Source: Chloroflexota bacterium
GTDB lineage: Bacteria > Chloroflexota > Dehalococcoidia > JACPEP01
DNA length: 37,120 bases
Direction of reading: 5' to 3'
Assembly (NCBI GenBank): GCA_016183425.1
Contig: JACPEP010000052.1
Location: 1-37,120 of the forward strand
The stretch's first letter is position 1; the number at the start of each line of letters is the position of its first letter. The notes under the pieces are model-generated. The model searched no databases. It had not been told where the DNA came from and was given only the letters and a program-made list of their open reading frames with translations. Shown piece after piece: positions 1 to 37,120 of the stretch. A program made the translations under genes and the position numbers.

Positions 1-42
1 ACCCCCCTTGAGGTCCATCGCCAGTTCCTCTATGCTTTCCAT
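1..42 (-). CDS. Start of an unidentified gene, cut by the window edge
   Basis: Fourteen codons are visible, beginning MESIEELAMDLKGG. The ATG is at 42-40. It is preceded by a strong ribosome binding site (AAGGAGGT at a normal distance), so this is a real gene start. It follows the alcohol dehydrogenase gene on the same strand after a gap of about 88 bp and is probably the next gene of that operon. The visible part is too short to assign a family. Confidence 0.6.
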   Translation of the reverse strand, partial: MESIEELAMDLKGG

Positions 43-130
43 GAGAGACCTCCTTTCTATCCGGTCCTGTCCTTGAACCTGGATTCTAAGGGGTCTCTCG
101 TCTCTTTGCCACCCCCAACCAACGCAAATG

Positions 131-1159
131 TTACAGTAACGGCTCGATAACCACCTTGATGCAGTCCCTGGCCTCGGCCACCAGCCGGAAGCCCAATCCG
201 GCCTCCGCCAGGCCCAGCCGATGAGTGACCATCTCCCCCACCCTCACCCGTCCACCGGCGATAAGCTCTAAGGCGGTAGCGTAGTCGGCGGGGCTTCCTG
301 CATAGGAGGTGGTCAAGGTTACATCGTTGCGCCAAAAGACATCGTTCACCGAAAGGGGAACGGTGACCCCCGGCTCGGTAGGGGCGAAGAAGAGAACGCT
401 GCCACCCCTTTCCACAGATGCTAGAGCCTGGGAGATGGCCGATACCGCGCCGGTGCTCACTATCACCAGGTCGGCCAGGCGGCCGTGGTTTATTTGGCGC
501 AAAAGGGTCGGCTCGTACTCCTTAGCCGGAAACGCAGCGTCGGCCCCCAGGCGCTGCGCCGCCTCCAGGCGATAGTTCAGGACGTCCGTAGCCACCACCC
601 GCCCCGCCCCCAGAGTCCGCGCCAGATGTATGTGGAGAAGCCCGGCGATGCCGCTACCCAGGACCAGAACGCACTGGCCCGGCCGGAAGCCCGCCCTTCG
701 CTGCCCCCGAAGGACGCAGGCCAAAGGCTCGGTAAAAGACGCCTCAGCAAAGGATACCCCATCGGGCAGTCGAAACACCCCTCGATCTACATTTATGGCC
801 GGCACACGTATGTACTCGGCGAAGCCGCCCGGGTAGAAGTTCGTCTGTCGCAAGGTATCGCAGACGGTATGGTGGCCGCTGAGACAGTAGTGACAGGTAT
901 TGCAGGGAACATGATGGGCCACCGTCACCCGGTCGCCCTCCCGGTACCCCGCCACCCCCTCCCCCACCACCGCCACCACCCCCGCGATCTCATGGCCTAG
1001 CACCAGGGGCACCCGGTCCCGCCGGTACCACTCCATCACATCGCTGCCGCAGATGCCGCTGGCCTCCACCCGCACCAGTAGCTCCCCGGGACCGATCTGA
1101 GGCGTCGGCATCTCCTGGAGCCGCACATCCTGGTTGCTATAGTACATGGCGACGCGCAT
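131..1159 (-). CDS. Zinc-dependent alcohol/polyol dehydrogenase (MDR family)
   Basis: A medium-chain dehydrogenase of 342 residues, the usual length for sorbitol/threonine dehydrogenase-like enzymes. It oxidises an alcohol or polyol with NAD(P). The sequence shows the catalytic zinc region (GICGSD, then GHE), the structural zinc cluster C-x2-C-x2-C-x7-C around residues 90-105 (PCNTCHYCLSGHHTVC), and a Rossmann motif GSGIAG. The start is taken as the ATG at 1159, because the repeated copies of this 5' end begin exactly there; a TTG lies one codon upstream. A GAGGGGA ribosome binding site precedes it. The gene lies downstream of an lsrF-like aldolase, separated by accessory genes, and its 5' end is repeated twice upstream. 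The substrate cannot be read from sequence; threonine, sorbitol or another sugar alcohol are all possible. Confidence 0.88.
   Translation of the reverse strand: MRVAMYYSNQDVRLQEMPTPQIGPGELLVRVEASGICGSDVMEWYRRDRVPLVLGHEIAGVVAVVGEGVAGYREGDRVTVAHHVPCNTCHYCLSGHHTVCDTLRQTNFYPGGFAEYIRVPAINVDRGVFRLPDGVSFAEASFTEPLACVLRGQRRAGFRPGQCVLVLGSGIAGLLHIHLARTLGAGRVVATDVLNYRLEAAQRLGADAAFPAKEYEPTLLRQINHGRLADLVIVSTGAVSAISQALASVERGGSVLFFAPTEPGVTVPLSVNDVFWRNDVTLTTSYAGSPADYATALELIAGGRVRVGEMVTHRLGLAEAGLGFRLVAEARDCIKVVIEPLL
1101..1159 (-). repeat. Copy A of the alcohol dehydrogenase 5' end (in the intact gene)
   Basis: This is the first 59 bp of the intact dehydrogenase gene, encoding MRVAMYYSNQDVRLQEMPT. The same sequence recurs at 1786-1844 (57 of 59 bases identical) and in shorter form at 2349-2400 (49 of 52 identical), all in the same orientation. 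All three start exactly at the ATG, and no similarity is visible upstream of it. Confidence 0.9.
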
Positions 1160-1175
1160 CAATATTCCCCTCTAT

Positions 1176-1532
1176 TCAGGGAGAACTACGTCTTATACGA
1201 ACAATGCCCGGTGTGATAACGGTGAAGGCCTGTGGCAATTCTTTGGTGTGCTCCTTAATAGCGCGGGAAACGGCGTTTGCTTTGCCACTTTGGGGTAGTC
1301 CCGCCAACCGGATTAGAATAACCCCGGATGAAATGTGGCCCAGACGAAATACCAACTCCCCAAAGTCCTTGTCAGCCGTTATTAGTGGGGCTCCCTCTCG
1401 ATTTGCCAGGCTAAGCACATCATCGTCGGAAATTCCGGGCTCCATCTCCGCCACATACAATACAATATGGCTATCTCGTCTAAGTCGGGCCACGATTTGT
1501 TGGTCCACACTTTCGTCGGCCACGAAGTTCAC
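1176..1532 (-). CDS. DUF5615-family PIN-like toxin
   Basis: A 118-residue protein resembling the DUF5615 PIN-like family, which is commonly the putative RNase toxin of a pair with a DUF433 protein. Visible acidic residues that fit a PIN-like active site are D6 and E7 (FVADES), the DDD run near residue 37 and the TADKDFGE segment near 52-59. Its start overlaps the end of the DUF433 gene by 4 bp, which suggests translational coupling with antitoxin made first. It ends 16 bp before the start of the alcohol dehydrogenase. Toxin activity is inferred from family and pairing. Confidence 0.82.
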   Translation of the reverse strand: MNFVADESVDQQIVARLRRDSHIVLYVAEMEPGISDDDVLSLANREGAPLITADKDFGELVFRLGHISSGVILIRLAGLPQSGKANAVSRAIKEHTKELPQAFTVITPGIVRIRRSSP

Positions 1533-1765
1533 TTGCGCGCTTCGCCAATAGGATATATGACATCTGCCCGCAGGGCTTCAGAGGCAAAAGCAAGGGCAGC
1601 CCGAACCGCCTCCTCAGTCAGCCGAGGATGAGCCTGAAGGATTTGCTCCACCGTCTCGCCAGCAGCCAGCTTTTCCAAGATGAGTTCCACGGTGACACGT
1701 GTGCCAGCGACCACCGGCTTACCCATCATAATTGCGGGGTCCGATTGTATAAGACCGGTTCGCAT
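1529..1765 (-). CDS. DUF433 antitoxin-like protein
   Basis: A 78-residue protein matching the DUF433 pattern: an N-terminal segment ending in PVVAGTRVTVELILEKLAAGETVEQIL, then HPRLTEEAVRAALAFA. DUF433 proteins are small helix-turn-helix-like proteins that usually pair with DUF5615 toxins, as here. The ATG at 1765 has a clear GGAGGT ribosome binding site. That site lies inside a reading frame continuing from a partial copy of the dehydrogenase start (1719-1844), so a ribosome translating that fragment would read through the antitoxin start. Autoregulation is likely for such pairs but no operator was identified. Confidence 0.82.
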   Translation of the reverse strand: MRTGLIQSDPAIMMGKPVVAGTRVTVELILEKLAAGETVEQILQAHPRLTEEAVRAALAFASEALRADVIYPIGEARK

Positions 1766-1844
1766 TTCCTACACCTCCGTCTTGGGGCGTCGGCATCTCT
1801 TGGAGCCGCACGTCCTGGTTGCTATAGTACATGGCGACGCGCAT
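1719..1844 (-). pseudogene. Copy B of the alcohol dehydrogenase 5' end, open leader frame
   Basis: The first 59 bp (1786-1844) match the dehydrogenase start at 57 of 59 bases and encode MRVAMYYSNQDVRLQEMPT; the next two codons still encode P and Q. After codon 21 the homology stops, and the frame continues through the DUF433 ribosome binding site and start to a TAA at 1719-1721, giving a 41-residue open frame. All four differences from the intact gene over the shared 21 codons are synonymous third-base changes. It may be a gene remnant or a translated leader. Confidence 0.75.
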
Positions 1845-1903
1845 TAGCAGCCTTACCCTAAATCAGCCTATCGTTTTCTGCGCAAAAGTAGAGAAATGAC
1901 CCT

Positions 1904-2134
1904 TTAAGCCGCTTGAATGGGGAGATCGATTGCCACATACTCTGCGAAGGAATTGGACTCGGGAATGGGTAGATTGTCCTCCAGTAATCCACGCACGTGT
2001 ATCTCGATAGCCTCGTGCATGTTGAGTTCAGCCTCCTCCCGCGTTGCCCCGGTAGCGACGCATCCCGGCAAGTCTGGTGAATAGACCGAATAGTTGCCAT
2101 TCGCCTTTTCAATTACTACGAGGAACCGATACAT
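1904..2134 (-). CDS. hicB: HicB-family antitoxin
   Basis: A 76-residue HicB-like protein. The pattern YRFLVVIEKANGNYSVYSPDLPGCVATGATREEAELNMHEAIEIHV (residues 2-47) is the degenerate RNase H-like HicB fold. No C-terminal DNA-binding domain is visible, so this is the short form. In the family HicB binds and neutralises HicA. The ATG at 2134 has a GGAGG ribosome binding site located within the last codons of hicA, 3 bp downstream of whose stop the gene region begins. The gene order is hicA then hicB. Confidence 0.88.
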   Translation of the reverse strand: MYRFLVVIEKANGNYSVYSPDLPGCVATGATREEAELNMHEAIEIHVRGLLEDNLPIPESNSFAEYVAIDLPIQAA

Positions 2135-2137
2135 TCG

Positions 2138-2329
2138 CTAAGCCTCCTTGAGCTTCGCCTGTTTCAAGATGCTATTCAAAGTACTTGGCGCCAAATCGTC
2201 GTTAGGATGGCCGGCAATTGTTACCCTACCCACCTTTTCCGAATGCCTATATTGCCGATGACTACCTTTTGTCACCACCAGATACCAACCGTCCGCCTCT
2301 ATCAATCTTATAACATCACGCACTTTCAC
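2138..2329 (-). CDS. hicA: HicA-family mRNA interferase toxin
   Basis: A 63-residue HicA toxin. The signature GSHRQYRHSEKVGRVTIAGHPNDDL and the later LNSILKQAKL are typical of the family. The His of GSHRQ is the expected catalytic residue of this double-stranded-RNA-binding-fold RNase. The start is a GTG at 2329-2327. Its last two bases form part of the TGA stop (2328-2326) that ends a 24-codon frame beginning with a copy of the alcohol dehydrogenase start. The toxin therefore appears translationally coupled to that leader, since no good separate ribosome binding site is visible. Confidence 0.88.
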   Translation of the reverse strand: MKVRDVIRLIEADGWYLVVTKGSHRQYRHSEKVGRVTIAGHPNDDLAPSTLNSILKQAKLKEA

Positions 2330-2400
2330 TCTAGTACGTGGCCCTCTAGCATCTCCTGAAGCCGCACATCCTGGTTGCTGTAGTACATAGCGACGCGCAT
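2326..2400 (-). pseudogene. Copy C of the alcohol dehydrogenase 5' end, 24-codon leader overlapping hicA
   Basis: Bases 2349-2400 match the dehydrogenase start at 49 of 52 positions and encode MRVAMYYSNQDVRLQEM. The frame then adds LEGHVLE and stops at TGA 2328-2326, sharing bases with the GTG start of hicA. The three differences from the intact gene are all synonymous third-base changes. The fragment starts 15 bp after the end of the upstream 265-residue gene. Confidence 0.78.
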
Positions 2401-2414
2401 AGAATTTTGTTTAG

Positions 2415-3212
2415 CTATCCAGATATTGTTGAACCCCTACTATAGAAACAAATTGCAGGAACTATTTCTTCCAATCTTAAAGAACGCGGCTCTCCGAGGC
2501 CAGCAAAGGGTCTAATAAAGAACATTTTCGTCAGAATCCTCTTCGTACCTCCTCTTCGTACATATTCTTCCACTGCCCGTGTCACATGCCGGAGGGAAAT
2601 CAGGGGATCCATAGAATAAACAATTAGCACCTTTTCAGAGAAATGGCTAAGCTTCTCCATCCGCGGTAGTTTGGCGCACAGAATCCTATTCAGGGCGTAG
2701 TCAGTTCTTGCTTGGATATCGGCGCTTATCGTTTCGGTGCCAGGAATATTGGAGGCAGCTGACGGAATCGTCATTGGCACTATAACAGGGTCATCATCGG
2801 GAAAAGATGTAAGCTGGCAATCATCTCTACCGAATAGTTGTTCCGTTTCCATTGCGCCACTATCAACATACGATAAGATGCAACCGCGCAATGATCGGAG
2901 TTCGCCTTCAGTTGTGGGGGTGCTTATTACAACATTAATGGACCGATTGAGCGTCTTTAATTTGGGAGAGAATTCCTTTTCAGAACGTTCGCAAATCATT
3001 CGGATTGATTCATCAAAGGCCTTACGACTTTCTTCTTCACCGTAGACGTCTAAATACTCGTGAAGTTCTGTGACCTCAACCGCATGTTTCTCCCCATCAC
3101 ATGTAAAGACGAAGTCAGGCGGGTCGTCCCCTCTGGCACAGTCCACGTTGGAATACTGTTTCTCCAAATACTCCCTATAGCAATCTCGAGATATCTCTTC
3201 AGACCGCTTCAT
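2415..3212 (-). CDS. Hypothetical protein, possible PD-(D/E)XK nuclease fold
   Basis: A 265-residue protein of no family I recognise with confidence. Near the N-terminus it has PPDFVF (residues 31-36) followed by HAVEVTEL (43-50). This resembles the PD...ExK core of restriction-type nucleases, but the lysine position is threonine. No signal peptide or membrane segment is apparent. The gene looks lower in GC and less biased in codon use than the flanking metabolic genes, which fits acquisition by transfer. It begins 4 bp after the lsrF-like gene and ends just before copy C of the dehydrogenase start. A defence role is possible given the toxin-antitoxin neighbours, but is only an inference. Confidence 0.6.
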   Translation of the reverse strand: MKRSEEISRDCYREYLEKQYSNVDCARGDDPPDFVFTCDGEKHAVEVTELHEYLDVYGEEESRKAFDESIRMICERSEKEFSPKLKTLNRSINVVISTPTTEGELRSLRGCILSYVDSGAMETEQLFGRDDCQLTSFPDDDPVIVPMTIPSAASNIPGTETISADIQARTDYALNRILCAKLPRMEKLSHFSEKVLIVYSMDPLISLRHVTRAVEEYVRRGGTKRILTKMFFIRPFAGLGEPRSLRLEEIVPAICFYSRGSTISG

Positions 3213-3216
3213 TTAT

Positions 3217-4020
3217 CTATCCCGCCGCCACCGGCTGGCCCTTCAAACTGTTGAAAAGCTCCTGCGCTTCCCTGGGGGTGGCATTCTCGTGGATGATGGC
3301 CCGCAATGCCTTGATCATGGCCACCGGGTGGTCGTTCTGCCAGACGTTCCGCCCCAGGTTGACGCCGATGGCCCCCCGCTGCATCCCATCGTAGACGAAC
3401 TCCAGCACCTCCAGCTCGCTGTCCACCTGGGGCCCACCGGCCATGACCACCGGCACGGGACACCCCCGCACCACCCGGTCGAAGTTCTCACACCAGTAGG
3501 TCTTCACGATGCGGGCGCCCAGCTCGGCGGCGATGCGACAGCAAAGGGCCAGGTAACGGGCCTCCCGCTTCTCCAGTTCCTTCCCCACTGCGGTAACGGC
3601 CATCACCGGGATGCCGTATCGCTCCCCCTCATCCACCAGCTTGGCCAGGTTCAAAAGGGACTCCCGCTCATACTCGCTGCCCACAAATACCGAGAGGCCC
3701 ACCGCCGAAACGTTGAGACGGATGGCTTCCTCCATGCTGGCAGCTAGCCCTTCGTTGGACAGGTCCTTCCCTATTACGCTGGCACCCCCAGATACCCGGA
3801 GAATAACCGGCTTGCTCTTGTCGGCGTCCACCGATGACCGCAGCACCCCCCGGGTGATGAAAAGGGCATCGGCGTAGGGCAGCAGCGGCTCGATGGTCTT
3901 GCGAGGCTCCTCCAGTTTATGGGTTGGCCCCTGAAAATAGCCGTGGTCCACAGGTAGAAAAAGACAGTGCCCGTCTCGTTGCACCAACTGCGCCAGACGA
4001 TTCCTCATCCCCCAATCCAT
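3217..4020 (-). CDS. LsrF-like class I aldolase/thiolase (DeoC/FbaB superfamily)
   Basis: A 267-residue TIM-barrel aldolase closely resembling LsrF, the enzyme acting on phosphorylated autoinducer-2. Matching segments include ALDWGM-like MDWGM, VDHGYFQGPT (24-33), ITRGVLRSSV, the Schiff-base region RIVKTYWCENF with candidate K173, GCPVPVVMAGG, and NLGRNVWQNDHPVAM. Archaeal and Chloroflexota members of this superfamily also act as fructose-bisphosphate or aminoketoheptonate-type aldolases, so the substrate is open. A strong AAGGAGG site precedes the ATG at 4020. It is the first gene of the minus-strand run that leads to the alcohol dehydrogenase. No other lsr genes are present, so autoinducer-2 processing is not supported. 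Confidence 0.82.
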   Translation of the reverse strand: MDWGMRNRLAQLVQRDGHCLFLPVDHGYFQGPTHKLEEPRKTIEPLLPYADALFITRGVLRSSVDADKSKPVILRVSGGASVIGKDLSNEGLAASMEEAIRLNVSAVGLSVFVGSEYERESLLNLAKLVDEGERYGIPVMAVTAVGKELEKREARYLALCCRIAAELGARIVKTYWCENFDRVVRGCPVPVVMAGGPQVDSELEVLEFVYDGMQRGAIGVNLGRNVWQNDHPVAMIKALRAIIHENATPREAQELFNSLKGQPVAAG

Positions 4021-4137
4021 GCTACAGTCCTCCTTCCTTAATACATAGTCGTTGATCGCTTCTTCCGCGCTGCCTGAGTTATCAGACGGCTAGAGTTTAC
4101 CATCCCAAAGGACGTCGTGCAACGGCGCCGCCACCAC

Positions 4138-4146
4138 TGTTATAAT
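4138..4146 (+). promoter_or_regulatory. Extended -10 promoter for the DUF72 gene
   Basis: TGTTATAAT matches the extended -10 consensus TGnTATAAT. No convincing -35 is seen. Transcription would start near 4153, leaving a very short leader with the AAGGGAG ribosome binding site before the ATG at 4168. Confidence 0.55.
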
Positions 4147-4167
4147 GACCCCAAGGGAGCGATAAAC

Positions 4168-4890
4168 ATGACCCACTATCTGGTAGGCACCAGCGGCTAC
4201 ACATATGACCACTGGCGGCATCGGTTCTACTCTCCAGAGGTGCCCAAATCCCGGTGGCTTCCCTTCTACGCCCAGTATTTCTCCACCGTGGAGCTGAACA
4301 ACCCTTTCTACCGCCTTCCCTCGGAGAAGGCTTTTGAAAACTGGCGAGAGATAGTACCACCCCCTTTTGTTTTCGCCGTCAAAGTGAGCCGCTTCATCAC
4401 CCATATCAAAAGGCTACGCAACGCCCAGGAGTCCTTGAGCACCTTCCTGAATCGAGTCCGCCTTCTGGAAGAGAAGACAGGACCCCTCCTTTACCAGTTG
4501 CCTCCCACCATGAGATACAATCCGACCGCGCTGGCGTCCTTCCTTGCCCTCCTGCCCTCTGACATGCGACACGTCTTTGAGTTTCGCCACCCCTCCTGGC
4601 TCAAAGAGGACATCTTTGCCCTCCTCCGCCAGCACAACGTCGCCTTCTGCATCATGGACATGACGGACTTCCCCTGCCCTATAGTGACCACCGCTGACTT
4701 CGCCTACATGCGCTTTCACGGCAGCGCCGGCAAGTACATGGGATGCTACTCAGAATCAGATTTGGCGGAGTGGGCCGCCCGGATCAAAGCGTTGGGGGTG
4801 CCGATCGTTTACATCTACTTCAACAACGACGCCGAGGCCTTCGCCGTCCGCAATGCCCTGGCCCTGGAGCAGTTGCTCTCTAGTGCTTAG
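4168..4890 (+). CDS. DUF72 family protein (YecE-like)
   Basis: A 240-residue DUF72/YecE-family protein with a predicted TIM-barrel-like fold. The N-terminus YLVGTSGYTYDHWRHRFY is the family hallmark, followed by the ELNNPFYRLPS, FVFAVKVSRFITHIKRL, FEFRHPSW and YMRFHG segments. The biochemical role of the family is not established. The start at 4168 is chosen because it has an AAGGGAG ribosome binding site and directly precedes the conserved domain; a possible ATG at 4117 lies upstream of the predicted promoter. The 3' end overlaps the convergent MFS gene by 11 bp. Confidence 0.88.
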   Translation: MTHYLVGTSGYTYDHWRHRFYSPEVPKSRWLPFYAQYFSTVELNNPFYRLPSEKAFENWREIVPPPFVFAVKVSRFITHIKRLRNAQESLSTFLNRVRLLEEKTGPLLYQLPPTMRYNPTALASFLALLPSDMRHVFEFRHPSWLKEDIFALLRQHNVAFCIMDMTDFPCPIVTTADFAYMRFHGSAGKYMGCYSESDLAEWAARIKALGVPIVYIYFNNDAEAFAVRNALALEQLLSSA

Positions 4891-6199
4891 GTGCCCGCCC
4901 CGCCACTAACCTCACCTTTCTCGGGGAGATGATCCAGATGGTGATGCAACTGGCGGTCGCCGTCGCCATGGTCAGCAAAAAGGCCCAGGTGTAGCTCCCC
5001 GTGGTATCAAAGATGTAACCTCCCAGCCAGGGGCCGATGAAGCCGCCGATGCCGTAACCCACGGAGCTAACGCCGCGAATAATACCGAAGCCCCGGCCGT
5101 AGAAGAGGTCGGCGGTGACGGAGGCATTAACGGGCGCCTCCGCACCGTAGCCCCAGCCAAAGAGCCACACGGCAGCGTAGAGCATCCACGATTGGGAAGC
5201 ATCCCGAGCCATCATCATGAGAAATATCCCCACGATCTGGGCCCCCACGGAGAAGTTATTGGCCACCTCGCGGCCGATACGATCCGAGACGGCGCCTCCC
5301 ATGGCCCGCCCCAGGGTCATAAGGATGCCCAGGGACCCCACCACGGCGGCGGCGAAGAGGCGATCGTAGCCCACATCCACCCAGTGGGCCAGTTGATGGG
5401 AAAGGACGAGGTTGAGACCGATGCCGCTAAGCAGAGAGTTGAAGAAGAGTATCTTGAGACGGTAGGTGCGTAGAGCCTTCCCCAGGGTCCAATCCGTGGC
5501 TGCCCAGGCCCGGTCCACAATAAGAGCGTCTTGCTGTCGGCGCGCCTCCGCCGTGGGAGCGCCACCCCCCACACCATCGGGAAGAAGCCCCATATCTTCG
5601 GGGCGGCGGCGCTGAAACAAAGCCGTCACGGGCACCACCACGACAAAAATAACCGACGCTATGATGAGATAGGCTACCCTCCAGTTTGCCGCCGTGATGA
5701 TGTATTGGGCAGCCGGAGTGACCAGAAGCATCCCTACCCCTGCCCCCGCCAAACCCATGCCCAGGGCCAAACCCCTCTGTCGCACAAACCAACCGGCCAG
5801 AACTATAGAATGCGGAATACTCCCCACCAAATTGACCCCAATCCCTACCACCACTCCGTATAAAATCAAGAAATGCCACTGCTCCTGCATCAGGCTCAAC
5901 GAAGCCACCCCCACCGCCAGAAAGGCAGCCCCCAATGACAGCACCACCCGAGGCCCAAAGCGGTCTAAAAGGGCACCCGTCAGGGGAGAACTGAAGCCAT
6001 AAGACACCATGTGGAGGGAGAAGGCTAGCGCCGTGCTGGCCCTGGTCCAGCCAAATTCGTCCAGCATGGCGACAAAGAAAACGGGAAAGGAGTACCGCAT
6101 CCCATAGCCAAAGGCCAGGGTAACAAACGAGACAGCTACAACCACCCACCCGTAAAAAATGCCTGGCTTCTTGACAGATACCGTCGTAGTTTCCTGCAT
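4880..6199 (-). CDS. MFS transporter, OFA/monocarboxylate-like
   Basis: A 439-residue twelve-helix major facilitator protein. It starts with a short cytoplasmic segment and FYGWVVVAVSFVTLAFGYGMRYSFPVFF, typical of OFA and monocarboxylate-type MFS carriers. The loop LLDRFGPRVVL contains the family RxGxR-like motif and a mid-protein loop includes RRRPEDMGLLPDG. It likely moves a small organic anion across the membrane. The ATG at 6199 has a GAGGTGG ribosome binding site that overlaps the end of the preceding MFS gene, so the two are probably co-expressed. A TTG at 6217 is a less likely start. It converges on the DUF72 gene. Confidence 0.87.
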   Translation of the reverse strand: MQETTTVSVKKPGIFYGWVVVAVSFVTLAFGYGMRYSFPVFFVAMLDEFGWTRASTALAFSLHMVSYGFSSPLTGALLDRFGPRVVLSLGAAFLAVGVASLSLMQEQWHFLILYGVVVGIGVNLVGSIPHSIVLAGWFVRQRGLALGMGLAGAGVGMLLVTPAAQYIITAANWRVAYLIIASVIFVVVVPVTALFQRRRPEDMGLLPDGVGGGAPTAEARRQQDALIVDRAWAATDWTLGKALRTYRLKILFFNSLLSGIGLNLVLSHQLAHWVDVGYDRLFAAAVVGSLGILMTLGRAMGGAVSDRIGREVANNFSVGAQIVGIFLMMMARDASQSWMLYAAVWLFGWGYGAEAPVNASVTADLFYGRGFGIIRGVSSVGYGIGGFIGPWLGGYIFDTTGSYTWAFLLTMATATASCITIWIISPRKVRLVAGRAPKH

Positions 6200-6203
6200 A
6201 CCT

Positions 6204-7505
6204 CTATCCCACCTCAAAAGACGCTACCCTCCGTACCCCGGGCTGCGGAGACCGGGCAAAATATATAATCGGCACCGCTAGAGCGAAAAAAACCACGAAT
6301 ACTATCAAAGCACCCCGATAGCTACCAGTGACATCGAAAGTATAGCCAGCGAGGACAGGCCCCACCATGCCTCCCAGAGACCGAAAGAAGCGGGCAAAAC
6401 CCCTCAAGGAGGCAAAGGACTTTCGGCCGTAATACTCCCCGGTCATGGAAATGGTCAGCGGAGCCGAGCCATACCCCAATCCATAGACCGCCAGATAGAA
6501 ATAGACTTGAAGCATACTGGTGGCGTTCATGAGGATCACCAGTCCGATTCCTTGAAGGATGAAGGAGATAATGAGCAGGTAACGTTTGTCGAAACGATCC
6601 CCCAGCCACCCGAACAAAACCCGCCCGGGCAAGCTCAGAAAAGCAAGTAGCCCCAAAGCAGCCGCCGCTTCCGGTGCGGAGATGCCCATATCCATAAGCA
6701 AGGGAATCTGATGTACCGTGATAGCAGAGGAGGCCGTGGTCCTCAAAAAATAGGTGGCGCATAACAGCCACAAAGCCCAGGTTTTCATCGCCTGGGACAC
6801 GCTAAAATCCACCTCCAGGGGTTGTCGGCCAAGCCCTACGGAAGCGCTGTTTACGCCATCCCTCCCCTCCCCTAAAGGCTCTCCGTCGGGCAGGTAGCCA
6901 TAGGACTCGGGACGGTAGCGAACCGCAAAGGCCAAAGGGAAGCCCACGACCATAACGCCCACCCCCACCATCAGGGCCGCCGTCCGCCAGTGGAACTGGG
7001 ATACGGCTAGACCCAGGCTGGGTATGATGGCCGCCCCCGTCAGGGCCATGGTGGCCGAAACCAGGGCCACCGCCAGACCCCGCTTCCGGATGAACCAGTT
7101 ATTTACTGCCGTGTAGGCCGGGATACTAAAGCCAGCGGCAATACCCACTCCCACGGCAAAACCATAGACCAAATATACCATCACCAGGCCATTGGCCGAC
7201 GAAAGGGCAACATAGCCCCCGCCCATAAGGACAACCCCGAACAAAATCACCCGTCGCGGCCCCACCCGGTCGATAAGGAAGCCCGCCAGAGGAGCCGCTA
7301 CGGCCTCCACCACCCTCACCGCCGACATAACCCCGGAGGTCACCGCCCGACTCCAGCCAAATTCCGTTACCAAAGGGGTAAAGAAAACGCCGAAGCTGAA
7401 GCTCTCCAGGGCGTACTCCATAGAGGCCAGGAGGCCGCAGGCCAGAATCATCCACCACCCGTAGAAATTCCACCAGCGACGCTTCTGGAGGGAGGGGTGG
7501 CTCAC
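6204..7505 (-). CDS. MFS transporter, OFA/monocarboxylate-like
   Basis: A twelve-helix MFS carrier of about 433 residues and a paralogue of the downstream gene: both have the FYGW start, a GFLIDRVGPRRVILFG motif and the central RPESYGYLPDGE loop. It probably transports a carboxylate. The start is taken as the GTG at 7505 because an AAGGG site lies about seven bases upstream; a GTG at 7526 would add seven residues but lacks a visible site. It follows uvrC after about 60 bp and ends 4 bp before the second MFS gene. The tandem arrangement suggests duplication. Confidence 0.86.
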   Translation of the reverse strand: MSHPSLQKRRWWNFYGWWMILACGLLASMEYALESFSFGVFFTPLVTEFGWSRAVTSGVMSAVRVVEAVAAPLAGFLIDRVGPRRVILFGVVLMGGGYVALSSANGLVMVYLVYGFAVGVGIAAGFSIPAYTAVNNWFIRKRGLAVALVSATMALTGAAIIPSLGLAVSQFHWRTAALMVGVGVMVVGFPLAFAVRYRPESYGYLPDGEPLGEGRDGVNSASVGLGRQPLEVDFSVSQAMKTWALWLLCATYFLRTTASSAITVHQIPLLMDMGISAPEAAAALGLLAFLSLPGRVLFGWLGDRFDKRYLLIISFILQGIGLVILMNATSMLQVYFYLAVYGLGYGSAPLTISMTGEYYGRKSFASLRGFARFFRSLGGMVGPVLAGYTFDVTGSYRGALIVFVVFFALAVPIIYFARSPQPGVRRVASFEVG

Positions 7506-7566
7506 TGAAGACCCTTCGCCACCCACCGGTGAAAAACGGGGGTCTGGGTCAATAGAGGAATACGGG

Positions 7567-9402
7567 TCACAGGTGCTCTTTCACCCGCTGCGCCAGAGAA
7601 CGAGTCATACCCACCACCGCCGCCAACTCATCCAGGGAGGCCTCTTTAACGGCCTTCACCGAACCGAAACGCTGGATGAGGGCCCGCTTGCGTTTGGGCC
7701 CGATGCCCGGGATGCTATCCATCACCGACGCCATTCCCCGCCTCTGCCGCACCTTGAGATGATAGGACAGGGCGAAGCGGTGCGCCTCGTCCCTGACCCT
7801 CTGTACCAGGTACAGGGCCTGAGAGGTTCGGGGGAGGAGGATGGGCTCATCCACTCCCGGCACAAAAAGCTCTTCCCGTTCCTTGGCCAGCCCCGCCACC
7901 GGGATGAAGTCCACCTCCATCTCCGCCATCGCCTCTAAAACAGCATTGAGCTGGCCCCGGCCCCCGTCCACAATTAGCAGGTCGGGCATCATCTCCCAGA
8001 CCGAGGTTGCCTCCCCTTGGGCACCATTTTTGCCCCGACGAAAACGGCGGCGCAGCACCTCCTGGAGCATAGCATAGTCGTTGGCTCCCAAAACCGTCTT
8101 GATCCGAAAGCGACGATAATGGGTCGGCTTGGGCTGACCCTTCTCGAAGACCACCATGCTCCCCACCGCCGACGCACCCTGGATGTTGGAGATATCGTAG
8201 CACTCGATACGCTGGGGCAGTCGCGGAAGGCTAAGCTCCACTTGGAGCTCCTCTAGAGCCACCAGTGCCTTCTGATTATCGGCATGGCGTTTGAGGCGAA
8301 ACTGCTGCAGCGCCTCTTGAGCGTTAGCAGCCACCATCTCCAGAAGACGCCTCTTCTTCCCTCTCTGGGGCACGCGCAGAGATACCGGGCTGCCCCGCAA
8401 ACTGCGTAGCCACTCTGTCTCCGGCTCCTGGGGCAAGCAGGGAAGCAATATCTGGGGAGGTATAAAGGGCGCCGAAGTGTAGAACTGATTTAGAAAGCTG
8501 GCCACAATCTGGGGCAGCTCCTCCTCCTGGGTTCCTTCCAGCAGGAAGTGATCTCGCCCCACTACTTTGCCCCTACGAACGAAAAAGACCTCCCCACAGG
8601 CCTCGTCCCCTTCCCGAGCAAAGGCGATGACATCCTCGTCCTCCATACGAGTGGAGACTACCTTCTGCCCCTGAATGACCTTCTCCACCGACTGAATCTG
8701 GTCCCGAAGCCACGCCGCGCGCTCGAACTCTAGGCTCTCCGCCGCCCCCTTCATGCTGGCGCGAAGCTGGCGCAGCACCGCTTCCTGCCTCCCCTCCAAA
8801 AAGAGAATGAGCTGTTCTATAATCCGGCGATATTCCTCTTTAGTGACACCCCCCGTGCATGGAGCCACACACCGGCGAATATAGTACTCCAGGCAGGGGC
8901 GGCGGTACTGGCCATCGAAGAACTTGTTGCACGAGCAAAAGGGGAAAAGCTTTTTCACCAAATCCAGGGTGGTCCTCACCGAAGCGGCGCTGGCATAAGG
9001 GCCGAAGTAGCGGGCCCCCTCCCTCTCCAGGCGGCGGGTAATGTAAACCCGGGGCCAATCCTCTTGGACAGTGATCTTAAGGTACGGATAGTTCTTGTCA
9101 TCCCTGAGCCGCACATTGTAGCGAGGTTTGTGCCGCTTAATAAAGTTGCATTCCAGGATGAGAGCTTCCTGCTCCGAGTCGGTGATGATATACTCCAGGT
9201 CCACCACTCGAGCGAGCATCTTCTCCAGTTTTGGGGGCAAACCGGCGCCGAAATAGGACCGTACCCGATGCTTCAGACTGGCCGCCTTGCCCACATAAAG
9301 CACGTTCCCCTGACCATCTCGAAAAATGTACACCCCCGGCTTTTCAGGTAAGGACTTCAGCCGCTCGCCCAGGGCCAGGGGCTCCACAGCCAGATTTTGC
9401 AT
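7567..9402 (-). CDS. uvrC: UvrC, excinuclease ABC subunit C
   Basis: A full-length 611-residue UvrC, which makes both incisions in nucleotide excision repair with UvrA and UvrB. Visible parts are the N-terminal GIY-YIG nuclease (here GVY at 23-25 and YVG at 36-38, with R47), a cysteine cluster around CSCNKFFDGQYRRPCLEY and CVAPC, the UVR domain (EFERAAWLRDQIQSVEKV), the RNase H-like C-terminal nuclease domain (ECYDISNIQGASAVGSMVVF and LLIVDGGRGQL), and the terminal helix-hairpin-helix SIPGIGPKRKRALIQRFG. It is the first gene of a minus-strand group with two MFS transporters. The ATG at 9402 has no strong ribosome binding site. Confidence 0.97.
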   Translation of the reverse strand: MQNLAVEPLALGERLKSLPEKPGVYIFRDGQGNVLYVGKAASLKHRVRSYFGAGLPPKLEKMLARVVDLEYIITDSEQEALILECNFIKRHKPRYNVRLRDDKNYPYLKITVQEDWPRVYITRRLEREGARYFGPYASAASVRTTLDLVKKLFPFCSCNKFFDGQYRRPCLEYYIRRCVAPCTGGVTKEEYRRIIEQLILFLEGRQEAVLRQLRASMKGAAESLEFERAAWLRDQIQSVEKVIQGQKVVSTRMEDEDVIAFAREGDEACGEVFFVRRGKVVGRDHFLLEGTQEEELPQIVASFLNQFYTSAPFIPPQILLPCLPQEPETEWLRSLRGSPVSLRVPQRGKKRRLLEMVAANAQEALQQFRLKRHADNQKALVALEELQVELSLPRLPQRIECYDISNIQGASAVGSMVVFEKGQPKPTHYRRFRIKTVLGANDYAMLQEVLRRRFRRGKNGAQGEATSVWEMMPDLLIVDGGRGQLNAVLEAMAEMEVDFIPVAGLAKEREELFVPGVDEPILLPRTSQALYLVQRVRDEAHRFALSYHLKVRQRRGMASVMDSIPGIGPKRKRALIQRFGSVKAVKEASLDELAAVVGMTRSLAQRVKEHL

Positions 9403-9535
9403 CGTTCAATTATGCCTATAAACCCCTTCGGTCTCGTTTAATTCTACAATGCTACGCTAGCAGATGCAATCTGCATCCTCGTGAGGAGCGCTGACGCAAA
9501 AAGTAGCTATTACCACTAAATGCTGTTGCAAGCTA

Positions 9536-9565
9536 TTGCACAAAAATGCCCGGGTATGCTAATAT
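9536..9565 (+). promoter_or_regulatory. Sigma-70-like promoter before the ABM-like gene
   Basis: TTGCAC (9536-9541) and TAATAT (9560-9565) are separated by 18 bp. A transcript starting near 9572 would carry the strong ribosome binding site of the gene at 9601. Confidence 0.6.
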
Positions 9566-9600
9566 AGAGTAAAGACACTTTGCCCTAAAGGAGGTGGCGT

Positions 9601-9894
9601 ATGTACGGCACAGTAGCTCGAATACGTGTCAAGACCGGGCAGGAGTCCGTCTTGATCGCCAAGCTGCAGCAATGGAATAAAGAACGCAAACCCAAGGTTA
9701 AGGGTGCCATAGCCGGCTATTTATTCCGCCTTGACAGCGACCCTCAGGATATGATCATGGTAGCGGTTTTCCAAGACAAGGACACCTACCTCGCCAACGC
9801 CGATGACCCAGAGCAAGACCGATGGTATCGAGAGATGCGGCAGCACCTGGAGGCTGACCCCATCTGGCAGGATGGCGAGATTGTATCGACTTAA
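9601..9894 (+). CDS. Small ABM-like (dimeric alpha-beta barrel) protein
   Basis: A 97-residue soluble protein resembling the antibiotic-biosynthesis-monooxygenase/dimeric alpha-beta barrel superfamily. Visible features are a first strand YGTVARIRVKTGQ, a helix, then GYLFRLDSDPQDMIMVAVFQDKDTYLANADDPEQDRWYREM. Members range from monooxygenases to stress-related or haem-binding proteins and function cannot be set from sequence alone. The ATG has a near-perfect AAAGGAGGTG site and an upstream promoter, suggesting good expression. It precedes a Fur-family gene by 55 bp and may be transcribed with it. Confidence 0.72.
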   Translation: MYGTVARIRVKTGQESVLIAKLQQWNKERKPKVKGAIAGYLFRLDSDPQDMIMVAVFQDKDTYLANADDPEQDRWYREMRQHLEADPIWQDGEIVST

Positions 9895-9949
9895 GGCCTC
9901 CTTCTTGCTTGGTTTACTTTAGATCGCCTTTCGGACAATTGGTAAGAGT

Positions 9950-10414
9950 ATGGCAGTCACTGAAAGCGCTTCTACGAATAATCAACCCCATGTAGAGCCA
10001 GAGATGGAAGAGGCCATGACCATTCTCCATCAGAAGGGCAATCGGATAACGCCTCAGCGGGTTATGATCATAGAGGCCGTGTTAAAAGGCGATGGACACC
10101 TCACCGCCGAGGGGATATACCGCCGCGTCAGCGCCCGCTACCCTCAGGTGGACATCTCCACCATCTACCGCACCTTGATTCTATTAAAAGAGGCGAGCCT
10201 GGTTACCGAGACCGACCTGGGGGGTGGCCGCATGGAGTATCACTGGCGGAAGAAGAGCCACCACCACCACCTGGTCTGTGAAGGGTGCGGGCAGGTATTG
10301 AACCTGGGGGAGGAAGAGGTACAGCTTCTGCATGACCGCCTGCTGGAAAAATACGACTTTGAAGCCAGCCTCACCCATCTCGCCATCTTTGGGCGTTGCG
10401 CTAAGTGTCGCTAG
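9950..10414 (+). CDS. Fur-family metal-responsive regulator
   Basis: A 154-residue Fur-superfamily transcription regulator. It has the winged-helix segment (NRITPQRVMIIEAVL, then DISTIYRTLILLKEASLV), a metal-site histidine run HHHH at 104-107, and two structural zinc CxxC motifs: CEGC at 110-113 and CAKC at 150-153. An extra N-terminal tail of about 18 residues precedes the DNA-binding domain. Fur, Zur, Nur and PerR cannot be separated by eye. The next gene, 18 bp downstream, is a nickel/cobalt-type permease, so nickel or zinc sensing is a reasonable inference. The ribosome binding site is weak. Confidence 0.9.
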   Translation: MAVTESASTNNQPHVEPEMEEAMTILHQKGNRITPQRVMIIEAVLKGDGHLTAEGIYRRVSARYPQVDISTIYRTLILLKEASLVTETDLGGGRMEYHWRKKSHHHHLVCEGCGQVLNLGEEEVQLLHDRLLEKYDFEASLTHLAIFGRCAKCR

Positions 10415-10432
10415 AAAGAGGGAGGTTGTTCT

Positions 10433-11149
10433 ATGGAACTGTCACTTTTTTCTATCATTGCCTTGGGCTTCATATTGGGCATAAAGCACGCCACTGATAC
10501 TGACCATGTGGTGGCCGTCTCCACCATCGTAAGCGAGTATCGCAACCCCCTGAAGGCAGGAATGGTGGGAGTATCCTGGGCACTGGGCCACGGCTTTACC
10601 TTGTATATAATCGGGATAGGGGTGCTGCTTCTCCGCCTTACTATTCCTGAAGGGCTAGCCCACTGGATGGAGTTTGCCGTCGGCATCTGGCTGGTGGTCC
10701 TGGGAGCATGGATTCTCAAAGACCTCTTTTTCAACCTTGTCCTCAACAAGCTGCACCTTCATGCCCACAGCCACTCCTCAGGCGCGACTCACAGCCACAT
10801 TCATCCAGCGGATACCGGACATGAACACCAGCATGTTCCGTCCCTCGTCTTACGTCCCCGCTCCATCGTCACCGGCATCATCCACGGTCTGGCCGGAAGC
10901 GCCGCCCTCATGTTACTTGTTCTAGCCTCCATTCGCTCCCCTTGGGAGGGCCTCCTCTACATCCTGATCTTTGACCTGGGCACCATTCTAGGAATGCTGG
11001 CCATCAGTACCATCATCAGCCTTCCCTTTACCTTTACTGCCCGCCGCTTCTCCCACCTCAACGATGGCATAAAGGTTTTGGCCAGCGTGGTAAGCATCTC
11101 CCTGGGCATCCTCATCATGGTGGAGCTGGGCCTGCCCCTGGCTACGTAA
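10433..11149 (+). CDS. Nickel/cobalt permease-like protein with His-rich loop
   Basis: A 238-residue membrane protein of the NiCoT/UreH/RcnA-like group. The first helix carries GIKHATDTDHVVAVSTI, the H-x4-D-H type metal motif (residues 19-25). A second motif, GIIHGLAGSAALMLL, follows the central loop. That loop (108-134) contains ten histidines and is likely a metal-binding buffer. About six membrane segments are visible. Direction is uncertain: NiCoT and UreH proteins import nickel, while RcnA exports nickel/cobalt and also has a His-rich loop. A GGGAGG ribosome binding site precedes the ATG. The adjacent Fur-family gene is the probable regulator. Confidence 0.82.
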   Translation: MELSLFSIIALGFILGIKHATDTDHVVAVSTIVSEYRNPLKAGMVGVSWALGHGFTLYIIGIGVLLLRLTIPEGLAHWMEFAVGIWLVVLGAWILKDLFFNLVLNKLHLHAHSHSSGATHSHIHPADTGHEHQHVPSLVLRPRSIVTGIIHGLAGSAALMLLVLASIRSPWEGLLYILIFDLGTILGMLAISTIISLPFTFTARRFSHLNDGIKVLASVVSISLGILIMVELGLPLAT

Positions 11150-11223
11150 ACCCCAAAAAGGGAATGACCACCTAACGACAAAGAGTTAGCAGGGACACCT
11201 TACAATGTTCTTAGAGAGAGTGA

Positions 11224-11616
11224 TTAGCCCTGCTGATACAGCACTAGATCCGGGATGCGAAAGAAGTGCTGGTCCCGGCTTACCAAAGTTAGGCCGTAGG
11301 CAAGGGCGGTCGCGGCGATCCAGAGGTCGTTGTCAGGTAGAAGCTGTCCTTCAGAGCGAAGGTGCACCCTGATTCTGGCATAGCGCCGGACAACGTCGAT
11401 GTCTGGGGGAATAAGGTCAAGGGCGTTGGTGAACCCTTCAAACTGGCCGAGGCGATGGTCGCCCAGGCCGCCTACCAGAAGACCCTCGTAAATCTCGCCC
11501 CAGGCGATGATGCTCAGGGCAATGCCCTCATCGGCAAGTTCAGTGACCAGATCGACCGCCTCTTTTCTGCCGTTCAGAAAGCTTATTGCCCAGTCGGCGT
11601 CCAGGAGATACTTCAT
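11224..11616 (-). CDS. PIN-domain toxin, VapC-like
   Basis: A 130-residue PIN-domain protein, probably the RNase toxin of a VapBC-type pair. Candidate active-site residues are D6 (LLDADW), E41 (WGEIYEG), D97 (DNDLWIAATA) and D115 (SRDQHF), in the standard order. Its start overlaps the 3' end of the upstream helix-turn-helix gene by 4 bp (ATGA), the usual antitoxin-first coupling. It converges with the permease gene about 75 bp away. The RNA target is not known. Confidence 0.88.
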   Translation of the reverse strand: MKYLLDADWAISFLNGRKEAVDLVTELADEGIALSIIAWGEIYEGLLVGGLGDHRLGQFEGFTNALDLIPPDIDVVRRYARIRVHLRSEGQLLPDNDLWIAATALAYGLTLVSRDQHFFRIPDLVLYQQG

Positions 11617-12032
11617 GGTCTGGTGGGAGAACTTGCCGGAGCCTCATGCCGAGCTTTGTACAGGTCATCGATCATCCTCTCTACGTCCAAATCCTTCCAG
11701 ACCCCAGCAAAGGATAGAAGCTCCTTCTTTAGACGCCTGCTTTTCGGTTCGGCGGATAATACCTTTGGCCTGTCCGTTTCTTTGTCCATAATCACCTCCT
11801 TACGGGCAGGCGTAATGACTCTGTCCAGATCCTCCTTTTTGATGCGAATATTCCTTGGTCCCACTCGATATGCTGGCAGTCTCTCGGCTTCAATCCAACG
11901 CCAAACTGTCGAGGGACTGACCTCAAGAAGCCGCGCCGCCTCTGACACAGTGCAGTACTGGCTGTCGTTACCTTTTCTCATGCCCACCGACTCATCCTCA
12001 AGGTCTTTGCTATAGATTAGCACTTGTTGCAT
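11613..12032 (-). CDS. Helix-turn-helix antitoxin partner of the PIN toxin
   Basis: A protein of up to 139 residues with an excisionase/MerR-type helix-turn-helix at about 27-70 (CTVSEAARLLEVSPSTVWRWIEAERLPAYRVG, then IKKEDLDRVI). A charged C-terminal region (100-139) probably binds the toxin. The start is uncertain: the ATG at 12032 has no ribosome binding site and lies within a possible promoter, while the in-frame ATG at 11981 (MRKGND) would follow that promoter by a normal leader. The gene overlaps the PIN toxin by 4 bp and probably represses its own promoter. Confidence 0.8.
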   Translation of the reverse strand: MQQVLIYSKDLEDESVGMRKGNDSQYCTVSEAARLLEVSPSTVWRWIEAERLPAYRVGPRNIRIKKEDLDRVITPARKEVIMDKETDRPKVLSAEPKSRRLKKELLSFAGVWKDLDVERMIDDLYKARHEAPASSPTRP

Positions 12033-12043
12033 TTATTGTCAAA
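12014..12043 (-). promoter_or_regulatory. Possible promoter of the PIN-toxin pair
   Basis: On the minus strand, a perfect TTGACA (12038-12043) is followed after about 18 bp by a weak TAATCT (12014-12019). If used, translation must start at the ATG at 11981 rather than 12032. Confidence 0.4.
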
Positions 12044-12258
12044 GCTTCAAATTTTGCCTTTCCCATTCCCCCTCTTTGCCTTTTTACCCTCGCCACGCCC
12101 TTGACTGGCAGATGGCAGAGGTCTACAATTCTCATGCTACTCAAAGTCCGCTGTCTCCCCCTTTGCCCGGATCGTAAGAGAGCGCGACAGATAGAGAAAA
12201 GAGAGAAGGAAGGTAAGTCTAGGCCCGAGCAAATTGGGAGACCCCGCGTAAGGTCTAT

Positions 12259-13587
12259 ATGGACTCACTTAGAAGAATGCCTCCCGACACTTCGCCACCG
12301 TCCGATCCCCATGTCGCCACCCCCGAGCCGCGGCGCCAAGCCATTTCGCTGAAGGGTGCTTTCCGCGCCCTTCAGCACCACAACTACCGACTACTCTGGT
12401 TTGGCACCCTCGTTTCCAGCTCCGGCGATTGGATGGATCAGATCGCCTTCAACTGGCTCGTCTACTCCCTCACCGGCTCTGCTATCTATCTCGGCCTGGT
12501 GAATCTCTGCCGCATGGTCCCCGTTCTCGCCTTGACCCTTTTCGGGGGCGTGGTCGCCGACCGAGTGGAGCGACGGCGACTCATGTTCACCACCCAGTCC
12601 GCAGCCATGCTGATGGCCTTCATTTTGGCAACCCTAGTCGTCACCAACCTGGTGCAAGTATGGGTAGTATTCGTGATCGCCTTCGGCCGGGGCGTCATGA
12701 TGTCCTTCAACCAGCCGGCCCGCCAGTCTCTGCTCTCAGAGCTCGTACCCACACAGGACCTGTCCAACGCCATTGCCCTTCACGCCGCTACCCTCAACCT
12801 TACCCGCATAATAGGGCCGGCTATAGGCGGCTTGCTTCTCGCTACCGTAGGTGTAGCGGGAGCATTCTACCTCAATGCCGCCAGCTTTCTCGCTGTGCTC
12901 TATAGCTTGGCGATGATGCGCCTCGACGAGCGCCTGACCAAGAGGCTCCCCAATAGCGTCCTCGCTGATCTTGTGGATGGCTTGCGTTACCTGTATTCGA
13001 GGCCGCAGCTCCGCACCATTGTCCTGTTGGCCTTGCTGCCCCTGACGTTCGCAACTCCGTACCAGACGATGCTCGCCGTCTTCGCAAAGGATGTGCTGAA
13101 AGTCGGGGGCGGCGGTCTGGGACTCCTCAGTGCCTCCTCCGGCATCGGGGCCGTGCTGGGCGCTATGTCCATCGCCTCCATACGCTCGGATGCACGTCTA
13201 GGCCGGCTGATGCTGATAGGAATGGCATCCTTAGGCCTGTCTCTCGTTGCCTTCTCCCTATCCCCTTGGCTATGGCTGTCTTTGCCATTGTTAGCAGGGG
13301 TTGGCCTGAGCATGCAGGTCTATCAAACCATCAATAGAACGCTGGTCCAATTGAACGTGGCTCAGGAATATCGGGGCCGGATCTTAAGCTTCATGTATCT
13401 AGACCGGGGCATGGTCCCCTTGGGCACCCTCCTCGCTGGCTTCGGCACGGCTACCCTCGGCCCGCAGATCGCTGTAGGCGGCATGGCTGCCTTGCTGCTG
13501 GTGACAACAGTTCTGGCCACCTACTTCATCCCCTCTATCGGCAATCTGTCCGGGATGACTGGAGAGACAGACCAAAGCCTTGTCTAA
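12259..13587 (+). CDS. MFS exporter (EntS/drug-efflux-like)
   Basis: A 442-residue MFS protein of the enterobactin-exporter/macrolide-efflux type. The signature FRALQHHNYRLLWFGTLVSSSGDWMDQIAFNWLVYSLTGS starts near residue 34. It is followed by GGVVADRVERRRLM, FGRGVMMSFNQPARQSLLSELVP and RIIGPAIGGLL. It likely exports a small hydrophobic compound or siderophore; the cargo is unknown. About 30 polar residues precede the first helix. The ATG is preceded by a modest AAGG site; the in-frame ATG seven codons later is an alternative. No partner genes adjoin it on this strand. Confidence 0.86.
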   Translation: MDSLRRMPPDTSPPSDPHVATPEPRRQAISLKGAFRALQHHNYRLLWFGTLVSSSGDWMDQIAFNWLVYSLTGSAIYLGLVNLCRMVPVLALTLFGGVVADRVERRRLMFTTQSAAMLMAFILATLVVTNLVQVWVVFVIAFGRGVMMSFNQPARQSLLSELVPTQDLSNAIALHAATLNLTRIIGPAIGGLLLATVGVAGAFYLNAASFLAVLYSLAMMRLDERLTKRLPNSVLADLVDGLRYLYSRPQLRTIVLLALLPLTFATPYQTMLAVFAKDVLKVGGGGLGLLSASSGIGAVLGAMSIASIRSDARLGRLMLIGMASLGLSLVAFSLSPWLWLSLPLLAGVGLSMQVYQTINRTLVQLNVAQEYRGRILSFMYLDRGMVPLGTLLAGFGTATLGPQIAVGGMAALLLVTTVLATYFIPSIGNLSGMTGETDQSLV

Positions 13588-13732
13588 GCAGACATCGGCC
13601 TTTCCCGATTCCGTGATGGATGGCCTGGAAGCAGCGTCTTCCCAAAGGGAGGCCGGTGATGTAGTATAACAGTTAAATATAACAAGGGAACGGCGGGAAC
13701 GGTAAGATTCACCGAAGAGGAGGAATCAAACG

Positions 13733-15325
13733 GTGGAGAAATCAAACTATTGGAACGACATTCTATCGCGGCGCATAGGGCGGCGGAGCGTCCTGAAGGG
13801 AGCGATAGCTCTGGCTGGCCTGGGACTGGTAGCCTGCGCCCCAGCCGCCGGACCCGGTGCGCCAGCGGGCAAGGCCCTGACCAAGCTCACCTTCGCCTCC
13901 CCAGATGAAAATGGCAACCTGGATACCCACCTGGACACCGGCGGAGCCGGAGGCATCGTCTACCCCAACATCTACGACGCCCTCACCTACCGTGCAAAAA
14001 ACAACTCCCCCACTCTGACACCTCAGTTGGCCTTGAGTTGGGAGGCCCCTGACGCCACCACCTGGATCTTCAAGCTCAGAAAAGGCGTCACCTTCCACAA
14101 CGGAGAGCCCTTCAACGCCCAGGTGGTCAAGTTCAACCTAGAGCGCCTGAAAGACCCCGAATCCAAATCCCGGTGGGTGAGTGAATACGCAGGGATAAGC
14201 CAAGTGGAGGTGGTGGACGACTACACCGTCAAGGTGGTCAGCAAAAACCCGGACCCCCTCCTTATCAACAAGCTCCCCGGGTCCCGCATCGTCGCCATGA
14301 AAATCATCCAGGAGAAGGGCCAAAACGCCCTGGCTGCCAACCCCATTGGCACCGGCCCATACCAGTTCGTCCAGTGGAAGAAGGATGACTTCCAGGAATA
14401 CAAGGCCAACGAGAGCTACTGGCGGGTGAAGCCCCATATCGGCACCTTCATCTATCGCCCCATCCCAGAAGAGGTGAGCCGGGGGGCCGCCGTAAAGTCG
14501 GGACAGGCGGACCTCACCTACGCCCTCAGCGTTGACAGCGAGGCAGAGCTGAAACGGGAGCCCAACATCGGCATGTCCAAGGCCCCCAGCAACAGCCTGA
14601 GTCACTTCGGCTTCGGCTACCTGGAGGATAGCCCCCTCAAAGATAAGCGGGTGAGACAGGCCATCAACTACGCCGTGAACTGGGACAGCATCATCAAGAA
14701 CCTCTTCCTGGGCAACGCGGTGAAGATGCCCTCCGCAGTGCCCGCCACCTTCGGCGGCGCCAACCCGAACCAGAAACCCTACCCCTATGACCTCAAGAAA
14801 GCCAAAGACCTCCTGGCCGCCGCCGGCTACTCCAAAGGCTTCGAGATGGACTTCAACTACCACGCCGACTTCGCCAAGGCCAAGGAGCTCTTCCAGGCCG
14901 TCCAGTCCGACCTCCAGACAGTGGGTATTAAGACCAACTTCAAGGTGTTCAAAGATTCTGCCTACCAGCGGGAGCAGTTCACAGCCAAGAAGGGGCCCCT
15001 GGGCATAACCTACTTCGGAAGGGTGGGGCGCATGCTTCACGCCTATGAGATAGTGGCCCGCAATCTCCACTCCAAGGGAAGCTCCAACTATTTCTCCTAT
15101 AGCAACCCGGACATGGACCGCCTCATTGATAAGGCTACCATCGCCACCAGCGTGGAGGCCGCCCAGAAGGCCTGGGCGGAGACCCTGGACTTCGCCAAAG
15201 AGGAGGCGGTATGGCTCTTCGGCTTCCAAGAGGTGGATATCTACGCCTTCGACAAGCGCAAGCTGTCCATCGACGCCAGCGAGGCCAAATGGACTCAGTG
15301 GATGTTGAACGTTAAGGTGGTATAG
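13733..15325 (+). CDS. Tat-exported lipoprotein, family 5 solute-binding protein
   Basis: A 530-residue substrate-binding protein of the peptide/nickel ABC-transporter family 5. The N-terminus has a twin-arginine motif GRRSVLKG (R17-R18), a hydrophobic stretch and a lipobox LVAC (C35), so it is probably folded before export and anchored on the outer face of the membrane. Family segments include WEAPDATTWIFKLRKGVTFHNGEPFNAQVVKFNLERL and GTGPYQFVQWKKDDF, then DKRVRQAINYAVNWDSI. It starts at GTG with a GAGGAGG site. No permease or ATPase genes are adjacent; instead it is followed by a hairpin and a molybdenum hydroxylase gene, an arrangement repeated downstream. Ligands of the family include peptides, opines, glutathione and nickel complexes. 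Confidence 0.92.
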   Translation: MEKSNYWNDILSRRIGRRSVLKGAIALAGLGLVACAPAAGPGAPAGKALTKLTFASPDENGNLDTHLDTGGAGGIVYPNIYDALTYRAKNNSPTLTPQLALSWEAPDATTWIFKLRKGVTFHNGEPFNAQVVKFNLERLKDPESKSRWVSEYAGISQVEVVDDYTVKVVSKNPDPLLINKLPGSRIVAMKIIQEKGQNALAANPIGTGPYQFVQWKKDDFQEYKANESYWRVKPHIGTFIYRPIPEEVSRGAAVKSGQADLTYALSVDSEAELKREPNIGMSKAPSNSLSHFGFGYLEDSPLKDKRVRQAINYAVNWDSIIKNLFLGNAVKMPSAVPATFGGANPNQKPYPYDLKKAKDLLAAAGYSKGFEMDFNYHADFAKAKELFQAVQSDLQTVGIKTNFKVFKDSAYQREQFTAKKGPLGITYFGRVGRMLHAYEIVARNLHSKGSSNYFSYSNPDMDRLIDKATIATSVEAAQKAWAETLDFAKEEAVWLFGFQEVDIYAFDKRKLSIDASEAKWTQWMLNVKVV

Positions 15326-15353
15326 GTATCCCCACCACCAGAGGAGACCAAAG

Positions 15354-15385
15354 GCCCTGGCCCCCGCCAAGGCGGGGGCCAGGGC
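15354..15385 (+). terminator. Long hairpin between the binding protein and hydroxylase genes (module 1)
   Basis: The arms at 15354-15368 and 15371-15385 form a perfect 15-bp stem around a two-base AA spacer. There is no run of T after it, so it may be an attenuator or mRNA-processing hairpin rather than a classical terminator. A matching hairpin with changed but still pairing outer bases lies at 19971-20002. Confidence 0.7.
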
Positions 15386-15423
15386 TCAACCTTTATCCTA
15401 TATCCTAGCTGAGGAAGGAAACC

Positions 15424-18183
15424 GTGGGTAGAATAGATGTCGCCTTCACCGTCAACGGCCAAAAACACCACCTCCGAGCAGAGCCCCACCGCTCCCTCCT
15501 CCAGGTGCTCCGAGAGGACCTGAACCTCACCGGCACCAAACAGGCCTGCGACGGCGGCGAGTGCGGCTCCTGCACCATCCTCCTGGACGGCAAAGCCGCC
15601 ATGTCTTGCCTTCTCCCCATCTCTCGGGTGGCGGGCAAAGATGTGGTCACCATCGAAGGCCTGGGCACCCCCCAAGCCCTCCACCACCTCCAGGAAGCCT
15701 TCCTGGTGACGGGTGCCGTCCAGTGCGGCTTCTGCACCCCCGGCATGATTATGCAAGCCAAAGCCCTCCTGGACGCCAACCACCACCCCTCCCGAGCCGA
15801 CATCGTGAGACGCCTCTCCCGAAACCTCTGCCGTTGCACCGGCTACGTGAAGATCATCGACGCTATCCTCTACGCCGCCCACCTTATGGCCGGTGGAGAG
15901 AAGCGCCCCGCCGCCCAGGGCACCGTGGGGACCAGCGTGGAGCGGGTGGAGGGGCGGGACAAGGTCACCGGCCTCACCCACTACGCCGCTGACCTGAAGA
16001 TGGAAGGTATGCTCCACGCCAGGGTGCTTTGGAGCCCTCACCACCACGCCCGCATCCTAAGCCTGGAAACTACAGAGGCAGAAAAGCTGCCTGGCGTGGC
16101 CGCCGTCCTCACCACCAAAGACATCCCCGGCCTCAACTCCATGGCAATACGCCCAAACACACCGGGGATTCCACTTCTGGCCCAGGATCGGGTCCAGTAT
16201 GTGGGCGATGCTATCGCTCTGGTGGCGGCAGAAACAGCGGAAGTGGCCCAGCAGGCCCGTTCCCTAATCCGCGTGGATTACTACCCTCTGCCATCTGTTT
16301 TCCATCCCCAATCCGCTTTAGAGGCAGGGGCACCCATCCTGGGCGATGAGCACAACCTGGAGAGTCAAGCCCAGGCGCTCAAAGGAGACGTGGCCCTGGG
16401 TTTGTCCCAATCCCAGGTAGTGGTAGAGAACACGTACATCACACCAGCCCAGGAACACGCTTATCTGGAGCCCGAAGCCGCCCTGGCTTTTATGGACGAA
16501 CAGAACCGGTTGATAGTTTACGCTTGTACCCAGTTGCCCCACAACACCAGAAGGGCGCTAGCAAGCCTTTTGAACGTGGAGGAGGACAAGATCAGGGTCA
16601 TCGCCACGCCTGTTGGTGGTGGGTTTGGAGGGAAATACGTGGAGCTGTGCTGGATGGCAGCCGCCCTCTTGGCCTATAAGACAAGACGCCCGGTAAAGCT
16701 GGTGCTAAGCCGAGAGGAATCCCTGCTCTCCACCAAGAAACGCCCCCCCTACATCATGAAATATAAAACCGGTGCCACCAAAGACGGGAAGTTAGCCGCT
16801 CTGGAGGCTCAACTTCTTGCTAACTGTGGCGCCTACCCGGGGCGGGGAGGGATAGATTGGGTATACAGTGTTATCAACGCCACTGGCCCATACGAGATTC
16901 CCCACGTTAAAGTAACCGCACAGGTGGCCGGAACCAACGCTCCCCGCAGCGGCGCCTTCCGCGGTCTAGGCGGTATCCAAGTGGCCTTCGCCTATGAGTG
17001 CCAAATGGACATCCTGGCCCGAGAGCTGGGCCTAGACCCCCTGGAGTTCCGCTTGCGGAATGCCATCGAGGCGGGGCACGTTACCATCACGGATCAGGTG
17101 CTGCAGGAAAGCGTAAACTTCAAGGCACTCCTGGAGGCGTTAAAACCCTTCTACCGTGAGGTGCGCGACAAAAAAAGGGAGGCTAAGGGCCCTTGGCGGC
17201 ACGGAGCCGGAATCGCTGGCATGTGGCGCCAGGTGGGGGGAACCATCGGCAGCCCCACCAATGCCTACCTAAAGCTACACCATGACGGCAAAGTCGAGAT
17301 CCTCTCCGGCTGCACCGAGCTGGGGCAGGGATCGTGGACAGCATTGGCCCAGATGGTAGCGGAAGACCTCCAGCTTCCCCTAAACAGGGTGGTAGTCACC
17401 AGCGGGGATAGCGACCTAACACCCCCCTCGCCCACCTTCGCCTCCCAGGTTACCTACATCGACGGTAGGGCACTGAGGGATGCTGCCCAGCAATTGAGGG
17501 CAGCCCTGGTAAAGGTAGCCAGCGAGACCCTGGAGGAACGCCCAGAAAACGTTATCTTTAAAGATGGATTTGTCTTCTCCGCCCGAAACACAGAACAGCG
17601 ATTGCCCCTGGAAAGACTAGCCCAGCTAAGTGAAGGGAAAGGGATTCCTCTCTCCTACGTCGGCACCTCCACCCCTCGCATCGTTACCGCGCCCCTCACC
17701 TTCAGCCGTTTGGACCCCCAAACTATGAAAGGTGCCTTTCACGACCTGGTCTTCTTCGGCGCCCAGATAGTCGAGGTAGCGGTAAACGTGGACACGGGGG
17801 AGGTAAAGGTACCGCGGGTCGTTTCCGCGGTAGACGTGGGCAGGGTTATTCACCCCCAAAACATGGAAGGTCAAGTGGAGGGAGCCATCGTGCAAGGCTT
17901 GGGCTACGCTCTGAAAGAGGGCTTTATCCCCGGAGTCAGTCGGAACTTCCGCAGCTATCAAATTCCCACTATCAGGGATGCTCCAGAGGTAGTCCATATA
18001 TTTGTGCAGGAGCCAGTGCCCTCGGGACCCCACGGGGCGAAAGGCGGCGGCGAAACCCCTCTCGTGGGCACGGCTCCGGCGGTAATCAACGCCATCTACG
18101 ACGCCACGGGGGTGAGGATATTTGAGTTGCCCGCCACTCGAGAACGGGTATTGACATCCCTTAAATCTGGTACTAACATATAG
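15424..18183 (+). CDS. FAD-less molybdenum hydroxylase, Fe-S/Mo fusion (Mop-like), copy 1
   Basis: A 919-residue xanthine-oxidase-family protein that fuses the two-cluster Fe-S subunit to the molybdopterin subunit without an FAD domain, the same plan as Desulfovibrio aldehyde oxidoreductase (about 907 residues). The first [2Fe-2S] ligands are C42, C47, C50 and C62, the second C101, C104, C136 and C138. The Mo part shows GGGFGGK (398-404), AFRGLGG, ELGQGSWTAL and the catalytic glutamate E877 in GAKGGGET. It hydroxylates an aldehyde or N-heterocycle with water; electrons leave through the clusters to an unknown acceptor. There is no signal peptide, so it is cytoplasmic. It starts at GTG with a GAGGAAGG site. 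The first ~238 residues are almost identical to copy 2. Confidence 0.93.
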   Translation: MGRIDVAFTVNGQKHHLRAEPHRSLLQVLREDLNLTGTKQACDGGECGSCTILLDGKAAMSCLLPISRVAGKDVVTIEGLGTPQALHHLQEAFLVTGAVQCGFCTPGMIMQAKALLDANHHPSRADIVRRLSRNLCRCTGYVKIIDAILYAAHLMAGGEKRPAAQGTVGTSVERVEGRDKVTGLTHYAADLKMEGMLHARVLWSPHHHARILSLETTEAEKLPGVAAVLTTKDIPGLNSMAIRPNTPGIPLLAQDRVQYVGDAIALVAAETAEVAQQARSLIRVDYYPLPSVFHPQSALEAGAPILGDEHNLESQAQALKGDVALGLSQSQVVVENTYITPAQEHAYLEPEAALAFMDEQNRLIVYACTQLPHNTRRALASLLNVEEDKIRVIATPVGGGFGGKYVELCWMAAALLAYKTRRPVKLVLSREESLLSTKKRPPYIMKYKTGATKDGKLAALEAQLLANCGAYPGRGGIDWVYSVINATGPYEIPHVKVTAQVAGTNAPRSGAFRGLGGIQVAFAYECQMDILARELGLDPLEFRLRNAIEAGHVTITDQVLQESVNFKALLEALKPFYREVRDKKREAKGPWRHGAGIAGMWRQVGGTIGSPTNAYLKLHHDGKVEILSGCTELGQGSWTALAQMVAEDLQLPLNRVVVTSGDSDLTPPSPTFASQVTYIDGRALRDAAQQLRAALVKVASETLEERPENVIFKDGFVFSARNTEQRLPLERLAQLSEGKGIPLSYVGTSTPRIVTAPLTFSRLDPQTMKGAFHDLVFFGAQIVEVAVNVDTGEVKVPRVVSAVDVGRVIHPQNMEGQVEGAIVQGLGYALKEGFIPGVSRNFRSYQIPTIRDAPEVVHIFVQEPVPSGPHGAKGGGETPLVGTAPAVINAIYDATGVRIFELPATRERVLTSLKSGTNI

Positions 18184-18239
18184 CCTATCTTTCGTTACAC
18201 CCCTGAGAGAACTACTTCAAGTATGAGAGGAGCCTGGAC

Positions 18240-19904
18240 ATGGAGAAAAGAGATTGCATTAGCCGCTTTATAGTTCGTCGCCTTTCCCGGCGACACGCCA
18301 TAGGTTTTGCCGCCCGGGCTGGGCTGGGGCTGGCGGGCGCCACCCTCTTGGGTTGCGCCGCGGCACCGGCACCCACACGGGCCCCAGCCCCGGCAGCTAC
18401 CAAAGCCACCACCCCCACCGCTAAGCAGTTAGACAAGCTTGTCCTGGGCCACAACGGCGATATCGCAACTTTAGACCCTACCTATGATACGGGAATAATA
18501 CCGGGGCTACCTTTTCTCTACATGGTTTACGATGGCCTCACGCGATGGAGCCGGGATCTCAAATCGTCGCCCCACCTGGCGGTGAGCTGGGAGGTTCCCG
18601 ATGAGCGAACCTGGATATTCAAGTTGCGGACCGGCGTTAAACACCACAACGGCTACGACTTTGAGGCCGAAGATGTCAAGTTCACCGTAGAACGGGCCCT
18701 GGACCCGGAGACCAAGTCCCAAGCAGTGAGGCTGGTCAGAAGCATCGACAAGGCGCAGGTGGTGGACCCAGTGACAGCAAAGATCACCACCAAAGTGCCC
18801 GATCCTCTGCTAAGTAAGTTGATGGGAGATGTACTGGTGTACTCCCACCGATACCTGAAAGAGCAGGGGAAAGACATCCTGGCCACCAAGCCCGTGGGCA
18901 CCGGGGCCTGGCGCTTCGTCAAATGGGTCAAGGACGACTATGTGGAATTGGCGGCCACGGACAGTCACTTCTCCATTGGTAAACCCCCCATCAAGCAGTA
19001 CATCCAGCGGCCCATCCCCAGCACCGCCCCTCGCCTGGCCGCCCTGCTGACGGGCGAGGCCGACGTTATTTACTCCATTAACTCCGATGAATGGGAGCGG
19101 GTGGAAAAAACCCCTGACCTGGGCATCGTCTATGCCAATATCCACGCCAGCTTCCCTCATTTTGGAATGAGCCAGTTTGGAGACAGTCCTTTCAAGGACA
19201 AGCGGGTACGGGAGGCGGTGAACCTGGCCATCGACCGAGAAGGAATAAACAAGGCACTTTGGAAGGGCAAAGCTTTGGTGCTGGGCCAGCCGGCCAACCC
19301 GGGTTGCTTCGGCTACGACGAGACCATAAAGCCCTACCCCTACGACCCCAAACGGGCCAAGGAGCTCCTGACCCAGGCGGGCTACCCCAACGGCTTCGAA
19401 ACCAAGCTCTACAAATCCTATCCAACCTATCCCCAGGACAAGGAATACAACGAGGCGATAATGGGCTATCTAAGGGACGTGGGCATCAGGCTTCAGCTTG
19501 TAGAGTGGACCCTGGCGCAACGAACATTTCTCCAAGAGCAGGTAGCAGCAAATAAGGGTCCCGAGGGCATTTTTAATATGTATGGCTGGTGCGGGGCGGC
19601 GGTGGAGGTGGGGGGCGTTTTTGACAGCCATATTGTCAAATTCGATCCCAAAGCTATGCTGGGAAACAAAGGCTGGTGGTTCGATCCCGAAGTGGAACGA
19701 TTAGGCCTAGAGGCCCGCGTTACTATGGATGCCGAGAAGCGCAAGGAGCTATACAACAAAATGCTGCGCCGCATCAGAGAAGAGCATTACTGGATCCCTC
19801 TTTTCACCACCCTCTACACCTGGGGGCATAACAAAAAGAAGATAAAGGCCATGTATCCCCGTTGGGGGTGGATGCACTCCATGTGGGACATCGACGTGGC
19901 CTAA
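18240..19904 (+). CDS. Tat-exported lipoprotein, family 5 solute-binding protein
   Basis: A 554-residue substrate-binding protein of the same family as the one at 13733. It has a twin-arginine motif SRRHAIGF (R17-R18), lipobox LLGC (C39) and an Ala/Pro/Thr-rich linker to about residue 60. Family segments include WEVPDERTWIFKLRTGVKHHNGYDFEAEDVKFTVERALDPE, GTGAWRFVKWVKDDYV and DKRVREAVNLAIDREGI. It shares the family pattern with the first binding protein but is clearly diverged, so it probably binds a different ligand. It follows hydroxylase copy 1 by 56 bp and precedes copy 2. The ATG has a GAGAGGAG-type ribosome binding site. No permease genes are nearby. Confidence 0.92.
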   Translation: MEKRDCISRFIVRRLSRRHAIGFAARAGLGLAGATLLGCAAAPAPTRAPAPAATKATTPTAKQLDKLVLGHNGDIATLDPTYDTGIIPGLPFLYMVYDGLTRWSRDLKSSPHLAVSWEVPDERTWIFKLRTGVKHHNGYDFEAEDVKFTVERALDPETKSQAVRLVRSIDKAQVVDPVTAKITTKVPDPLLSKLMGDVLVYSHRYLKEQGKDILATKPVGTGAWRFVKWVKDDYVELAATDSHFSIGKPPIKQYIQRPIPSTAPRLAALLTGEADVIYSINSDEWERVEKTPDLGIVYANIHASFPHFGMSQFGDSPFKDKRVREAVNLAIDREGINKALWKGKALVLGQPANPGCFGYDETIKPYPYDPKRAKELLTQAGYPNGFETKLYKSYPTYPQDKEYNEAIMGYLRDVGIRLQLVEWTLAQRTFLQEQVAANKGPEGIFNMYGWCGAAVEVGGVFDSHIVKFDPKAMLGNKGWWFDPEVERLGLEARVTMDAEKRKELYNKMLRRIREEHYWIPLFTTLYTWGHNKKKIKAMYPRWGWMHSMWDIDVA

Positions 19905-19970
19905 GGCCAACCTCATCCAGCGGTGAACATGGAATCCAGCAGGATAAGATAACCGTAGTGGAAGGTGGCG

Positions 19971-20002
19971 GTTTTGGCCTCCGCCAAGGCGGGGGCCAAA
20001 AC
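19971..20002 (+). terminator. Long hairpin between the binding protein and hydroxylase genes (module 2)
   Basis: Arms 19971-19985 and 19988-20002 pair over 15 positions, with one G-T pair, around an AA spacer. It occupies the same place as the hairpin at 15354-15385. The core CCGCCAAGGCGG is shared, while the outer stem has changed on both sides so that pairing is kept. There is no T tract. Confidence 0.7.
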
Positions 20003-20029
20003 CCTTGCCCTAGCTAGAGGAAGGAAACC

Positions 20030-22792
20030 GTGACTAAAACAGATGTCGCCTTTACCGTCAACGGCCAAAAACACCACCTCCGAGTAGAGCCCCACCGCTC
20101 CCTTCTCCAGGTGCTCCGAGAGGACCTGAACCTCACCGGCACCAAACAGGCCTGCGACGGCGGCGAGTGCGGCTCCTGTACCGTCCTCCTGGACGGTAAA
20201 GCCGCCATGGCCTGCCTCCTTCCCATCTCCCGGGTGGCCGGCAAAGACGTGGTCACCATCGAAGGCCTGGGCACCCCCCAAGCCCTCCACCCCCTCCAGG
20301 AAGCCTTCCTGGTGACGGGTGCCGTCCAGTGCGGCTTCTGCACCCCCGGCATGATTATGCAAGCCAAAGCCCTCCTGGACGCCAACCCCCACCCCTCCCG
20401 AGCCGACATCGTGAGACGCCTCTCCCGAAACCTCTGCCGTTGCACCGGCTACGTGAAGATCATCGACGCTATCCTCTACGCCGCCCACCTTATGGCCGGT
20501 GGAGAGAAGCGCCCCGTCGCCCAGGGCACCGTGGGGGCCAGCGTGGAGCGGGTGGAGGGGCGGGACAAGGTCACCGGCCTCACCCACTACGCCGCTGACC
20601 TGAAGATGGAAGGTATGCTCCACGCCAGGGTGCTATGGAGCCCCCACCACCACGCCCGCATTGACAGCCTGGAAACTACAGAGGCAGAAAAGCTGCCTGG
20701 TGTGGCCGCCGTCCTCACCGCCAAAGACATCCCCGGCCTCAACTGTATGCGGCAAGGCCAGGAGGGATGGCCGGTCCTCGCCCAGGGGGAGGTCTGCTTC
20801 CAGGGAGATGCCATAGCCCTGGTGGCCGCCGAGTCCGAGGAGGTAGCCGCCCAGGCCCTCTCCCTAATAAAGGTGGAATACCAACCCCTCCCCGTCATCC
20901 TGGATGCTCTGGAAGCCCTGAAACCAGGCGCCCCCCAGCTCTGGCCCAAGGGCAACCTGGATTATACTCGCCGGCTGGAGAAAGGAAATATCCAGGAAGG
21001 CTTCGCTCAGGCGGATGTCATCGTGGAGAACACCTACACCACCCCCTTCCAGGAGCACGCCTATATGGAGCCTGACGCCTCTGTATCGCACATGGACGAC
21101 GAGGGGAGAGTGGTAGTGTACGCCCCCACCCAGACCTCCCACATGGCCCAAAAAGCCACCGCCCGCCTCCTGGGTCTCCCCGAAGAAAAGGTGCGCGTCA
21201 TCCCCACCATCATCGGCGGCGGCTTCGGCGGCAAGTACGCCGAGCTTAACTGGCACGCCACCGCCCTCCTGGCTTACAAAACAAAACGACCCGTCAAGCT
21301 GGTTTTTACCCGGGAGGAAACCCTCCTCTATACCAAGAAGCGCCAGCCCACCATCATGACCTACCGCACCGGCGCTACCAAGGACGGCCGTCTGGTGGCC
21401 CTCTATGCGGACATGGTGGCCAACGGCGGTGCCTACCCCACCGGCAACCCCGCCTCCGTGGACTTCCACATGAGCGTCCTCAGTGCCACCGGCCCCTATC
21501 GCATTCCCCACGTCCTGGTGAAGGGCCGGGCCGCCGCCACTAACACCCCTAAGCACGGGCCTATGCGGGGGCTGGGGGGAATAACCTACTGCTTCGCCCT
21601 GGAGTCCCAGATGGATCTCATGGCCCAACGCCTGGGGATGGACCCCCTGGAATTCCGGCTCAAGAATCTTATCGAGGTGGGCGACAAAGCCCCTTGGGGC
21701 CAGGTGCTAGATGAAAGCGTCGGCATCAAAAAGACCCTGGAGCTTCTGCGACCCCACTGGCAGGCGGCCCACCAGGCCATCGCCCAGGAGACCAAAGATA
21801 ATTCAAGCCCTATCCGAAGAGGAGTCGGCCTGGCTTGTATGTGGAAGTCTATGGGAGGCACCGTGGGCAACTCCACCGATGCTTTTGTGGAGCTCCACGA
21901 GGATGGCTCAGTGGAGACACGGGTGGGCATGAACGAGACCGGGCAGGGCACCTTCACGGTTCTCGCCCAGTTCGTCGCCCAGGAGATAGGAGTGCCCTAT
22001 CGCTCCATAGTCATCACCGGGGGTGACACGGCCCTGACCCCCGAGGGCGGTGGCGGCTACAGCCGAGGCACCTATGTGGTGGGCAATGCCGTTCGAGAGG
22101 CGGCCGCCAACCTGAAGGCCATGCTGCTCCAGGAGGCGGCCCAGGTTCTGGAGGAGCCAGAGGCTAGCGTCGCCCTAAAGGACGGCTACGCCATTTCCAC
22201 CCAGGACCCCTCCCATCGCATCCCCCTGGCGCGCCTGGCCTCCATTTGCCGCGGCAAGGGAACACCCCTGGCCTACAAAGGTGTCGCCAGACCCCGGGTT
22301 CCCGCTCCTTACTTCCTGGCCGTGGACAACCATACCGGCCAGGGAGTAGTGTCCTACATGTTCAGCTTCGCCAGCCAGATGGCGGTGGTGGAGGTGAACA
22401 CCCAGACCGGAGAGGTAAAGGTGCCCCGGTTCATCTTCTCTCTGGAATCGGGGACCGTGGTTCACCCCATCAACCTGGAAGGACAGCTAGAGGGAAGCAT
22501 CCTTCAGGGCCTGGGTTTCGCCCTTATGGAAGGCTTCGTGCCCGGAGAGAGCAAGAACTTCAAGAAGTACGTTATCCCCACCACCAAAGATACGCCCCAG
22601 GATATAATTCACATCTTTATCACCGACCCCGTCCCCTCCGGCCCCTACGGGGCCAAAGGAGCCGGCGAGAACGCCAACATCGCCACTCCCGCCGCCATCC
22701 TCAACGCCATCGCCCACGCCATCGACGGCCGCGTCTACGACCTCCCCGCCACCCCGAAGAGGGTGCTGACAGCCCTCCAGCGGCGAAGTTAG
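20030..22792 (+). CDS. FAD-less molybdenum hydroxylase, Fe-S/Mo fusion (Mop-like), copy 2
   Basis: A 920-residue paralogue of the protein at 15424 with the same domain order: two [2Fe-2S] clusters (C42, C47, C50, C62; C101, C104, C136, C138), then the Mo domains with GGGFGGK, GMNETGQGTFTVLAQF and the catalytic glutamate E880 in GAKGAGEN. No FAD domain is present. Residues up to about 238 (through DIPGLN) are about 95% identical to copy 1 by eye; after that identity falls to roughly half, so the substrate pocket and specificity probably differ. It starts at GTG with the same AGGAAGG site. The substrate may be an aldehyde, purine or other heterocycle. Confidence 0.93.
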   Translation: MTKTDVAFTVNGQKHHLRVEPHRSLLQVLREDLNLTGTKQACDGGECGSCTVLLDGKAAMACLLPISRVAGKDVVTIEGLGTPQALHPLQEAFLVTGAVQCGFCTPGMIMQAKALLDANPHPSRADIVRRLSRNLCRCTGYVKIIDAILYAAHLMAGGEKRPVAQGTVGASVERVEGRDKVTGLTHYAADLKMEGMLHARVLWSPHHHARIDSLETTEAEKLPGVAAVLTAKDIPGLNCMRQGQEGWPVLAQGEVCFQGDAIALVAAESEEVAAQALSLIKVEYQPLPVILDALEALKPGAPQLWPKGNLDYTRRLEKGNIQEGFAQADVIVENTYTTPFQEHAYMEPDASVSHMDDEGRVVVYAPTQTSHMAQKATARLLGLPEEKVRVIPTIIGGGFGGKYAELNWHATALLAYKTKRPVKLVFTREETLLYTKKRQPTIMTYRTGATKDGRLVALYADMVANGGAYPTGNPASVDFHMSVLSATGPYRIPHVLVKGRAAATNTPKHGPMRGLGGITYCFALESQMDLMAQRLGMDPLEFRLKNLIEVGDKAPWGQVLDESVGIKKTLELLRPHWQAAHQAIAQETKDNSSPIRRGVGLACMWKSMGGTVGNSTDAFVELHEDGSVETRVGMNETGQGTFTVLAQFVAQEIGVPYRSIVITGGDTALTPEGGGGYSRGTYVVGNAVREAAANLKAMLLQEAAQVLEEPEASVALKDGYAISTQDPSHRIPLARLASICRGKGTPLAYKGVARPRVPAPYFLAVDNHTGQGVVSYMFSFASQMAVVEVNTQTGEVKVPRFIFSLESGTVVHPINLEGQLEGSILQGLGFALMEGFVPGESKNFKKYVIPTTKDTPQDIIHIFITDPVPSGPYGAKGAGENANIATPAAILNAIAHAIDGRVYDLPATPKRVLTALQRRS

Positions 22793-22830
22793 CATCTAGC
22801 GTCAGGTAATTAGGGCATCATTTGGGGGTA

Positions 22831-22849
22831 GCGGGGGCGAAGCCCCCGC
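22831..22849. repeat. GC-rich hairpin 1
   Basis: Arms 22831-22838 and 22842-22849 (GCGGGGGC/GCCCCCGC) form a perfect 8-bp stem with a GAA loop. It is the first of three hairpins placed one after another behind hydroxylase copy 2. Confidence 0.65.
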
Positions 22850-22856
22850 CGGGGGT

Positions 22857-22873
22857 CTGGGGATGTCCCCCAG
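22857..22873. repeat. GC-rich hairpin 2
   Basis: CTGGGG (22857-22862) pairs with a CCCCAG arm (22868-22873) across a five-base loop. It is the shortest of the three hairpins in this gap. Confidence 0.5.
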
Positions 22874-22881
22874 ATACTCTA

Positions 22882-22915
22882 TCTGGCCCCCTCTCCTGCC
22901 GGAGAGGGGGCCAGA
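22882..22915. repeat. GC-rich hairpin 3
   Basis: Arms 22882-22896 and 22901-22915 form a perfect 15-bp stem with a TGCC loop. No T tract follows on either strand. The gap 22793-23109 otherwise holds a CCCTGAGC...CGAAGGG interspersed motif at 22921-22940 and no gene that I can support. Confidence 0.65.
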
Positions 22916-23109
22916 GCTTGCCCTGAGCGGTAGCGAAGGGGGGTGAGGTGTGGCCCCCTGAGGGGATGTACTCAATGTACCCTGATTTAGGTGACGTGAC
23001 ACTAACCATATTTCGGAAGGTGCCCAAGAGCCCCATGGCACTTGACGTCCCAGCGCTCAAGGAGATAGGATGTCTCACAATCGTGCGTTGTTTGGCGAAG
23101 GAGATAATT

Positions 23110-23640
23110 ATGCGCTATTTTCCCCTTATTCTCGCTCTATCCCTATTTGTTGCCGGGTGTGCGTCCTCGAGCCCACCGGCGGCACAGGGCAAGACCACAG
23201 CGCAGCCTACCAGCCCTCCGTCTTCCAGCGCCCCCGGTGTATTCCTTAAGCTAGACGGCAAGCCGATAGCTCTCGAAGGAGAATCTAAGTCCAGCGCGAT
23301 GAAGGGGAGCGGGGTCACCACAATATTCATTGACGGGGGTAAAAACGCCGGTGGCTCCTCAAGGGCCGGGTACGGAGTGCGGCTCGAGCTCCAGAGCCGC
23401 CCCGGTGGCGACCTCAAGGAGGGATTCACCGCCAAAGATGTGGCGGTCGCCACATTCACTGTCTACAAGGACTACGACTTCTGGTACCTGTCCTCCGGCG
23501 CTATCCCCGACCAGCCCATACCAAAGTTGACGCTTACCAGCACCACGGGGCGGCTAAAAGGCTCCTACGAGAGCAATATCAGCGGGACAGCAGGGAAGTA
23601 CCAGGGGGCCATCGAGTTCGATCTGCCGTTCCCCAAGTAG
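23110..23640 (+). CDS. Small secreted lipoprotein of unknown function
   Basis: A 176-residue protein with a lipoprotein signal: MRYFPLILALSLFVAGC, cysteine at 17. A Ser/Pro/Ala/Thr-rich linker follows to about residue 45. The mature part is soluble and strand-rich (GVFLKLDGKPIALEG, AGYGVRLELQSRPGG, AVATFTVYKDYDFWYLSSG), possibly a small beta-sandwich. I do not recognise a family. The start at 23110 is chosen because AAGGAGA lies just upstream and the signal peptide begins there; a longer frame from 22948 would bury it. It sits between hydroxylase copy 2 and a decayed fragment of that gene's 3' end. Confidence 0.75.
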   Translation: MRYFPLILALSLFVAGCASSSPPAAQGKTTAQPTSPPSSSAPGVFLKLDGKPIALEGESKSSAMKGSGVTTIFIDGGKNAGGSSRAGYGVRLELQSRPGGDLKEGFTAKDVAVATFTVYKDYDFWYLSSGAIPDQPIPKLTLTSTTGRLKGSYESNISGTAGKYQGAIEFDLPFPK

Positions 23641-23695
23641 AGCATTTTTCTCTCTCCATCTGTTTACGTCCAAGCAAACACTAGACCGTTGTCTT

Positions 23696-23757
23696 CGCCA
23701 TTCTCAACGCCATCGACGGCCCGCGTCTATGACCTCCCCAGCGTGCCGGAGGGGTGA
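23696..23757 (+). pseudogene. Decayed fragment of a Mop-like hydroxylase 3' end
   Basis: This stretch resembles the last codons of hydroxylase copy 2 (22696-22770): ATTCTCAACGCCATC, then GACGGC, CGCGTCTA and GACCTCCCC. It has a 12-base deletion and an inserted C that break the frame. It is closer to copy 2 than to copy 1 and points to a past duplication or excision event spanning the lipoprotein gene. Confidence 0.6.
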
Positions 23758-23848
23758 TGGTCATCGCAGAATGTCGAGAAGGTCAGGGACGTTTATACGA
23801 GTCAAGCTCCTCCTTTGTAAGCGTTAAATAATGTGAGGGTTACTTAGT

Positions 23849-23935
23849 TGGTGCCCAGGGCGGGGCTCGAACCCGCATGGCCTCGCGGCCAACGGATTTT
23901 AAGTCCGTCGCGTCTGCCGGTTCCGCCACCTGGGC
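23849..23935 (-). tRNA. tRNA-Leu (anticodon TAA)
   Basis: A class II tRNA on the minus strand with acceptor stem GCCCAGG/CCTGGGC, a long variable arm, anticodon loop CTTAAAA containing TAA, a TTCGA T-loop and encoded CCA (23849-23851). It is the last gene of the tRNA cluster. Confidence 0.95.
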
Positions 23936-23944
23936 CAAAAAAAT

Positions 23945-24021
23945 TGGAGGCGACGGGCGGATTCGGACCGCCGAATAGGGGTTTTGCAGACCCCCGCCTT
24001 AAACCACTTGGCTACGTCGCC
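23945..24021 (-). tRNA. tRNA-Cys (anticodon GCA)
   Basis: Minus strand, acceptor GGCGACG/CGTCGCC, anticodon stem GGGGT/ACCCC with loop CTGCAAA, U73 and encoded CCA at 23945-23947. Confidence 0.93.
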
Positions 24022-24023
24022 TC

Positions 24024-24098
24024 TGGAGCGGAAGACGAGATTCGAACTCGCGACCCTCTCCTTGGCAAGGAGATGCTCTACCGCTGAGCCACTTCCGC
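24024..24098 (-). tRNA. tRNA-Gly (anticodon GCC)
   Basis: Minus strand, acceptor GCGGAAG/CTTCCGC, anticodon stem CTCCT/AGGAG with loop TGCCA inside TTGCCAA, encoded CCA at 24024-24026. Confidence 0.95.
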
Positions 24099-24107
24099 TC
24101 GCCTAAT

Positions 24108-24311
24108 CTAAGCGTTCTTTATCTCTGTATCGGGATTGTCGGCGTTCACCGTCACCCCCTGGCGGGGAAACACCTGCTTCTTGCCACAGCCCCGAAAGCC
24201 CCCCTTCTTGTCCGGCATTATGCCCGACCAAAGGGCCACTTCCTCTCCCTTGATCACCACCAGCTTTCCGCTGAACTCCACACCTTGTACGTCTACTAAT
24301 CTAACTGCCAT
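24108..24311 (-). CDS. 67-residue conserved-looking small protein inside a tRNA cluster
   Basis: A small basic protein I cannot assign. It begins MAVRLVDVQGVEFSGKLVV, contains a K/G/C-rich segment KKGGFRGCGKKQVFPRQG, and ends at TAG 24108-24110. There is a strong GAGGAGGG ribosome binding site five bases before the ATG, good evidence that it is translated. It sits 19 bp after tRNA-Leu(GAG) and 9 bp before tRNA-Gly on the same strand, so it is most likely cut from the tRNA precursor transcript. No signal peptide or membrane helix is visible. The first half could form a small beta-rich fold. Confidence 0.65.
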   Translation of the reverse strand: MAVRLVDVQGVEFSGKLVVIKGEEVALWSGIMPDKKGGFRGCGKKQVFPRQGVTVNADNPDTEIKNA

Positions 24312-24330
24312 GATCCCTCCTCTATTCTAG

Positions 24331-24417
24331 TGGTGCCGAGGAGGAGACTTGAACTCCTACGAGCTTTCGCTCACCGCCCCCTCAAGACGGCGTGTCTACC
24401 GGTTCCACCACCTCGGC
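24331..24417 (-). tRNA. tRNA-Leu (anticodon GAG)
   Basis: Class II tRNA on the minus strand: acceptor GCCGAGG/CCTCGGC, anticodon stem CCGTC/GGCGG (one T-G pair) with loop TTGAGGG, a variable arm with a GAAA loop, a TTCAA T-loop and encoded CCA at 24331-24333. Confidence 0.95.
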
Positions 24418-24439
24418 TTATTCCCCCCCTCTACGGCTC

Positions 24440-24516
24440 TGGCAGGAGTGGAGGGATTCGAACCCCCGACCAACGGTTTTGGAGACCGTCGCTCTACCAG
24501 GCTGAGCTACACTCCT
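24440..24516 (-). tRNA. tRNA-Trp (anticodon CCA)
   Basis: Minus strand, acceptor AGGAGTG/CACTCCT, anticodon stem CGGT/ACCG with loop CTCCAAA, G73 and encoded CCA at 24440-24442. It is the first gene of the cluster. Confidence 0.95.
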
Positions 24517-24579
24517 CCCCCTTTACGCCCACAAAGCCTCCTGAGAAACTTCCTACCCCAAGAGGCTTCGTCCGCCAAC

Positions 24580-24608
24580 ATGATAGCAAAAGGCACCCTG
24601 CCCGTCAA
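24580..24608 (-). promoter_or_regulatory. Sigma-70 promoter of the tRNA cluster
   Basis: On the minus strand, TTGACG (24608-24603) and TATCAT (24585-24580) are 17 bp apart. Transcription would start about 57 bases before tRNA-Trp. Confidence 0.72.
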
Positions 24609-25081
24609 GGCGGTAGAAATGCGACCCAGTCCCCGTCTTAAGGGCTATTATCAAAGGATCGCCCAGAAGAGGGGTAAGCGGGCCATTGTCAGTCTCGCCC
24701 ACTGGGTGCTGACTATCATGTACGTTATGCTTCAACATCACAAAACTTATCCGGAAAGACCGGGATACCTCTTTGGGGGACATGGCCCATTAGAGGCAAC
24801 CCCCTTCCTGGCCAGGCGACGTCCTGAGCCTACCGAAGGAAAGGGGGCCAGGGGAATGGTCGAAAAGCGTGTTGCTAACAGTTCATCATCCGCCTCAGGC
24901 GGATGACTGATTCTGATCTCCGCCTATGGCGGGGAGAAGAATCTCGACACCTGTGGACCGAGACCCCTCCCCATCTGCGGCGGGTCAGGGTTATTTTCAC
25001 AGCAGTCCCCGTTCAGAAGTTGACAAATCCCTCTGCTAATAGAATAATTGGGCTGATCATTGCCCCCAGAGAGGAAGCATC
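24609..25081. other. Gene-free stretch with short repeats
   Basis: I find no supportable gene here. It holds a CCTGAGC...CGAAGGA motif (24823-24840), a small perfect hairpin CATCCGCC/GGCGGATG (24887-24905) and a 27-bp repeat (24913-24939). A GAGGAAG ribosome binding site for the next gene is at its right end. Confidence 0.6.
24913..24939 (+). repeat. 27-bp inverted-pair repeat, left copy
   Basis: An exact inverted copy lies at 27608-27634. The core CTCCGCCTATGGCGGGGAG is itself nearly palindromic. The pair brackets the beta-propeller/dockerin gene and its trailing tandem repeats. Confidence 0.75.
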
Positions 25082-27178
25082 ATGAGGCTTTTATTCGCAT
25101 TAGGGGTGGTTGTGGTGTGGGCGGCCCTGATGGTGGGCGTTACCAAAATGGACGTGCCCCGTGCATCTGCTTTGGTCAGTGGCGATACAACTGATACCCC
25201 TAATGCTCCCGGCTTCATCCTGGAGGATAAAGGGTTATTGGATACCCCACACCTAGGTGTGGGGTATCCAGCCCCACCCCCCGCCCCCCTGGCCGCCTCT
25301 GTCATCACCGGGCCCGTGGTCGAGGCCTGGGTAGCCCGCTACAACGGGCCGGGGAGCGGCTCCGACGGGGCCCAGGCCCTGGCGGTGGACTCTTCGGGGA
25401 ACGTCTACGTCACAGGTTACTCCCTCGGCTCCGGGACGGGTTACGACTACGCCACGCTGAAATACGACTCAGGGGGCAACCAGATCTGGGCCGCCCGCTA
25501 CAACGGGCCAGGGAACGACTACGAATATGCTAATGCTCTGGTGGTGGACGGGGCGGGGAACGTCTACGTCACAGGGCGATCCCCGGGCGCCGGGACGAGT
25601 GACGACTACGCCACGCTGAAGTATGACGCTAATGGCAATCAACTATGGGTCGCCCGCTACAACGGGCCAGGGAACGGCAGCGACTATGCCAACGCCCTGG
25701 CGGTAGACATTACGGGGAATGTCTATGTGACCGGGTACTCCTCCAGCTCTGGCACTGGCTCCGACTACGCCACGGTGAAGTACGACTCAAGCGGCAGCCA
25801 GCTCTGGGCGGCCCGCTACAACGGGCCAGGGAACATCGGCGACTGGGCCTATGCCCTGGCGGTGGACGAGGCGGGGAACGTCTACATCACAGGGTCGTCC
25901 ACGGGCGCTGAGACGAGTTCCGACTACGCCACGGTGAAGTACGACTCAGGGGGCAACCAGCTCTGGGTGGCCCGCTACAATGGGCCGGGAAACAGTGGTG
26001 ATAACGCCTATGCCCTGGCGGTGGACATCTCAGGCAACGTCTATGTCACCGGGGAGTCCACAGGCGCCGGGACGAGTTCTGACTACGCCACGGTGAAGTA
26101 CGACTCAGGGGGCAACCAGCTCTGGGTGGCCCGCTACAACGGGCCGGGAACAAGTTACGACTACGCCTCCGCCTTGGAGATGGACTCTTCAGGGAACGTG
26201 TACGTCGCTGGGAACTCCTCCTGCTGTACCTATAATGACTACGCTACTGTCAAATATGACACCAATGGCAACCAGCTCTGGGCTGCCCACTACGACGGGC
26301 CAGTATACGATTGGGCAAAAGCCTTGGCCCTGGCGGTGGACGCTTCGGGGAACGTCTACGTCACCGGGTCGTCCAACAATGGCGTCGGGACGAGATACGA
26401 CTACGCCACGGTAAAGTATGATGCCAACGGCAACCAGCTCTGGGCGGCCCGCTTCAACGAGCCCGGTAACGATCACGACAGGGCCTCCGCCTTGGCGGTG
26501 GACTCTTCGAGGAACGTCTACGTCACCGGGTACTCCGTGGGCTCCGGGACGAGTAGGGACTACGCCACGCTAAAGTACGACTCAGGGGGCAACCAGCTTT
26601 GGGTGGCCCGCTACAACGGGCCAGGTGGCGGCTACGACGCGGCCCTGGCCCTAGCGGTGGACTCTTCGGGGAACGTCTACGTCACCGGCTACTCTCTAGG
26701 CTCCGGCACCGGCTACGATTACGCCACCATCAAATATATTCCCCTGGATGGTCAGATGCGGGGGCAGGTCCGCCTTCAAGGGCGCTCCAACCACGGCGGA
26801 GTGACAGTCACTCTCCAGGGCAGCGCCTATACCGCCACTACCGATGCCAGCGGCGCTTTCACCTTCACCAGCGTCGTATCTGGCACCTACACCGCCACCG
26901 CCGTCATGCCCGGCTACCTCTACGCCCGGCGCACCGGGGTGGTGGTGACGGCAGGGGTGACCACCACCTTGCCTTCGGTCAAGCTCCTGGGCGGCGATGC
27001 CGATAGAGATGGCGACGTGGACATCAATGACCTGACGCTTCTGGGGGCTAGCTTCGGCCTTGCCGTCCCCCCCGCTGACCCCAGGGCGGACATAAACGGC
27101 GATGGTTCGGTAAACATCTACGACATCGTTCTGGTGGGGACGAACTTTGGCAAAGCGGCTCCTACTCCCTGGCCCTAG
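25082..27178 (+). CDS. Secreted nine-repeat beta-propeller protein with dockerin domain
   Basis: A 698-residue exported protein. An N-terminal signal-like segment (LLFALGVVVVWAALMVGV, then ASA) is followed by a short linker containing a palindrome-encoded stretch. Residues 84-552 hold nine repeats of about 52 residues with the pattern ARYNGPG...ALAVD.SGNVYVTG.S...DYATLKYD.GGNQLW, an SBBP-type beta-propeller blade. Residues ~557-632 resemble a carboxypeptidase-regulatory-like beta-sandwich (GQVRLQGRSNHGGVTVTL...DASGAFTFTSV). The C-terminus (about 636-690) is a type I dockerin with two calcium loops, DADRDGDVDINDL and DINGDGSVNIYDI. It is likely to be an extracellular or surface binding protein held through a cohesin or by calcium-dependent folding; no cohesin gene is in the window. 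Confidence 0.87.
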   Translation: MRLLFALGVVVVWAALMVGVTKMDVPRASALVSGDTTDTPNAPGFILEDKGLLDTPHLGVGYPAPPPAPLAASVITGPVVEAWVARYNGPGSGSDGAQALAVDSSGNVYVTGYSLGSGTGYDYATLKYDSGGNQIWAARYNGPGNDYEYANALVVDGAGNVYVTGRSPGAGTSDDYATLKYDANGNQLWVARYNGPGNGSDYANALAVDITGNVYVTGYSSSSGTGSDYATVKYDSSGSQLWAARYNGPGNIGDWAYALAVDEAGNVYITGSSTGAETSSDYATVKYDSGGNQLWVARYNGPGNSGDNAYALAVDISGNVYVTGESTGAGTSSDYATVKYDSGGNQLWVARYNGPGTSYDYASALEMDSSGNVYVAGNSSCCTYNDYATVKYDTNGNQLWAAHYDGPVYDWAKALALAVDASGNVYVTGSSNNGVGTRYDYATVKYDANGNQLWAARFNEPGNDHDRASALAVDSSRNVYVTGYSVGSGTSRDYATLKYDSGGNQLWVARYNGPGGGYDAALALAVDSSGNVYVTGYSLGSGTGYDYATIKYIPLDGQMRGQVRLQGRSNHGGVTVTLQGSAYTATTDASGAFTFTSVVSGTYTATAVMPGYLYARRTGVVVTAGVTTTLPSVKLLGGDADRDGDVDINDLTLLGASFGLAVPPADPRADINGDGSVNIYDIVLVGTNFGKAAPTPWP
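25239..25270. repeat. Perfect 32-bp palindrome inside the beta-propeller gene
   Basis: Every base from 25239 to 25254 pairs with 25255 to 25270; the centre is CCTAGG. It lies in the linker between signal peptide and propeller and is read in frame as LLDTPHLGVGYPA. As RNA it would make a strong hairpin in the coding sequence. Confidence 0.9.
25331..26737 (+). repeat. Nine in-frame tandem repeats of about 156 bp
   Basis: Nine units encode the propeller blades. DNA between units is very similar in long blocks (for example GGCAACCAGCTCTGGG recurs), pointing to recent expansion or conversion. Unit 6 is unusual in carrying SSCCTYN. Confidence 0.85.
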
Positions 27179-27208
27179 TCTCCATCCCCCAGCCACCGCT
27201 TGAGAGAC

Positions 27209-27650
27209 GCTTCTCCGCCTCCGGCGGATCAGCATGACATTGTGCCTTATGTCACCCTGAGCAGAGCGAAGGGTCTGGCGGGGGGTCATACCAAGCCTCA
27301 CGCAGGTCTCTAATGACCCGTCCCCACCCCAGATGCTTCTCCGCCTCCGGCAGATCAGCATGACATTGTGTCTTATGTCACCCTGAGCAGAGCGAAGGGT
27401 CTGGCGGGGGGGTCATACCAAACCTCACCCAGGTCTCTAACGACCCGTCCCCACCCCAGATGCTTCTCCGCCTCCGGCAGATCAGCATGACATTGTGCCT
27501 TATGTCACCCTGAGCAGAGCGAAGGGTCTGGCGGGGGGTCATACCAAACCTCACCCAGGTCTCTAATGACCCGTCCCCACCCCAGATGCTTCTCCGCCTC
27601 CGGCAGACTTCTCCCCGCCATAGGCGGAGATCAGCATGACGTAGCCCTTC
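27209..27650. repeat. Tandem 126-127-bp repeats (three full, one partial)
   Basis: Units start at 27209, 27335, 27462 and 27588, each with GCTTCTCCGCCTCCGGC. Each contains TGTCACCCTGAGCAGAGCG and ends near CCCCACCCCAGAT. The fourth is cut short and merges with the 27-bp repeat. The gap 27179-27797 holds no supportable gene; frames crossing the units on the minus strand are repeat artefacts. Confidence 0.85.
27608..27634 (-). repeat. 27-bp inverted-pair repeat, right copy
   Basis: Exact reverse complement of 24913-24939. It interrupts the last partial 126-bp unit. Confidence 0.75.
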
Positions 27651-27730
27651 TGTCACCATGATCCGCTATGTATTTGGTTCGGGTTTTCCAGACCCTTACC
27701 GTCGGCGTCAGTGACGGCCCCGACTACGCC

Positions 27731-27759
27731 TGTACAGAATGCCCGGGGTGGGTTATAAT
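27731..27759 (+). promoter_or_regulatory. Promoter of the decarboxylase/AOR operon
   Basis: TGTACA (27731-27736) and a perfect TATAAT (27754-27759) are 17 bp apart. The start would be near 27766, giving a leader of about 30 bases before the class II aldolase gene. Confidence 0.68.
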
Positions 27760-27797
27760 CGGCCACGGGCTGGATGATCTTTTAGAATAAGAGGTAG

Positions 27798-28499
27798 ATG
27801 GTGGAAGAGGAGCTGAAGACCAAGACCGCCCTCTGCTGCCACCTTATGGAGGCGGTGGGCCTCATCAACTACGACGGCCACGTCAGCGCCCGCATTCCGG
27901 GCACGGACCGCATCGTCATCAACGCCCGCGCCCGGGGACGGGCTACACTGGAGGCCAAAGATATGGTGGTGATAGACCTGGAGGGGAAGGGGGAGGCGGG
28001 GGCCATGGAGCCGCCGGGGGAGACCCCCATCCATACCAGCATCTATCGCCAAAGGGAGGATGTGGACTGCGTGGCCCACCTCCACCCCCACTACAGCACC
28101 CTCCTCAGCATCGCCGGGCACGCCGTGGAGCCTGTCTTCTTCCTGGGGACGTCCCTGGGGCCGGTCCCCGTCTTCGCTGAGCCGGGGCATGTCTATACCC
28201 GGGCCCAGGGCCAGGCCCTGGCAGAGACCCTGGGCCAGCATCGGGCGGTGCTCATCCGAGGACACGGCTCGGTGGTGGTGGGGGGAAGCATCGAGGAGGT
28301 CTTCGTCCTTGCCATCTACATGGAGGAGAATTGCAAGAAGCAGTACTACGCCTCCCTCCTTGGCCCGCCCCGCGTCATCACGTCTCAAGAGGTGGAAAGA
28401 GTGGCTCCCCAGGTCTGGAAGCCGTCCTCGGTAGCCAAGGTGTGGAACTACTACGTGGAGAAGTATCGCGCCGGTCTTCTGACAGCGCCGCCCCTGTAA
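27798..28499 (+). CDS. Class II aldolase/adducin family protein
   Basis: A 233-residue zinc aldolase-type protein. The family residues are visible: PGETPIHTSIY with the catalytic-type glutamate, HLHPHYS giving two zinc-binding histidines, and RGHGSVVVGG giving the third. Relatives cleave or epimerise sugar phosphates such as fuculose-1-phosphate or ribulose-5-phosphate, and some decarboxylate. The substrate is unknown. An AGAGGTAG site precedes the ATG, and there is a good promoter 40 bp upstream. It is the first of five closely spaced genes; the next starts 12 bp after its stop. Confidence 0.9.
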   Translation: MVEEELKTKTALCCHLMEAVGLINYDGHVSARIPGTDRIVINARARGRATLEAKDMVVIDLEGKGEAGAMEPPGETPIHTSIYRQREDVDCVAHLHPHYSTLLSIAGHAVEPVFFLGTSLGPVPVFAEPGHVYTRAQGQALAETLGQHRAVLIRGHGSVVVGGSIEEVFVLAIYMEENCKKQYYASLLGPPRVITSQEVERVAPQVWKPSSVAKVWNYYVEKYRAGLLTAPPL

Positions 28500-28511
28500 G
28501 AGCGCCTCACT

Positions 28512-29012
28512 GTGAAGATTGCCATTGCTCAGGAGATAGTCTCCGGCCTCAAGGAGGCCGGCATCACCTTCGTATGCTATCTTCCCGATTCCTGGCTCAA
28601 AGAGGTCTACCAGTTGGTGACAGAAGACCCCCACTTTCAGGCGGTGCTGGTGACCAACGAGGGAGAAGGGGTGGCGGTTTGCGCCGGGGCGTGGCTGGGG
28701 GGCAAGGGGGCGGCTATGATCATGGAGAACTCCGGCCTGCGGGTGGCCAGCGAGGCCCTGGCCCGCCTGGGATTGGGCCATGGCATCCCCGTCTTCCTGG
28801 TCATGAGCTATCGAGGCGATCTGGGGGATCGAGACTGGTGGGCTCAGCCCCACGGCTGGACTACGGAGCCCATGCTCCAGGCGCTGCGAATCCCCTACCG
28901 AGTGATGCGACGACCGGAGGAGATTCGCTCCGTGATGGCGCTGGCCCAGGACACTTTAGACTCCTCTAAGCTGCCCGTGGCAGTGCTGGTGGGACGGGAG
29001 CTGTGTCTATGA
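28512..29012 (+). CDS. TPP-dependent 2-oxo acid decarboxylase, alpha (pyrimidine-binding) subunit
   Basis: A 166-residue protein like the alpha subunit of sulfopyruvate/phosphonopyruvate decarboxylases (ComD type). The segment VTNEGEGVAVCAGAWLGGKGAAMIMENSGL carries the conserved glutamate that activates thiamine diphosphate. On its own it lacks the diphosphate-binding domain, which is provided by the next gene. Together they should decarboxylate a 2-oxo acid to an aldehyde. It starts at GTG and overlaps the beta subunit by 4 bp (ATGA). The actual substrate is not shown; sulfopyruvate, phosphonopyruvate and other 2-oxo acids are candidates. Confidence 0.86.
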   Translation: MKIAIAQEIVSGLKEAGITFVCYLPDSWLKEVYQLVTEDPHFQAVLVTNEGEGVAVCAGAWLGGKGAAMIMENSGLRVASEALARLGLGHGIPVFLVMSYRGDLGDRDWWAQPHGWTTEPMLQALRIPYRVMRRPEEIRSVMALAQDTLDSSKLPVAVLVGRELCL

Positions 29013-29611
29013 AGCGATACCAATGTCTTCAGGTCCTGGCTCCCCTCATTACCCAAGAGTTGGTCATTGTCTCCCTGGGCGGCACCGGCCTGGAGTGGCA
29101 CGCCATCAAGCCCCGTGACGCCAACCTGTATCTCATCGCCATGGGGTGCAACACCTCGGTGGGGCTGGGGCTGGCTCTGGCCCTTCCCCACCGGCGGGTG
29201 GTGGTGCTGGAGACGGACGGCAGCCTCCTCCTCAACCTGGGGGCCCTGGCCACAGTGGCCGTCCAGCGCCCCCCCAACCTGGCTATCTTCGTCTTCGACA
29301 ACGAGGGCTATGAACGGGTGGGAGGCCTTCCCGGCGTCACCGGGCGGGGCGTAGACCTGGCGGCCATAGCCCAGGGCGCCGGCATCGCCAACTCCAGAAC
29401 AGTGACCAACCGGGAAGACTTCGCCGTCGCCGCCAGGGAAGCCATGTCCAAAAGAGAGCTATCGGTCACCGTGACCAAGGTGGAGATGGGCATTGAGCCG
29501 GTGCCGGGACGGGCCTCCGATGGTCTGGAAGACAAATATCGCTTCGTCCGCCATATTGAGGAACTGGAGGGCCGCCCTATCCTCTCCGGCTACCGATACA
29601 AGCTGGATTAG
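29009..29611 (+). CDS. TPP-dependent 2-oxo acid decarboxylase, beta (diphosphate-binding) subunit
   Basis: A 200-residue ComE-like subunit. The thiamine diphosphate/Mg motif runs from ETDGSLLLNLG to DNEGYER, the family's GDG-x(25-30)-N(N/E) pattern with TDG in place of GDG. The segment NLYLIAMGCNTSVGLGLALALP is typical of this half. The start is the ATG at 29009 overlapping the alpha stop; a GTG two codons earlier is possible but coupling favours the ATG. The pairing with the alpha subunit, an AOR and a MoaD-like gene suggests the aldehyde product is passed to the AOR. Confidence 0.86.
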   Translation: MKRYQCLQVLAPLITQELVIVSLGGTGLEWHAIKPRDANLYLIAMGCNTSVGLGLALALPHRRVVVLETDGSLLLNLGALATVAVQRPPNLAIFVFDNEGYERVGGLPGVTGRGVDLAAIAQGAGIANSRTVTNREDFAVAAREAMSKRELSVTVTKVEMGIEPVPGRASDGLEDKYRFVRHIEELEGRPILSGYRYKLD

Positions 29612-29621
29612 GCATCGCGCC

Positions 29622-29939
29622 ATGGCGGTCACCGTAAGATTGCCCCAACTCTTGGCTCAGAGAGCGGGCTCACAGGTAGTTGCTCTGCCCGAGAGCGATT
29701 CCTTGGCTACCTTAGGGGATGTGCTGACTCAATTGTGCCTCGGCCACCCGGAGCTGCGCAGCCATCTCTATGATGAAGATGGCCAGGTGGACATTCACTA
29801 CCTCCTTTTCATTAATGGGCAGCACGTTTCTTCCGAGGACATGGCGAGGACGCCGGTAGAAGAAGGCGCTCAGGTGGATATCCTCATGCCTTTAGCGGGC
29901 GGGTATATCCAGTCACTTGGGGAGGGCGATGAGACATGA
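29622..29939 (+). CDS. MoaD/ThiS-like protein with extension past Gly-Gly
   Basis: A 105-residue ubiquitin-fold sulfur-carrier-like protein. The MoaD pattern is visible: VTVRLPQLLAQRAG at the start, a helix DVLTQLCLGHPELRS, YLLFINGQHV, and EGAQVDILMPLAGG near the end. In classical MoaD the Gly-Gly must be the last two residues so that it can be adenylated and thiolated; here G93-G94 are followed by eleven more residues (YIQSLGEGDET). It would need trimming, or it has another role. Its stop overlaps the AOR start by 4 bp. It lies next to a molybdo/tungstopterin enzyme, which supports a cofactor role. The start at 29622 fits the domain. Confidence 0.82.
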   Translation: MAVTVRLPQLLAQRAGSQVVALPESDSLATLGDVLTQLCLGHPELRSHLYDEDGQVDIHYLLFINGQHVSSEDMARTPVEEGAQVDILMPLAGGYIQSLGEGDET

Positions 29940-31786
29940 CCTGGAGCCCCGGCGTTACCGCCTATATTGACCTCACTACGGGCCACATTTCTCCCTTCTT
30001 AACGCCGCTGCCCCTGGTGCGAAAATTCCTGGGGGGGCGGGGGCTAAACATGTACTATCTGGCCAAACACCTGGCCCCCGGCACAGATCCCTTTTCTCCC
30101 GACAACCCGCTCATATTTGGCGCGGGGTTAGTGACCGGTACCCTGGTGCCCAACGCCAGTCGCTGCAACGTCTCCGCCCGGTCGCCAGAGGCCTGGGGGC
30201 TGGGAGACGCCAACTTCGGCGGCTTCTTTGGCGCCGCCATGCGGTCCGCCGGCTTCGACCGCCTGATCATCACCGGCCATTCCCCCCAGCCCTGCTACAT
30301 ATACCTGGATGACGGCCGGGTGGAGCTTCGGCCAGCGGCGGCCTATTGGGGCCTCAATACCAGGGCGACCCAAGAGCAGCTACGAAAAGACCTGGGGCCG
30401 GGGGTCCAGGTAGCCTGTATCGGCACCGCTGGCGAGAACCGGGTTCGTTTCGCCGCCATCATCAACGGCCTCAAGAATGCCGCCGGTCGGGGCGGTATGG
30501 GGGCGGTGATGGGATCTAAAAACCTGAAGGCGGTAGTGGCCCGGGGTGGCCACGGCGTGCCCGTAGCCGACAAGGACGGACTCATTAGGGAGCGCCGTTC
30601 GTTGACGGAGTATCTACAGAAGTCGAAGGTAGTTCAGGTGCTCGGCACCTACGGCACCCCCTTCCTCTATGAGCCTAGCAATACGTTGGGGACCATCCGC
30701 ACCCACAACAGCCAGCTCAACGCCTTTTCCCCTCGCCTCAATGCCTCTTACTTCAAAGAGTACAGCCGGGGGATGACCTCCTGCTTTGGCTGCGTCGTCC
30801 ACTGCCGCCACCGAAACACCCTGGGAGGGGAAGGGCCGGAGTACTCCACCCTGGGCTCCCTGGGTGCCAACTGCGGCATCGACGACGTCGGGGAGGTAGT
30901 TCGCCTCAACAATCTGGTCAACGACCTGGGCCTGGACGCCTCCTCCGCAGGGGGCATCATTGCCTGGGCCATAGAGCTCTATCAGAGGGGAATCATCGAC
31001 AAAGAACTGACAGAGCGAGAGCTTACCTACGGCGATGCCCATCTGGTGACCTCTTTGATTGAGGACATCGCGGCCCGTCGCGGATTTGGCAACGCCCTGG
31101 CGGAGAGCAGCCGAGCCACCGACATTTTCGGCCCGGAATCCCTGGACTACCTTCCCGCCATCAAGGGATTGCCCCAGTCGGACCCCCACGATTGCCGCTA
31201 TATCAAAAGCTTTGCTCTGGGCATCGCCGTCGCCTCCCGGGGCGCCGACCACCTGCGTAACCGTCCCACTCTGGACATCTTCTCCTTTCCCGCCCCCCTC
31301 CTCAGGGAGATATACGGCACGGACATCGACCCCGACCCCACCTCTTACCGAACCAAGGAGGTGATGGTGGCCTACCACGAGGACATCTATGCCGTGGTGG
31401 ACTCTTTAGGAATATGCAAGTTCGTCTGTCATGGCTTCAACAGTCCTCACCTCCTCAAACACTCCCATTTCCGCGACATCATCCGTCTGGTCACTGGCCT
31501 GGACTTTTCTCCCCAGGAGCTGGACAGCATAGGCAAGCGCATCGTCGACCTGGAACGTTATGTAAACCACCGCCAGGGGCTGGGGCACCGAGAGGATACT
31601 CTCCCGCGGCGATACTTTGAGGATGAGATGCCCCTGGGCTTTGCCCAGGGGCATCTCATCCATAGAGCTCAGTTCCAGGCTCTTCTCAGCCGCTACTATG
31701 CCCTTCGGGGTTGGGATGAGGAGGGGAGGCTGTCGCCGGAGCGAGGGGCGGAGCTGGAAGGGCTGCTGATAGGAAACAAGGAGTAG
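29936..31786 (+). CDS. Aldehyde ferredoxin oxidoreductase family protein
   Basis: A 616-residue AOR-family enzyme. These use a bis-pterin tungsten (or molybdenum) centre and a [4Fe-4S] cluster to oxidise aldehydes to carboxylic acids with ferredoxin. The N-terminal domain shows LVRKFLGGRGLNMYYLAKH and ANFGGFFGAAMRSAGFD; the cluster ligands are in SCFGCVVHC and a later DSLGICKFVC. The conserved KGLPQSDPHDCRYIKSFALGIAVASRGADHLR segment is present. Its length matches the family. It is the last gene of the operon and is likely to accept the aldehyde made by the TPP decarboxylase. A perfect 19-bp inverted repeat lies in its last 170 bases. The specific aldehyde cannot be named. Confidence 0.93.
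   Translation: MTWSPGVTAYIDLTTGHISPFLTPLPLVRKFLGGRGLNMYYLAKHLAPGTDPFSPDNPLIFGAGLVTGTLVPNASRCNVSARSPEAWGLGDANFGGFFGAAMRSAGFDRLIITGHSPQPCYIYLDDGRVELRPAAAYWGLNTRATQEQLRKDLGPGVQVACIGTAGENRVRFAAIINGLKNAAGRGGMGAVMGSKNLKAVVARGGHGVPVADKDGLIRERRSLTEYLQKSKVVQVLGTYGTPFLYEPSNTLGTIRTHNSQLNAFSPRLNASYFKEYSRGMTSCFGCVVHCRHRNTLGGEGPEYSTLGSLGANCGIDDVGEVVRLNNLVNDLGLDASSAGGIIAWAIELYQRGIIDKELTERELTYGDAHLVTSLIEDIAARRGFGNALAESSRATDIFGPESLDYLPAIKGLPQSDPHDCRYIKSFALGIAVASRGADHLRNRPTLDIFSFPAPLLREIYGTDIDPDPTSYRTKEVMVAYHEDIYAVVDSLGICKFVCHGFNSPHLLKHSHFRDIIRLVTGLDFSPQELDSIGKRIVDLERYVNHRQGLGHREDTLPRRYFEDEMPLGFAQGHLIHRAQFQALLSRYYALRGWDEEGRLSPERGAELEGLLIGNKE
31621..31661. repeat. Perfect 19-bp inverted repeat in the AOR gene
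   Basis: Arms 31621-31639 and 31643-31661 are exact reverse complements around TTT. The region is read in frame as DEMPLGFAQGHLIH, at a place where AOR proteins normally have a similar segment, so it is not an obvious insertion. Confidence 0.9.
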
Positions 31787-31871
31787 CTCCGTAGCCCCTC
31801 GTGGCTCTGACAACGACCCGAACGTTGACAGCTTTGAAGGGGCTTTGCTATATTGAGGAAGGACTGGGTGT

Positions 31872-31947
31872 GGGGATATAGCTCAATTGGGAGAGCGCGG
31901 CGTTCGCATCGCCGAGGTCGGGGGTTCGAATCCCCCTATCTCCACCA
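31872..31947 (+). tRNA. tRNA-Ala (anticodon CGC)
   Basis: Acceptor GGGGATA/TATCTCC, anticodon stem CGGCG/CGCCG with loop TTCGCAT, TTCGA T-loop, A73 and encoded CCA at 31945-31947. Confidence 0.95.
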
Positions 31948-32111
31948 TTCACCTCAGCCCTGGCCTTGGCTGCCCAGGGCCCACTAGCGCTACGGTGATG
32001 GCGGCGGGCGGAGCCACAGGCGGAGAAGAATAACAGGCTTCGCAATTCAACTAGTAAGACCCTAGAGCAAGGGTTGCTGGGCACATTCACAGCTAGGATT
32101 GAGAGGGACGG

Positions 32112-32549
32112 ATGTTGAAAGTAGCTGTCTTGGTGTTGGTGTTAGCCGCAATGGCGCTGGCCTGCACCGCCAGCAACAACACAAAAGGGCAGGGTAAATC
32201 GGGAGAGGAGGTTGTGATGCCCAGCGGGCTGAAGTTCACGGACATCAAGGTAGGTTCCGGGGAATCGCCTAAGAAGGGCCAGACGGTGGTGGTGAACTAC
32301 ACGGGTTGGCTGGAATCCAACGGGATGAAGTTTGATAGCTCCCTCGACCACGGCCGTCCCTTTGAATTCACCATAGGCGCGGGCCAGGTCATCAAGGGGT
32401 GGGACGAAGGAGTGGCCAGTATGAAGGTGGGGGGTAAGCGCCGTCTGGTCATTCCACCGGACTTGGGGTACGGCGCTCAGGGGGCCGGTGGTGTCATCCC
32501 GCCCAATGCCACACTGGTCTTTGATGTCGAGCTATTGCAGATACGATAG
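32112..32549 (+). CDS. Lipoprotein FKBP-type peptidyl-prolyl isomerase
   Basis: A 145-residue single-domain FKBP. A signal segment ends in a lipobox (MALAC, cysteine 18), so the enzyme is likely anchored on the outer face of the membrane. The FKBP core is complete: GQTVVVNYTGWLESNGMKFDSS, PFEFTIGAGQVIKGWDEGVASMKVGGKRRLVIPPDLGYG, VIPPNATLVFDVELL. It would help fold exported proteins by proline isomerisation. The ATG is preceded by a GAGAGGGA site. It lies 165 bp after tRNA-Ala and 93 bp before cobQ. Confidence 0.94.
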   Translation: MLKVAVLVLVLAAMALACTASNNTKGQGKSGEEVVMPSGLKFTDIKVGSGESPKKGQTVVVNYTGWLESNGMKFDSSLDHGRPFEFTIGAGQVIKGWDEGVASMKVGGKRRLVIPPDLGYGAQGAGGVIPPNATLVFDVELLQIR

Positions 32550-32642
32550 ACGCGTTATGCCTGGGATTTTTCCCCCCGGCCGATATGAGAGGGGTGGCCG
32601 GCCCCGATTTCTGCGTCCCTACCGCCCAAGGCGAAGGCTGAG

Positions 32643-34178
32643 ATGACAGCCCGGACATTGATGGTCCAAGGCACCGCATCGTCGGCGGGTAAAAGCACCC
32701 TGGTAGCTGCCTTGTGCCGGATCTTCCGGCAAGACGGCTGGAACGTAGCGCCCTTCAAGGCCCAGAATATGTCCCTCAACTCCTTCGTTACTCGGGATGG
32801 TAAGGAAATGGGCCGTGCCCAGGTGGTTCAAGCCGAAGCCGCCTGTGTGGAGCCGGCGGTAGAGATGAACCCTATTCTGTTGAAACCCGAGGCAGACAAC
32901 CGGTCCCAGGTGGTGGTAATGGGCAAACCTTTGCGAGGACTTGCCGCAAAAGAGTACTATTCACTGAAAGATCGCCTGTGGCAGGTGGTGACTCAGAGTC
33001 TGGACCTGCTTCGGGAGCAGTACGACCTGGTAGTTATGGAAGGTGCGGGCAGCCCCGCGGAGGTGAACCTCAAGGACAGGGACATCGTCAACATGCGGGT
33101 GGCCCGCTACTGCCAGGCACCAGTGCTCCTGGTAGCTGATATTGACCGGGGAGGCGTGTTTGCCTCCATAGTGGGTACTCTAGAGCTTTTGGAGCCCGAA
33201 GAGAGGGCACTGGTGAAAGCCATTGTCATCAACAAGTTTCGGGGCGACCTGTCTCTTCTTACCCCGGGCCTCGCCTGGTTGGAGGAAAGGACAGGTATCC
33301 CTGTGGCAGGCGTGATTCCCTACTATCGGGACATCTACATCGCGGAGGAAGACTCGGTATCCCTGGAAAAGCGCCGGGCTATGAAAACCAAAGGGGCCTA
33401 TACCCTGGATATAGCGGTCATCGGCCTACCCCACATTTCCAATTTCGATGACTTCGACCCTCTGGAGCAGGAGCCTGGGGTACGGCTGCGCTATGTTGAG
33501 GCCAACGATGCCCTGGGCAAGCCCGACCTCATAATCCTTCCCGGCACCAAGAGCACCATTGCCGACCTGGAGTATCTCCGACATACAAACCTGGCTGACG
33601 AGATTGTCCAACAGGATAACACTCCCGTTATTGGCATCTGTGGAGGCTACCAGATGCTGGGGGATGTCATTCGAGACCCGGATGGGGTGGAGAGCGACAA
33701 ACCGGAGGTAAAAGGGCTGGGGCTGCTTCCGGTTAGCACCACGTTCCTTCCGACAAAGTCAACCTACCAGATCAAGGGTTTCGTGGATTATGGAGCGGGT
33801 CTGCTACGAAATGCCACCGGCAACCCCATCACTGGGTATGAGATTCACATGGGTCAAACCGTGGCCGAAACTCCAAAGGCACCATTTGTCATTCAGGAGC
33901 GTTCTCGACAGCCCTGTCGTGACACCGATGGCTGCTATGGGAGGAAGGGGAATGTCCTGGGGACCTATATCCATGGTCTGTTTCACAATGAGGGGCTTCG
34001 GCGTTCCATCCTCGCCGAGCTGGCCATGCGGAGGGGAGTCGAGTTAGCCCCGTGGGGCAGGGTTACGTCAAAGGAGGAAGAATACGATAAGCTGGCCTCT
34101 CTAGTCATGTCCAGCCTGGATATTGAGCTTATCCGACGAATTTGCGGAATCCATGGGTTTCCGTTGGGGCAACATTGA
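32643..34178 (+). CDS. cobQ: Cobyric acid synthase CobQ
   Basis: A full-length 511-residue CobQ. It uses ATP and glutamine to amidate four carboxyl groups of adenosylcobyrinic acid a,c-diamide in cobalamin synthesis. The N-terminal P-loop-like motif is GTASSAGKST (10-19), followed by PFKAQNMSLNS. The C-terminal type 1 glutamine amidotransferase part has the nucleophile C333 in GICGGYQMLG and H444 in YIHGLF. No B12 riboswitch was found in the 93-bp upstream gap, and no other cob genes are adjacent. The gene implies that the organism makes or salvages corrinoids. Confidence 0.96.
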   Translation: MTARTLMVQGTASSAGKSTLVAALCRIFRQDGWNVAPFKAQNMSLNSFVTRDGKEMGRAQVVQAEAACVEPAVEMNPILLKPEADNRSQVVVMGKPLRGLAAKEYYSLKDRLWQVVTQSLDLLREQYDLVVMEGAGSPAEVNLKDRDIVNMRVARYCQAPVLLVADIDRGGVFASIVGTLELLEPEERALVKAIVINKFRGDLSLLTPGLAWLEERTGIPVAGVIPYYRDIYIAEEDSVSLEKRRAMKTKGAYTLDIAVIGLPHISNFDDFDPLEQEPGVRLRYVEANDALGKPDLIILPGTKSTIADLEYLRHTNLADEIVQQDNTPVIGICGGYQMLGDVIRDPDGVESDKPEVKGLGLLPVSTTFLPTKSTYQIKGFVDYGAGLLRNATGNPITGYEIHMGQTVAETPKAPFVIQERSRQPCRDTDGCYGRKGNVLGTYIHGLFHNEGLRRSILAELAMRRGVELAPWGRVTSKEEEYDKLASLVMSSLDIELIRRICGIHGFPLGQH

Positions 34179-34290
34179 TGTTGTGCGGGCAGCTTTTTGC
34201 CATTACAATTGTGTTGACCAAAGAGCACTGGTTGTGGGGGCAAGGCTGAAAGTTCATTTAGTATATAGTACGCACGGCTCCCTCATAAGG

Positions 34291-34296
34291 TATAAT
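34291..34296 (+). promoter_or_regulatory. -10 element upstream of tRNA-Ser
   Basis: A perfect TATAAT 30 bases before the tRNA. No good -35 is visible at the standard distance (GTACGC is poor). Confidence 0.4.
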
Positions 34297-34326
34297 GCCT
34301 CTAGGTGTTCAAGGGTCGTCTCTTAC

Positions 34327-34413
34327 GGAGGGGTGACCGAGAGGCTTATGGTGGCGGTCTTGAAAACCGTTGTCCGCTCACGTGGACCGGGGGTTCGAAT
34401 CCCTCCCCCTCCG
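34327..34413 (+). tRNA. tRNA-Ser (anticodon TGA)
   Basis: Class II tRNA with acceptor GGAGGGG/CCCCTCC, anticodon loop CTTGAAA containing TGA, a long variable arm and TTCGA T-loop. G73 is followed by CCG rather than CCA, unlike the other tRNAs of the window, so CCA must be added after transcription. Confidence 0.94.
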
Positions 34414-34439
34414 CCGTTCTTTTAGAAATGTGAGTGAGT

Positions 34440-35612
34440 ATGAGAATCCACGAGTATCAAGCTAAGAAGCTTCTCTCTGACTTTGGCATTCCGGTGCCCC
34501 CAGGGGAGGTGATCGCTACCCCTGAGGAGGCGGCGGCGGCCACGGGGCGGCTGGGCGGTCGGGTGGCCCTCAAGGCCCAGGTTCACGCCGGGGGTCGGGG
34601 GAAGGGGGGCGGCATCAGACTCGCCGCCACGCCAGAGGAAGCGGCGGCCATAGCCAGCCAACTCCTGGGACGAAGATTAGTCACTCACCAGACCCCCCCA
34701 GAGGGGCTGCCCGTGAACACCATCCTGGTGGAGGAGGAGACCATCCCCCAACGAGAGCTCTACCTGGGAGTGGTGATCGCCTCCGCCTGTCCAGTGATGA
34801 TGGCCAGCGAGTCGGGGGGCATGGACATCGAGGAGGTGGCGGCCCACCGCCCAGAGAAAATAGTCAGTGTCCACATCGACCCCTCACTGGGTTTCCAGCC
34901 CTTTCATGCCCGAAAACTGATCTACGGATTGAACCTGGAGCCGCCTCTCCACCGCCCCGCCACCCAGCTCATGGGCGGCCTCTACCGTCTCTTCCAGGAA
35001 CGGGACTGCTCCTTGGCTGAGATAAATCCCCTGGCGGTGACCAATGATGGTCGTCTCCTGGCCCTGGATGCCAAGCTGAACTTTGATGATAACGCCCTCT
35101 TTCGCCAGACGGAGGTGGCTGCTCTGCGGGATGAGGCCCAGGAGAATGCTCTGGAGGTTAAGGCCCAGGACTGGGGCATCAAGAACTACGTCAAGCTCCA
35201 GGGCAACATCGGATGTGTGGTCAACGGCGCCGGGCTGGCCATGGCTACCATGGACCTCATTCAACTGGCTGGCGGTGAGCCAGCCAACTTCCTGGACATC
35301 GGCACCGTCAATAACACGGAGCGGGTGGTCAACGCCTTTAGACTCCTGACGGGCGATCCTGAGGTAAAGGCCATTCTCATCAACATCTTCGGTGGCATGG
35401 CCCGGGTGGATGTTATCGCCACCGGCATCGTAGAGGCAGCCAAAGAGATGGATATCCCGGTGCCGGTAGTGGTGCGCCTGGAGGGAACTAACCTTGAGGA
35501 GGGGCGACGCATCTTGGCCCAGTCGGGGGTTAAAGTGATCCACGCCACCGACCTGTCGGATGCCGCCCGAAAAGTGGTGTCATCTATCGCTATTAGTCGA
35601 GGTAGCGCATGA
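34440..35612 (+). CDS. sucC: Succinate-CoA ligase (ADP-forming) subunit beta
   Basis: A 390-residue SucC with an ATP-grasp fold, making or splitting succinyl-CoA with SucD in the TCA cycle. The N-terminus [23 protein letters not shown], the [18 protein letters not shown] segment, [27 protein letters not shown] and [16 protein letters not shown] are the usual landmarks. The normal FLDVGGGA stretch reads FLDIGTVNN here, an unusual change. The ATG at 34440 is preferred over a GTG at 34434; neither has a strong ribosome binding site. The stop overlaps sucD (ATGA). A malate-CoA or other acid-CoA ligase role cannot be excluded. Confidence 0.92.
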
Positions 35613-36484
35613 GCGTTCTGGTAGATGCCGACAGCCGCGTTCTGGTGCAAGGTATCACTGGCCGCGAGGGCGGTTTTCACACTCGCCTCTGCATAGACTA
35701 CGGAACCCGAGTGGTGGCTGGAATGACCCCAGGCAAGGGAGGCACCACTGCCGAGGGGGTCCCGGTGTTCAACACGGTAGTGGAGGCAGTTAGGGAAACG
35801 GGAGCCGATGTCAGCCTTATTTTCGTGCCGGCACCCTTCGCCGCCGACGCTATTCTGGAGGCATCCGACGCTGGAGTGCCTCTAGTGGTTTGCATTACCG
35901 AGGGCATACCGGTCAGGGACATGGTCACGGTACACCACTATCTGGCGGGGCGGAAAACGCGGCTTATCGGTCCCAACTGCCCCGGTATTATCTCGCCTGG
36001 CAAGTGCAAGATGGGTATTATTCCCGGCGATGTCTGTCGAGAGGGCCGGGTGGGGGTGGTCTCCCGGAGCGGCACCCTTCTTTACGAGGCCATCGACCAG
36101 TTGTCGCGGCGGGGCATCGGGCAGTCCACCTGTTTTGGCATCGGCGGCGACCCCATTGTGGGCATGAGCTTCGTGGACGCCCTGGAGCTTTTTGAGCAGG
36201 ATACCGGCACCGATGCCGTGTTCGTCATCGGAGAGATAGGCGGCACTGCCGAGCAGGAGGCAGCCCGGTATATCAAGAGCCGGATGTCCAAGCCGGTAGC
36301 CGCCTTTGTGGCCGGAAGCACCGCCCCACCGGGTCGGCGCATGGGCCACGCCGGAGCCATCGTCACCGGTAGTCAGGGCACGGCCCAGGAGAAGGTCGCC
36401 GCCTTCTCCGCGGCGGGAGTCGCTATTGCCCGCAGCCCGGCGGAGATAGGCGTGGTCGTAGAAGGGCTGTTGAAACACCGCTAA
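35609..36484 (+). CDS. sucD: Succinate-CoA ligase subunit alpha
   Basis: A 291-residue SucD, the partner of SucC. It has the CoA-binding Rossmann domain ([30 protein letters not shown]), the [14 protein letters not shown] segment, [15 protein letters not shown] and the phosphohistidine motif GHAGAI. Its length matches the family. The start codon ATG overlaps the sucC stop, so the subunits are translationally coupled. A hairpin with a short T run follows the stop and is a likely end of the operon. Confidence 0.95.
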
Positions 36485-36485
36485 G

Positions 36486-36512
36486 GCCTGCCCCTGGTGG
36501 GGAGGCACTTTT
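36486..36512 (+). terminator. Probable terminator after sucD
   Basis: Arms GCCT-G-CCCC (36486-36494) and GGGGAGGC (36499-36506) pair around TGGT with one bulged G, followed by ACTTTT. The T run is short. Confidence 0.5.
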
Positions 36513-36603
36513 GAAGCGATGGTCTAAGACGAGGGAGACCCTTCGCTGCACTGAGGCCCTTCGACAAGCTCAGGGTGAGCGGCTATCGCTCATGGTAAGC
36601 CTG

Positions 36604-36669
36604 TCGAACACCGTGATTTCGTATCTGGCTGACCCCTTGGACAGGTGCCCCAAACCAATTGCTTCACAG
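36604..36669 (+). repeat. 66-bp direct repeat, first copy
   Basis: Matches 36892-36957 at 64 of 66 bases. Both start TCGAACACCGTGATTT and end AATTGCTTCACAG. Confidence 0.88.
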
Positions 36670-36718
36670 GCTCACAGCGTGTAGTGTAGGGGCGTGGCAG
36701 ATCGCCACCATCGACACT

Positions 36719-36835
36719 GTCATTGCGAGCCCTTCCGCAGAAGGGCGTGGCAATCCGTCACAACGCACCAGGGGTTACGGATTCCCACGGCCTCTTCCGC
36801 TTCACTGCGTTTGCGGGTCGAGGCCTCGGAATGAC
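36719..36835. repeat. 117-bp foldback (MITE-like) element
   Basis: The ends are inverted (GTCATT and AATGAC), and an inner pair GTGGCAATCCGT / ACGGATTCCCAC also folds back with one mismatch. It resembles the non-coding GTCATTGCGAG-type repeats seen in many bacterial genomes. It lies between the two 66-bp repeats. Confidence 0.65.
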
Positions 36836-36891
36836 AGCCAAAACGGTCATCGCAAGCCACAGAGCCGGTGAGTTTTTCGCGGGGGAGCGCC

Positions 36892-36957
36892 TCGAACACC
36901 GTGATTTTGTATCTGGCTGACCCCTTGGACAGGTGCCCAAAACCAATTGCTTCACAG
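36892..36957 (+). repeat. 66-bp direct repeat, second copy
   Basis: Partner of 36604-36669, with two mismatches. The pair brackets the foldback element. Confidence 0.88.
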
Positions 36958-37011
36958 CCTCTCAGGATGAGCGGCTATTCGCTCGTGGTGAGCCTGATTA
37001 CTATATGGAAG

Positions 37012-37119
37012 TCAAGGTCTAGCGAGGGCGAAATGGCGAGGCATCTCTTGGTGAGGGTCATAGGGTCTACCGGTTTTGAGAACGGCGTAGATGACAGAAA
37101 GGAGCTTGCGGCCCACAGC
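37012..37119 (-). mobile_element. C-terminus of an IS110-family transposase, cut by the window edge
   Basis: The minus strand encodes a 35-residue C-terminal tail with AVGRKLLSVIYAVLKTGRPY followed by DP, then a TGA at 37014-37012. The pattern ARKLL..IY.VLK.GRPYDP is typical of the end of IS110/IS116/IS902 transposases. The rest of the gene lies beyond position 37120. IS110 elements lack the usual long inverted ends, so the element end cannot be placed exactly; it probably lies within the 60 bases left of 37012. Confidence 0.72.
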
Positions 37120-37120
37120 C

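Follow-up and report, generated by a model that had tools for sequence, protein, structure and literature searches.

A Chloroflexota operon combining a two-subunit TPP decarboxylase, a class II aldolase-like protein and a tungsten oxidoreductase with an altered second shell

Gene content and organization of the locus

The window analyzed here is a stretch of 37,120 nt from an uncultured Chloroflexota bacterium (Dehalococcoidia; JACPEP01), corresponding to positions 1-37,120 of the forward strand of contig JACPEP010000052.1 in assembly GCA_016183425.1. It contains an operon of five tightly packed co-directional genes on the plus strand (27798-31786), with the following features:

27731..27759, +, sigma-70-like promoter match TGTACA-17-TATAAT, 10/12, not above shuffle expectation
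27798..28499, +, class II aldolase/adducin-like protein, 233 aa; Aldolase_II 119.8 bits (over the Pfam gathering score)
28512..29012, +, TPP decarboxylase alpha subunit (Pyr domain), 166 aa, GTG start; motifs NEGEG, ENSGLR and RGDLGDRDWWAQPH
29009..29611, +, TPP decarboxylase beta subunit (PP domain), 200 aa; TPP_enzyme_C 55.3 bits (over the Pfam gathering score), Mg-TPP motif TDG...N
29622..29939, +, ThiS/MoaD-like protein (WorX type), 105 aa; ThiS 30.5 bits (over the Pfam gathering score)
29936..31786, +, AOR/WOR large subunit, 616 aa, of an atypical clade; AFOR_N 237.1 and AFOR_C 330.7 bits (over the Pfam gathering score)
30845..30847, +, codon of WOR Ser304, aligned with PfAOR Glu313
31178..31180, +, codon of WOR Ser415, aligned with PfAOR Tyr427

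The initial annotation had described five genes with a clear promoter, short gaps and three ATGA overlaps, and this is partly confirmed. The genes and their packing are as described, with gaps of 12 bp between the aldolase-like and TPP alpha genes and 10 bp between the TPP beta and ThiS-like genes, but the ATGA overlaps number two, at the TPP alpha/beta (29009-29012) and ThiS-like/WOR (29936-29939) junctions. A "clear" promoter is not supported, because the number of promoter-type sites in the region is no better than in shuffled sequence (2 observed; shuffled sequences average 1.0, sd 1.2). No other ORF of 60 aa or more fits the operon, and the next feature downstream of the WOR gene is a tRNA-Ala at 31872. 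Inside the five-gene operon there is no transporter or regulator that would name the substrate.

The tungsten oxidoreductase lacks two second-shell residues

The WOR contains both the AFOR_N and AFOR_C domains, and the alignments show that its [4Fe-4S] cysteine motifs, CFGCVVHC and DSLGICKF, are kept. WorL stands alone in the operon, with neither WorS nor WorN, which is the arrangement of Class I WORs. The single WorL, the adjoining ThiS-like WorX gene and the lack of WorS resemble the Class I WORs with WorX described in PMC13328260, from which the operon differs in having Ser for both Glu313 and Tyr427, 11 residues past the Gly-Gly of WorX and a coupling to a TPP decarboxylase. The words "thiamine", "decarboxylase" and "aldolase" do not occur in the main text of that paper.

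Residues were compared over the five best PDB alignments. The second-shell residues Thr243 and His448 of PfAOR are kept in the operon WOR as T241 and H439. In contrast, Glu313, which is Glu in 1aor, 9mqx, 8c0z, 9g7j and 1b25, is replaced by Ser304, and Tyr427 by Ser415; the latter position is Tyr in 1aor and 9mqx, whereas the other chains are more difficult to align over this stretch. In the tree, the operon WOR and 24 relatives form one branch with a support of 100, a clade of at least 25 proteins spread over many genomes of a single class. In the relatives at 61, 59 and 57% identity, the same changes are seen, or Thr replaces Glu. The relative at 59% identity has a single in-frame TAG. Glu313 is missing in 25/25 clade members (12 Ser, 7 Thr, 3 Gly, 2 Tyr and 1 Ala), and none of the 25 has Tyr at the 427 position.

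Glu313 and Tyr427 are used in the proposed mechanism of aldehyde oxidation. In the passages of PMC12096430 that deal with the second shell, the characterised aldehyde-oxidising WOR clades retain Glu313. According to the same passages, the BamB and YdhV clades are without the second-shell residues and have not been shown to be aldehyde oxidases, BamB carries out other chemistry, and WOR4, with Trp in place of Tyr, showed no activity. Since the operon WOR has lost two residues usual in aldehyde-oxidising members, the obvious pathway reading may be wrong. The proposal that an AOR oxidises the TPP-derived aldehyde is consistent with the AFOR domains, the Fe-S motifs and the conserved Thr/His pair, but is weakened by the missing Glu313 and Tyr427. 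A decayed, non-functional WOR is not favoured, because the reading frame is uninterrupted, both Fe-S motifs are complete and the changes are common to the relatives.

The ThiS-family fold of the putative WorX is supported by its Pfam score, above the cut-off of 22.5 bits. Its Gly-Gly is not C-terminal and is followed by 11 more residues (YIQSLGEGDET). The source genome contains one Prok-JAB peptidase gene, whose product could trim this tail.

The TPP enzyme and the aldolase-like protein

The best NCBIfam matches of both TPP subunits are those of sulfopyruvate decarboxylase, in agreement with the likeness to ComD/ComE seen in the initial annotation. However, the scores of 102 bits for alpha and 119.8 bits for beta lie below the equivalog cut-offs (147.95 and 221.5, respectively), and the alpha subunit also stays under its Pfam cut-off (18.1 for 26.8 bits). 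The alpha subunit has neither QNTAIG nor QNSGLG, the motifs of ComD and AepY, and contains ENSGLR and WWAxPH. ComDE and RhiEF/AepY have the same fold as the operon enzyme and share with it the Glu of the NEGEG/KEDEG/SEAEA motif. A split into two subunits is also found in ComDE and RhiEF, and RhiEF is a near structural match (Z 20.7); the remaining motifs differ.

The Streptomyces alpha-imino acid decarboxylase AzcB/AzcC (9u8q, 9u8r, 9u8s) has the two-subunit split in common with the operon enzyme. AzcB aligns with the alpha subunit with a Z of 20.9 and an rmsd of 2.2 Å over 161 residues (29% identity), and both contain ENSGLR and WWxxPH, our own criterion for the AzcBC type. In the alpha tree, the two fall in the same open group with a support of 91, although the AzcB branch is 2.17 long and its placement is unsure. 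Literature searches, which also covered the entry 9U8Q and phosphonothrixin together with thiamine diphosphate, found nothing on the AzcB enzyme. The sulfo- or phosphonopyruvate-like substrate proposed earlier is not favoured, because the ComD/phosphonopyruvate-type motifs are absent and the AzcB-type motifs present.

The aldolase-like protein keeps Glu73, His92, His94 and His155 of FucA, i.e., the metal His triad and the acid residue. The FucA residues N29, T43, G44, S71 and S72, which we take to be those of the phosphate site (N, T, G, S, S in E. coli FucA and N, S, G, S, S in AraD), are replaced by H, R, A, P and G. Because these are lost while the metal and acid residues are kept, the protein is probably, from its sequence, a decarboxylase-type or other non-phosphate lyase, and a sugar-phosphate aldolase, including 5-deoxyribulose-type shunts, is not favoured. 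Its second-best NCBIfam match is the model of PhtC, a 3,4-dihydroxyphthalate decarboxylase, at 88.6 bits, short of the cut-off of 200. Mlr6791 (2z7b), presumably a decarboxylase, has the GHxSAR motif, the Glu and the metal His in common with it. A single-sequence fold (pLDDT 33) was set aside. Relatives of the protein are encoded in the neighbourhood of ring-hydroxylating oxygenases, cupins, UbiD and XDH-like genes; given these neighbours and the loss of the phosphate site, the supply of an oxo acid by aldol chemistry, as first suggested, is not favoured.

Recurrence of the genes in other genomes

The exact five-gene set was absent from every other neighbourhood examined, while parts of it recur. 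Using queries from the window and its context, we scanned 66 TPP alpha neighbourhoods (20, 40, and six of nine TPP or mixed regions), leaving out L177, of the same genus as L176, and L182 and L183, which had been fetched because matches already coincided. A WOR lies within 6.5 kb of TPP alpha in 2/66. UbiD is found in three, XDH in six, Rieske in two, amidohydrolase in one, and aldehyde dehydrogenase, for which one query was used, in one. Neither the window-type aldolase nor ThiS was found in any of the 66 at E up to 1e-8, a threshold at which weak relatives of both can be missed, many neighbourhoods also being cut by contig ends.

That a two-subunit TPP decarboxylase shares an operon with a tungsten enzyme of the AOR family and a MoaD-like partner is supported, and TPP and WOR genes are neighbours in other lineages. 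The WORs concerned are of other WOR branches: in G023, TPP alpha/beta lies beside the WOR on the same strand; in G044, TPP beta is 98 bp upstream; and in G278, the TPP genes are divergent from the WOR at 170 bp. In G007, outside the count, a WOR lies ~7 kb from TPP alpha/beta. In G040, another genome of the same class, a class II aldolase with 47% identity, the closest relative found of the aldolase-like protein, is encoded 9 bp upstream of a WOR of the clade; upstream of this pair the contig ends. The closest WOR relative (61%) ends an analogous run, IorA-IorB-HMGL-ThiS-WOR, with an HMGL-like lyase, and downstream of it is a phenylphosphate carboxylase beta subunit (523 for an NCBIfam cut-off of 469). 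Conservation of the operon elsewhere, proposed as a check in the initial annotation, is borne out for the TPP-WOR and aldolase-WOR pairs but not for the five-gene set.

Downstream of the closest TPP relatives (57-60%) lies UbiD. Close TPP relatives occur with aldehyde dehydrogenase in Rhizobium clusters (annotated) and in Blastococcus (read by eye), and G248 (L182) has a cluster of TPP alpha/beta, a class II aldolase (30% identical) and a Rieske protein, functions being assigned by eye. In G211, one region encodes UbiX (identified by eye), a 38% identical class II aldolase and, at 28%, a WOR, but on opposite strands, and this case is treated as weak. The source genome has 17 UbiD matches as well as a triplet of class II aldolases close to genes for UbiD and XDH-like proteins. 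Because of these 17 UbiD genes, aromatic-type acids are favoured as substrates.

Possible pathway and alternatives

The earlier functional interpretation is partly supported. Tentatively, we read the locus as a catabolic operon that removes CO2 from a 2-oxo (or 2-imino) acid and has an atypical Class I WOR oxidise what is formed, the substrate presumably being of aromatic or heteroaromatic type. The class II aldolase-like metalloenzyme would break a C-C bond, most likely in a decarboxylation, of an oxo or hydroxy acid that carries no phosphate. The two-subunit TPP enzyme would then convert a 2-oxo acid into an aldehyde (or a 2-imino acid into an imine), from which the WOR may pass two electrons to ferredoxin, working with an altered second shell in which Thr and His are retained and Ser stands for Glu313 and Tyr427. 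The ThiS-like WorX would help to build the pterin cofactor once its tail has been processed. The lack of the five-gene set in the other neighbourhoods examined and the retention of Glu313 in characterised aldehyde-oxidising clades, as given in the second-shell passages of PMC12096430, speak against this reading.

Anaerobic phenylalanine oxidation in Aromatoleum aromaticum has a similar logic, in that the product of a 2-oxo acid decarboxylase goes to a tungsten AOR. The decarboxylase step there is single-chain, and we know of no class II aldolase-like gene in that route. The description of the aor operon in PMC6365974 includes the MoaD-like genes aorD and aorE and, unlike here, a three-subunit NAD-linked AOR.

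A rather doubtful alternative is that the WOR is no aldehyde oxidase but a further non-canonical kind that catalyses a different low-potential reaction (a reduction, a hydroxylation or C-X cleavage) on a substrate of the two lyases. The clade-wide loss of both residues, the precedent of BamB and YdhV in the same passages of PMC12096430 and the phenylphosphate carboxylase-type genes adjoining the 61% relative point to it, whereas the retained Thr and His and the aldehyde expected from the TPP enzyme speak against it; moreover, BamB and YdhV, compared with the operon WOR by description only, carry an extra Cys ligand. An extended form of this idea seems unlikely: the WOR and its 24 relatives would be a further functional kind without the Glu313/Tyr427 acid-base pair, not (only) aldehyde-oxidising. 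In this operon the WOR would be wired to a TPP-dependent 2-oxo/2-imino acid decarboxylase of the AzcBC type and to a class II aldolase of the decarboxylase type, and the bacterium would be a UbiD-rich organism that degrades aromatic or N-heterocyclic acids.

Improbable, in our estimate, is a catabolic mix with no linear pathway, in which a shared promoter serves acid and aldehyde housekeeping (detoxification) and each enzyme has its own substrate. In PMC13328260, aldehyde detoxification is described as a frequent assignment for Class I WORs, and the 66 neighbourhoods scanned showed no conserved five-gene set, but the genes overlap and the TPP-WOR and aldolase-WOR pairs recur. Least credible is ComDE-type decarboxylation of sulfo- or phosphonopyruvate with canonical AOR oxidation of the aldehyde and an aldolase supplying the oxo acid: the best NCBIfam matches and the RhiEF structure agree with it, and against it stand the sub-threshold scores, the AzcB-type motifs in place of QNTAIG and QNSGLG, the missing Glu313 and Tyr427 and the lost phosphate site. 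A literature word search for sulfopyruvate decarboxylase together with aldehyde ferredoxin oxidoreductase found no paper.

Among the 92 WOR clades described in PMC13328260, only five contain an enzyme of defined physiological role. A clade of at least 25 WORs without the supposed catalytic Glu would test whether this residue is needed for aldehyde oxidation or whether its loss marks a different reaction, and the neighbouring enzymes in the operon offer a route to the substrate.

Operon organization and host genome

Five co-directional genes occupy positions 27798-31786, and a beta-propeller repeat protein gene and a tRNA gene flank them.

25082-27178, beta-propeller repeat protein gene, upstream of the operon
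27798-31786, in gene order: class II aldolase/adducin-like protein, TPP alpha (GTG start), TPP beta, ThiS/MoaD-like protein, AOR-family large subunit (WOR)
31872-31947, tRNA-Ala(cgc), downstream of the operon

Gaps of 12 bp and 10 bp precede the TPP alpha and ThiS-like genes, whereas the TPP beta and WOR genes each share an ATGA with the gene before them, so that two such overlaps are present rather than the three initially counted. The promoter described as clear in the initial annotation matches at 10 of 12 positions, which is within the expectation from shuffled sequence. Just upstream of the operon, 27205-27607 holds three direct repeats of about 127-150 bp each, two of them 97% alike. Beyond the tRNA lie FKBP, CobB/CobQ-like and succinyl-CoA ligase-like genes and, given their identities, the flanking genes name no substrate.

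In a genome of 2.70 Mb that is 95% complete, the window forms contig C29. Genome sizes, contig numbers and gene content point to Chloroflexota, probably Dehalococcoidia, as the affiliation of the host; the 99 other genomes compared among its nearest relatives are all related to it at class level only. The host genome contains four AFOR_N matches, COX1 and at least seven class II aldolase matches (all seven scored among 11 candidates). Another WOR, at L188:7801-10108 (G000:C30:123800-126107), is directly preceded by a ThiS-like gene of its own, whose product terminates in Gly-Gly.

TPP decarboxylase and class II protein

TPP alpha has its closest relatives (57-60% identity) in three Chloroflexota genomes that belong to a single family; in all three a UbiD gene follows the TPP genes (by eye only at locus L177). 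The other close relatives, in Blastococcus and on Rhizobium-type plasmids, share 47-54% overall. The Rhizobium cluster is annotated with TPP alpha, TPP beta, a GMC oxidoreductase, an amidohydrolase, a Rieske-type oxygenase, a molybdopterin enzyme and an aldehyde dehydrogenase. The Blastococcus cluster encodes an NtaA/DmoA-type monooxygenase and an 8-oxoguanine deaminase above NCBIfam cut-offs and, by eye, an aldehyde dehydrogenase and a GMC oxidoreductase.

A fold model of TPP alpha (pLDDT 68) matches the alpha-imino acid decarboxylase subunit AzcB (Z 20.9) and the phosphonopyruvate decarboxylase RhiE (Z 20.7) equally; sequence motifs are the better guide. In the alignment, TPP alpha and its seven nearest relatives have ENSGLR and WWA in common. 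AzcB carries ENSGLR and WWGIPH, whereas the sulfopyruvate decarboxylase ComD, to which the enzyme had been likened, has QNTAIG in place of ENSGLR, and the phosphonopyruvate decarboxylase AepY has QNSGLG. The tree puts AzcB in the group of TPP alpha, but its branch is so long that this placement is unreliable.

The class II protein retains the metal and acid residues and has lost all five of the FucA residues checked, which in FucA form the phosphate site. Its plasmid relatives (37-43%) occur together with Rieske oxygenases, a cupin and ABC transporters, and a 33% relative occurs with a cupin and a fumarylacetoacetate hydrolase. In the host genome, three paralogues in a row lie between a UbiD gene on the upstream side and an XDH-like gene on the downstream side (by eye; the UbiD confirmed by a PF01977 match). 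A decarboxylase-type role fits the class II protein; an aldolase acting on a non-phosphorylated substrate is also conceivable.

Active-site residues and WOR clade

Alignment of the window WOR with 1aor, 9mqx, 8c0z, 9g7j and 1b25 places Ser304 at the position of Glu313 of the reference enzyme PfAOR, and Ser415 at that of Tyr427 (in 1aor and 9mqx); Thr243 and His448 are retained as Thr241 and His439. According to the relevant passages of a review (PMC12096430), Glu313 is the proton acceptor in the proposed mechanism, the Glu is retained in AOR, FOR, GAPOR and ASOR, and BamB and YdhV have lost the second-shell set. Among 44 WOR sequences from the loci gathered, 37 have Glu at this position; the window protein together with its nearest relatives accounts for five of the seven that lack it.

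When the set was enlarged with the top matches of a class-wide search, all 25 members of the window clade lacked Glu313 (12 Ser, 7 Thr, 3 Gly, 2 Tyr, 1 Ala). Of these, 24 keep Thr243 and one has Ser in its place, and His448 is aligned in 20 (read by eye) and shifted or replaced in five. The 25 sequences form one branch with SH-aLRT 100 in a quick tree of 64 sequences, for which SH-aLRT was the sole support measure; as members were chosen as best matches to the window protein, this clade size is a lower bound. Within the WOR coding sequence, 31621-31661 forms a perfect hairpin (19-bp stem, 3-base loop, folding z-score -7.2), present once in the genome, and the relatives' WOR proteins differ in sequence there.

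ThiS-like neighbors of Class I WORs are named WorX in section 7 of PMC13328260. The window copy has an 11-residue tail past GG (29904-29936), and the copies in relatives G390, G573 and G109 and on host contig C30 end in GG. Since tails also occur in G090 (7 residues) and G023 (3 residues), proteolytic activation may be common in the group; the host genome has one Prok-JAB peptidase gene.

Gene neighborhoods and possible function

In G390 (WOR 61% identical), the gene run L089:4619-16000 encodes Amidohydro_2, IorA, IorB, HMGL-like, ThiS, WOR, UbiD, HAD hydrolase and PEP-utiliser proteins. Its UbiD scores as phenylphosphate carboxylase beta (523 bits vs a cut-off of 469) and its IorA falls below the cut-off (625.8 vs 650.9); the cluster is possibly an anaerobic phenol/2-oxo acid module. 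This cluster thus repeats the combination of C-C lyase, TPP enzyme of two subunits, ThiS and WOR, with other lyase and TPP families; the parallel comes from one genome. In G040 (WOR 44%), a class II aldolase lies 9 bp upstream of the clade WOR on the same strand (L255:8123-10480), with no TPP or ThiS gene between; it is the closest relative found of the window aldolase (47% over 160 residues), and the contig ends inside it. G573 (57%) has a WorS-like gene and a ThiS protein with a GG end, and G126 (59%) has a second WOR nearby and, read by eye, pyruvate-oxidoreductase-like subunits, an acyl-CoA ligase and an ADP-forming acyl-CoA synthetase.

TPP genes also neighbor WORs in G023, G044 and G278, on branches outside the window clade, and this recurrence supports the logic of a decarboxylase feeding a WOR. 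In a set of 66 loci chosen without regard to WOR, however, only two have a WOR near TPP alpha, so the link is occasional rather than a rule. The loss of Glu and Tyr is the strongest result against simple aldehyde oxidation. Accordingly, oxidation of the TPP enzyme's product by the WOR is kept as the leading reading in a tentative form, at somewhat below even chances, and a different reaction for this WOR is considered somewhat less probable.

The 2.7 Mb host genome holds 17 UbiD-family (PF01977) matches above the cut-off, including C17:101052, five on C33 and three on C38. Dehalococcoidia have been proposed to degrade aromatic compounds (PMC10570749). This unusual number of UbiD genes points to extensive reversible decarboxylation of aromatic or acrylic acids by the organism.
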